This document shows, in pieces, positions 1 through 45,624 of a stretch of DNA of 45,624 nt. Below the pieces are notes generated by a model. The model made no database searches. It was not told the origin of the DNA and was given only the letters and a program-made list of their open reading frames with translations. This stretch comes from Gemmatimonadota bacterium. Its GTDB lineage: Bacteria; Latescibacterota; UBA2968; UBA8231. Every line of letters starts with the position of its first letter. Position 1 is the stretch's first letter. Where the stretch lies: positions 4,013-49,636 of the forward strand of contig PATE01000012.1 of the NCBI GenBank assembly GCA_002712305.1, read 5' to 3'. Position numbers and translations under genes: made by a program.

Positions 1-975
1 ACGGATCACTGGAAGGCGAAGGGTCTCGATCTGTCAAAGATCCTCTATGTTCCCGAGGTGGAGGGCGACGTGGGTCGCTATTGCTCAACGGGTCAGGACC
101 ATGGGATCGAGAAATCCCTCGATGTTCAACATCTGTTGGCCATGTGTGAACCAGCGATCGAACGTGGTGAGCAGGTGCGTGGTGAACTGCCCGTGGTTAA
201 CACCCATCGTGTAGTCGGCACGGTCACTGGTGGCGAGATCACGAAACGGCACGGCCCCGATGGTCTGCCCGAAGACACGGTGCGTGTGAAGTTTACCGGC
301 TCGGCGGGTCAATCCTTCGGTGCTTTTTTGCCACCGGGCATGACGCTCGAACTGGCGGGCGATGCGAACGACTACTTCGGCAAGGGACTGTCCGGCGGAA
401 AGCTCATCCTCTATCCGCCAGCCGGGTCGAGCTTTGCGCCGCGTGACGAAATCATCGTGGGCAATGTCGCCTTATACGGTGCCACTCGCGGCCAGGCATA
501 CATCTGCGGGATGGCAGGTGAACGTTTCTGCGTGCGCAACTCGGGCGTAGAAGCCGTGGTCGAGTCGGTCGGTGATCACGGCTGCGAATACATGACAGGT
601 GGACGTGTGGTCGTGTTGGGTCCCACGGGCCGAAACTTCGCCGCGGGCATGTCGGGGGGCATCGCCTATGTCTACGACGAAGCAGGTGAATTCGCCGGCC
701 ACTGCAACACAGAGATGGTGGATCTGTTGCCCCTCAAGGACGGGGACGATGTCAACGAGGTTCGCCAATTGATCGATCGACACGTGCAATACACCGACTC
801 TGCACTGGGACGAGAGATCCTCGAAGATTGGGCGCAGAGGGCCCAACGTTTCGTCAAGGTGTATCCGCGAGACTATCGACGGGTACTGGAGTCGCTGGAG
901 CGCGCTCAGCAATCGGGTCTGACAGGCGACGAGGCGGTCATGGAAGCGTTTATGGAGAATGTCGCCAATGGGTAA
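1..975 (+). CDS. gltB: Glutamate synthase large subunit, C-terminal part (5' end outside window)
   Basis: This is the tail of the large (alpha) subunit of NADPH-dependent glutamate synthase, which makes glutamate from glutamine and 2-oxoglutarate in the cytoplasm. The reading frame is open from base 1 and ends at TAA 973-975, so the gene starts upstream of the window. The visible 324 codons hold the end of the FMN/synthase region and the glycine-rich right-handed beta-helix (GXGXG domain), with motifs such as [14 protein letters not shown] and GFAAGMSGG-like repeats. The next gene overlaps it by 8 bases and encodes the beta subunit, which confirms the call. A GTG at 58 is internal and is not the start. 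Confidence 0.96.
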
Positions 976-2458
976 ACCCACCGGTTTTCTGGAGTTCGAC
1001 AGGCAACTACCGGCCGATCGCGATCCGCAAGAGCGGGTGAAGGACTACGACGAGTTTCACCTTCATCTGGATGAAACGACGTTGCAGGACCAGGGAGCCC
1101 GCTGTATGGACTGTGGGATTCCCTTCTGTCACACGGGTCAGACACTGCCGACCAATTCACCCTTCGCATCCGGCTGCCCCATCAACAATCTGATCCCAGA
1201 GTGGAACGATCTGGTGTATCGCGGGTTGTGGCGGGAGGCGCTCGAGCGGCTGCACAAGACGAACAACTTCCCTGAGTTCACCGGTCGTGTGTGTCCCGCT
1301 CCGTGCGAGGGATCGTGCGTATTGGGCATGACAGAACCGGCGGTGACGATCAAGAACATCGAGGTGTCGATCGTCGACCGCGGATGGGATGAGGGTTGGA
1401 TCACACCGCAACCGCCGGGCAAACGAACGGGCAAGACTGTGGCCGTCGTCGGCTCAGGTCCGGCTGGTCTCAGTGCGGCGGCGCAGTTGAACAAAGCCGG
1501 ACACCGGGTCACCGTCTACGAACGGTCCGATCGCATCGGTGGGTTGCTGATGTATGGCATTCCCAACATGAAGCTCGACAAGTCGCTGGTTCAGAGACGT
1601 GTCGATCTGATGGAGGCGGAGGGGGTCAGCTTCGTCACCAACACCGAGGTCGGCACCGACATCGAGTCACAGAAGCTGATCGACGACCATGATGCGGTCG
1701 TGCTGTGTATCGGCGCTCTCAAGCCGCGTGATCTGCCCGTGCCCGGGCGTGAATTCAACGGTGTCCATCAGGCGCTCGACTTCCTGCACGCGAACACCAA
1801 ATCGTTGCTGGACTCCCAACTGGCCAATGGCGACTACATCACGGCCAAGGATAAGAACGTGATCGTGTTGGGGGGCGGAGATACGGGGACTGATTGTGTG
1901 GCCACGTCACTACGCCACGGTTGCACGAGTCTGTTCCAGTTCGATATCATTCCTGAACCCCCCAACGATCGAACGTCCGGCAATCCCTGGCCCGAGTGGC
2001 CGAAGGTCTACAAGCTCGATTATGGCCAGGAAGAAGCGGCGGCCCTATTCGGCGACGACCCGCGCAAATACCTCATCAGCACCATGCGTTTCTTAGATGA
2101 TGGCGCAGGCAATCTCAAGGGACTTGTCACCCAGGAAGTAGAATGGGTGAAAGCTGACGATGGGCGCCCCTTCCGCGAAGTGCCGGGCACGGAGAAGGAG
2201 TGGCCCGCTGGACTGGTACTTCTGTCGATGGGCTGGCTCGGACCGCAGGATACGATTCCGGAGCAACTGGATCTGGAACGCGACCCCCGTTCGAATGTGA
2301 AGGCGGGAGAGAACGACTACGCCACCAGCATTCCCGGTGTCTTTGCGGCCGGTGATGTGCGACGTGGCATGAGTCTGGTGGTGTGGGCTTTCAAGGAGGG
2401 TCGTGGTGTCGCGCGGGAGGTGGATCGATTCCTCATGGGGGCGACTCACCTGCCTTAA
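968..2458 (+). CDS. gltD: Glutamate synthase small subunit (NADPH, FAD, Fe-S)
   Basis: The beta subunit passes electrons from NADPH through FAD and iron-sulfur clusters to GltB. The 496-aa product has the family's usual length. The N-terminal third carries the cluster cysteines ([13 protein letters not shown], then [10 protein letters not shown]). An FAD dinucleotide fold follows ([14 protein letters not shown]), then an NADPH fold ([13 protein letters not shown]) and the C-terminal FAD motif [17 protein letters not shown] chose ATG 968 over ATG 959 because GGAG at 954-957 lies 10 bases before 968 but almost touches 959, and because GltD proteins usually begin MGKPTGF. The start overlaps the gltB stop, so translation is probably coupled. 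An intrinsic terminator follows. Confidence 0.97.
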
Positions 2459-2495
2459 GAACGACTTGAGCACCACAACACGCACTTCCCACATG

Positions 2496-2527
2496 CCCCC
2501 CGGGTCGTTGAAACCTGGGGGTTTTTT
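2496..2527 (+). terminator. Rho-independent terminator of gltBD
   Basis: A C-rich arm (CCCCCCGGGT) and a G-rich arm (ACCTGGGGG) pair over about nine base pairs with one bulged C and one G-U pair. The loop is short and six T residues follow immediately. It lies 38 bases after the gltD stop and before the tetR promoter, so it separates the two operons. Confidence 0.85.
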
Positions 2528-2586
2528 GTCTCCAACCGACAAGGGGCCGGAACTGAACACAGTTTACCACGTCTTCAGTGTGGGGG

Positions 2587-2615
2587 TTGACACTATCCAG
2601 CTAATCCGGTTAACA
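2587..2615 (+). promoter_or_regulatory. Candidate promoter of the tetR-RND operon
   Basis: A perfect TTGACA -35 box (2587-2592) is followed after 17 bases by a weak -10 box, TTAACA (2610-2615). The ATG of the regulator begins only nine bases after the -10 box, so the transcript would be almost or fully leaderless. The short palindromes GTTAAC and AACGTT overlap and follow the -10 box and could be part of a TetR operator. This last point is inference. Confidence 0.5.
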
Positions 2616-2623
2616 ACGTTCAC

Positions 2624-3271
2624 ATGGATCAACGCGACATTCTGACAAGGGCCTGTGAGTTGTATGTGACCGGTGGGTCCGAGGCGGTCTCCATGCGCCG
2701 TCTGGCCAGTGACCTCGGCGTCACCGCCCCCGCTCTCTACCGGCACTACGACTCCAAAGAGCAACTCCTGCTCGATGTAGTCATGGAGGCCTTCAATCTG
2801 TTTTCCTCCTACCTCACAAAGGCCCTCACAGGGCAGACGCCCGCTGAGCGTCTGTATCTGGCAGGACGAGGACACCTTGATTTCGCGCTGCAGCATCCCA
2901 TGCTCTACGAGATGCTGTTCATCTCCGCCCATGCGCTCGGTGTCGAAGACTACCCAGAGCAACTCACGGCGCGGTTGGCCAGTTTGTCCCAATTTTACGA
3001 TGACCGAGTTCGTGAATGCATGGAGGCCGGATTGCTCCAGACCAGTGATCCCCATGAGGTCTCCCTGACCCTGTGGGGTCATGCCCACGGCATGGTCTCC
3101 ATCTTCTTGAGAGGTTGCCACCCCATGGACGAGGCGCAATTCCGAGCCGCCTACTGGGCCTCCTGCCGGCGCGTCATGCTCGGCATCGCCACAGATGCCT
3201 ATCCAGAGGCCATGACCGAGGCTATTGAACATGCCACCGCTGAGGTCGCACACACCGAGGTGCCCTCATGA
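2624..3271 (+). CDS. TetR/AcrR-family transcriptional regulator
   Basis: A 215-aa one-component repressor. The N-terminal helix-turn-helix covers about residues 15-50 (SMRRLASDLGVTAPALYRHY, then DSKEQLL), which is the standard TetR signature. The helical ligand-binding and dimer domain that follows is family-typical but too divergent to predict a ligand. The stop codon overlaps the start of the TolC-like gene (ATGA at 3268-3271), so the regulator is the first gene of the efflux operon and probably represses its own transcription until a substrate binds. No ribosome binding site precedes the ATG, which fits a leaderless message. Confidence 0.92.
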   Translation: MDQRDILTRACELYVTGGSEAVSMRRLASDLGVTAPALYRHYDSKEQLLLDVVMEAFNLFSSYLTKALTGQTPAERLYLAGRGHLDFALQHPMLYEMLFISAHALGVEDYPEQLTARLASLSQFYDDRVRECMEAGLLQTSDPHEVSLTLWGHAHGMVSIFLRGCHPMDEAQFRAAYWASCRRVMLGIATDAYPEAMTEAIEHATAEVAHTEVPS

Positions 3272-4680
3272 GGCACGCCACCCTCGTCGTCCTCATTTTC
3301 TGCAGCACCGTGGGACTGCTGGCGCAAGATCGGCACGTCGATCCGGCGCGAGAACTGATTCTCGATGTAGATGACGCGGTTCGTCTTGCGTTGGAGAACA
3401 GTCGTGATCTGCGAGATGCGCAGCTGGCGAAGGAAGAAGCAGACGAGCAGGTCGCTGAGGTCTGGGGCCGTGTCTTTCCGCAGGTCGAATTCAACGCCAG
3501 TTACGTCCGCAACATTTCTCCCGCCGTCTCCTTCGTACCTGCGCGGGTCTTTGATCCCGCCGCCGCCGCGGATGAGTTCATCTCCCTTCAGTTCGGCGCC
3601 GACAACTCATGGCAGAGCTCATTAAGCGTAGAGCAGCCTCTCTTTGATCCGGCCCTGCTCGTCGGCCTGGGCGCCGCCCAACGTTTCCAGCTGATGCAGC
3701 GGGAGTTCGTGCGTGGGAGAGCCCAGCAGGTGGCGGTTCGTGTGCGACTCATCTGTTACGACCTGCTGCTGCGAGCCGAAGAGGTCCGGTTGACGCAGCG
3801 TTCGCTTGAGCGGGTTGGACAAGCCCTCGCAGAGACTGAAGCCCGACATCGTGCCGGCATGGCGACTTCGTATGATGTCTTGCGTCTGAAAGTGGAATTG
3901 GCCAACCTCGAGCCGAATCTCCTGCGGGCCGCCAACGACATGGCCGCCGCACGTCGACAACTGGCCGTCGAATTGGCCATCGACAATCCGCAACGCCTTC
4001 GACTAGAGCCATCGATCTCTCTAAGTGACACAACGCGCCCTGCGCTGACGACACCGATCAGCGAGGACACCACGCTCGCTCTGGTTGCCTTCGCCCGGCA
4101 GAACCGATCCGACCTACAACAGTTGCAGGATCTGATCGACCTGCGCGAGACGGAGGTTCGACTGGGCAAGGTCGAGTATCTGCCCACCGTATCGCTTTTC
4201 GGTAGCTGGGATGTTCAGGCGCAGCAGAATGGCAGCCCCGACTTCTTCGGCAACGACCGTTCCCGTGCAACCAGTAAACTGGCTGGTGTTCGCATCAATC
4301 TGCCCCTGTTCACGGGTCTCCAACGAGATGCGCGTGTCGATCAGCGTTCTGCGGTGTTGCGCCAGGCGCAGACCCAGGCACAGCTGATGCAGGATCAGGC
4401 GGCGGCCGAAATCCGCGATCTGATCGCACGACGGACCGAAAATGCCGCTCGTGTTGTGGCGCAACGGTTGGCCGTCAGCCAGGCTGATCTCGGATTTCAT
4501 ATCACCATCGCCCGATATCGCAAGGGTGTCGGTTCCCAACTGGAGATGACGGACGCGGAAGTTGCCTTGCGACAGAGCGAATTCAATCACGCCCAGGCGG
4601 CTCATGACCTGTTGGCGACACAGACCCAGCTCGAGCTGGCGCTCGGACAAGTGACCCCCGTCGATGACGGGATGGAGTAA
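3268..4680 (+). CDS. TolC-like outer membrane efflux protein
   Basis: A 470-aa outer membrane channel subunit of a tripartite pump. It starts with a Sec signal peptide (MRHATLVVLIFCSTVGLLAQ). Two repeats of long helices and beta segments follow, as in the OEP family: ALENSRDLRDAQLAKEEADE, a strand region with SLSVEQPLFDP, and a second copy with RINLPLFTGLQRDARVDQ. Length fits TolC/OprM channels. No lipobox is seen, so it is probably not lipidated. It overlaps tetR by four bases and is followed after five bases by the adaptor gene, so channel, adaptor and pump are one operon. Confidence 0.93.
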   Translation: MRHATLVVLIFCSTVGLLAQDRHVDPARELILDVDDAVRLALENSRDLRDAQLAKEEADEQVAEVWGRVFPQVEFNASYVRNISPAVSFVPARVFDPAAAADEFISLQFGADNSWQSSLSVEQPLFDPALLVGLGAAQRFQLMQREFVRGRAQQVAVRVRLICYDLLLRAEEVRLTQRSLERVGQALAETEARHRAGMATSYDVLRLKVELANLEPNLLRAANDMAAARRQLAVELAIDNPQRLRLEPSISLSDTTRPALTTPISEDTTLALVAFARQNRSDLQQLQDLIDLRETEVRLGKVEYLPTVSLFGSWDVQAQQNGSPDFFGNDRSRATSKLAGVRINLPLFTGLQRDARVDQRSAVLRQAQTQAQLMQDQAAAEIRDLIARRTENAARVVAQRLAVSQADLGFHITIARYRKGVGSQLEMTDAEVALRQSEFNHAQAAHDLLATQTQLELALGQVTPVDDGME

Positions 4681-4685
4681 TAACG

Positions 4686-5780
4686 ATGCCGCGATCCCTG
4701 TCTCTACCCTGGTCTCGACGTTGGTTGGTCGCGGCCCTGGCTCTGTGTACGACGAGCCTCACCGCCTGTGGCGAAGAAGCGGACGCCGTCGATGCAGACG
4801 CACCGGCCCAGGACGCGCGACGGATCATCAACGTCGGCATCGAGCGCTTGCAGCCGCGATCTTTTACCGACGTGATCCGTCTCACGGGCACGGTCGTGGC
4901 CGACCGATCCGTCGTGGTCGCCACCGAAGAGGGTGGCACCATCTCCCGCGTCGTGGTCGACAAGGGACAGTCGGTGCGTGCAGGGGACATCCTCGCCGAA
5001 ATCGACGATGAAATGCTCCGCGCCCAACGGGATGAGTCGCAGGCTCAGATGTCGCTGACCCAGCAGTTGTGGGACCGCACGAGACGTCTGTACGAAGAAG
5101 ACGGCATCGGTACGGAAAATGAGTATCTGCAGGCCCGGTACAACGCCGAGCAGGCCAAAGCCCGACTCGCCCTGGCCGAGGCGCGCCTGGGCCACACCAA
5201 GATCAGAGTTCCCTTCGACGGTGTCCTCGACGCGCGTCATGTAGAGGTCGGCTCGGTGGTGGGTCCGGGGACGGCGATTGCCACTGTCGTAGATCTGTCG
5301 CCGCTCAAAGTGGCCGCCGGTGTCCCCGAGCGGTATGCCGCCGACGTGCGCAAGGGTGCACGAGCGGTGGTCGTCTTCGACGCACTCGGTGATACGAGTA
5401 GCGCTCTCGTCGAATTCGTCGGTGCGTCCGTTCATCCGTCCAATCGGACGTTCCCCGTCGAGCTGGCGCTCGACGAATCCGACCACGTGATCAAGCCAGA
5501 GATGGTGGCCGATGTGGTCCTCGAGCGTCGCTTTCTGCAAAGTGCGGTGATCGTGCCCCGTCAGTCGCTGGTTCGAACCGAGGGCGGATTCAGCGCCTTT
5601 GTGGCCATCGACATCCGTGGCGATGAGGCGATGGCCGAAATACGTCCACTCACGCTGGGTGCTTCGGCGCAAGACGAGGTGGTCGTCATCAAAGGCCTGC
5701 GTGTCGATGACCGTCTCGTCGTTTTGGGTCAGACCCAGATTGCTCAGGGTGACCGTCTGAGAATTGTGAGCGAGCGATGA
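4686..5780 (+). CDS. RND efflux periplasmic adaptor (membrane fusion protein), lipoprotein
   Basis: A 364-aa HlyD/AcrA-type adaptor that links the inner membrane pump to the outer membrane channel. The N-terminus has a basic region, a hydrophobic stretch and a lipobox ending LTAC (Cys at about residue 28), so it is probably lipid-anchored. The biotinyl-lipoyl motif is split as expected: GGTISRVVVDKGQSVRAGD near residue 80, and VPFDGVLDARHVEVGSVVGPG near residue 180. A helical hairpin lies between the halves, and beta-barrel and membrane-proximal domains follow. The stop overlaps the pump start (ATGA, 5777-5780). Confidence 0.94.
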   Translation: MPRSLSLPWSRRWLVAALALCTTSLTACGEEADAVDADAPAQDARRIINVGIERLQPRSFTDVIRLTGTVVADRSVVVATEEGGTISRVVVDKGQSVRAGDILAEIDDEMLRAQRDESQAQMSLTQQLWDRTRRLYEEDGIGTENEYLQARYNAEQAKARLALAEARLGHTKIRVPFDGVLDARHVEVGSVVGPGTAIATVVDLSPLKVAAGVPERYAADVRKGARAVVVFDALGDTSSALVEFVGASVHPSNRTFPVELALDESDHVIKPEMVADVVLERRFLQSAVIVPRQSLVRTEGGFSAFVAIDIRGDEAMAEIRPLTLGASAQDEVVVIKGLRVDDRLVVLGQTQIAQGDRLRIVSER

Positions 5781-8700
5781 GTGAATCCGCCGATATGTCG
5801 AGCAACGGCGACGGGCTCGGTGGCTCAACGAGCAAGATCGCCAGCTACAAGGAGTTGAGCATCACGTCGTGGGCCGTCAATCATGACACGGCTGTGCTCA
5901 TCCTCTTCTTCATCGTGATGCTGTCGGGAACCCTCGCCTATCGTAGCATTCCGAAGGAATCGTTCCCCGAGATCGAAATCCCGATGATCGCGGTGAACAC
6001 CATCTATCCGGGTGTTTCACCCAGTGACATCGAGTCCCTCGTGACCCGCGTCCTGGAGCAGGAGCTCAACACAGTACCGGACCTGGAGCAACTCACGTCG
6101 ACCTCCATCGAGGGGTATTCGAGCATCGTCGCCGAGTTTTCAACGTCGGTGGATATGGAAGACGCCTTGGAGCGGGTCCGCGAGAAAGTGGACCTCGCCA
6201 AACCCGAACTGCCCGCCGACGCGGAAGAACCGGCCATCTACGAGTTCGACTTCCAGGAAGTGCCCATCATGCAGGTCAACCTGTCGGGTGAGTACGGACT
6301 GGTCCGACTCAAGGAGCTGGGTGAAGAGCTGGAAGACCGCCTCGAACAGATTCCCACCGTCCTGCGCGTCGACCTGCGAGGTGGACGGGAGCGCGAGGTC
6401 AAGGTCGATGTCTCCCTGCCCCGGCTGCAGTACTACGGGTTGTCTCTGGATGACATCGTCGACGCGATCCGCGACGAGAACGTCAATATCCCTGGCGGAT
6501 CGATCGATGTGGGTCAATCGAAGTTTCTCGTGCGTGTCGATGGCGAGATCGATGATCCTCTATCGATTCGCGATTTCGTGGTTCTGACCCGGCAGGGCAA
6601 ACCGATCTACGTCCGCGACGTGGCGACCGTTGATTTCGGTTTTGCGGAACTGGAGAGTTTTGCTCGTCTCGATCAGCGCTCCGTCGTGACCCTCGACGTG
6701 GTCAAGCGCTCCGGCGAAAACATCATCGAGACGGCGGAGGCGGTGAGGTTGGCCATCGACGAGATGGAACCTCTGTATCCGCCCACGACGGTGGTGAAGA
6801 TCACGTCGGATATGTCCAAGGACATTCGCATGATGGTGAGCAGTCTGGAGAACAACATCGTTTCCGGCCTGATTCTCATCGTTGCTGTGTTGTTGTTCTT
6901 CCTGGGTCTGCGCACATCCTTTTTCGTTGGCATCGCCATTCCGACGTCAATGTTGTTGTCCTTCCTCGTGCTGGGCGTGCTCGGTGTGACGATGAACATG
7001 GTCGTCCTGTTCTCACTGATTCTGGCCTTGGGCATGTTGGTGGACAACGCCATCGTCGTCGTAGAGAATACCTATCGCTACGTCGAGGAGGGGTGGGATC
7101 GCGCCACGGCGGCGCGTAAGGCCACCGGAGAAGTCGCCGTCCCCGTGATCGCCGCAACGGCGACGACGTTGGCCGCCTTCGGTCCCATGCTCTTCTGGCC
7201 GGGGATCGTAGGCGAGTTCATGGGGTATCTGCCGCTGACCCTCATCGTGACCCTGTCGAGTTCTCTCTTTGTGGCATTAGTCATCGTTCCCGTGTTGTGT
7301 GCACGCTATCTGCGTCTCGAAGGAGAACAGGCGGCACCGATGCCACGGCGGGGCAAGATCGTTCTGCTCGTCGTGTCTGCTCTGGTGATCCTGCCCATGG
7401 CTAGTTCGAATCCACTGACCCTTGCTCTTCTGGCAGCGACAGGACTCATTCTCTACATCCTCCATCACTTCGCCTTGGGCCCCGTTGCGGCTCGCTTTCA
7501 GCGGCAGATGCTTCCGTGGATCACCGACCGCTACGAGGTGATCCTCGAGTGGGCCCTGCACCATCGACTCACCACCCTGGGGGCAAACTTTGCCATTCTC
7601 GTTCTGACGATCATGGCCTTCGGCCATTTCAATCACGGCATCGAGTTTTTCCCCGAAGACATTCCGCCTCGCCAGGCCTGGGTCGATGTGGAGACACCCG
7701 TCGGTACGCGGGTTGAGTACACCGATCAGATCGTACGGGAGTTGGAGGAGCAAACCCTCGGAATCGAGGGGTACGACGACGCGGAATCGTCGGTGGCCAC
7801 CGTCGGTGGTGGCGGCGGCAACATGCTGATGGGTGGTGCATCCGGTCCAAACCGCGGTCGCGTGATGATCAGCTTCATCGATTACAAAGATCGCGTCTTT
7901 GACAGCTCCGAGACTCTGGCGCGTATGCAGGAAGTGATCGGTCGGCAGGTGGCGGGTGCGGAAATCTCCGTCGACAAACCCCAGGAGGGTCCACCCTCCG
8001 GCCCCCCTGTGAATGTCGAGATCTCCGGCGAAGATCCGGAGGTGCTCAAAGACCTCTCAGATCGAGTGCTTCAGATCCTGCGCAACGCATCCGTCCACGC
8101 CCAACTCACCGGATTGGAGAGTGACCTGGACGAAGCGCGGCCGGAGTTGTCGGTGTTTGTCGATCGCGAGAAGGCCGCCATCTACGGCTTGTCCACCACG
8201 AAGGTCGCCGGAATGGTGCGCACCGCCCTACAGGGTACCGAGGCAACACAGTACCGCACTGGCAACGATGAGTACGATGTCATCGTGCGCCTCGCAGAGC
8301 CCTGGCGTCAGGATCTTGAATCATTGCGCGACTTGACGATCAACAACGAATCCGGTGATCAGATTCCCCTGATCTCCGTGGCCGACTGGCGTGTCGGAGA
8401 GGGTCTCGGCTCGATTCGCCGCAAAGACATGGATCGCGCTGCCACGATCAGTTCCGAGGTCAAGGCGGGGATCAACACCAATGCTGCTCTGGGCGATGTA
8501 AAGGAGACGCTGGCAAGCTTCGTGAGCAATGAATTGCCACCGGGATACACCGTCCGCTACACGGGGCAGTCTGAGGATCAGGCCGAGGCCGAAGGATTCC
8601 TGACCAACGCGTTCCTGGCTGCCCTGGCTTTCATCGCCTTCATTCTGGTGACGCAATTCAACTCTGTCATCAAACCGGTCATCATTCTGACGTCCGTCAT

Positions 8701-9232
8701 TCTGTCGATCGCGGGTGTCCTTCTCGGTCTGATGATCTTTCAGATGCCCTTCGGCATCATCATGACCGGTGTGGGCATCATCTCGCTGGCCGGGATCGTG
8801 GTCAACAATGCCATCGTCCTCATCGACTACATCGATGTGCTGCGACGGCGCGATGGCCTGTCCCGTCACGACGCGCTGGTGCGGGGCGGTCGCACACGGC
8901 TGCGTCCAGTGATTCTTACGGCGGTGACCACAGCCTTGGGATTGGTGCCCCTGGCGATCGGGCTCAACTTCGACTTCTTCGGGCTCTATGGAAGTCTCGA
9001 GCCAGATCTGTTCTGGGGTGGTGAAGATGCCGCATGGTGGGGTCCCATGGCCGTGGCCGTGATCGCTGGGATCATCTTTGCCACGTTCCTCACCCTCGTG
9101 CTCGTGCCCGTCCTGTATTCACTGACGGAGGACTTTGCATTGTTCCTGCAGAGATTGTTCGTGGGGGAACAGGTAGAGGCTGAGCACGCTCACGCGCCTG
9201 CTGCCGCAGCGTCCGTGGGCACCACCTCCTAG
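5777..9232 (+). CDS. RND multidrug efflux pump, AcrB/HAE1-like inner membrane transporter
   Basis: A 1151-aa proton-driven pump with the two-fold repeated RND layout: TM1, porter loop, TM2-7, second porter loop, TM8-12. TM4 carries GMLVDNAIVVVENTYR, the proton-relay region, and the second repeat shows NNAIVLIDYIDVLRRRDG. The N-terminus (SITSWAVNH, then SIPKESFPEIEIP) is typical of the family. Compared with the usual 1030-1050 aa it is longer. An insertion of about 60 residues near 516-575 adds two hydrophobic segments between TM6 and the second half, and a loop near the end contains LEPDLFWGGEDAAWW. The last gene of the operon, it converges on the hydrolase gene 7 bp away. Confidence 0.96.
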   Translation: MSESADMSSNGDGLGGSTSKIASYKELSITSWAVNHDTAVLILFFIVMLSGTLAYRSIPKESFPEIEIPMIAVNTIYPGVSPSDIESLVTRVLEQELNTVPDLEQLTSTSIEGYSSIVAEFSTSVDMEDALERVREKVDLAKPELPADAEEPAIYEFDFQEVPIMQVNLSGEYGLVRLKELGEELEDRLEQIPTVLRVDLRGGREREVKVDVSLPRLQYYGLSLDDIVDAIRDENVNIPGGSIDVGQSKFLVRVDGEIDDPLSIRDFVVLTRQGKPIYVRDVATVDFGFAELESFARLDQRSVVTLDVVKRSGENIIETAEAVRLAIDEMEPLYPPTTVVKITSDMSKDIRMMVSSLENNIVSGLILIVAVLLFFLGLRTSFFVGIAIPTSMLLSFLVLGVLGVTMNMVVLFSLILALGMLVDNAIVVVENTYRYVEEGWDRATAARKATGEVAVPVIAATATTLAAFGPMLFWPGIVGEFMGYLPLTLIVTLSSSLFVALVIVPVLCARYLRLEGEQAAPMPRRGKIVLLVVSALVILPMASSNPLTLALLAATGLILYILHHFALGPVAARFQRQMLPWITDRYEVILEWALHHRLTTLGANFAILVLTIMAFGHFNHGIEFFPEDIPPRQAWVDVETPVGTRVEYTDQIVRELEEQTLGIEGYDDAESSVATVGGGGGNMLMGGASGPNRGRVMISFIDYKDRVFDSSETLARMQEVIGRQVAGAEISVDKPQEGPPSGPPVNVEISGEDPEVLKDLSDRVLQILRNASVHAQLTGLESDLDEARPELSVFVDREKAAIYGLSTTKVAGMVRTALQGTEATQYRTGNDEYDVIVRLAEPWRQDLESLRDLTINNESGDQIPLISVADWRVGEGLGSIRRKDMDRAATISSEVKAGINTNAALGDVKETLASFVSNELPPGYTVRYTGQSEDQAEAEGFLTNAFLAALAFIAFILVTQFNSVIKPVIILTSVILSIAGVLLGLMIFQMPFGIIMTGVGIISLAGIVVNNAIVLIDYIDVLRRRDGLSRHDALVRGGRTRLRPVILTAVTTALGLVPLAIGLNFDFFGLYGSLEPDLFWGGEDAAWWGPMAVAVIAGIIFATFLTLVLVPVLYSLTEDFALFLQRLFVGEQVEAEHAHAPAAAASVGTTS

Positions 9233-9239
9233 AAGCTTC

Positions 9240-10085
9240 CTACAATCGCAGGATGCCGAGCGAGTCGCGCTCGATGAGGGCCTTGATCTGGCCTTCGTCG
9301 AGTCGCGGCATCGCCGTGCCATCAAGCATCCGGTTCAGTCCATAAAGCCCATCGATCGATGCGTCGACAGTGGTGAAGGGGTAATCGGTACCGAACAGCA
9401 GCTTATCCCACACGCCGTATTCCTGGACCAACATCAGACTGTGATACAGCTGGAAGGGCCGATAGTGAAGGGCCGAGATATCGGAATACACGTTGGGGTG
9501 TTTGCGGATGACAACGACACACTCCCCTTCGTAGGGGTGGCTCAAGTGAGCCATGATGATCCGCACCTGAGGAAAACGGGTGGCCACCGAGTCCAGGTGG
9601 CGGGGTAGCGTGCAGTCAAGGGGCGCCTGAGCGACGAAGGTGGTGCCCGTATGCAGAAGTACGGGCAGCTGGTGGTCGGTGGCATACTGCCACAGGGGAT
9701 CCAACTGCTCGTCGTTGGGATAGAATCCGGCATACATGGACAGCAGCTTGATTCCCTTCATGCCGAGTTCCTGGTGACCGTATTCCATCTCCTGCTGCCA
9801 TCCCGGCTGCGTGGGATCGACGGAGAGAAAGCCGATCAGGTGGTCCGGGTCGCTGGCTATGTACTGCGCAACGTAATCATCATCCACCCACAGTCCTGAC
9901 AGTTTCGCCTTGCCACCGAACACGACGGTGCGATCTGCCTTGGAACCGCCCGTCTCGCGATACGCGTCGAGAGTGACGGTCAGATCGAATTCGTCACCGC
10001 CCTTGGCTCGTGATGCCTGTTGGCGGAAGTCGTCGTTGAAGTGCTGGGGGTATTCCCATGCGTGGCTGTGGACATCGATGATCAC
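9240..10085 (-). CDS. Amidohydrolase_2-family metal-dependent hydrolase
   Basis: A 281-aa TIM-barrel hydrolase or decarboxylase of the amidohydrolase_2 (ACMSD-like) group. Metal and active-site residues are visible: HXH in IIDVHSHAW at the N-terminus, LLHTGTTF, MAHLSHPY, and the late Asp in FGTDYPF. GTG at 10085 is chosen because GGGAG lies 7 bases upstream and because it overlaps the stop of the upstream gene (GTGA). A longer reading to 10202 would add residues without similarity to the family. It is the last gene of the ABC operon. The substrate is unknown, and nothing in the sequence explains why a cytoplasmic hydrolase sits with an ABC system. Confidence 0.88.
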   Translation of the reverse strand: MIIDVHSHAWEYPQHFNDDFRQQASRAKGGDEFDLTVTLDAYRETGGSKADRTVVFGGKAKLSGLWVDDDYVAQYIASDPDHLIGFLSVDPTQPGWQQEMEYGHQELGMKGIKLLSMYAGFYPNDEQLDPLWQYATDHQLPVLLHTGTTFVAQAPLDCTLPRHLDSVATRFPQVRIIMAHLSHPYEGECVVVIRKHPNVYSDISALHYRPFQLYHSLMLVQEYGVWDKLLFGTDYPFTTVDASIDGLYGLNRMLDGTAMPRLDEGQIKALIERDSLGILRL

Positions 10086-11122
10086 GGTGTTGCTCCCGAT
10101 GTTGATTGGAGGGCCCTCTCGAAGAGGGTAGGACGCTCGAGCGAGTCGAGCAATGCATTGTCTGGTGACATCATCAGTGCAACCCGGTCGGGGGAGACCC
10201 ACCCGACGATCTGTGCCCGTGTGTTGTGAATGGCAACCCGGTCGGCCATGTCCTGTTTGATGGGCAGGACCAACTCATCGATGACACCATCTTCGTCCAC
10301 CAGTCGCAACAGGTCGGCTTCTTCGGCAGGTGGGGCCGTGGTCAAGCCATCGACTCGAAGACGGCGAAGATACGCCAGGTAGGCGGTGACACTCTCTGTC
10401 CGACACGTGTCGACGCGACCGGCCCGTTCCAGCAGCCAACGATAATGCTGTGCGTCGTCGACGGGAACCGGTGGACCGTCGGCTGGCCGCGCAGCAAGGA
10501 TGCGCCACAGGCGCCACGATGTGGATCCGGTCTGCGCCTCCACTTCCACAAGGGCACCGGCGGCAAGAGATCGTGGCATCAGATGGGGGTCGAGCATGGG
10601 CGGCTGGCCGCGCCCTACGACACTGATGGGATCGGCGTGGAAGGTCAGCAGATGTTCGTCACCGACGACACGGGCGAGGGTGTGTGCTCCAGCCGGCCCG
10701 GCGAAGGGCCCAGCAAATTGCAGGCGAGCGAGCAATGTCTGGCTGCGATCGAACAAGCCGATCTGTAGCGTAGGCGCGCCGTCGATGGGGATCCGCTGTC
10801 CGGAGTCCACCGGTGTGAGGGTCCCCCGTGCACCGAGACACAGCGAGAGCAGGTGCTCCATGCGGTCGCTGTGGGCAAGTGCATTGTGATACGCTGGGAA
10901 TCGCCAGGTCTCGCCCTGTCGCACGTAGGTGTAGTTCTGTTGAGGGCCCCAGCTCAGATCGACGCGATGAACGCGATCGGGTTCGACCGGAGCGGCAGCC
11001 GGTACAAGGGGCCTCAACCGACCCTGCGTCTGCAGTTCCTGCTGTTGTTGCAGGCGCAGCCACGTATCGAGACAGACCAACACGACCAGCAGCGCTGTTA
11101 GAAGAAGGACGGTACGTGTCAT
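10082..11122 (-). CDS. DUF4340-domain membrane-anchored protein
   Basis: A 346-aa protein with one N-terminal membrane helix (TRTVLLLTALLVVLVCLDTW) and a long extracytoplasmic part. The layout of strands (VHRVDLSWGPQQNYTYVRQG, then ETWRFP) is typical of DUF4340, a family usually found beside GldG-like auxiliary proteins and ABC-2 transporters. No catalytic motif is visible. ATG 11122 overlaps the stop of the duplicated GldG-like gene (ATGA), and its own stop overlaps the hydrolase start. The role is probably structural or substrate-handling in the envelope complex (inference from context). Confidence 0.82.
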   Translation of the reverse strand: MTRTVLLLTALLVVLVCLDTWLRLQQQQELQTQGRLRPLVPAAAPVEPDRVHRVDLSWGPQQNYTYVRQGETWRFPAYHNALAHSDRMEHLLSLCLGARGTLTPVDSGQRIPIDGAPTLQIGLFDRSQTLLARLQFAGPFAGPAGAHTLARVVGDEHLLTFHADPISVVGRGQPPMLDPHLMPRSLAAGALVEVEAQTGSTSWRLWRILAARPADGPPVPVDDAQHYRWLLERAGRVDTCRTESVTAYLAYLRRLRVDGLTTAPPAEEADLLRLVDEDGVIDELVLPIKQDMADRVAIHNTRAQIVGWVSPDRVALMMSPDNALLDSLERPTLFERALQSTSGATP

Positions 11123-14100
11123 CCGCTTCTCCTGCGTCCCCAGCGCCAGAGCCCCAGCAATGCGAACAGGCCAGGTCCCATGCCGACGACGGCCAGACGC
11201 CAGGCGAATCGTTCCCCGTCTGCGGGCGGCTCAAAGCCCCGGCGACCCCCGCCTGCACGGGCCTGCAAGGCGAGCATGTCAGCGCCGTACACCGCATCTG
11301 CCACAGCGTTGAGCAGAAGTTGGTCGTGGGCGAAGGGTGCTCGCAGCAGATAGGGGTCCTTGAACATCTCTGAGGATCCAATCAAGACCAACTGACCCTC
11401 TGCGGTGGAGGCGGGGCCCGGTCCGAATCGGCGTGATCCGGTGCTGTCTCGTACCGCGTGAATCGCCGGGAACAATCCCCTGAGTCGCAGGAGGAGGGGC
11501 TGCGGACCCCCAAGGTAGGTGGCTGGTTCAAAGGCTTCGGGGGGCAACCAACCGCCACGCCAGTCGTAGCTCCATGCGTGAGCAGACGTCGTAACCAAGG
11601 TGTCGGCATCCAACACCGAGCCTGCCCCCGTGAGTTGGAAACGGTTGCCCCAGATGAACAACAGATCACCCAATCGTCGTGTGAGTTCGTCGTCGACGTC
11701 ATGTTGATGGGCTACCGATCGGAGCAGGAAAGGCAGCGCCACCTGCTGCGCATCGTACTCGCGCACGGCCGAGCGGTTGACCTGTGTGTCCAGCTGCAGC
11801 GCGTGCTGGGAGCGATCCATCAGCACCTCACGAGGCTGTTCGACCCCGATCAGTTCGAGGTATCCGACCAGGTCTTGGAATTGGGGTTGTGGCCAGTGGA
11901 CAGTGGAGAATCCGGCGCCACGGTATTGCCGCTGTTGGATGTTGTAGTGCTGAAGGGCGACGACGGCCTTGCCGCCTTGCGACAGATGCTCACTGAGCGC
12001 TTCGACGATGGCCGACGCATCCCGGCGGGGCTGGAACCACAACACCGCATCGCTATGACGGGGGAACTGGGGTTCTCGCAGCGAAACGTGCTGGACCGTG
12101 TATCCATAGTCCCTGAGCAACTGCTTCGCGTGACTGTACACATCGACGCCACGGGGCGCACTCAGTCCTTTCTTCTGGTAGTCCTCCAAAGCTTCGGCAG
12201 GCGACAATCGTGGCAGGTCCGACACGACGGTCAATCGAGGGGTTCGGTTCTGCCGCAGGCGCTCGATGGCGGCCACGAGCAGGAAATCCAGATGGGGGAG
12301 CGTGCGCTCGTCGATGCGGGGAATCGCCGTCTGTCGCAGACCGCTGCGCAGCAAGAGACCCGATACGACGCGATCCACGCGAGTTGTATCGTGGGCAACC
12401 CTCTCCACGGCAAAGGGGCGAATGCCCGCTTTCACGAAGTGTTGCCGCTGTGACGTCGGGGTGTTCCCGTCGAGACGATGGATCGTCAGGTCCAGCCCAG
12501 TCGAGGACATGGCGTCCTGGAAACGCGCGGCGGCCCGTTTCATACCGATGGGCAACTCGGTATTGGAGGACACGACCCACTCCACCTGCAGATCGGGCAG
12601 CGATGCCAGCGACTCGAGGGTTTCATCGGTCAGCGAATGAAGGTCGTCAGCAGTCAGATCAAGGCGGGGTCGATCCAGGCCCGTGGCCGCCAGCCAAACC
12701 CCAGCCAGCACGATGACACCGACAATCACCATGGGTCGCAGGGAGGGCACAGCGAAACGGATCTGGCCCAGAATGCCAAGCCGTCGCACGCCCAACCAGA
12801 TCCAGAGGGCAGGCACGGCGCCGATCAGCAGAAGACGCCACAACAGCCGTTCGCCGCTCGTGGTGGATGCCAGCGGGCGTGCTGTCTGGCGGTCGACATC
12901 GATACGGATGAGTCGTTCGCCCGCAGCAAGGGAGCGCACCAGATCCCTGAGAAAGATGCCGTGGCCATACCCAGTCTGACTCAACGACCCATCGGCAAAG
13001 GGAGTGGGCGCGGCCAATACGAGCATCTGCCCTACCCATGGGTCTTCGGACGTGAGCAGGATCATCAGGTTCTGTTTCGGAACACGCAGCTCCTGTCTCA
13101 GTTCATCGATTCGTACCGGCGCAACCGGCACATCGGTCACCGTGGCGAACTGCGTTGTCGTGGCCGCCACATGCGCTCGCCAGCCGCTATCCTGCAAGAG
13201 TTCCGTATCGATCTGCAAGGCGCCGGCGCCCGCGAAGGCCAGTCCACCGCGTGCCTGTGTGGCAAAGGGTCGAAAGTCGCGAAAGGCAGGTAGGTTGCGC
13301 AGGTGGTAGGGTGCCCGGAGTTCAACGGGGCCGCTATCAAGGGGAATGACCACCGGGCCATGGTTGCGATCCATCAGCAGATCGGGCGTGGCCCGCAATC
13401 CAAAGGCGCGCAGCAGGGCCGGCCATGCCGGGCCATTGCTGAGGCCAGATACGTGCGATTCGTCGACGTGAACCATACGGTAAGGGCTTCCGGCCAACAC
13501 CACGCTTCGGCCGCTGGCCAGAAACGAACGCAACCGGGCCACGTGCGCATCCGACACCTTATCCGGTTGCACCCAGATGAACAGATCGATGTCGGGTGGG
13601 AGTCTCGCACCCCTGTCGAAATCGATCTCCATCACCGGGCCATGCTGAGCCAGATGGGCGGCCACCTGCCGATAGCCCTCCGGCACATCCACGGCGAATC
13701 TCGGGGCCCGTGATGCGGCCTGCAGATGGGACAGAATCCAGGGCTGCAGGTGCGGCAGATGTTGCGCCTGAATATCCTGGATCAGCACATCCGCATGTCC
13801 TGCACGCGACAGGACCAGAGAGGACCAGATCGTCGTTTCACTGGTGCGATCGTCGAGGATCTTCCGAACCCGAACCGGTGACACGCGAGCGCGTGCTGCA
13901 TACGCGGCCCCCTCGTCACCACTCAGGTCGGGGTCAACGACGCGCGTTCGCATCCGGTTGCCGGCCGCTTCCTGCATGGCGGACAACAACTGACGTGTCG
14001 ACGAACCCACCGCTTTGAGATGGGCAGGCAGACGCTCATCGGCACTCATGAACAACGTAGCTGACAGTGGCGTGGTCTGTGCCTGAAGCCAGGAACGCAG

Positions 14101-14277
14101 TGGCGCTGACAGGGTCGCCGAATGGCGGGCGCGCGGATCGAACAGTGGCGCCGGTGCGATGGTCTGGGTGATGCGGGTCAAAAACGCGACGATGCCGAGC
14201 ACGAACAGGAAACAGCAGGTCGCACTCAGTGCAAACAGACGCCGTGTCGTGATCGAATGCGAAACAGGGGCGGGCAC
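11119..14277 (-). CDS. Double GldG-like ABC transporter auxiliary protein (internal tandem duplication)
   Basis: A 1052-aa protein built from two GldG-like units, each with a membrane helix, a large extracytoplasmic domain and a closing membrane helix. Unit 1 spans about residues 1-503 (helices near 14-34 and 478-498) and unit 2 about 504-1052 (helices near 514-532 and 1027-1045). Matching blocks repeat in order: DLFIWVQP near 231 and DAVLWFQP near 743; DLLMDRNHGP near 299 and EVLMDRSQHA near 817; SGERLLWRLLLIGAVP near 474 and DGERFAWRLAVVGMGP near 1020. Known GldG-type auxiliaries are usually one unit of about 500-600 aa. The GTG start at 14277 overlaps the permease stop (TAGTG); reading further upstream only gives an out-of-frame shadow of the permease. 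It probably partners the permease and DUF4340 protein. Confidence 0.88.
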   Translation of the reverse strand: MPAPVSHSITTRRLFALSATCCFLFVLGIVAFLTRITQTIAPAPLFDPRARHSATLSAPLRSWLQAQTTPLSATLFMSADERLPAHLKAVGSSTRQLLSAMQEAAGNRMRTRVVDPDLSGDEGAAYAARARVSPVRVRKILDDRTSETTIWSSLVLSRAGHADVLIQDIQAQHLPHLQPWILSHLQAASRAPRFAVDVPEGYRQVAAHLAQHGPVMEIDFDRGARLPPDIDLFIWVQPDKVSDAHVARLRSFLASGRSVVLAGSPYRMVHVDESHVSGLSNGPAWPALLRAFGLRATPDLLMDRNHGPVVIPLDSGPVELRAPYHLRNLPAFRDFRPFATQARGGLAFAGAGALQIDTELLQDSGWRAHVAATTTQFATVTDVPVAPVRIDELRQELRVPKQNLMILLTSEDPWVGQMLVLAAPTPFADGSLSQTGYGHGIFLRDLVRSLAAGERLIRIDVDRQTARPLASTTSGERLLWRLLLIGAVPALWIWLGVRRLGILGQIRFAVPSLRPMVIVGVIVLAGVWLAATGLDRPRLDLTADDLHSLTDETLESLASLPDLQVEWVVSSNTELPIGMKRAAARFQDAMSSTGLDLTIHRLDGNTPTSQRQHFVKAGIRPFAVERVAHDTTRVDRVVSGLLLRSGLRQTAIPRIDERTLPHLDFLLVAAIERLRQNRTPRLTVVSDLPRLSPAEALEDYQKKGLSAPRGVDVYSHAKQLLRDYGYTVQHVSLREPQFPRHSDAVLWFQPRRDASAIVEALSEHLSQGGKAVVALQHYNIQQRQYRGAGFSTVHWPQPQFQDLVGYLELIGVEQPREVLMDRSQHALQLDTQVNRSAVREYDAQQVALPFLLRSVAHQHDVDDELTRRLGDLLFIWGNRFQLTGAGSVLDADTLVTTSAHAWSYDWRGGWLPPEAFEPATYLGGPQPLLLRLRGLFPAIHAVRDSTGSRRFGPGPASTAEGQLVLIGSSEMFKDPYLLRAPFAHDQLLLNAVADAVYGADMLALQARAGGGRRGFEPPADGERFAWRLAVVGMGPGLFALLGLWRWGRRRSG

Positions 14278-15035
14278 TACAAACGGATCCGACGAAGCCC
14301 GATCTGGGTCAGCCACAGAAAGAACCCGATCATGGAAACGAAATACAGAATCGGTCCAAAGCCGACGATACCACGAACGAACGAATTGTAGTGGGGAATC
14401 ACCGACACGGACCCCGACAACCAGGAGCCCAACTGCCAACCTGGCGCCAGTCCGTCGAGGATCTCTACGACTTCGTGATGACCGGTGAAGACGAACACAC
14501 TTGCTAACAGAGCGGCCAGCACGAAGGCCACGATCTGATTGTGGGTGAGGGAGGATACAAACTGACCAAAGGCCAGGAAGAAGGCGCCCAGAAACAGAGC
14601 TCCCAGATAGCCGGCCACGATCGTTCCCACATCGGCGGGTCCGAGGCGAAGCAGCATGGCTACGATGGGTAACGAACCAGCGATCACAATCGCAAAAAAG
14701 GAGACCGCAGCCAGATACTTGCCCACGATCACGTGGGTTACGCGCAAGGGGAGAGTCAAGAGGACTTCGATCGTTCCCTGCGCATGTTCTTCGGCCCAAC
14801 TGCGCATCGTCATGGCCGGAGCGAACACGATCAGCAGGTAGGGCAGGCGTTCGAACCACGCCGACATATCCACGATCGCCTCCAGGAAGAAGGCATTCAT
14901 GAATGCGCTACCCGACAGTGCCAGAAAGACGGCCGCGTAGATGTAGGCGATGGGTGAATCGAAGTAGGCCCGCAATTCACGACGAGCCACCAGACTACAG
15001 GCATCGACCCACTTCAGACGGTTGGCCTCAGACAT
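14277..15035 (-). CDS. ABC-2 type transporter permease, GldF-like
   Basis: A 252-aa inner membrane permease with six predicted helices. The N-terminal region RRELRAYFDSPIAYIYAAVF and the cytoplasmic motif SWAEEHAQGTIEVLLTLPL are hallmarks of the GldF/NosY-like ABC-2 group. Two adjacent ATGs (15038 and 15035) are possible. AGGAG lies 6 bases before 15035, which makes it the better start. The start overlaps the stop of the ATPase gene by 8 bases and its own stop overlaps the GldG-like gene, so ATPase, permease and auxiliary are probably made in fixed ratio. Confidence 0.93.
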   Translation of the reverse strand: MSEANRLKWVDACSLVARRELRAYFDSPIAYIYAAVFLALSGSAFMNAFFLEAIVDMSAWFERLPYLLIVFAPAMTMRSWAEEHAQGTIEVLLTLPLRVTHVIVGKYLAAVSFFAIVIAGSLPIVAMLLRLGPADVGTIVAGYLGALFLGAFFLAFGQFVSSLTHNQIVAFVLAALLASVFVFTGHHEVVEILDGLAPGWQLGSWLSGSVSVIPHYNSFVRGIVGFGPILYFVSMIGFFLWLTQIGLRRIRL

Positions 15036-15765
15036 CATCGACTCCTGCCGTGTCGACCAGGTGCGCGAACAGATTCTCAAGGGACGTCTCGGGAAGTTGG
15101 GCTTCGGCACACAACTCGGACACGGTGCCATCGGCCAGAAGTCGCCCGTTGTCGATCATCAGCACGCGATCGCTCACCGCTTCAACATCGGCAATGATGT
15201 GGGTCGAGAAGAGGACGGCACGGTCGGTTTTCAATTGTCGCAGGAGATCGCGGAAGGCTATGACCTGCAGGGGATCGAAGCCGTGCGTGGGCTCATCGAG
15301 CAGCAGCACGGCCGGATCGTGGACGAGGGCCGAGGCGAGACCGACACGCTGACGGAATCCCGTCGAACACTCGCGGATTCGTTTCGCCAACACGGGTGTG
15401 ACATCGCACGTCTCGACCACCGTGTTGACGGCGGTCTCGGCGGCTGCATCCGTCAGCCCGTGCGCGCCGGCTACGAAACGCAGCCAATCTCCCACGACCA
15501 TGTCGCCATACAGAGGTGTGTCACCGGGCAGATAGCCGATCTGTTCACGCACCGCCACGGGGTCCTGTTCGACGTTAGACTCGCCGATGCAGATCGTGCC
15601 ACGGGTCGGTGCCAGATAGGTGGACAACATCTTCAACATCGTCGACTTGCCGGCCCCATTGGGGCCGACAAAACCGACGATCTCATTTCGGTCGACGGAG
15701 AAACTCACGTCGTCGACGGCAACGAGCTGGCCATAGGTGCGGGTGACGTGTTCGACGCGGATCAA
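15028..15765 (-). CDS. ABC transporter ATP-binding protein, GldA-like
   Basis: A 245-aa nucleotide-binding subunit. Walker A is GPNGAGKST (about residues 34-42). A degenerate signature CSTGFRQRVGLA is followed by Walker B VLLLDEPTHGFDP, and the H-loop is in FSTHI. The TTG start at 15765 is supported by GGGAG 7 bases upstream and by a 4-base overlap (TTGA) with the stop of the PF09818 gene. Extending to ATG 15888 would add residues that do not look like an ABC protein. It should energise the GldF-like permease. Confidence 0.93.
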   Translation of the reverse strand: MIRVEHVTRTYGQLVAVDDVSFSVDRNEIVGFVGPNGAGKSTMLKMLSTYLAPTRGTICIGESNVEQDPVAVREQIGYLPGDTPLYGDMVVGDWLRFVAGAHGLTDAAAETAVNTVVETCDVTPVLAKRIRECSTGFRQRVGLASALVHDPAVLLLDEPTHGFDPLQVIAFRDLLRQLKTDRAVLFSTHIIADVEAVSDRVLMIDNGRLLADGTVSELCAEAQLPETSLENLFAHLVDTAGVDDV

Positions 15766-17492
15766 GCGACGGCTCCCGGGGCAGGTTCGACCTGCAGCGT
15801 GCGAAGTCGATTGAGGGTGGCGGACAATTCGAAGGCACGGAACTGCGCCAGATCTGGCTGAAAACGATCCTGCGTGAGCACCGACCATCCCTCGCTGCGG
15901 ATATCGTCGAGAACCGCAGCACAGATCTGCGCCACATCGAGATGCTCACCAAGATAGTGATGATGGATGTGCAGCAGGGCCTGACCCAGCGCCCGTGTCT
16001 GAGACTCATCGACAAGCTGTCCCAGGGCCGACAGATCGAGAAAGGTCCTGCCGACTTCGAGCTCGTGTCGTGTTCGAGCTCGCACCGATCGCTCTCTTCG
16101 TCCACGGCGCGGATTGAGGCTCTGTGGAAGGGGGATTCGCCCTCTGGTCGCTGGCCACGCGCCCACGGTGTTCCCCGTGAGAGGTACCAACTCGTGAGCT
16201 CGTTCGGTGACGTCGACAGGCCGATACTCCTCCATGGCGATCACCGTACCGGCCACGCTTAGGTAGTCGCTGCTGCCCCCCGTTACGACGATGGTAGACG
16301 TACCGGTTGCTGCCAGCTGCCCGACCCGGTCGATGAAGGGGGTGATCGGCTCTTGCTGGTCGCCGATGAGCTGGCGCATCCGTTGGTCGCGGATCATGAA
16401 ATTCGTCGCCGCCGTATCCTCGTCGATCAGCAAAAGGCGAGAGCCGATCTCGAGGGCCTCGACGATCGCCGCCGCCTGGGAGGTCGAACCCGATGCGTCA
16501 TCTGATGTGAAGTGATCTGTTCGCCGTCCCTGGGGCAAGGGCCCGATGAAGGGGGACAGGTCAACGCCGCTGATTCGTCGCCCATCCTCGGCGCGGATCG
16601 ACACGGCCGTCTCGTCGCAAACGACGCCCTCACGCCCATCACCGGGCACGTGTTCGTACACGCCCATTCGAAGCGCATCGAGCAGCGTCGATTTTCCGTG
16701 GAACCCGCCGCCGACGATGGCTGTGACCCCCCGGCGGATGCCTGTGCCTGTGATCCTGGTGCCATCCGCCTGCTCAAGTTCAACCCTCAAAGACGGCGGC
16801 GACTGCCAGGAAATCGCGTGCGATTGGAGGGGGCGATCATCGATACCACTGTGTCGGGGCAGCCGGCTGCCGTCGGCGACGAAGGCCACCAGGTCGTGAT
16901 CGGCCAGTTGCCCGCGCAAAGCATCCCCGTCGGCGGCGCAGGTCGCCAGCTGTTGTAGATGCTGCGCGTCAAGATGTTCGTAAATCACCCCTGCTTGGAG
17001 CACGGCTGGCAGCCGCTCGCACAACAGGTGCGCCGCTTGATGGCCCTGAATACGACGGCCCGCCGCCGGCAGTCTCGCGCTGAGACGGATGATCAGCTCA
17101 TCCCCTACCCATTGGACACACGATCGATCCAGGATCTGCTGACGTGGGCGATCGATCTGCAGGTCGGATCGATCTTGTGTCATCTGCCCCGTGGCATGGG
17201 CAATGGCAAGGGCAAGACCATGGCACAATCCACGACGACGGTGGGTGTCTTGCAGCAGATGATCGGGCACGCCGGTGGCGGTACGAGGGATCGACAGCGT
17301 CAAGCGGGATGGCGGCGCGAAGGGGTCTGCCTGCACATAGTCGATGGACAGGTGAAACGGAACCGATCCGGCGAAGCCGAATCCTTCTGTCAATTCCAGA
17401 TCGCGATAGGCCTTGAAACCACGACCATCGAGTTGGCGAAGTGCGACCGCGAGATCTTCGCACGAGGCAACGGTGGGATGGAGATTCGTCAA
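15762..17492 (-). CDS. Predicted ABC-class ATPase (PF09818/COG3044 family)
   Basis: A 576-aa soluble protein of the 'predicted ATPase of the ABC class' family. The N-terminal part carries the family mark LDGRGFKAYRDL, then DYVQADPFAPPSRL. The ATPase core has an atypical P-loop, GGGFHGKSTLL (about 261-271), a signature-like TSDDASGSTSQAA (about 329-341) and Walker B LLLIDEDTAATNFMIRD (about 353-369). Cellular function is not established; the trypanosome homologue MRB1590 acts in RNA editing. The start is uncertain: TTG 17492 gives the family length but has no clear ribosome binding site, and ATG 17633 would run into the divergent gene. It overlaps the GldA-like ATPase gene by four bases and heads the operon. 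Confidence 0.85.
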   Translation of the reverse strand: MTNLHPTVASCEDLAVALRQLDGRGFKAYRDLELTEGFGFAGSVPFHLSIDYVQADPFAPPSRLTLSIPRTATGVPDHLLQDTHRRRGLCHGLALAIAHATGQMTQDRSDLQIDRPRQQILDRSCVQWVGDELIIRLSARLPAAGRRIQGHQAAHLLCERLPAVLQAGVIYEHLDAQHLQQLATCAADGDALRGQLADHDLVAFVADGSRLPRHSGIDDRPLQSHAISWQSPPSLRVELEQADGTRITGTGIRRGVTAIVGGGFHGKSTLLDALRMGVYEHVPGDGREGVVCDETAVSIRAEDGRRISGVDLSPFIGPLPQGRRTDHFTSDDASGSTSQAAAIVEALEIGSRLLLIDEDTAATNFMIRDQRMRQLIGDQQEPITPFIDRVGQLAATGTSTIVVTGGSSDYLSVAGTVIAMEEYRPVDVTERAHELVPLTGNTVGAWPATRGRIPLPQSLNPRRGRRERSVRARTRHELEVGRTFLDLSALGQLVDESQTRALGQALLHIHHHYLGEHLDVAQICAAVLDDIRSEGWSVLTQDRFQPDLAQFRAFELSATLNRLRTLQVEPAPGAVA

Positions 17493-17573
17493 AGCGAAGA
17501 TGTCAGCGATGGGTGTGGGTGGATGACTTCCTATATTGTAGAGCAGTTGGTCACCCCTCAACAGGAGCCGGAT
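17493..17573. promoter_or_regulatory. Divergent promoter region with overlapping -10 boxes
   Basis: This 81-bp gap separates the ABC operon from the CMD/Rieske gene. The AT-rich segment CTATATTGTA (17531-17540) reads TATATT on the plus strand and TACAAT on the minus strand, so one spot could serve both directions. A minus-strand TTGAGG lies 15 bases upstream of TACAAT. No good -35 box is seen for the plus strand. Shared control of the two units is inference. Confidence 0.4.
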
Positions 17574-18239
17574 GTGAGTACAGACGAGAGGTTGGACGAA
17601 GATCTCAGCGGTTTGCAGTGGCTGAGTCGTCATCGACCTGAGGCAATGGAGCACCTGCTGGCTTTTTTCAAGGAATCGGGGCGTCATCTGGATCCGAAGA
17701 CTCGATTCTTGATCTCCATTGTGACGAAGGTCATCAACTTCACGCCTCGTGGTCTGCGGCAGTATATCCCTCGCGCGATGCGTGAAGGGGCCAGCCGGGA
17801 CGAGGTGCTCGACGCGATCCTGTGCGCCTATCCCGCAGCGGGGCTCACAAAGGTCGTCGATGCCGTCGACATTCTGCGATCGATCCCCGATGTGGGAGAT
17901 TCGCCCAGCGTCTCCACTGGGGATTCAGCCGTCTCATCATCATGGCAGGACGCGGGGCCGGTGGAAGACATCCCTGAAGGGCGGGGACAAGTGGTCGTCG
18001 TCGATGGACGACGTCTGGTCCTGTTCCGCCTCGGCGACCAGGTTCACGCGGTGATCAACAGCTGTATTCATCAGGGCGGGGAGTTGGGTGGCGGTACCCT
18101 GACGGATACCGTCGTGACCTGTCCGCTCCACGGCTGGCAATTCGACATCACCGATGGCAGCTGCCTCACCGTGCCCGGTGCTTCCATCGACACCTTCGAT
18201 ACGCGGATCAAACAGGACCGGGTCGAGGTCCTCCTGTAG
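17574..18239 (+). CDS. CMD/AhpD-like domain fused to a Rieske [2Fe-2S] domain
   Basis: A 221-aa two-domain protein. Residues about 15-105 resemble carboxymuconolactone decarboxylase/AhpD helices (DPKTRFLISIVTKVINF, then REGASRDEVLDAILCAYPAA). The CXXC pair used by AhpD peroxidases is absent; the matching place reads NFTPRGLRQYIPRA. Residues about 125-221 form a Rieske ferredoxin with cluster ligands C164, H166, C183 and H186 (CIHQGG and CPLHGW). GTG 17574 is chosen because AGGAG lies 6 bases upstream; an ATG at 17523 and the longer reading from 16959 lack such support. It may pass electrons to an oxygenase or reductase partner that is not visible here. It converges on the Nudix gene with a 3-bp gap. 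Confidence 0.82.
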   Translation: MSTDERLDEDLSGLQWLSRHRPEAMEHLLAFFKESGRHLDPKTRFLISIVTKVINFTPRGLRQYIPRAMREGASRDEVLDAILCAYPAAGLTKVVDAVDILRSIPDVGDSPSVSTGDSAVSSSWQDAGPVEDIPEGRGQVVVVDGRRLVLFRLGDQVHAVINSCIHQGGELGGGTLTDTVVTCPLHGWQFDITDGSCLTVPGASIDTFDTRIKQDRVEVLL

Positions 18240-18242
18240 CGC

Positions 18243-18893
18243 CTATCCCTTGATCAGGGTCGGGTCGAGTTCGCCCTGACGCAGATAGTGGTCGATGGCG
18301 GCCAGACTTTGACGGAAGGTCTCCAGAATCATCGGTGGATACTCGGCCACCGCCTGTCTGGATAGCTCGACAACCCTTACCCCATCGGTATCTCGTAGTT
18401 GAGCCTTCACTTGTTCACACCGTGCCTCGATCAAGTCGATGAGGTCTGTCACGGCGACCTGCACGAAACCATCCACTTCATCACTTGTGACGAGTTGCTC
18501 GATCGTCAGCGGTCGAGGACAGAGAAACAGGTGTTCGATCACACGCTGGCAGTCGACGTGATCTCGATCCATCCGCATCGTGCCCAACTCGATGAGATCT
18601 TCTTCCGCGATGCGAAGACCGACCTCTTCCAGCAGTTCACGAGTGGCACTCTGGGCAGGCGTTTCGCCACTGCCGATGTGGCCTCCGGCCAGAGCATCGA
18701 TCTGGGCGATGAACCGATCGCCAGCTCGGCCCCTACGCTGCATCATCATCACGGCTTGCCCGTCCTGATTCCAGGCAGACCACACGAACACCAACCCATG
18801 CCAGTCGCAGTCGGCGTGTACCTGCGCCCGAGACTTCACGCCGATGACGGCGCCAGACTCGTCGAGAACGTCCAGCAGTTCTTCCTGAGACAT
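18243..18893 (-). CDS. Nudix hydrolase (IPP-isomerase-like / YfcD type)
   Basis: A 216-aa pyrophosphohydrolase that should cleave a nucleoside diphosphate linked to another group. The Nudix box is perfect: G71-x5-E77-x7-R85-E86-x2-E89-E90-x-G92, seen as GHIGSGETPAQ and SATRELLEEVGL. The start LLDVLDESGAVIG, then SRAQVHADCDWHG resembles the IPP isomerase-like Nudix group. The substrate cannot be read from the sequence. The C-terminal 70 residues are helical and of unknown role. The ATG directly follows the rhomboid stop without a gap, so the two are co-translated. Confidence 0.92.
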   Translation of the reverse strand: MSQEELLDVLDESGAVIGVKSRAQVHADCDWHGLVFVWSAWNQDGQAVMMMQRRGRAGDRFIAQIDALAGGHIGSGETPAQSATRELLEEVGLRIAEEDLIELGTMRMDRDHVDCQRVIEHLFLCPRPLTIEQLVTSDEVDGFVQVAVTDLIDLIEARCEQVKAQLRDTDGVRVVELSRQAVAEYPPMILETFRQSLAAIDHYLRQGELDPTLIKG

Positions 18894-19700
18894 TCAGACT
18901 CCGAGAATCGTGACCAGTGCCTGGCGGATGAAGGCGAAGAGCGTGAGCAGGATACACGCACCGGCGATCGTGTAGGTGCCAATCCCTTCGCGCGACTCTC
19001 CTTCACGTGCGAACAACCACGCCGTTGCATACCCACCGACAAAGCCGCCGCCGTGGGCCCAATTGTCAACCCCGGAGAACAGGAAACCGAAGATGAACAG
19101 GATCACCGCCCACTGCATGAATTGGCGGGGAAACATGTTGGAGCCGACACGACGACCATATACGATGGCTGCCGCGAGCAGACCGAAGATGCTGCCCGAG
19201 GCGCCCAGTGTATACGCCGAGCCCATGACGGCAGATGCCAGGAATCCCGTGAAACCGGCGACGGTAAAGATGACGAACAGCCGCATGGGTCCGTAGAGAT
19301 CTTCCACGACCGGACCCAGTTGTCTCACCCACATCATGTTAAAACCGATGTGGAGCAGTGAGCCGTGCAGATAGATGGCGGTGATCAAGGTCCACCAGCG
19401 GCCAAAACCAAAAACGGGATAGGCACCCGTCATTCCCACTTTGAAGCTGGAATCTGGAGAGGGGGCTAGGAAGTTCATGCCGCGAAACTCGAAGATCGCC
19501 CTCGGATCAAGAGCAAGGGCCAATACATACAGGCCGATACACACGATCGTGATCAGGTGGGGGAAATCGAGTTGGAGCCCCAGCTGTCGCATCCATGTGG
19601 TGAGACCGAACATGCCCGGTCGGATCTGGCCACAGTGAGGGCAGCGGTTTTCCTCGGAGCCGATCAACTTGTGACAGCCCGGACACAGAATCGCCGGCAT
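18894..19700 (-). CDS. Rhomboid-family intramembrane serine protease with N-terminal zinc ribbon
   Basis: A 268-aa protein. The first 25 residues form a small zinc ribbon (C6-x2-C9 and C20-x2-C23). Six or more membrane helices follow. The catalytic Ser168 lies in GASGSIFG and His216 in VDNWAHGGGFVGGY. The L1/TM2 motif HGSLLHIGFNMMW, which shapes the oxyanion site, is intact, so an active protease cutting membrane proteins is expected. ATG 19700 overlaps the stop of the oxidoreductase gene (TAATG). What the zinc ribbon recruits is unknown. Confidence 0.93.
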   Translation of the reverse strand: MPAILCPGCHKLIGSEENRCPHCGQIRPGMFGLTTWMRQLGLQLDFPHLITIVCIGLYVLALALDPRAIFEFRGMNFLAPSPDSSFKVGMTGAYPVFGFGRWWTLITAIYLHGSLLHIGFNMMWVRQLGPVVEDLYGPMRLFVIFTVAGFTGFLASAVMGSAYTLGASGSIFGLLAAAIVYGRRVGSNMFPRQFMQWAVILFIFGFLFSGVDNWAHGGGFVGGYATAWLFAREGESREGIGTYTIAGACILLTLFAFIRQALVTILGV

Positions 19701-20989
19701 TACAGTCCAAGACCTTCGTTGATGTCTGCCTGATACGCATGGAGGTGGTCGTCGAAGACCTCGTCGAGGGTGACTGCACGGCCCGCGACCTGTGATTCCA
19801 TCCAGGCGTAAGCCATGGCCACTGATCGGGCCCCTTGAATCCCGTCGACCTCCGGGCGCCCTGCCTCGCCCTCGATGGCGGCGGCGAAGTCACAGTATTC
19901 GACGGCAAGAAGCTTGGAGTCGGTTGTGGAGAATTCGTTCGTGTATTCGAAGAATCGATCGCCACCAAACAATCGAGCCGTCGGCTCGTCGAGGCGAAAG
20001 TCGGGGCACAACTCATACAGTGCCTCGTCGTCGACCGGTTCAGACCCTTCACGTTGAATCCGGAGGCGTCGGCCGGATCGATCTCCAGGCAGATCGAGTG
20101 ACCCTTCACTGCCATAGATCGTTCGTTTCCATCCACCTTGCCCACGTGCAGCGTGGTCTTCGATATAGGAGGCCACCGCGCCGGAGGCGAAGCCGATCGT
20201 GGCATACGCGGCGTCATCGGCCGTGGCCTCGAATTCGGCGGGCATCTGTGTCTGCCAGCGTTCGTATACGCCGGCGGAACCGTCGGTGGCCACCTGTTTG
20301 CCGGCAAAACGATTGCGTCGGACGGGTTCGTGCAGTCGTGTCTGTGCGTACATGGTCGTTGCCGGTCCCAGGTAGAACTCCATGATGTCGGCGAAGTGAA
20401 CGCCCACATCCAACAAAACCCCGGATTGGTCCTTCTGGTGGCGCCAAACAGAGATCAGCATGCCATCGCTACCACCGATACTGTGGTGGACCATCAGTCG
20501 TGGTGTTCCGATGGCCCCTGCTTCGACGAGGGCTTTGCCCAGCCGGTTGATGGGATCACGTCGGTAGTTCTCGGCCGTCGACAGCACGCACTCGTTGCGC
20601 GCCGCCGCTTGCATCATGATCTGGCAGGCTCGGCTGGTCAGCCCCAGGGGTTTCTCACTCATTACATGCCAACCCCGGTCGAAGGCATCCACAGCGATGG
20701 TGTGATGGAATCGGGGTGTGGTGGTCAGGTCGATGGCTGCCACTTCGGTGGCTGAGGCCAATTCGTCGAGTGTGGCCGCCACAACCGGGCGTGAACCTCC
20801 AAGCTTCGCTTGCGCCTCGTCGGCCAGGGAGTTCGCATTTCCCAAATCGGGGTCGCAGGCACCCACCAGTTGAAAGGGCGTGAGCCCCGCCTGGGCGAGC
20901 TCCACGAACCCGCCGAGCCGGCGATGACCCATGCCACCGCATCCGACGATGGCGAGCGGAATCGCTTCGGCCAACGTGGCCTGAGGCAT
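19700..20989 (-). CDS. Gfo/Idh/MocA-family oxidoreductase
   Basis: A 429-aa NAD(P)-dependent dehydrogenase likely acting on a sugar, inositol or sugar acid. The N-terminal Rossmann fold has AIVGCGGMGHRRL; the family motif EKP appears in VMSEKPLGLTSRA near residue 115. The C-terminal beta-sheet domain follows, with MVHHSIGGSDG and DVGVHFADIMEFYLG containing a candidate active-site His. AGGAG lies 7 bases before the ATG. It sits downstream of an enolase-superfamily dehydratase, so the two may act in one acid-sugar pathway (inference). Confidence 0.93.
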   Translation of the reverse strand: MPQATLAEAIPLAIVGCGGMGHRRLGGFVELAQAGLTPFQLVGACDPDLGNANSLADEAQAKLGGSRPVVAATLDELASATEVAAIDLTTTPRFHHTIAVDAFDRGWHVMSEKPLGLTSRACQIMMQAAARNECVLSTAENYRRDPINRLGKALVEAGAIGTPRLMVHHSIGGSDGMLISVWRHQKDQSGVLLDVGVHFADIMEFYLGPATTMYAQTRLHEPVRRNRFAGKQVATDGSAGVYERWQTQMPAEFEATADDAAYATIGFASGAVASYIEDHAARGQGGWKRTIYGSEGSLDLPGDRSGRRLRIQREGSEPVDDEALYELCPDFRLDEPTARLFGGDRFFEYTNEFSTTDSKLLAVEYCDFAAAIEGEAGRPEVDGIQGARSVAMAYAWMESQVAGRAVTLDEVFDDHLHAYQADINEGLGL

Positions 20990-21045
20990 GTGAAAACTCC
21001 TGTGGTGGTGAAGGAACTCTTGCGTTGAAGGAAGGTGCGGCGGGA

Positions 21046-22188
21046 CTACACGTCAGAGGGTGTCAACTGCATCCCCGAGAAGCGCTCGATCCCTTCCGGG
21101 TTCCAATCGAGACCCAGTCCCGGGCCGATGGGAATGTTCAGGTGTCCCTTGTCGTCGAGGGCGAAGGGGTCACCGAGCACAAGGTCCTCAATATACGGGG
21201 CAGGAGTGATGTATTCTACCCAACGTGCGGTCGGCACGGCGGCGACCAACTGAAGATCGGCCGCCAGCCCGACGGCCGTGTTCCAGCCATGGGGGACGAA
21301 GAGGATGGAGTGGTCGTATGCGTGCATGGCGATGCGAAACTCTTCCGACAGACCCCCCACCTTTGTCACATCCGGCTGGATGTAGTCGACGGCGCGTTGC
21401 TCGATCCAGGGCTGAAAGGCCTGGCGGCGTGTGAGAACCTCGCAACTGGTGATCGGCAGCCGTGCGTGTTCGGTAAGTTTGCAGTAGCCGGCCAGATCAT
21501 CGGGTCGCAGGGGCTCTTCGAACCAGGTGATGCCATAGTCGCACAACATCTGCGACGTCGTGAGGGCCCACTTGTAACCGTGAGGCCAGTACCGATCAGA
21601 GCCGCCTGCGTCGACCATCAATTCCACATCGGCGCCGACCGTCTCGCGAGCCGTGCTGACGATCTCCTCGTCAAGTTCGTGCGAAACACGGCCGAAGGGG
21701 CCCCAGCCCATCTTGATCGCCCGAAAACCCCGGGCCACGGCATCTTCCAACCGCGCCCGCAACACATCCGGTTCAGCCATCAGTAGAGAACCGTAGGGTT
21801 TGATCGATTCGCGGTAGCGGCCCCCGAGAAGTCGACTGACCGGCTGGTCAGTGACCTTACCGAACAGATCCCACATGGCGATGTCGATCCCCGAAATCAG
21901 GTGCGTGATCGCCCCGCCTCGTCCTTGCCAGAAAGTCGATTGGTGCAACTTCTCACACACGCGAGCAGGCTCAATGGCGCTTTCGCCTAAAGCCATAGGG
22001 CGCAGAATACCGAGGGCGCCCTCGCACAGTTTGGACGAGGTGTAGACGGAGCCCAAGCCGGTGACCCCCTCATCGGAGACCACCTCCACGAGCGTGTGAA
22101 GATTCTCCTGCTCGTCGAATCCCTGGTCCCAGCCCCCATCGGCAGTAGCTCCGGTGAGGGGCAGCAGGCGAATGTCGGTGATCTTCAT
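21046..22188 (-). CDS. Mandelate racemase/muconate lactonizing enzyme family protein (enolase superfamily)
   Basis: A 380-aa enolase-superfamily enzyme, probably an acid-sugar dehydratase. The N-terminal capping domain is followed by a TIM barrel with metal ligands in ELMVDAGG, FEEPLRPDDL and TSCEVLTRRQ. The base region has AIKMGWGPFG, and the catalytic-type residues QPDVTKVGG and VPHGWNT match the mandelate racemase subgroup. The physiological substrate is not predictable. The upstream VOC gene ends 15 bp before this start, and the Gfo/Idh gene begins 56 bp after the stop; all are on the same strand. Confidence 0.92.
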   Translation of the reverse strand: MKITDIRLLPLTGATADGGWDQGFDEQENLHTLVEVVSDEGVTGLGSVYTSSKLCEGALGILRPMALGESAIEPARVCEKLHQSTFWQGRGGAITHLISGIDIAMWDLFGKVTDQPVSRLLGGRYRESIKPYGSLLMAEPDVLRARLEDAVARGFRAIKMGWGPFGRVSHELDEEIVSTARETVGADVELMVDAGGSDRYWPHGYKWALTTSQMLCDYGITWFEEPLRPDDLAGYCKLTEHARLPITSCEVLTRRQAFQPWIEQRAVDYIQPDVTKVGGLSEEFRIAMHAYDHSILFVPHGWNTAVGLAADLQLVAAVPTARWVEYITPAPYIEDLVLGDPFALDDKGHLNIPIGPGLGLDWNPEGIERFSGMQLTPSDV

Positions 22189-22203
22189 CAGGTGCGGTCC
22201 TTT

Positions 22204-22605
22204 TCAGGCAATCGGATGGCGAGGGTTCCAGGCGACTTCCCAGACAAACCCGTCCGGATCGGCAAAATAGCCAGCATATCCACCCCAGGCGGCAGTCTCG
22301 CCGTGCTTGAGGATCTGTCCCCCATGGTGGCCCACGTGGGAAAGCAACTCGTCTACCTCCTGCTGGGAGCCCACGTTGTGAGCCAGGGAGATCCCTGCAA
22401 ACCCTGCCCCTGCAGGATCGACGCCGGCGTCTGCCGCCAACCGCGTGCGCGGATACAGAGCCAACCGCAGACCCCCCATGTCAAAGAAGGAGACGATCGC
22501 CGTCGAAGAGGGCAACAGGTCCAGCTCAAGCACACCGGCATAAAAGGCCGTGGCCTGCTGCAGATCGCTGACGCCGAGAGTGATAAAGCTGATCCGCGGT
22601 TTCAT
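22204..22605 (-). CDS. VOC (glyoxalase/bleomycin-resistance fold) family protein
   Basis: A 133-aa single-module-pair VOC protein. It has the typical opening ISFITLGVSDLQQATAFYAG and closing GYFADPDGFVWEVAWNP, which carries a likely metal-ligand Glu. Members range from glyoxalase I to dioxygenases and antibiotic-binding proteins, and length and motifs do not separate them. It lies 15 bp before the enolase-superfamily gene, so a role as a small lyase or isomerase in the same pathway is possible. Confidence 0.88.
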   Translation of the reverse strand: MKPRISFITLGVSDLQQATAFYAGVLELDLLPSSTAIVSFFDMGGLRLALYPRTRLAADAGVDPAGAGFAGISLAHNVGSQQEVDELLSHVGHHGGQILKHGETAAWGGYAGYFADPDGFVWEVAWNPRHPIA

Positions 22606-22655
22606 CGCCCTGATGATCGGCTACAGGCCCGCCAAACGCCACTTCCAGAAACGAG

Positions 22656-23201
22656 TTACCGATGGTTTTCGGCCAGCGGGAGTCGTGCACTCACCAACAG
22701 ATAGACAAGACCCACCCCAGCAACGGCCACCCCAAACCCCCAGAATCCAGTGGAGTATAAACTGCCGGTGACGATCAGACCCATAGCCAGGACGACGACG
22801 TCACCGCCCGTTTCAGCCACGAAACTCTTTACAGAGGAGACGGTGGCGCGATGATCGCTAGGAATGGCAGCCTGCAACCGCGCATCATAGATGATGTCGA
22901 TCACCTGGAAGACGAAGACGAAGAACAGAATCAACAGCACACCTGCCACATGCATCGACCGAGCGGCGATGAACAGGCCCACACCACTGACCGCTAGCGC
23001 AGAGAACAGGATGCGAGAGGGCATGTCGACAAATCGATGGGCGAAGAAACTGGCCAGCGCCTGTACACCACAGGTGAGGGACAGGAAAAGACCCAGTGAA
23101 TAGGGTGCCACGCCCATGGACGAGATGAAGATGGGCCAGTATTCCTCTAAGGTTCCACCCAGGGCAAAGACGAGGGCAGCAAACAGAACGAGGTGTCGCA
23201 C
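22656..23201 (-). pseudogene. MFS transporter, C-terminal half (separated by frameshifts)
   Basis: This 181-aa reading frame holds transmembrane segments 7-12 of a major facilitator transporter, starting PRVRHLVLFAALVFALGG, then TLEEYWPIF. It has no signal for independent translation and begins abruptly at a GTG that is an internal Val codon. The N-terminal half is the frame ending at 23233. A one-base loss near the CCCC run at 23204-23207 explains the second frame change. It could be a true pseudogene, a recoded gene or an assembly error. Confidence 0.8.
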
Positions 23202-23232
23202 CCGGGGACGCAGACTTCTCCGACACCGGCCT

Positions 23233-23826
23233 TCAGCGTTGCCACATAGGCGCCAAACCCACGATCACGACCATCGCGGGTGCCGCCGTGGGCAGAAGCA
23301 TCAGCAGCAGACCCGCCAGCAAGGCGGCAGCGCAGCTGGCGTAGATCAGGACGGGGTAACCACCGGATACTGCCCAGGCGGCGATGGCCCCCGAGACGAC
23401 GATGCCCATCAGCCCCAGGCTGCGGCAGCGGCCAAGGACCTGGGCATACTCATCCTCGCGCTCGAAGTGTTTGAGTTCGTCATACACCAGCGCCTCGAAG
23501 GCGCCTGACCCGAGTGAACCCTCGATCCCCCATAGAACGAAACCGATGAGAAATCCCCAGAATCCCGGGAAGAACACCCAGCACAGATAACCACTGGCTC
23601 GAAAGACCGATCCGATAACCATGATGGCTTTTCGAGAGTGTCGATCGGCAAGAACACCGGAGGGGACTTCGAGCACGATCGTCGTGGCGCACCAGACGGC
23701 GAGCAGTGTCGAGATCTGCATCGGTGTCAGTCCGTGATCGACGAACATGACCGCATAGAACGGATAGATGAGCATGAGCTCATCGAAAAAGAAATGGGCG
23801 TACAGGCGGGTCAGGAAGGATTTCAT
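23233..23826 (-). pseudogene. MFS transporter, N-terminal half (separated by frameshifts)
   Basis: A 197-aa reading frame with six transmembrane segments and the MFS motif A region VPSGVLADRHSRKAIMV. ATG 23826 is preceded by GAGG with 6-base spacing. The frame fails after PAMVV: the expected linker continues in another frame as DRGFGAYVATLKAGVGEV, then changes again into the C-terminal half. The first shift lies at about 23262-23270. As read, the protein would end prematurely at TGA 23233-23235 after TM6. Intact homologues in this family are about 400 aa. Confidence 0.8.
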
Positions 23827-24135
23827 CGCAAGCCTCATCGAACAACGGTAGCAGTTGGCGGCGGATTGTGCGCGGACAGCGCCGCACAGACACAAGAAGG
23901 CACCTGCCGTTGCCGTGGAGGTGCCCGGGCGTGATAGGGACACCGACACGGAGGCGAGTACCTGCCACCGCTACGAGTTGGAGGGCTTGCGACCCAGCTG
24001 CTGTAGACAACCGGGAAACAGAAGAGTCAGAGTCAGGTGAATCCGCTGAAGATTTCCATACCTGAGCAGACGCAGCAGGCCCGGGCTGGTTCCTTACGTG
24101 GCGCCTGATTGCGGTAGCGGCTATACTGCCTGCCC
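23827..24135. other. Divergent intergenic region (309 bp)
   Basis: The gap lies between the broken MFS gene (minus) and the nucleotidyltransferase gene (plus). I see no coding signal or RNA gene in it. It holds two GCCCGGGC palindromes (around 23924 and 24079) and a -10-like TATACT just before the plus-strand ATG. Longer overlapping reading frames in this gap lack start signals and recognisable content. Confidence 0.55.
24122..24127 (+). promoter_or_regulatory. TATACT -10 box directly upstream of ATG (leaderless pattern)
   Basis: TATACT lies 8 bases before the ATG at 24136. Transcription would begin at or next to the start codon, and no ribosome binding site is present. No convincing -35 box is found at 16-18 bases. 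Confidence 0.5.
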
Positions 24136-24897
24136 ATGAAAGCAATCATCATTGGTGCCGGCCGTGGGTCTCGGTTGAGGGCTCTCACGGAGGAGGTTCC
24201 CAAGCCGTATGCGCCGATCGGCGGCCGGCGGATTCTCGACTGGCTGCTGGAATCACTGCAGGACGCCGGACTCGATCAGATTATCTTTGTCGGCGGCTAC
24301 CAATACGACCTGGTGCGCGCCGACTATCCCGATCTCGAGTTTCGTCACAATCCCGACTGGGCCCAGACGAACATTCTCGCCTCGCTCATGTGTGCTGAAG
24401 ACTGCATGGACGACGGGTTCGTGTGCACCTACGCCGATATTCTCTATCGGCCCGAGGTCGTGCGCCGAGCCCTCGAGCACGAAGCAGAAGCCGTTTTGTG
24501 TGTCGACACCCACTGGCGCACACGCTACGCTCACCGCAGCCAGCATCCTGAAGATGACGCAGAGAAGGTGACGGCTGACGGAGATCGGATCACGAGGATC
24601 AATCGCACGATTCCCTCTCACGAGGCCGATGGCGAATACATCGGTGTCGCGCGCTTCAGTGCGCAAGTATCCGATCAACTGCGACGAACCTATCACGATG
24701 TGAGGGAGCGGCTGGGGGACGAACCGTGGAAAGCGGGTGCACCCTTCCCGAAGGCGTACTTGATTCACCTCTACGAAGAGATGCTCGAGGCGGGCCACGA
24801 CTTCCACATGGTGACCACCGATGGTCAATACATGGAGGTGGACACCGAAGAGGACTTCGAGCTGGCCAATCAACGCTGGCCGAAACTCTACGGGTGA
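24136..24897 (+). CDS. Sugar-phosphate / phosphocholine nucleotidyltransferase
   Basis: A 253-aa NTP transferase that should join a nucleotide to a phosphorylated sugar or choline. The nucleotide-binding signature is clear: IIGAGRGSRLRALTEEVPKP, then YAPIGGRRILDW. The later motif NPDWAQTNILASLM and the acidic ADILYRP resemble LicC-type CTP:phosphocholine cytidylyltransferases, but glucose-1-phosphate transferases are also possible. The C-terminus MEVDTEEDFELAN carries the usual metal-binding Asp region. A MetE-like gene follows 35 bp downstream on the same strand. Confidence 0.88.
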   Translation: MKAIIIGAGRGSRLRALTEEVPKPYAPIGGRRILDWLLESLQDAGLDQIIFVGGYQYDLVRADYPDLEFRHNPDWAQTNILASLMCAEDCMDDGFVCTYADILYRPEVVRRALEHEAEAVLCVDTHWRTRYAHRSQHPEDDAEKVTADGDRITRINRTIPSHEADGEYIGVARFSAQVSDQLRRTYHDVRERLGDEPWKAGAPFPKAYLIHLYEEMLEAGHDFHMVTTDGQYMEVDTEEDFELANQRWPKLYG

Positions 24898-24932
24898 TGG
24901 AGACAACAACCCTGTTGGAAAGGTGAGAGGTC

Positions 24933-26036
24933 GTGTCTACGGTCGAACGATATGGAACCCTGTTTCCCACAGCGGTTGTCGGCTCTATGCCGCGACCGGA
25001 GTTCGTGCGCCAGATCGTTCTGGACGGCGGCTCTGGCGATAAGGACGCCGATGGCCAGCGTCTCGATGCGGCCGTCGCTTACACTGCCTCTCTGCAGTCG
25101 GCAGCCGGCCTCGATATCATCACCGACGGTGAGTGGCGTCGAGCTTCCTATGTGGGGGTCATCGCGCAGTTGGCCCATGGATTCGAGCTGGGCACCAGTG
25201 ACGATGGACGTCCCTGGACCGTCATCGTCGACAAGGTCGAACCCAAGCAGCCCGGCACGGTGGCTGCCGAGGTGGCGGCGCTCAGAAGGGTGACCGATCG
25301 CCGCATCAAGGTCTGTTTGCCCGCCCCTGCGCTTCTCGGCGAGCGCATGTGGGAGTCGGACCGATCGGCCCTCGCCTATCCGACGCGCCGTGCCTTCATC
25401 GAGGCGGTTACACCGATCCTGCGGCAGGAGGCGCAGCTGTGCGTCGAGGCAGGCGCCCATGTGGTGCAGGTGGATGACCCGCACCTGTGTCTGCTTGTGG
25501 ACGAGGAGGTACGTCGCCACTACGATGACGCCGAGACCGAGGTGGCAGGTGGGGCTGATGGCGAGGCTCGCCTATCGGTGGACATGGACAACGAGGTCCT
25601 GGCAGGGGTAGGCAGCGGTGCTGTGCGCGCCGTGCACCTGTGTCGGCGGGCCGGCGCACGGGTTCGCGGGGACGCCGCCCATGCCGGAGGATACGACCCG
25701 ATCATCTCCGCCCTGAACCAGCTCGACACGGATCATCTGACGCTCGAATTCACGAGCCCTGGTGCTGGAGATGTGAGTGTACTCCGTCAGCTTCGTGAAG
25801 ACATCGAGATCGGGCTGGGATGCGTCAGTGTCCATCCCGGGCAGGTCGACGAGCCCGAGACGATCGTCCGCCGCGTCGAGCAGGCGATGACGGTGATCGA
25901 CAAGGAGCGAATCGTTTTGAACCCTGACTGTGGTTTCGCCCCTGGATCTGCGGCCCGAGTCGACCTCGACGAGGTGTACACAAAACTCAGCAACGAGGCG
26001 GCTGCGGCACGTCTGTTGCGCGAACGCCACGGGTGA
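24933..26036 (+). CDS. MetE-like (cobalamin-independent methionine synthase C-terminal family) protein
   Basis: A 367-aa protein that corresponds only to the C-terminal catalytic barrel of MetE, which is about 750 aa. Zinc-ligand motifs are present: VHLCRR (His, Cys) and LNPDCGFAPG (Cys), with an acidic position in LTLEFTSPGAG. The start PTAVVGSMPRP and LDIITDGEWRR are typical of stand-alone MetE-like proteins. Such 'core' MetE forms may use corrinoid proteins or small methyl donors instead of folate, so the donor is open. The GTG start is preceded by a purine-rich GAGAGG. It converges on the membrane-protein gene with a 14-bp gap. Confidence 0.87.
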   Translation: MSTVERYGTLFPTAVVGSMPRPEFVRQIVLDGGSGDKDADGQRLDAAVAYTASLQSAAGLDIITDGEWRRASYVGVIAQLAHGFELGTSDDGRPWTVIVDKVEPKQPGTVAAEVAALRRVTDRRIKVCLPAPALLGERMWESDRSALAYPTRRAFIEAVTPILRQEAQLCVEAGAHVVQVDDPHLCLLVDEEVRRHYDDAETEVAGGADGEARLSVDMDNEVLAGVGSGAVRAVHLCRRAGARVRGDAAHAGGYDPIISALNQLDTDHLTLEFTSPGAGDVSVLRQLREDIEIGLGCVSVHPGQVDEPETIVRRVEQAMTVIDKERIVLNPDCGFAPGSAARVDLDEVYTKLSNEAAAARLLRERHG

Positions 26037-26050
26037 CGCTGACGGCCTCA

Positions 26051-27349
26051 TCACCTTCCAAGGCGATGAAACCATACCTTCACCTGCGACGGTCGTGGTG
26101 CAGGTCCTTCCCCCGCTGATTTCGACAGGCGTTCGCTCACAGTCGCTGCGTCCGACGCCTCGAGGTCGCGCAGCGAATGGTATCCGGCGGCCACCAGCTG
26201 ATTGCCAAATTGGTGGCCAATTCCTTCATGCATATATAGTTCGACCGTGTCCCTCACACGGGCCACGGTGACTGCCTCGACGTCTTGTTCGAGCTGTCGC
26301 CACACGCGTTCACTCCCCAGGCCCACCAGATCGGTCAGATGTTCCACACCTTGCTGCCGAAACCACTTCAGATCGCTCTGCGTGAAGGCCCGTATCTGCT
26401 GCACCCGGGGTGTCGTTGAGGTCACCGTGACACGCTGCATGTGATCGTACACCCCGTGACTGAACAGCAGCGCCAGCAGCGGAATCACCGTGCGAAAGAT
26501 CTTCGATCGTGGCGGCCCCTGTTGAGTAAAGTCACCCAGGGGTGGGCACAGTCTTGCCCAGACGAGGAGTCGGTAGGTGCAGGCGCACTCCACCGCAAAG
26601 GGTGGAAAACCGACGAACCCAAGCAGGGGCATCTCGAAGAGTTTGAGTTCGTCAAAGAAGGGTACCGTGTAGATCCATTTGGCTCGCGCCCAGAAGTTGA
26701 AGAACTCCCAACAACCGCCGGCGATGAATCCGGCGATCAGCAGGCGCAGGGTCGGACCCAGATCACCTCGTTCCAGCTGGCGCAGGATGCCGTCGATCCC
26801 GAGGCGATGATTCAACGATGCCAGAATCAGGAAGGTGCCGCCCCACACGAGCGGATAGAAATGCACGGGGTCGGCGACCCACAGGACAAAGAACCCAACG
26901 CCCCCAGCCACCAGCACCCGTCTGTGGTTCGACGACAGCTGCAATGGCGGGATCCGCACCGAGCTGCTCCAGCGGGTCCGCAGCCAGTGGTCGATCCAGA
27001 AGATGCCGGGGAAGACGGTGCCAAAGGCGACGAAGGTCGCCAGCCACCTAAGAAGCGGTTCATCCTCAACGAGGATGTAGTACCAGTTCTGCAGACGGAA
27101 ATTGCACAGCTCGTAGAAGAACCAGCTGACGGCCGACCAGAAGCCGATCTGCACCCATCCGGCATCACCCACACGCGCCAGCAGAGACGAGCCCTCACCA
27201 CGCGCGATCAACTGGTCAAACGTTACGATGAGGCCCGCCCAAGCACATAGATAGAAGTGCGTCGCGATCGGCTCTACACCCGCAGCGGCCAGGGCATAGG
27301 TCACCCCGAGCCAGAGGGGTCCACACCAGGTGGCCATCATCCTGTTCAC
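26051..27349 (-). CDS. Polytopic membrane protein with helix-hairpin-helix-like C-terminal tail
   Basis: A 432-aa protein of unknown function. Residues about 1-310 form roughly eight to nine hydrophobic helices with many aromatic residues; conserved-looking blocks are FYELCNFRLQNWYYI, CWEFFNFWARAKWIYTVPFF and PLLGFVGFPPFAVECACTYR. The last 110 residues are soluble and show two short repeats (WFRQQGVEHLTDLVGLG and GIGHQFGNQLVAAGYHSL) that look like the paired helix-hairpin-helix units of DUF4332. GTG 27349 overlaps the hydrolase stop (GTGA); ATG codons at 27340 and 27337 are alternatives. It is the last gene of the radical SAM cluster. Confidence 0.75.
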   Translation of the reverse strand: MNRMMATWCGPLWLGVTYALAAAGVEPIATHFYLCAWAGLIVTFDQLIARGEGSSLLARVGDAGWVQIGFWSAVSWFFYELCNFRLQNWYYILVEDEPLLRWLATFVAFGTVFPGIFWIDHWLRTRWSSSVRIPPLQLSSNHRRVLVAGGVGFFVLWVADPVHFYPLVWGGTFLILASLNHRLGIDGILRQLERGDLGPTLRLLIAGFIAGGCWEFFNFWARAKWIYTVPFFDELKLFEMPLLGFVGFPPFAVECACTYRLLVWARLCPPLGDFTQQGPPRSKIFRTVIPLLALLFSHGVYDHMQRVTVTSTTPRVQQIRAFTQSDLKWFRQQGVEHLTDLVGLGSERVWRQLEQDVEAVTVARVRDTVELYMHEGIGHQFGNQLVAAGYHSLRDLEASDAATVSERLSKSAGEGPAPRPSQVKVWFHRLGR

Positions 27350-29196
27350 ATCTGCAGCGGGCCCCGTTGGTGATCTCGCACCGGCACTGGTTTGGCAAGT
27401 TGTAGCAGGTCGGGCAGGTCGAATTCGGCCAGCAATCCAAAGCAGAACAGTGGGGCATGGGCAGCGTAGGACATGGGCAGGTCAACGAGTCTGTCCAGAC
27501 TGCCCATGTATCCACCCAACTCGATGCTGGCGATCGATGCCGGCTGCATGGCACCGGCCAGCAACGCCACGACGGGCATGGTCGCCCCTGAAGCGCGCAG
27601 GTGGATCTTCTTCGTGCGATACCGTCGCTGCGTCCACTTCACAATCGTCATCAACTGGGCCAGCTGGAGGCCTAGCGGTCGGAGTCCGGCGCTGGCGGCG
27701 ACCATGTGAAACTGATGGCTCACATGGCTCTCGCCCGTGCCCAGCAGATCCACAACGAGGGTGCGGTGGGCTCGCGACAGTCCACCCGCCGCTGCCAGAC
27801 CACACGCGGCGCGGCCACCGTCGCTGATGACGATTTCCACTCCGTCACTGCGCTCCGACGGGGCGAGCTCCGTCACCGGAGCCGTCCAGTGATCCAGGTG
27901 TAGTCGCATCTGTGCCACGCCGCGTCGGGTCTTGCCCACCGACTCGGCGCGAACCGCACCGACCGCTGGCAGGTGCAGAATTTTTCGCAGGCGGGCACGA
28001 GCAGCGGTCGCACTCGACTCGCGACGTGGGCGGCGACGCCTGATCTGCTGCAGTCGATCCAAGGCGAGGGAGTAAAGGGTGGCGTTGTCCGCCGGCAGTC
28101 CCACGTTGAGTTCACTCTCGGTGAGCAGCTCCAGTTCGTAGGGCAGATCGTCGTCGTGGGTCGTGAGTCCGAACTGCTGGTCGAGGAACCGATACAATTG
28201 GCGACGATTGTCCCGTTCGTAGTTGTGGGTTCCCGGATCGATGTTGTTATGGAAGGAGATCTTGTCGCCTACACCGAGCAACTGATAGATCGCTCGAGCC
28301 GGCCGATAGATGGAGCCGCGCGTGCGCCGGGTCTGAAAACAGCAATCGTCTTCGTGATTGTAGATCAGCAGCGTGGGGCGTGGCGCGAACATGCCTGTGA
28401 GCACATCGTAGTCAGCGACGGTGCACAGATCGCTTGGGCATTGTTCGAGGTCCCCGATATCGGCGACACAGCTTTTCCGCTGCCACAAAGGAGAGTGTCC
28501 GGCGACGGGCACGATCGCCGTGATGCGCTCATCGAGGGCGGCCAGAAGGGCGGTCTGCCATCCGCCGCCGGACAGTCCGGTCATGGCGACCCGACTCGGG
28601 TCTGCATTCCGCTGCAAAAGCAGAACATCCAGCCCGCGTTTCATCAGCAGATAGAACACACCGATGCCGGCCATCCCCAACACGTCGAGCAGACCGATGC
28701 GCAAATGCTCGGCGTCGGCCCGCAATTCACCCATACCGATAAACTCGGTGCTCAGAGCGAGCATCCCCCGTTTGGCCAGGTTGATACAACGCGCCTGTTT
28801 GTAGTCCATCGCCTTGCCACCGGCGTGGTGCCCATTCGGGTTCAACACGACGGGAACCCGGCCCCGCAACTGCGTCGGTTCATACAGCAACGCGGGCACC
28901 CACATCCCCGGGTATCCCTCGTAGCGCAACTTGCGGATTCGGTATCCCTGTCCGGTCTCAATCGTGCCTCGCCACTGCACCCGTGGCGTCGCCTTGAGCA
29001 AGCCAGGTGGATGCCCCTGGAAGAAGTTCTCCAACAGCCGTTTTCGGCTTTGCTGGGCCCGCCGTTGCCAGGTGGCTGGTGAGGCGGGTGTGGCAAGCCG
29101 TGGGAGGTGGGGCTCCAGAAGCTGACTCAGTTCACGCAGCGTTGTGTTCTTGCGCAGGAGTCTTCGCCCGAGGGCGCGATGGTAATGGGGTTGCAT
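27346..29196 (-). CDS. Large two-part alpha/beta hydrolase (acetyl xylan esterase-like)
   Basis: A 616-aa protein. The first half is an alpha/beta hydrolase with nucleophile Ser209 in MTGLSGGGWQ, acid residue(s) D283/D284 in YNHEDDCCF and His324 in PGTHNYERDN, so an ester or amide is probably cleaved. The second half (about 440-616) has a second hydrolase-like fold pattern (TLVVDLLGTGESH, LRASGATMPVVALLAG) that looks less complete. This layout resembles planctomycete-type acetyl xylan esterase homologues. No signal peptide is visible. The radical SAM gene ends 10 bp upstream and the membrane-protein gene overlaps the stop, so the three are one transcription unit. Confidence 0.83.
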   Translation of the reverse strand: MQPHYHRALGRRLLRKNTTLRELSQLLEPHLPRLATPASPATWQRRAQQSRKRLLENFFQGHPPGLLKATPRVQWRGTIETGQGYRIRKLRYEGYPGMWVPALLYEPTQLRGRVPVVLNPNGHHAGGKAMDYKQARCINLAKRGMLALSTEFIGMGELRADAEHLRIGLLDVLGMAGIGVFYLLMKRGLDVLLLQRNADPSRVAMTGLSGGGWQTALLAALDERITAIVPVAGHSPLWQRKSCVADIGDLEQCPSDLCTVADYDVLTGMFAPRPTLLIYNHEDDCCFQTRRTRGSIYRPARAIYQLLGVGDKISFHNNIDPGTHNYERDNRRQLYRFLDQQFGLTTHDDDLPYELELLTESELNVGLPADNATLYSLALDRLQQIRRRRPRRESSATAARARLRKILHLPAVGAVRAESVGKTRRGVAQMRLHLDHWTAPVTELAPSERSDGVEIVISDGGRAACGLAAAGGLSRAHRTLVVDLLGTGESHVSHQFHMVAASAGLRPLGLQLAQLMTIVKWTQRRYRTKKIHLRASGATMPVVALLAGAMQPASIASIELGGYMGSLDRLVDLPMSYAAHAPLFCFGLLAEFDLPDLLQLAKPVPVRDHQRGPLQM

Positions 29197-29206
29197 AGGG
29201 CCTCAT

Positions 29207-30073
29207 TCAAGCCGGCAGGTAACTTCCGGCAAATCCGTCGATGCTGACACCCACCCGGCCGGGCAGGTGTTTCCTGGCGATGTCGACCACTTCATCTCGG
29301 TACGACAGACGCGTGCTCCCCGCGATGACCTGCTCCATCGCCTGTGGAAGGGAGGTCGCCGCCGTACGCCGACCATCGGGGCTGCCATCACCACCGATGA
29401 AGTGGTCGATGACCGTCGCGTCGGCCTGGCTGGCGATCCGCGCAAAGAAGGCGTCCGCATCGACGATCGGCAACAGAGGAGAGACGGTGACGACGACGAA
29501 GATTCCCGATTGTCGCAGCGTGTGGGCCGCGGCAAAGCGTCGGTCGACGGAACAGGCCGCAGGCGGCAGGCCCGGCAGATCCTGCTGATCGGACTCGATG
29601 GAGATGTGCACTCGCAGGCGACACACCTGTGAAAGGGCTTGGAGGGTGGACAGGTCGTCGAGGATCAGATGGGAATGGGTCTGCAGAACCAGTTCGTCGG
29701 GTGGCGACTCGAGCATCGCCTGCAGGATACGGCGACTGAGACGATATCTGCGCTCCTGGGGTACGTAGGGATCGGTGGAACTGGACATGAACACGGAGAA
29801 GGCGCCACCCCGCGTTTCCGCCCAACGCCTCTCCCGCTCAACCTGTGATCGATACAGATCGGCTGCGTTTTCCCGCACGTCGAGAAAGGATCCCCAGCGC
29901 TGGCCATGGGTGAGCAATCTATTGTGCTGCACGTAGCAGCCGACGCCACACAGAGCATTGCCGTAGGTGCAGCCCCGATAGGGTTGTAGCGAGTGGGTGG
30001 TCACCGACCGCAGAAAGCCGGACGTTCGCGTCAGAATGCTGCGAGATGTGGTCTGATTCAGGTCGATGGCCAA
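29207..30073 (-). CDS. Radical SAM protein with atypical CX6CX3C motif
   Basis: A 288-aa SplB-like radical SAM protein. In place of the canonical CX3CX2C the sequence has PYRGCTYGNALCGVGCYVQH, giving C35-x6-C42-x3-C46; I checked this codon by codon. Downstream barrel strands are intact (FMSSSTDPYVPQERRYR, ELVLQTHSHLI, RVHISIESDQQ, VTVSPLLPIVDAD). TTG 30073 is preferred because GAGGA lies 8 bases upstream; TTG 30127 would overlap the divergent phosphatase start. It heads the cluster with the alpha/beta hydrolase and the membrane protein. The reaction is unknown. Confidence 0.82.
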   Translation of the reverse strand: MAIDLNQTTSRSILTRTSGFLRSVTTHSLQPYRGCTYGNALCGVGCYVQHNRLLTHGQRWGSFLDVRENAADLYRSQVERERRWAETRGGAFSVFMSSSTDPYVPQERRYRLSRRILQAMLESPPDELVLQTHSHLILDDLSTLQALSQVCRLRVHISIESDQQDLPGLPPAACSVDRRFAAAHTLRQSGIFVVVTVSPLLPIVDADAFFARIASQADATVIDHFIGGDGSPDGRRTAATSLPQAMEQVIAGSTRLSYRDEVVDIARKHLPGRVGVSIDGFAGSYLPA

Positions 30074-30107
30074 TAGCGTCGTCCTCGGCGGCAGGCGCGG
30101 GGAGTCG

Positions 30108-30113
30108 TAGTAT
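30108..30113 (+). promoter_or_regulatory. TAGTAT -10 box directly upstream of ATG (leaderless pattern)
   Basis: TAGTAT lies 7 bases before the ATG at 30121, with no ribosome binding site between. Together with similar arrangements before 2624 and 24136 it suggests leaderless transcripts. No clear -35 box is found. Confidence 0.45.
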
Positions 30114-30120
30114 ATGCCCC

Positions 30121-30699
30121 ATGACAACGACGATCTATCTGGTCCGGCATGGGGAAGTGCACAATCCCGAGCAGATCATCTACGGGCGACTGCCGGGATT
30201 CGGACTCAGCACCAAAGGTCGCGAGCAGGTCGAGGCAGCGGCCACGGCACTCGAGAAACTGAAACCTTTCGACGTCCTGTATAGCTCGCCTCTGCAGCGT
30301 GCGCAGGAGTCGGCCGCCTTGCTGACGGCCAGATTGCAGATGCCGATCCTGGAAGACGAGCTGCTGGCAGAGACTGAGATCGGTGGATATCAGGGAAAGT
30401 CCTTCGACGCACTACCCAAACCGTATTTGACCGAAGAAGGTGTGGCCGGCATCGAGGGGGCCTCCTCCATGCGGGCCCGTTTCCTGGCGTGGGCCACCGA
30501 GGCGCAGCAGCAGGGGTGCCGCATCGTGGCCGTGTCCCACAGAGATCCCATTGGCGTCGCCCTGCTCCACTGGCAAGGGCAGGACCTGTCTCAACTCCCC
30601 GGCATGGATCTGCCCACCGCATCGGTCCACGAGGTCGTGTTGACGGCTGAGCGGGGTCGGGTCACCCGGTGTTGGCCACCCGTCTCTGAGGAGGGATGA
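30121..30699 (+). CDS. Histidine phosphatase (phosphoglycerate mutase-like) family protein
   Basis: A 192-aa phosphatase of the RHG branch. The phospho-accepting His is in IYLVRHGEVHNP near the N-terminus, and the second active-site His is in VAVSHRDPIG near residue 140. LYSSPLQRAQESA and the acidic DELLAETEIGGYQGKSF supply the other conserved parts. Family members include cofactor-dependent mutases and small-molecule phosphatases such as CobC. Its size and lack of the mutase C-terminus favour a phosphatase. It stands alone and ends just before a bidirectional terminator. Confidence 0.92.
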   Translation: MTTTIYLVRHGEVHNPEQIIYGRLPGFGLSTKGREQVEAAATALEKLKPFDVLYSSPLQRAQESAALLTARLQMPILEDELLAETEIGGYQGKSFDALPKPYLTEEGVAGIEGASSMRARFLAWATEAQQQGCRIVAVSHRDPIGVALLHWQGQDLSQLPGMDLPTASVHEVVLTAERGRVTRCWPPVSEEG

Positions 30700-30733
30700 C
30701 CCGGCCGGTGAGGCAGGGCACAGAACGAGAAAA

Positions 30734-30762
30734 GGGAGTCCCTTGTGGAACCCCCTCTTGTC
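30734..30762 (-). terminator. Bidirectional intrinsic terminator
   Basis: GGGAGTCCC (30734-30742) pairs with GGAACCCCC (30747-30755) around a 4-base loop, with two G-U pairs when transcribed on the minus strand. On that strand TTTTCTC follows, so it ends the 65-aa gene. On the plus strand TCTTGTCT follows, so it may also end the phosphatase transcript. Confidence 0.7.
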
Positions 30763-30791
30763 TCGAGCAGCCGCGCGTAAGCGCGCTGCAA

Positions 30792-30989
30792 TCAGGACGC
30801 GCGCTTCAGAACCGGCAGTCCATTCTTGCTCTCGGCGACCTGATACCCGTCAGGAACGGCATCCAGAGCGTTCTCCCTCGCATCTTTGGCGAAGTAGTAG
30901 ATCGTCTGGTTGTTTCCATTCTTCAGGGTCGTCGTCTTCGAGTGCAGGATATACGCCTGGCCTTTAGAGTTGGTGAAGGAAAACGGCAT
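30792..30989 (-). CDS. Small conserved-type protein, 65 aa
   Basis: A 65-aa soluble protein starting MPFSFTNSKGQAYILHSK and ending NGLPVLKRAS. It is basic, has no membrane helix or signal peptide, and looks like a small beta-rich domain (YILHSK, TTTLKNG, NQTIYYFAKDAR, GYQVAESKNG). ATG 30989 is chosen because AAGGGG lies 5 bases upstream; a TTG at 31004 is the only earlier start. It is a single-gene unit with its own promoter-like region and a strong terminator. Function is unknown; the compact single-gene layout suggests a highly expressed or stress-linked product, which is inference. Confidence 0.75.
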   Translation of the reverse strand: MPFSFTNSKGQAYILHSKTTTLKNGNNQTIYYFAKDARENALDAVPDGYQVAESKNGLPVLKRAS

Positions 30990-31060
30990 GAGAACCCCTT
31001 TCAATGGAGTGGTGAGAGTCTCTCAGATTGTGGAGAAAAAGTCGGTTGACTCGGCTAATT

Positions 31061-31080
31061 CTTTGGCAAGTATACCAAAG
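31061..31080 (-). promoter_or_regulatory. Palindrome overlapping the promoter of the 65-aa gene
   Basis: CTTTGG and CCAAAG form 6-bp inverted arms around 8 bases. The palindrome contains the minus-strand -10 box TATACT (31074-31069), with ATGGCA 18 bases further upstream as a partial -35 box. A repressor bound here would block the promoter. The whole gap 31005-31249 is visibly AT-richer than its surroundings. Confidence 0.45.
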
Positions 31081-31249
31081 TCGCCGAAAACCTGCCATCT
31101 AAACTCAACCGGTTTTCTCAGAGACGTTGACGTGATTCTCATCACAAAAAACGAGGGGATTCGAGCAGACTGCCATCTTGACACAGCCTGTTTTCGGCCT
31201 CTTTTCTCTAACACCGCCAGCCCCTTCTTCCTCTCAAAAAGTGGTGTAT

Positions 31250-32017
31250 ATGGCTGTCCTGTCCGCGACTGAGAATCCATTTGGTGGTGTCATTCCGGCG
31301 CCAGATGGTTTGGATTCGGATCCGAAAATTTTCTCCGAGCAACTCGAGAGATCACTGATTTCTTGGCGTGAGGACGGATATCTGGTCGTCTGGTTGGAGA
31401 TTACGCACGCCCTGGCGGCTCTGATTCCCGTGGCCACGACGGCTGGTTTTCGCTTCCACCACAGCGGCGAAGACTACCTGATGCTCACTCTGCAGTTGAA
31501 GGATGGCGCCTTCATCCCCGCCCATGCTTCGCACTACATCGGGGCCGGTGGGGTGGCGATCAACGAACGGGACGAGCTGCTTGTGGTCAGCGAACGGTAT
31601 CACCGGGATGCTTCGCGCCCACCTCGCTTCAAGTTGCCCGGTGGTGCACTCCACGAGGGAGAACATCTGGCCGAGGCCGTGGTGCGGGAGGTCCAAGAGG
31701 AGACGGGCATCGAGACGGTCTTTGATGCGCTGGTCTGTTTCCGTCACTGGCACGGATACCGCTACGGCAAGTCGGACATCTACTTCGTCTGTCGACTGCG
31801 CCCTCTGAGCGAGCAGATCACGATCCAGGAGGAAGAGATCGCCGAGAGTCGCTGGATGCCGGTGCAGGAATATCTCGACGCGGAACACGTGAGCGACTTC
31901 AACAAGCAGATCGTGATGGCTGCTCGACAGCACCCGGGGATCGTGCCGACACCGCTGGAGGGGTATGGCGATCCAGAGCGCTTCGAATTCTTCCTGCCGC
32001 CGGGCCAAGAAGCGTGA
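31250..32017 (+). CDS. Nudix hydrolase, NUDT6-like
   Basis: A 255-aa protein with an N-terminal domain like that of eukaryotic NUDT6/plant NUDT8 (SWREDGYLVVWLEITHALAA, then TTAGFRFHHSGEDY) and a C-terminal Nudix domain. The Nudix box is intact at G132 to G153 (GALHEGEHLAEAVV, REVQEETGI). The N-terminal extension is usual in this subgroup and may bind substrate. ATG 31250 is the natural start; a GTG two codons upstream and longer forms lack support. It overlaps the sulfatase start by four bases (GTGA), so the two are co-translated. Confidence 0.9.
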   Translation: MAVLSATENPFGGVIPAPDGLDSDPKIFSEQLERSLISWREDGYLVVWLEITHALAALIPVATTAGFRFHHSGEDYLMLTLQLKDGAFIPAHASHYIGAGGVAINERDELLVVSERYHRDASRPPRFKLPGGALHEGEHLAEAVVREVQEETGIETVFDALVCFRHWHGYRYGKSDIYFVCRLRPLSEQITIQEEEIAESRWMPVQEYLDAEHVSDFNKQIVMAARQHPGIVPTPLEGYGDPERFEFFLPPGQEA

Positions 32018-33387
32018 CGATACGACCGAATCTGCTGCTGTTGATGACGGATCAGCAGCGCGCCGATGCCCTGGGTTGTGTCAGCGACTGGGTACGCACG
32101 CCTCACCTGGATCGACTGGCTGCCGAGGGTGTGCGTTTCAGCAACTGTGTCACCACGTCACCGGTGTGTATACCCGCCCGTCTGAGTCTGGCCACCGGCC
32201 TGTATCCCCACAACACGTGGGTGTGGGACAACGGCCAACATACCCTCGACCCTCGAACTCCAACCTGGATGCAGGCCGTGCGCGCCGCCGGCTATCGAAC
32301 CAGTCTTTTTGGCAAGACCCATCTGCATCCACACGGTGGGGATCTGCGCGATCGAGAACACCTGATGCATCAGTATGGTCTGGATGATGTGGATGAGATC
32401 GGTGGCCCACGAGCCAGTGCGCGGGTCCTGTCCCACATGACGGCGCGATGGGAAGAGGCTGGCCTCTGGCAGGCGTATCGGGAGGATCTCGAGAATCGTT
32501 TCTCGACCAAGCCCCATGTGGCGCGTCCATCTCCGCTGCCCCTGTCAGAATACGCCGACACCTATGTTGGCCAGCAGGCCAACGACTACCTGCGCGACTA
32601 CGACGGTGATCAACCCTTCTGCTGCTGGGTCAGTTTCGGAGGACCGCACGAACCGTGGGACACGCCGGACGAATTCGCCCAGCGTTATGACCCCGCGCAG
32701 ATGCCTGCGGCCCTGCCCCAGCCCGAGTGGGCGGCCGATTCAACGGGTCGTCCCCGAGGGGCGCTGGACGACCGGCTGTCTCAACGGCCCGATCCGACGG
32801 CGGAGGATGTGGCCGAGTTGAGGGCCAACTACGCGGGCAATGTGGAACTCATCGATGATCAGATCGGCCAGATTCTGGCCACCATCGAGTCTCGAGGCGA
32901 GCTAGACAACACGCTGATCGTGTTTACGTCTGATCACGGGGAGATGAATGGCGACTTTGGTCTGATCTACAAGAGCCACTTGCTCGACCCGGCCGTTCGC
33001 GTCCCCTTGATCGTGCGCCCACCGGCGGGGGCTTCGGGTGCGGTCAACGATTCACCGGCGGAATGGATCGATGTGGCTGCCACGCTCTGCGAGACAGCAG
33101 GTACATCTGCCCCGGGCTTCTCGCGCTCCCTGCTGCCGGGCGTCACCGACGCCAAGCACCATCATCGAGCGGGAGCGATCAGTGAGATGAATGGTGAAGT
33201 CATGTGGATCGATCTGACCCACAAGGCCGTCATCAACACCGAGGGCGAGGTGTATCTGCTGTTCGATCGGACCGCCGATCCTCACGAGCAGACGAATCTG
33301 GCGGGCCAGCCCTCGGCGGCGGATCTGGAAACCGAACTGAAGCAGCGAATCCTTCAACGACTCGTGCAGACCCAAGTTTCGCGGTGA
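32014..33387 (+). CDS. Sulfatase (arylsulfatase A family, Cys-type)
   Basis: A 457-aa sulfate ester hydrolase. The formylglycine site is CIPAR (Cys52) followed by LSLATG, the Cys-type signature that needs a maturation enzyme not present in this window. Metal ligands lie in LLLMTDQQRAD at the N-terminus and VFTSDHGEMNG near residue 310. FGKTHLHPHGG also matches the active-site layout. There is no signal peptide, so it may be cytoplasmic. The GTG start overlaps the Nudix stop. Likely substrates are sulfated sugars, in line with the sugar-acid genes nearby (inference). Confidence 0.94.
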   Translation: MTIRPNLLLLMTDQQRADALGCVSDWVRTPHLDRLAAEGVRFSNCVTTSPVCIPARLSLATGLYPHNTWVWDNGQHTLDPRTPTWMQAVRAAGYRTSLFGKTHLHPHGGDLRDREHLMHQYGLDDVDEIGGPRASARVLSHMTARWEEAGLWQAYREDLENRFSTKPHVARPSPLPLSEYADTYVGQQANDYLRDYDGDQPFCCWVSFGGPHEPWDTPDEFAQRYDPAQMPAALPQPEWAADSTGRPRGALDDRLSQRPDPTAEDVAELRANYAGNVELIDDQIGQILATIESRGELDNTLIVFTSDHGEMNGDFGLIYKSHLLDPAVRVPLIVRPPAGASGAVNDSPAEWIDVAATLCETAGTSAPGFSRSLLPGVTDAKHHHRAGAISEMNGEVMWIDLTHKAVINTEGEVYLLFDRTADPHEQTNLAGQPSAADLETELKQRILQRLVQTQVSR

Positions 33388-33432
33388 GTATATCTCGGCG
33401 CCCGACGATGTGGCACCAGTGACGCAGCCTCC

Positions 33433-35037
33433 ATGACAGATACCGATGAGACGGTGACATCCAGCCAGGCGCACAGCCTGCGAGTCTGGGCCGGGAGAAT
33501 CGTGGCGGCCGTCGTGGTGGTCTATGGTGTCAGCGTCGCCAACGATCTGCTGCTTGCCGACACGCGTCTGATCGCCGATCGCGCGGACATGGTGTCGCTG
33601 GATCGAGTGCCGGCCTGGTCTGTCGAGGTTCAGCACGCCCTCTTCGGTCAGGGATCGGTCGGATATCGTCTCACGGCGATGCTGGTCCATCTGCTCAACT
33701 GCGGGCTGCTGTTGCTCGTCGCACGGAGGTGGACCTCTGCGAGCCTGGCTGGGTGGGGAACGCTGATCTTCGCCATCTGGCCCAGTGGCAGTCAGGCCGT
33801 ACTCCATCTGGGTTCGCAGGCAGAGTTGTTGACCACGACGTGGATTCTGAGCGCACTGTGGTTGTCAGGTGGCGGGCGATTCCACGTGATAAGAGCCGTC
33901 GGTCTGCTCCTGATCGTCATTCTCGGTCTGCACACGTCTGCACAGGCCTTCGCCCTGCCTCTGTTTCTACTGTTGGTTCACCACCGTCTCGCCCGTCGCG
34001 GCCAGCCAACCCCGACCTGGCTCATGCACCTGAGCGCCTATGGCACCGCCGCTGGGTGGTTGTTGTGGAAGATGTCCACTCGTGCTGCCGATGCGGCCAT
34101 CATCGATCCCCTGACCAATCCTCTCGCCTCTTTGCCGACATCACAGCGTGTCATGGTCGCCCTCGACCAGGGCTGGTCATACGCCCAGTCGCTGTTGGTG
34201 CCGCTGCGTTTGTCGGCGGACTATGGGTTCGGCGTCATCGACGTGTCTGCCACGCTGACGATGGGCGTGCGCGTGGGATTGCTGCTTGCGCTACTGGGCT
34301 TCGTCCTGCTGCGTTTTGTGCGCCATGCCGATCTGCTGTCGTTGGGTGTGCTCTGGTGGGCCGTAGCCCTGTTGCCGGCGAGCAACGTGGTCTCCAGAAT
34401 CGATTTGGCCCGCTCGGATGCGTATCTCTATCTGGCCATGGTCGGCGGCAGTCTGAGCCTGGCGGCATTGCTGACCACTCTCTCTACCTCGTCGCGCACA
34501 CGCTGGATCGTGGCGACACTGCTTGTGATGATGGGTGCGCGAACGATCGCGTGGTGCCGGGACTGGCGGGATGACGAACACCTGTGGGCCGCGACGGTGG
34601 TTGCTCAGCCCTCGTCGGCGCGAGCGCACGAAGCATTGGCGACGGCTCTACAACGTCGAGGCGCCTCGGTTGCCGCCCAGGCACACTATCAACGGGCGAT
34701 CGGTCTCTATCCGCGATTCGCCACGGCGCATCTGAATCTCGGATTGTCTCTCTATGAGGAAGGACGGTGGCCTGCGGCATTGGATCAGTTCGACATCGTC
34801 TGTCAGCTCCAACCCCTCAATGCGACAGCTCACCTGAATCGAGGCGCCGCTCTTTTCAGGCAAGGCCTGTGGATGCCGGCGGCCGATGCCTATCGACAGG
34901 CGGCAGAGTTGCGGCCGGCATGGCCGGTTCCGTGGCTGAACCTGAGAGATGCCTTGCGTGCCGCCGGCGATGAAGACGCGGCAGCTGCGGCTGTTGATCA
35001 TGCACGCAGCCTGGGTGCGGTGTTGTCCTTTGATTGA
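33433..35037 (+). CDS. TMTC-like polytopic membrane protein with C-terminal TPR repeats
   Basis: A 534-aa protein. About ten hydrophobic helices in residues 20-370 are followed by TPR units in about 390-530 (ARAHEALATALQRRGASVAA, HLNLGLSLYEEGRWPAALDQ, LNRGAALFRQGLWMPAADAY). This helix-plus-TPR layout matches TMTC/DUF1736-type mannosyltransferase-like proteins, which belong to the GT-C fold. The first luminal loop has DADMVSLDR-like acidic residues rather than a clear DD motif, so glycosyltransferase activity is uncertain. It follows the sulfatase by 45 bp. Confidence 0.78.
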   Translation: MTDTDETVTSSQAHSLRVWAGRIVAAVVVVYGVSVANDLLLADTRLIADRADMVSLDRVPAWSVEVQHALFGQGSVGYRLTAMLVHLLNCGLLLLVARRWTSASLAGWGTLIFAIWPSGSQAVLHLGSQAELLTTTWILSALWLSGGGRFHVIRAVGLLLIVILGLHTSAQAFALPLFLLLVHHRLARRGQPTPTWLMHLSAYGTAAGWLLWKMSTRAADAAIIDPLTNPLASLPTSQRVMVALDQGWSYAQSLLVPLRLSADYGFGVIDVSATLTMGVRVGLLLALLGFVLLRFVRHADLLSLGVLWWAVALLPASNVVSRIDLARSDAYLYLAMVGGSLSLAALLTTLSTSSRTRWIVATLLVMMGARTIAWCRDWRDDEHLWAATVVAQPSSARAHEALATALQRRGASVAAQAHYQRAIGLYPRFATAHLNLGLSLYEEGRWPAALDQFDIVCQLQPLNATAHLNRGAALFRQGLWMPAADAYRQAAELRPAWPVPWLNLRDALRAAGDEDAAAAAVDHARSLGAVLSFD

Positions 35038-35132
35038 GGCACAGGGCAATGTAGCGAGGGTCCAGATCTCACGAATGAATGAACCGGAACTGTCGGGCGA
35101 ACCCATTGTTGGCGAATCAGGAGGTGGTGGCG

Positions 35133-36275
35133 ATGAGTGATGAGGTGATACAACTGAGAGGCACCGACTTCGATGAGTGCATGGACTTTCTCAACGAGGT
35201 CTTCTCCGAACATGCTCCGCATGACTTCGCTGGCATGTTGCCATCGATCTACCAGCCCACCGATGAGCAGATGGCCTGCAACTACGCCATTCGAGTGGAT
35301 GGAAAGCTGGCGGCTGTGGTCGGCTTATTCCCAGCCCAATGGCAAGTGGGTGATCAGGTGCTGAAGGTTGGCGGCATCGGAGGTGTGTCTACGCACAAGC
35401 GTGTGCGTGGAGCCGGATACATGAAGACGCTGATGAATCACTGCGTCGGCGTCATGCAAGAGGAACAGTACCATCTCTCCTGGCTCGGCGGTCAACGACA
35501 GCGGTACGGCTATTTCGGCTACGAGACGTGTGGGGTCTCCCCAAACATGAGTCTATCGCCGACCAATCTTCGACATGCCCTACCGGAGACGGCGATCACC
35601 TTCTCGCCGATCGAGGCCGACGATGATCGTTCGCTAGCCTTCGCCCATCGACTCCACACCCACCAGTCCGTCCACTGCCAACGGCCGGCAGACGTCTTCC
35701 ACCGATTTCTCGTCGGCGGATTTCGAATGCCCTATCTGGCTCGTGACGAGACCGACACGGTGATTGGCTACCTGGTCGCAAGGCGTGGTGAAGTCACCGA
35801 ATGGGTCGCAGAGGACGATGACCACGCCATCGCCATGGCCGGCGCCTGGGTCCGAGACCGGGGTGAACAGGCCAACTTCTGGCTCATGCCCACCCAAACC
35901 GGTCTGGCGCAGCGACTCGGAGCCCTTGCTGAAAGCACGGTGATCCGAACGTCGGGGAACTGGCAGGTTTTTGATTGGGCAGCCACGATTGGGGCCTTGC
36001 TTCAGGTGCAGGCTGCCGAGCAAGGCTTACCCGATGGGCGGGTCCGATTCGGCATCGAGGGATACGGTGCCCTCGAGATCGATGTTGAAAACGATCGGGT
36101 CTGCTGTCGGCGCACCGAGGCATCGGCGTCGGTTGTCTGGCACCCCTTTGAGGCGATGCGTGCCCTCTTCGGGCCTCTACCGGCGCACATGGTCGTCAAC
36201 GTCTCGCCCGAATTGTCTGCCCTGCACGGGTGGTGTCCGCTACCGCTGGGGTGGTCGCACCAGGACTACGTCTGA
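35133..36275 (+). CDS. GNAT acetyltransferase, Eis-like
   Basis: A 380-aa protein of the Eis type: an N-terminal GNAT domain with the acetyl-CoA loop VSTHKRVRGAGYMKTLM near residue 88, a second GNAT-like domain, and a C-terminal SCP2-like domain (YGALEIDVENDRVCC). Eis proteins acetylate amines, including aminoglycosides and peptides; the substrate here is unknown. ATG 35133 has GGAGGTGG a few bases upstream, so the longer start at 35079 is rejected. Its 3' end overlaps the convergent dehydrogenase gene by 36 bases. Confidence 0.88.
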   Translation: MSDEVIQLRGTDFDECMDFLNEVFSEHAPHDFAGMLPSIYQPTDEQMACNYAIRVDGKLAAVVGLFPAQWQVGDQVLKVGGIGGVSTHKRVRGAGYMKTLMNHCVGVMQEEQYHLSWLGGQRQRYGYFGYETCGVSPNMSLSPTNLRHALPETAITFSPIEADDDRSLAFAHRLHTHQSVHCQRPADVFHRFLVGGFRMPYLARDETDTVIGYLVARRGEVTEWVAEDDDHAIAMAGAWVRDRGEQANFWLMPTQTGLAQRLGALAESTVIRTSGNWQVFDWAATIGALLQVQAAEQGLPDGRVRFGIEGYGALEIDVENDRVCCRRTEASASVVWHPFEAMRALFGPLPAHMVVNVSPELSALHGWCPLPLGWSHQDYV

Positions 36276-37307
36276 AGGCTGGTCAACCCCGCATCCAGTG
36301 TCGTCTCCGGTGCGCGGTTGCAGGTCGAGTTTCTTCAGCACATCGCGGTTCACGACAAATTCCGGCTCCTGTCCACCCAGGACCTCGACGATAGACTGAG
36401 CCGCGGCGATGGACATGGCCTTGCGCGCGGTGGCCGTCTTGGAGGCACAGTGAGGCAAGGCGACCACATTGTCGAGAGCCACCAGGTCTTTCGTTCGGCC
36501 CTCAGGAGGTTCGGTGGCCTGACAGTCCAGACCGGCACCGGCGAGGTGGCCGGACGTGAGAGCATCGATCAGTGCATCTTCGTCTACGAGCCCACCCCGG
36601 GCCGTGTTCAGCAGCCAACTGCCCGGCTTCATGGCGCTGAGAAATCCTGCATCGACGAAGTTCGCACTCTCATCGGTGAGGGGTAGATGCAGACTGATCA
36701 CATCTGCTTCAGCGAGCAATCGAGACCGATCGACCGGTTTGGCACCCAGGTCGCGGATGCGCTGCGGATCGACCCACGGATCCTCCACCAGTACGGGCAT
36801 CTTGAAGGCACGGGCGCGACGCACGGTTTCCGCGCCGATGTGGCCACATCCCACCAAGCCGAGGGTGAGGGAAGCGAGATCTTCGCCAATGGGCACATCG
36901 TAGACGCCACCTGCCTTCACATTCTCATTCCCCGCCACCACATGGCGAACGGCGGCCAGCAGAAGAGCGAAGGTGAGATCGGCAACGGCGTCGGCCATCG
37001 ATCCGGGCGTGTTGGTCACGACGATACCCCGTTCGGTGCAATAGTCGAGGTCGACACGGTCGAAGCCGACGCCATTGCGAGCGATCACGCGCATGTCGTT
37101 GGTGTGGCCCATCGTCGACGCATTGAGAAATTCGGCCCCCGCGAGAATCCCCTGCATGCCGGTGATATACTCGCGTGTTTCGTCATCGGGCCAGCCGGGA
37201 GAGCCGGATCGCTGGATGCATTCCAGTCCCGCTCTCTCTAGCAGGTCGCGAGCAGGTTGCTGACCATAAAACTCGATCCCGACCGTGACGATCACTCGTT
37301 CCGTCAT
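36240..37307 (-). CDS. D-2-hydroxyacid dehydrogenase (phosphoglycerate dehydrogenase-like)
   Basis: A 355-aa NAD-dependent dehydrogenase. The Rossmann core shows GLVGCGHIGAETVRRARAF, the signature NTARGGLVDEDALIDAL and the catalytic His in VVALPHCASKT; the catalytic Arg lies in VIARNGVGFDRVDLD. There is no ACT domain, so it is not a full SerA. ATG 37307 (MTERVIVTVG) is chosen over the longer start at 37358, which would run into the Ldh2 gene. Thirteen bases separate it from that gene, so both are likely one operon on acid sugars or hydroxyacids. Confidence 0.9.
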   Translation of the reverse strand: MTERVIVTVGIEFYGQQPARDLLERAGLECIQRSGSPGWPDDETREYITGMQGILAGAEFLNASTMGHTNDMRVIARNGVGFDRVDLDYCTERGIVVTNTPGSMADAVADLTFALLLAAVRHVVAGNENVKAGGVYDVPIGEDLASLTLGLVGCGHIGAETVRRARAFKMPVLVEDPWVDPQRIRDLGAKPVDRSRLLAEADVISLHLPLTDESANFVDAGFLSAMKPGSWLLNTARGGLVDEDALIDALTSGHLAGAGLDCQATEPPEGRTKDLVALDNVVALPHCASKTATARKAMSIAAAQSIVEVLGGQEPEFVVNRDVLKKLDLQPRTGDDTGCGVDQPSDVVLVRPPQR

Positions 37308-37320
37308 GTGGATGCCTGGG

Positions 37321-38328
37321 TCATGAAGTCGATGTTTCTCCAAAACGAGTGTGTTCAAAGTCGGCCAAGGGTGAATCTATGCCGACGTCAGCGGCCGCAT
37401 CTTCCAACGTTTTCTGATGGGTGTCTGAGATCGGAATCCCGTCACGTGCGTAATCTGCCTCTAGTTGCGCTTCCACGTTGCCTGGCAGCTGTGCCTGGTC
37501 CTGACCGGGAAAGGGGGCTGCCTCGCGGCACTCGCTGACGAAACGGTCCATTTCTTGGTAGAACTCGTTTTCATCCAAAAAGGCATCTACTGCGAACGCA
37601 GCAAAGAAGCCTCCCTGATTCGACTCCCACTTGGAGGTGGGCGGTATTCGATCCGACTTCCAGATGCCGGCGAGGATGCCACCCAACACATGGGCCGCTG
37701 CACCGAGACCGAGCTGCTTGAAATAGAGGAAAGGGGCCTGTTCAAACAGATCGTCATCCCAACCGACAAAGGTCGTGGCCATGTCCAGCACGAAAGGCGG
37801 TTGGTCACGGGAGGGGAAGGCGACACTCATGGGCGAGGCGCCCGTCGCCGCCGACAGGATCGGCCCCTGCCGCTGCCAACGGTGGGAGGAAACGGCGATG
37901 CCAATACATCCGGCGTCGGCGGCGAAGCGAGAGTATTTCCCCGCACCGCCAAAATGGAAGTGATTGCCTGTCGTGGCGGCGGCCAGCCCGTGTTCCTGGG
38001 CCGCCTCAGCCACGAAACGTGCCGCCTGAGAGGACGGAAGATGTCCCATTCCTCCATCGCCATCATAGACGCGGGTTGCACCCCGTGAGGACAACACCTG
38101 TATTTCAGGTCGCGGATTGACCCGGCCCTGAAGCAACATTCGCATGTAGCCCTGGGTCTGATGGGTGCCGTGGCTGACGACACCGCGCAAGTCGGTGGCC
38201 ACCAGCAGATCTGCCATGGTCTGCGCGTCTTCGTCTCGCATTCCGGCACCGGCGAAGAGTTTCTGTACAAAGTCCCGCAGCACCGAAGGCGGCACACGGA
38301 TTCCCGCTTCGGGTGGTCGATTACCCAC
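37321..38328 (-). CDS. Ldh2/malate-lactate-ureidoglycolate dehydrogenase family protein
   Basis: A 335-aa NAD(P)-dependent dehydrogenase with a non-Rossmann fold. Family marks are DLRGVVSHGTHQTQGYMRM (catalytic His region, near residue 50), SSQAARFVAEAA, and TTGNHFHFGGAGKYSRFAAD. Members oxidise malate, sulfolactate, ureidoglycolate or 2,3-diketogulonate; motif inspection does not decide. GTG 38328 has GAGGAG close upstream. It is the first gene of a two-gene operon with the hydroxyacid dehydrogenase and is divergent from an amidohydrolase. Confidence 0.92.
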   Translation of the reverse strand: MGNRPPEAGIRVPPSVLRDFVQKLFAGAGMRDEDAQTMADLLVATDLRGVVSHGTHQTQGYMRMLLQGRVNPRPEIQVLSSRGATRVYDGDGGMGHLPSSQAARFVAEAAQEHGLAAATTGNHFHFGGAGKYSRFAADAGCIGIAVSSHRWQRQGPILSAATGASPMSVAFPSRDQPPFVLDMATTFVGWDDDLFEQAPFLYFKQLGLGAAAHVLGGILAGIWKSDRIPPTSKWESNQGGFFAAFAVDAFLDENEFYQEMDRFVSECREAAPFPGQDQAQLPGNVEAQLEADYARDGIPISDTHQKTLEDAAADVGIDSPLADFEHTRFGETSTS

Positions 38329-38352
38329 GTCTCTCCTCTTTCATGGATCAAG

Positions 38353-38370
38353 CGGCCTCAATTAAGGCCG
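38353..38370. promoter_or_regulatory. Inverted repeat between divergent dehydrogenase and amidohydrolase genes
   Basis: CGGCCT and AGGCCG form perfect 6-bp arms around CAATTA. The repeat sits in the 67-bp gap between the two divergent starts (38328 and 38396), the natural place for an operator that controls both. No regulator gene is adjacent, so the protein that would bind is unknown. Confidence 0.5.
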
Positions 38371-38395
38371 ACCTACAAGGGTGTCAAGCAAACCG

Positions 38396-39610
38396 ATGGT
38401 TGACCTGATTCTGACCGGCGCCACCGTCATCGATCCCTCTCAGGAATTATGTGCTGTTCGCGATGTGGCCATCACGGGTGACCGCATCGTCGAACTGGCC
38501 GAAGACATCCAGGCGGAAGCAAAGCAACGTATCGACCTGTCGGGTCGAATCCTGACACCGGGATTCATCGACATCCACGCCCACCTGTATGCGGGTTCAA
38601 CCACCTGGGGAATCCGGTTCGACGCGCTCTGTCTGGCCACGGGCGTCACCACCGTCGTGGACGCAGGATCTTCTGGATGGGCCAACTTCTGGGGGTTCGA
38701 AGAAAACATGGTCGCCCCCGCCCGAACGCAGACCCTCGCCTTCGTTCACATCTCCGGCATCGGCCTCACCTTCGGTCCGCTGGGTGAACTGGAAGACATC
38801 CGCTACGCCTGCCCCGACCGAACTGCGGGGATCATCAAAGCCTGGCCCGAGACCTGCGTGGGTGTGAAGATCCGCATGGGTCGTTTTCAACTCGGTGACA
38901 ATGGCATCGCCCCTCTGCACCTGGCTGTGGAAGCGGCGGAAGCGACGAACACACCGATCATGGCGCACCTGGGTCCAGGCATCGATCTGCCGGAGGTCTT
39001 GCGCACGCTGCGACCGGGCGACGTCGTCACGCACTGCTATCACGACAAGGGTGACGACATCTTCGGCGATGGAGACCGGATCCTGCCCGCGGTTTGGGAA
39101 GCCAGAGAGCGCGGTGTCCTGTTTGATGTCGGCCATGGAGGTGGCTCCTTTTCCTTCGACACGGCCAAACGAGCCCTGGCACAGGACTTCACGGCCGATG
39201 TGATCAGCACCGACCTGCATTCGTCGAGCCTCGAGGATCCCGTAATGAGTCTTCCGGAGACGGCGTCGAAACTGCTGAATCTCGGAGTGCCTCTCGTCGG
39301 GGTTGTGCGACAATGCACGACGGGGCCTGCCGAATCAATTCAACGCGCCGACGAACTAGGGACATTGCGCCCAGGTTCGGTGGCCGATCTGGCTGCCTTC
39401 GAATTGCAGGAGGGTGGCCAGTTCGAGTTTCGCGATGGGCACGATCAACTGATGGTGGGCCCGAAGAACCTGTCGCCCGTTCTGACCATCCGGGCGGGCA
39501 CCATCTACGATCCAGACGAACTGGCGGGTGAGCGAGAGGCGGATCGCCAACGTGCGCTGCGCATGAAGGCTCTGAGCCGCGGTGACATCGAGACCTTCCT
39601 CAAGGGCTGA
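38396..39610 (+). CDS. Amidohydrolase/deacetylase family protein (dihydroorotase-like)
   Basis: A 404-aa metal-dependent hydrolase with the family opening MVDLILTGATVIDPSQ and the metal motif FIDIHAHLY. Other ligands lie in VKIRMGRFQ (Lys, possibly carbamylated), MAHLGPG, THCYHDKG, and the late Asp in VISTDLHSSS. The layout matches the amidohydrolase/deacetylase (EF_0837/AHA_3915-like) group, which often acts on N-acetyl or D-amino-acid derivatives. ATG 38396 is chosen; a GTG at 38381 is an alternative. The lipoprotein gene follows closely. Confidence 0.9.
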   Translation: MVDLILTGATVIDPSQELCAVRDVAITGDRIVELAEDIQAEAKQRIDLSGRILTPGFIDIHAHLYAGSTTWGIRFDALCLATGVTTVVDAGSSGWANFWGFEENMVAPARTQTLAFVHISGIGLTFGPLGELEDIRYACPDRTAGIIKAWPETCVGVKIRMGRFQLGDNGIAPLHLAVEAAEATNTPIMAHLGPGIDLPEVLRTLRPGDVVTHCYHDKGDDIFGDGDRILPAVWEARERGVLFDVGHGGGSFSFDTAKRALAQDFTADVISTDLHSSSLEDPVMSLPETASKLLNLGVPLVGVVRQCTTGPAESIQRADELGTLRPGSVADLAAFELQEGGQFEFRDGHDQLMVGPKNLSPVLTIRAGTIYDPDELAGEREADRQRALRMKALSRGDIETFLKG

Positions 39611-39623
39611 GGTGCGCAGAGCC

Positions 39624-40154
39624 ATGTACCGTGGCATGATCGCGATGCTGTTCACGGTGTGGTGTACAGCATGCGGATCGGGTCTACTGCAGCGCGAGAT
39701 TCACTTCACAAGCCACCAACTGCAGCGCAAGGTGGACGGGATCTTTCCAGTGGAGGAGAGGAAAGGTCTCGTACGGGCTCGTTTCACGCAGCCCCAGATC
39801 CTGCTCAGACCCGGCACGGATCGGATCGGTCTCAGCCTCGACGTGCAGATCCGCCTTCCCGGCGGAAAGAAGATGGATGGGAGTCTCATTCTTGGTAGTG
39901 CCCTTCAGTATGAATCGAGCCGCGGTGAGATCTTGCTCGCCGATCCTCTCATCGAGGACGTGCAGATCGATGGTGTCCCCAAACGCTTCGAAGATCTGAT
40001 TCACACGCTCTCAAAGGTGGTGGCTAAGCGTTATCTGGCGCAGATTCCTATCTATCGACTCCAAGCCGATGACGTGGAAGAGTCATTGGCCAAGCTGGTG
40101 CTGAGATCCGTTACCGTACAGGACGGAGAAGTGGTGGTCGTGCTCGGTCTGTAA
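39624..40154 (+). CDS. DUF1439 family lipoprotein (YceB-like)
   Basis: A 176-aa envelope protein. The N-terminus has a basic start, a hydrophobic stretch and a lipobox-like end, VWCTAC, so it is probably lipidated. The rest matches DUF1439: HQLQRKVDGIFPVEERKG, RIGLSLDVQIRLPGG, GSALQYESSRGEILLADP. YceB-like proteins are periplasmic or outer-membrane lipoproteins of unknown function. ATG 39624 has GAGGTG 8 bases upstream; GTG 39612 is less likely. It lies 13 bp after the amidohydrolase gene. Confidence 0.87.
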   Translation: MYRGMIAMLFTVWCTACGSGLLQREIHFTSHQLQRKVDGIFPVEERKGLVRARFTQPQILLRPGTDRIGLSLDVQIRLPGGKKMDGSLILGSALQYESSRGEILLADPLIEDVQIDGVPKRFEDLIHTLSKVVAKRYLAQIPIYRLQADDVEESLAKLVLRSVTVQDGEVVVVLGL

Positions 40155-40191
40155 GCCGCGTATTCAGCATTCGACTCGAAAAAAGGAACCC

Positions 40192-41256
40192 ATGCTTCAC
40201 ACCACCGACGATCTACGCATCGCCGAACTCCGGCCGCTGATTCCACCCGCGATTCTGATGGAGGAACTGTCGACGACGGAAAAGGCGTCGATCACCGTCA
40301 GTTCAGGGCGCGATCAGGTGTGTGCAGCTCTAGAAGGCAACGATGACCGCCTTGTCGTCATCGCTGGCCCCTGTTCGATTCACGATCTGGAGGCGGCCCA
40401 CGACTACGCCAATCGTCTGAAGAAGGCGGCAGATCGGTACGCCGATGATCTGATCATCATCATGCGGATTTACTTCGAGAAGCCGCGCACGACCGTCGGG
40501 TGGAAGGGCCTGATCAACGACCCCCATCTCGATGGCAGTTTCGCTATCAACGAAGGTCTTCGTCTGGCGCGCCGACTGCTGCTGGATCTGGGAAACCTCG
40601 GACTGCCGACGGGTTCGGAGTTTCTGGATACCATTCTGCCGCAGTTCATCGCCGATCTGGTTGCGTGGGGGGCGATCGGCGCCCGTACGACGGAGAGCCA
40701 GGTCCATCGAGAGCTGGCCTCGGGGCTTTCCATGCCCGTCGGTTTCAAGAACGGCACAGGCGGCAGCACCCAGTTGGCCGCCGATGCTGTCGGTGCCGCT
40801 CGCGGGGTACATCACTTTCTGTCCGTGACCAAACAAGGCATCTCTGCCATCGTGGCCACCACAGGCAACAATGCGTGCCACATCATTCTTCGGGGTTCGA
40901 GCCAGGGCGGCAACTATGATGCGGGCAGTGTGGATCCCCTTGCCCAGAGACTCAAGGAAAGTGAGTTGCCGCACCGGGTGATGGTGGACTTCAGTCACGG
41001 CAACAGTCAGAAGGATCACGCTCGCCAAGCGATGGTTTGCAAAGACGTGGCCGAACAGATCGCGGCAGGGTCCGACAACATCTTCGGTGTCATGATGGAG
41101 AGTCACCTCAAGGAAGGGCGTCAGAATCTGGTGGCCGGCAAGGCACCCACCTATGGTCAATCCATCACCGACGCCTGTATCTCGTGGGACACGACCGAAA
41201 CGTTGCTTGAGGAGCTTGCCCAAGCGGTGTCGTCACGCCGCGCAGCACGGAAGTAA
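40192..41256 (+). CDS. aroG: 3-deoxy-7-phosphoheptulonate (DAHP) synthase, type I alpha
   Basis: A 354-aa enzyme that condenses phosphoenolpyruvate and erythrose 4-phosphate, the first step of aromatic amino acid synthesis. Motifs: DDRLVVIAGPCSIHD (catalytic Cys), RIYFEKPRTTVGWKGLINDP, GAIGARTTESQVHRELASGL, PVGFKNGT, and the metal region FGVMMESHL. It closely follows the AroF/G/H layout of enterobacteria, including the N-terminal LRPLIPPAILMEEL region involved in feedback control there. AAGGA lies just before the ATG. The symbol is by homology; which effector controls it cannot be told. Confidence 0.94.
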   Translation: MLHTTDDLRIAELRPLIPPAILMEELSTTEKASITVSSGRDQVCAALEGNDDRLVVIAGPCSIHDLEAAHDYANRLKKAADRYADDLIIIMRIYFEKPRTTVGWKGLINDPHLDGSFAINEGLRLARRLLLDLGNLGLPTGSEFLDTILPQFIADLVAWGAIGARTTESQVHRELASGLSMPVGFKNGTGGSTQLAADAVGAARGVHHFLSVTKQGISAIVATTGNNACHIILRGSSQGGNYDAGSVDPLAQRLKESELPHRVMVDFSHGNSQKDHARQAMVCKDVAEQIAAGSDNIFGVMMESHLKEGRQNLVAGKAPTYGQSITDACISWDTTETLLEELAQAVSSRRAARK

Positions 41257-41257
41257 C

Positions 41258-41344
41258 GTGGGCAAAGTGGGACTGCTGTTCATCTGTGAGGCGGACGCCT
41301 CGTTCTATTACAAGCCGTTTCTTCACCGGTCGGCGGTTGGATAA
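41258..41344 (+). CDS. 28-codon ORF coupled to an MFS remnant
   Basis: A short frame starting GTG 41258, one base after the aroG stop, and reading MGKVGLLFICEADASFYYKP before TAA 41342-41344. That TAA overlaps the next ATG (TAATG). Its residues 4-12 (VGLLFICEA) repeat at the start of the MFS remnant with only synonymous codon differences. It may be a degraded copy of the same N-terminus or a genuine short leader ORF; it is too short to name. Confidence 0.35.
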   Translation: MGKVGLLFICEADASFYYKPFLHRSAVG

Positions 41345-41379
41345 TGCGCCAGGTGGGGTTGCTCTTTATCTGCGAGGCG
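41267..41379 (+). repeat. Direct repeat encoding VGLLFICEA, synonymously diverged
   Basis: The 27-base units 41267-41293 and 41353-41379 encode the same nine residues. They differ at five codons (GGA/GGG, CTG/TTG, CTG/CTC, TTC/TTT, TGT/TGC) and every change is silent. This pattern means both were coding when they diverged. Confidence 0.75.
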
Positions 41380-41672
41380 TTGACTCGCACGTCATCGATG
41401 ATGGTCCTCATGTCGCTGGCTCTGACCGGCAAATGGCTGGCCCCAGGCCCATCCCTGGCGACCTTGCCTCTGGCCCTGGTGCCAGTGGCGATGACGGTGA
41501 CGACGATCCCCGCGGCACAGTTGATGCGCCGCTACGGTCGACGTGTCGGATTTCAGCTGGCTGCTCTGCTCGGAAACGCCGGGCGACGACCTGCGTCATC
41601 GCCCTGTGGTCGGGCCAGTTCATCGTCCTGATTGATCCGAAGTGTCCCATTCTTGACTCCAAACAGATTTGA
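41344..41672 (+). pseudogene. Truncated, frameshifted MFS transporter remnant
   Basis: The N-terminal two helices of an MFS protein are clear (MRQVGLLFICEALTRTSSMM, then AAQLMRRYGRRVGFQLAALL). Loss of one G near 41582-41584 shifts the frame; the next helix continues as ATTCVIALWSGQFIVL in another frame. Similarity stops around 41630, where helix 4 would begin, and the reading ends at 41672. About nine helices are missing. The following 190 bases to 41865 hold no gene I can support. Confidence 0.72.
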
Positions 41673-41865
41673 TGACGAAACATGCTTGGCAAACACCAAG
41701 TCGCAATACAGATGCCAGCCGAGTTACCCCTGAGCGGTGTCCTCTGTGTCTGGTCTTTGCGTCCGCTGGCGAACACCAGGTGTCCGTCGATGAGACATTG
41801 GAGTGGCGTGACAAGCCATTCCCCGAACGGCCCGCTGGCGGATGCTGCCTTTGGCTTCCGGAGTC

Positions 41866-43866
41866 CTACTTCAGCAGGAGCATTTTCCGGGTTTGCGCAA
41901 GACGGCCATGACCGGTCAGCCGGCACAGATACAGGCCCGAAGCCAGACCCGCTCCGTTCCAGGTCACGGTGTGCCGGCCTGCGTGTGCGAGACCGTCCTT
42001 CAGCGTGGCGACACGCTGCCCGTCCACGTTGTAGATAGACAGGTCGATGGACTGAGACTCCTGTAGGGCGAAAGAGATCGTCGTGAACGGATTGAAGGGA
42101 TTGGGATAGTTGAGTCCGAGTCCCGCTTCGGTCGGGGTGACGCCCGAACCTTGGGAAGGACTCATCACCGACGTAGCGACGTCGCTGTCGATGAAGACGG
42201 GCCAACCTTCCAGCTGATCGTGCCACGCGGAGATGGGAAGATTTGCGTCGTGATCGCTGGCGTGTCCATACAATCGCCACGGTCCGCGCACGGCACGATT
42301 CGACACTCTGAACCTCGCGGTCATATGAACGCGATGACTGCCGCTGCCTCGCCAGGTGGTTGCCGCTCCGTCGACGAAGGCACCCCGCACCTGGGAAACG
42401 TCGTGCCACCGGGGCGAGGACTCCAGCTCGCGAGAGAAGACCGAGTCCGGCGTCACACGGAGATGGTAGTTGTCCCGTATGGCGAAGGCGGTGCGTTGCA
42501 GACGGTCGGCGACCGGCTCGCCTGGGACAGACCGCACCAGCTGGGCGCCGATCTCGGCGATGTCATCGGCGCCTTGGGGGTCGACGGCCAGGACGTGGAG
42601 ATCGTACCAGGCGCCGGCTTCCAGAGTGTCGACGCGGTCTTCGGCTCCCGGCAGCGTTGCGTACATGTGTCCCACGAAGGGACGCGGGTCCGACCCCGGC
42701 TCGGCGTGCTGCGGAGCGGGATTCAGGTTGCTGTTGCGCGTAAACAGACGTCCGTTGACGAACAGGTTGTAGGCCACGAAGCGTGTCTCGCCATCCACGT
42801 CGTAGTCCCCGACCCATAACAGGCGGCGGCGAGGACTACTGTGGTTGACGTTGTCGCTCATGTAGACATCGTGGAGAATCGCTTGGTGGATGAAGTTGCC
42901 GTTGTGGAACGGGTCTGCCAGGTCCACCATGCGCGAATACCCTCCCACGTCGTAGTTGCCGCAGCCAGCGTCGAAGTAGTTGCCGGTGATCTCCAGGCTG
43001 CCGCTGGAAAAAGCCATGGGACGGGTACGCTCGAAGTGGTTGTCGCGGATCACCGCGCGCAGCGTATAGCCGCCCTGGGGGTGGGTGTCTACGGCAGCCT
43101 GCCACTGGGACAGGTCGTTGTCGTGGAAGTAGTTGCTGGCTACGACGAAGCGGGTATCGGGACTGTTGGAGGCGATGGCGTGACGGTTGTAGGTGAACTC
43201 ATTGTGGGAGATGGTCACCTCAGAGCCGCCGATGGCCATGGAGGTCCCGGTGATGCTGACGCCATAGCCGAAGCCATCACGATAGTTTTCGTGCAGGTAG
43301 CTCCGTGTCACAACGCCCTTCACCGAATTGATCAGACCGACAGCCACACGGAAGCGGGTGAGTTCGCAGCCTGCGACGGTGAGCCCGGCGTGTCCCGCGA
43401 TTCGTATGCCAGTGGATGTGCCCTCGGTGTGGGTGACGGCGCCGACCAGCTTGAGATGGCGGAAGGTGACGCCGTCGCTGGCGACGTCGAAGAGGGTGAG
43501 ATCGTCGTCATCGGTCCGACAGACCGACGGTGTCGGGTTCCAGCGTGGCGGCTCGTTCGGTTCGCCAGGCTCGATGATACCGACGTCGCGCAACCGGCCG
43601 GTGCCCATCAGAACAATCGGGCGATCGACCGTCACCGTCCCGGTGAAGACGTAATCTCCCGCTGGCAGCCGAACCGTGTCGCCCGCAGAGGCCTGATGAA
43701 CGGCCGCCTGGATCGCGGCGTCATCGAAACCCCGCACGAGGATGACATCGCCAGATACAACGGTGGGCAGAGCAAGGATGAAGAGCGCGCGGCGGGCACG
43801 GCGGGCAACGCGGGCAGTGAAGCGTTTCTCAGGGCCAGACAACGGATTCTCCTGCGACAGTGTCAC
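41866..43866 (-). CDS. Secreted parallel beta-helix protein with FlgD-like/T9SS type A tail
   Basis: A 666-aa exported protein. The N-terminus is basic followed by a hydrophobic stretch (RRARRALFILALPTVVSG). Residues about 45-370 are right-handed beta-helix repeats (FRHLKLVGAV, LTVAGCELTRFRVAVGL, ITGNYFDAGCGNYD), as in pectate lyase and polysaccharide-lyase-like folds. A beta-sandwich follows, and the last 80 residues form the FlgD-like/Por-secretion tail, with LNYPNPFNPFTTISFAL, SIYNVDGQRVATLKDGL and a final SGLYLCRL strand. GTG 43866 has GGAG 5 bases upstream; GTG 43872 is the alternative. A carbohydrate-active or surface-binding role is likely, but catalytic residues are not recognisable. 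Confidence 0.88.
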   Translation of the reverse strand: MTLSQENPLSGPEKRFTARVARRARRALFILALPTVVSGDVILVRGFDDAAIQAAVHQASAGDTVRLPAGDYVFTGTVTVDRPIVLMGTGRLRDVGIIEPGEPNEPPRWNPTPSVCRTDDDDLTLFDVASDGVTFRHLKLVGAVTHTEGTSTGIRIAGHAGLTVAGCELTRFRVAVGLINSVKGVVTRSYLHENYRDGFGYGVSITGTSMAIGGSEVTISHNEFTYNRHAIASNSPDTRFVVASNYFHDNDLSQWQAAVDTHPQGGYTLRAVIRDNHFERTRPMAFSSGSLEITGNYFDAGCGNYDVGGYSRMVDLADPFHNGNFIHQAILHDVYMSDNVNHSSPRRRLLWVGDYDVDGETRFVAYNLFVNGRLFTRNSNLNPAPQHAEPGSDPRPFVGHMYATLPGAEDRVDTLEAGAWYDLHVLAVDPQGADDIAEIGAQLVRSVPGEPVADRLQRTAFAIRDNYHLRVTPDSVFSRELESSPRWHDVSQVRGAFVDGAATTWRGSGSHRVHMTARFRVSNRAVRGPWRLYGHASDHDANLPISAWHDQLEGWPVFIDSDVATSVMSPSQGSGVTPTEAGLGLNYPNPFNPFTTISFALQESQSIDLSIYNVDGQRVATLKDGLAHAGRHTVTWNGAGLASGLYLCRLTGHGRLAQTRKMLLLK

Positions 43867-44056
43867 TTTCACTCCATGCTGAGCCTCGGCGCGCTATGGC
43901 CAATGCTGCTCAGGAAGTCGGTAGATGTCTCCTGCCGACCTTGGCTTCTATCGTGCCGAATGTACCCGACAAGGAACAGGGCGATCAACAATAGGCGCCC
44001 GGTTGTCCCTTGCCGCCACCCAAGGATGGTTACTAAGCTGCGTTGAGGAGGAACCC

Positions 44057-45601
44057 ATGATTCTCTTTCAACATGGCACCATCATCGACGGATCCGGTGA
44101 TTCGGTACGGCACGCATCGGTCTTGGTTCGCAATCAGCGGATCGACTCGGTCGGCGACATTGAGCCCACGCCCGACATGGAGGTTGTTGACTGTACCGGC
44201 ATGGTGATCGCCCCCGGTTTCATCGACGTCCACAGCCATGCCGATCTCGAGGTCCTCGAGCACCGGCCTGAGAAGGTGATGCAGGGGGTGACGACGGAAG
44301 TTGTCGGCAATTGCGGCTTCTCAGTTTTCCCCAAGGTGCCTCTCACCGGACTGGCACCGGTCTTCGACATCATTTTCGCCGGGCGCGGTTCCAGAGAATG
44401 GGAAGACGCCAGCGCCTATTTCGAAGATATAGAGGGCCTGCAGACGCGCACCAATGTCGCCGCCCTCACGGGCCATTCCAGCCTTCGGGCCGGTGTCACG
44501 GGCATGAAAGCGGGCACGCTCGAAGGAACAGATCTGCGAGAGGTGGAGAAGCGACTGACCGCCTGCCTGGAGCAAGGTTCGATCGGCATGTCCACTGGTC
44601 TGAACGAGGCGCCCAGCAGCTACGGTGACTTCGACGAGTTGGTCGGTCTGTGCCGCATCGTCCACCAGCACGGCGGTCTCTACACCAGTCACTTAAGGGA
44701 TTACAAGTTCGACTTTGTCGAAGCTGTGCAGGAGGCGCTGGACCTGGGCCGCGCGTCCGGTGTGCCGATTCAACTTTCACATCTGCAGGCTGCAGGGCGA
44801 AAAAACTGGGACAAGATGGATCCGGTGATGGAACTGATCGACAGGGCACATGCCGACGGTGTCGACGTCGGCATCGATGCCTACCCCTACGTGGCCGGCT
44901 CGTGCAACATGACACAGCTGTTGCCCAACTGGTGCATGGAGGGGGGCACCGAACAGTTGATGTCCCGCCTGAGGGATCCAGAGAGTCGGGCGCGGATCGC
45001 CGAGGAGACGGAATCAGGGATGTCCAACAGCTGGGGAGACATCATGTTGAGTACGCTTGAGAATCCGGATCAGCAGTCCATGATCGGTACGACAGTACAG
45101 GATGTGGCCGATGATCGCAGCTGTGCCGCGATCGATGCAGCCATGGACCTGATGATCGAGAACGAATGCGGCATCATGATCATCTCGTTCAATCAGTCGG
45201 ATGAGAATCTGCGCAAGGTGTTGACCCACCCACTGACCTCCATCATCACCGACGGTCTGATGACGGAGGGCAAGTCCCACCCCCGAACCTTCGGTACCTA
45301 TCCGACGTTTCTCGGAGAGTACGTGCGCGACAAGGGTTGGATGTCACTGGAAGAGGCCATTCGCAAGGTGAGTGCGTTGCCGGCGGCACGGTTCGGCCTT
45401 GAGGGCAGGGGTATGCTGCGGCCCGGTTGCTGTGCCGACCTCGTCGTGTTCTCGGCTGAGAGCATCGGCACACGTGGTGACTACGCGGAACCAGATCAAA
45501 CGCCCGATGGGATCGAACACGTGATGATCAATGGCACCTGGGCACTGCGAGATCGGTGTTTCGAAGGGGGCCAGTTGTCGGGGCAAGCTCTCAGAGTCTG
45601 A
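44057..45601 (+). CDS. N-acyl-D-amino-acid deacylase (D-aminoacylase) family protein
   Basis: A 514-aa amidohydrolase-superfamily enzyme that should remove acyl groups from N-acyl-D-amino acids or related amides. Family motifs: GTIIDGSGDSVRHASV, the metal site FIDVHSHADLEVL, VTTEVVGNCGFSVFP (metal Cys), the HLR of TSHLRDYKF, and LSHLQAAGRKNW. The late Asp lies in SIITDGLMTEGKS. ATG 44057 has GAGGAGG close upstream; the longer start at 43925 is rejected. It is divergent from the beta-helix gene with a 190-bp gap in which I see no clear operator. Confidence 0.93.
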   Translation: MILFQHGTIIDGSGDSVRHASVLVRNQRIDSVGDIEPTPDMEVVDCTGMVIAPGFIDVHSHADLEVLEHRPEKVMQGVTTEVVGNCGFSVFPKVPLTGLAPVFDIIFAGRGSREWEDASAYFEDIEGLQTRTNVAALTGHSSLRAGVTGMKAGTLEGTDLREVEKRLTACLEQGSIGMSTGLNEAPSSYGDFDELVGLCRIVHQHGGLYTSHLRDYKFDFVEAVQEALDLGRASGVPIQLSHLQAAGRKNWDKMDPVMELIDRAHADGVDVGIDAYPYVAGSCNMTQLLPNWCMEGGTEQLMSRLRDPESRARIAEETESGMSNSWGDIMLSTLENPDQQSMIGTTVQDVADDRSCAAIDAAMDLMIENECGIMIISFNQSDENLRKVLTHPLTSIITDGLMTEGKSHPRTFGTYPTFLGEYVRDKGWMSLEEAIRKVSALPAARFGLEGRGMLRPGCCADLVVFSAESIGTRGDYAEPDQTPDGIEHVMINGTWALRDRCFEGGQLSGQALRV

Positions 45602-45624
45602 TGTAAGATGCCGTCAGCTGATGA

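Follow-up and report, generated by a model that had tools for sequence, protein, structure and literature searches.

The window, the whole stretch of 45,624 nucleotides analysed here, carries a gene that very likely encodes a radical SAM cluster enzyme whose CX6CX3C cysteine spacing had a single origin. Radical SAM proteins are best known by their canonical spacing, CX3CX2C, through which many such enzymes have been found. Alignments and trees indicate that the variant spacing is an inherited trait of a small, unnamed clade. We found no combination of CX6CX3C with radical SAM in the open-licence literature, and what appears to be new here is this clade of proteins resembling spore photoproduct lyase (SPL), with a spacing for which we found no earlier description, together with its canonical sister. 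With a second cluster ligand that appears to have moved and a close canonical sister at hand, the pair offers a clean natural experiment on change in the cluster loop. Because the query scores below the Pfam cut-off for Radical_SAM, searches that require the canonical motif or that cut-off overlook proteins of this kind.

The gene and its proposed cluster cysteines

The gene lies on the minus strand (29207-30073), with a TTG start at 30073, a TGA stop and no internal stop codons. Its GC content is 62.5% (61.0% for the window), and the GC values at the three codon positions (0.65/0.49/0.73) follow a pattern typical of a real gene. The three cluster cysteines are encoded at 29969-29971 (C35, TGC), 29948-29950 (C42, TGT) and 29936-29938 (C46, TGC). 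The features referred to below are as follows.

29207..30073, minus strand: coding sequence of the predicted CX6CX3C radical SAM protein, 288 aa, TTG start (open frame and full-length homologue alignment)
30082..30086, minus strand: GAGGA, likely ribosome-binding site, 9-13 bases 5' of the TTG start (judged from the upstream sequence)
29936..29971, minus strand: cluster loop C35-TYGNAL-C42-GVG-C46 (cysteines invariant in alignment A1 and in 51 aligned variant rows; CX3CX2C here in 28 canonical relatives)
29942..29953, minus strand: residues 41-44 (LCGV) at the insert, predicted to form an additional turn of helix (AlphaFold2 model read with DSSP; absent from the canonical sister model)
29594..29596, minus strand: E160, just past strand beta-4 (ISIESD) (Glu in 52/52 variants; Thr, Pro or Ala in the canonical sisters)
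29366..29392, minus strand: C-terminal signature G228-D-G...G234-x-R236 (common to the canonical sister group; mostly missing in more distant relatives)

The initial annotation held that the frame was intact and the spacing no reading error, and the homologues bear this out. When 84,980 species genomes were searched, 33 loci came up, and L003-L031 among them all read C-x6-C-x3-C at 41-72% identity to the query. With whole-genome searches added, CX6CX3C was found in 52 distinct sequences, the query counted; L014, L158 and L159 carry it as well, beyond the 52. The proposed check on conservation of the spacing came out in its favour, with C35, C42 and C46 invariant in the homologue alignment A1. 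Cysteine codons across the 52 sequences are split about 38:14 between TGC and TGT, and this use of both codons suggests that the residues are maintained while the codons drift. The block GCTYGNALCGVGCYVQHN had been described as strongly constrained, which is true of G34, C35, C42, G43, C46 and Y47, all strictly kept, but not of the remainder, which is variable. No other cysteine column is invariant among the 51 aligned variant rows; cysteine stands at position 151 in 39/51 and at position 25 in 14/51. One further sequence, L160 (G1204:C85:35506-36366), reads GCAYGRTLCGVPDYA, with the third cluster cysteine replaced by Asp (GAC) and the rest of the protein ordinary; it may reflect ligation of the cluster by Asp, decay of the gene or an error in sequencing.

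The record titles of L003-L031 name Gemmatimonadetes, Latescibacterota, Planctomycetota, Nitrospina, Nitrospirales, Acidobacteria, Deltaproteobacteria/Myxococcales, Kapaibacterium and one Gammaproteobacteria, about nine phyla in all as inferred from these titles. Searches with profile A1, seed genomes included, found the clade in 6/64 genomes of the window's own phylum. The corresponding counts, among genomes drawn from each phylum, were 17/294 in the phylum of the Planctomycetota MAG (18 matches, among which L082 is canonical), 6/148 in that of the Nitrospirales MAG, 3/188 in that of the Myxococcales MAG (13 matches, 10 of them canonical), 4/199 in that of the Acidobacteria MAG (L160 counted) and 1/398 in that of the Gammaproteobacteria MAG, this one being the seed itself. 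Given these low counts per phylum, the occurrence of the clade is patchy. Most genomes that carry it have one copy, and G528 has two. At G009:C115:5386-5688, adjacent matches to query residues 238-286 and 2-53 share one open frame of 112 aa, which could be either a gene with its middle deleted or an assembly fault.

A single clade and its canonical relatives

The suggestion that the variant spacing marks a distinct subfamily is upheld by the trees, in which the variants form a well-supported single clade. A careful tree of 81 rows, built from all columns, requires one change of spacing. The 53 rows with CX6CX3C, among them the divergent L083 and L001, which duplicates the query, group together with support of 97/81, and a branch divides them from the rest in 98% of 200 bootstrap trees. 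When motif columns 33-51 were removed in a quick tree, with the long or duplicate rows L083, L002, L035 and L001 left out, 51 variants remained apart from 26 canonical rows (SH-aLRT 98). A second quick tree, from which the motif columns, L083 and other long rows were again omitted and to which six rows were added (L158, L159 and L161-L164), recovered the same separation (SH-aLRT 99). The split is thus independent of the motif itself. L083 is placed by the full tree, motif columns included, on a branch of length 2.63, and its position inside the clade is uncertain. Canonical CX3CX2C homologues, named at the outset as what would speak against a subfamily, do exist, but as the sister group and outgroups and never within the clade, so that the subfamily claim stands.

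Outside the clade, the nearest relatives are 11 canonical sequences (L082 and L094-L103), mostly reading GC[EQ]FSC.YCYV and mostly from the phylum of the Myxococcales MAG. The profiles of the clade and of this sister group align with hhalign at E 1.1e-62 over 262 columns, indicating full-length homology, and the two groups share an SH/THSLQPY..GC start, the motif SS.TDP..P.E, the signature GDG..G.R[ST] and an SPL-like model. The sisters differ from the clade in having CX3CX2C, the Glu of the FEP motif, Thr, Pro or Ala at position 160, Arg at 133 and Asp at 224. All of the more distant relatives that we read are likewise CX3CX2C.

Comparison with these relatives suggests how the spacing changed. 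In a MAFFT alignment, the canonical second cysteine is aligned with query position 39, which is Asn, Arg, Gly or Ser in the clade, and C42-G43-V44-G45 fall in a four-column insert. The third cysteine and the Tyr that follows it align with the canonical CY, and this Tyr is invariable. On other branches, part of the clade has an aromatic residue immediately preceding the third cysteine (CGVYCY, CGVFCY), resembling the canonical YCY. Given that the sister group is canonical and yet homologous over its full length, the simplest reading of the alignment is an insertion of four residues that shifted the second cysteine, the role of second ligand having passed to a new one. This insertion probably occurred one time, in the ancestor of the clade. 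For the change to count as a gain and not a loss, the tree must be rooted within the canonical proteins, a likely position given that every outgroup is canonical.

Two further ideas on the history of the variant were considered and set aside. A mobile origin was rejected, as the SPL-like relatives matched with A1 on viral contigs (n=4, L139-L142, contigs of 102-395 kb) are all canonical CX3CX2C; matches on plasmids had identities of <60%. The second idea was that relocation of a glutamate had accompanied the change of spacing. All variants (52/52) have Glu at position 160 and have lost the FEP Glu (position 170), which is present in 11/11 sisters and 12/15 more distant relatives. However, L161 (G1223:C479:7611-8408), which lies on a long branch (1.3) near the canonical sisters, has CX3CX2C and yet shows Glu at the E160 position and FAP in place of FEP. 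The coupling is thus not strict, and we discarded it as evidence.

Predicted fold and likely chemistry

The SplB-type radical SAM assignment made initially is supported by profile matches, by the AlphaFold2 model and by SPL as best fold match. The query scores 21.1 bits against Pfam Radical_SAM (PF04055), below the gathering cut-off of 29.5, and the same model matches 23/28 clade members (best E 1.7e-7). NCBIfam radical SAM families match the query at E 1e-12 to 1e-23, with scores far below their cut-offs. The matches to PA0069, mob_pairB and Rv2578c lie at E 1e-19 to 1e-23, and their bit scores against the curated cut-offs are 82/360, 79/410 and 68/430, respectively; no curated family in Pfam or NCBIfam was reached at cut-off by the query. 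The closest named family is PA0069 (NF033668), which matches residues 5-214 at E 3.4e-23. It differs in that the C-terminal third of the query is unmatched and in that L002, the relative in the query's own genome, is canonical CX3CX2C. The literature searched offered nothing on the function of PA0069 or Rv2578c.

The AlphaFold2 model built with A1 (pLDDT 95, pTM 0.92) has an intact predicted barrel. Compared with the PDB by VIA-align 2, its top matches are six SPL entries (Z 16.8-17.6, rmsd 3.2-3.7, 240-247 residues). The best of these has Z 17.6 and rmsd 3.4 over 243 residues, the next family, comprising other radical SAM enzymes, reaches 14.4, and the PDB entries listed as matches are of radical SAM type, in keeping with that barrel fold. 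SPL is also the best match (Z 17.7-18.1) of the canonical sister model, which has a pLDDT of 91.7. By DSSP, a helix at residues 41-44 of the query precedes the helix starting at 47, and the sister model has no such turn.

We therefore describe the protein as a putative radical SAM enzyme that stands alone and belongs to the spore-photoproduct-lyase-like superfamily. A single [4Fe-4S] cluster would most likely be held by C35, C42 and C46, with S-adenosylmethionine bound at its fourth iron. As in other radical SAM enzymes, reductive cleavage of S-adenosylmethionine would then yield the 5'-deoxyadenosyl radical. The insert between the first and third cysteines (CG plus two residues) would move the second ligand from +4 to +7 and add a helical turn. 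By analogy with the superfamily, cluster and SAM binding are expected from the fold, the three conserved cysteines of the loop at the first beta-strand and the residues kept from the canonical relatives at the barrel mouth (T100, P102, E107, R179 and P199), and radical formation should follow on the same basis. It is conceivable, though unlikely, that the remodelled pocket, with its inserted turn, its relocated second ligand and a Glu that has left the FEP loop for the end of beta-4, holds SAM in a distinct manner and supports a reaction novel for SPL-like enzymes.

A very improbable alternative is that the protein no longer performs radical SAM chemistry and that its cysteines serve a different metal site, for instance zinc or a structural cluster. 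The deviation from the canonical motif, the disappearance from the variants of the FEP Glu found in SPL and in most canonical relatives, and the Asp that replaces the third cysteine in L160 would all fit such a loss. Against it stand the predicted intact barrel and the conservation of the five barrel-mouth residues, and a zinc site would leave the conservation of the remaining pocket unexplained.

Gene neighbourhood offered no conserved partner. When open reading frames were compared all-against-all around 30 loci and, in a broader set, around 63 (in 47 of which the target gene was picked by the gene caller), sharing was limited to close relatives; a Pfam tally of 122 adjacent proteins likewise returned no partner shared outside them. 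The window neighbours His_Phos_1, NUDIX, Sulfatase, AXE1-like esterase and Meth_synt_2 recur just in near relatives, except for the sulfatase, which recurs at a few loci. The window's sulfatase gene (32014-33387, plus strand; Pfam E 4.9e-48) carries SPVCIPAR, a Cys-type sulfatase signature. Proteins with this signature require formylglycine maturation. On the minus strand, a 432-aa frame at 26051-27349 has no Pfam match at E 0.001 and is probably a membrane protein, judging from its hydrophobic stretches. In four Nitrospirales/Nitrospiraceae loci (L023, L025, L026 and L030), the gene lies directly 5', on the same strand, of a putative orotate phosphoribosyltransferase gene and an ATP synthase cluster, both named by sequence reading.

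That the protein is itself an SPL, or another enzyme of direct DNA-lesion repair, with a modified cluster loop is highly improbable. SPL is the best fold match and belongs to the same superfamily, and the variants have a median pI of 9.0, which is compatible with nucleic-acid binding, albeit weakly. However, Pfam SPL matches 2/28 clade members (best E 0.066) and nothing in the query's own genome, and neither it nor NCBIfam photo_TT_lyase matches the query at E 1. The clade's taxa are not known spore formers, which also counts against an SPL. The SPL reaction requires a hydrogen-donor cysteine (C141 in B. subtilis) and two tyrosines (PMC5368176), and an SPL-type reaction is unlikely here because this donor has no counterpart in an invariant fourth cysteine of the clade. 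Given the lack of a family at cut-off, of a conserved neighbour and of a fourth conserved cysteine, the protein is probably not a lyase. As a tentative guess by analogy with SPL, the substrate of the proposed radical SAM enzyme might be a nucleobase or a nucleic-acid target.

Comparison with known radical SAM systems

Proteins of DUF5131 (PF07505; L143-L150 and L152-L155) read C-x6-C-x2-C in an NPxxGC...CYA context, apparently a little-described variant of a radical SAM-like motif; we found no paper naming it in the open-licence literature. Descent of the extended loop from a common ancestor with these phage Gp37/Gp68-like proteins, instead of insertion in an SPL-like protein, is scarcely credible: DUF5131 weakly matches 8/28 clade members (over the N-terminal region in those read individually), both groups have the context NPxxGC......C..CYA, and 6/8 DUF5131 sequences checked have V-S/T-V/I-E at the beta-4 position, but the hhalign probability is only 21%, as against E 1e-62 over the full length for the canonical SPL-like sisters, and the second spacing is x2 in DUF5131 and x3 in the clade. 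The best clade member scores 18.8 bits against a DUF5131 gathering cut-off of 28.9, and the query has no match.

Variant cysteine spacing has several precedents among radical SAM families. AprD4 has the spacing CX3CX3C. Other non-canonical spacings are those of ThiC (CX2CX4C), HmdB (CX5CX2C), PhnJ (CX2CX21CX5C) and QueE (CX14CX2C) (PMC4389238). The initial annotation was thus right to cite ThiC as a precedent; its other example should be HmdB and not HmdA, and variant spacings are less rare than it claimed, as that paper and DUF5131 illustrate. SplB (PF20903 / TIGR04070), the best fold match at Z 17.6, differs from the clade in its 15% identity, in the hydrogen-donor cysteine that the clade does not conserve and in the spacing, and the SPL models do not match the query. 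DUF5131 shares with the clade the six-residue gap from first to second cysteine and differs from it in its CX6CX2C motif, with weak profile similarity. ThiC, HmdB, PhnJ and QueE indicate that a [4Fe-4S] cluster can bind SAM even when the cysteine spacing is altered; these four and AprD4 are unrelated subfamilies with other spacings. The nearest analogy is QueE, in which a single loop is extended and the site is otherwise canonical (PMC4389238).
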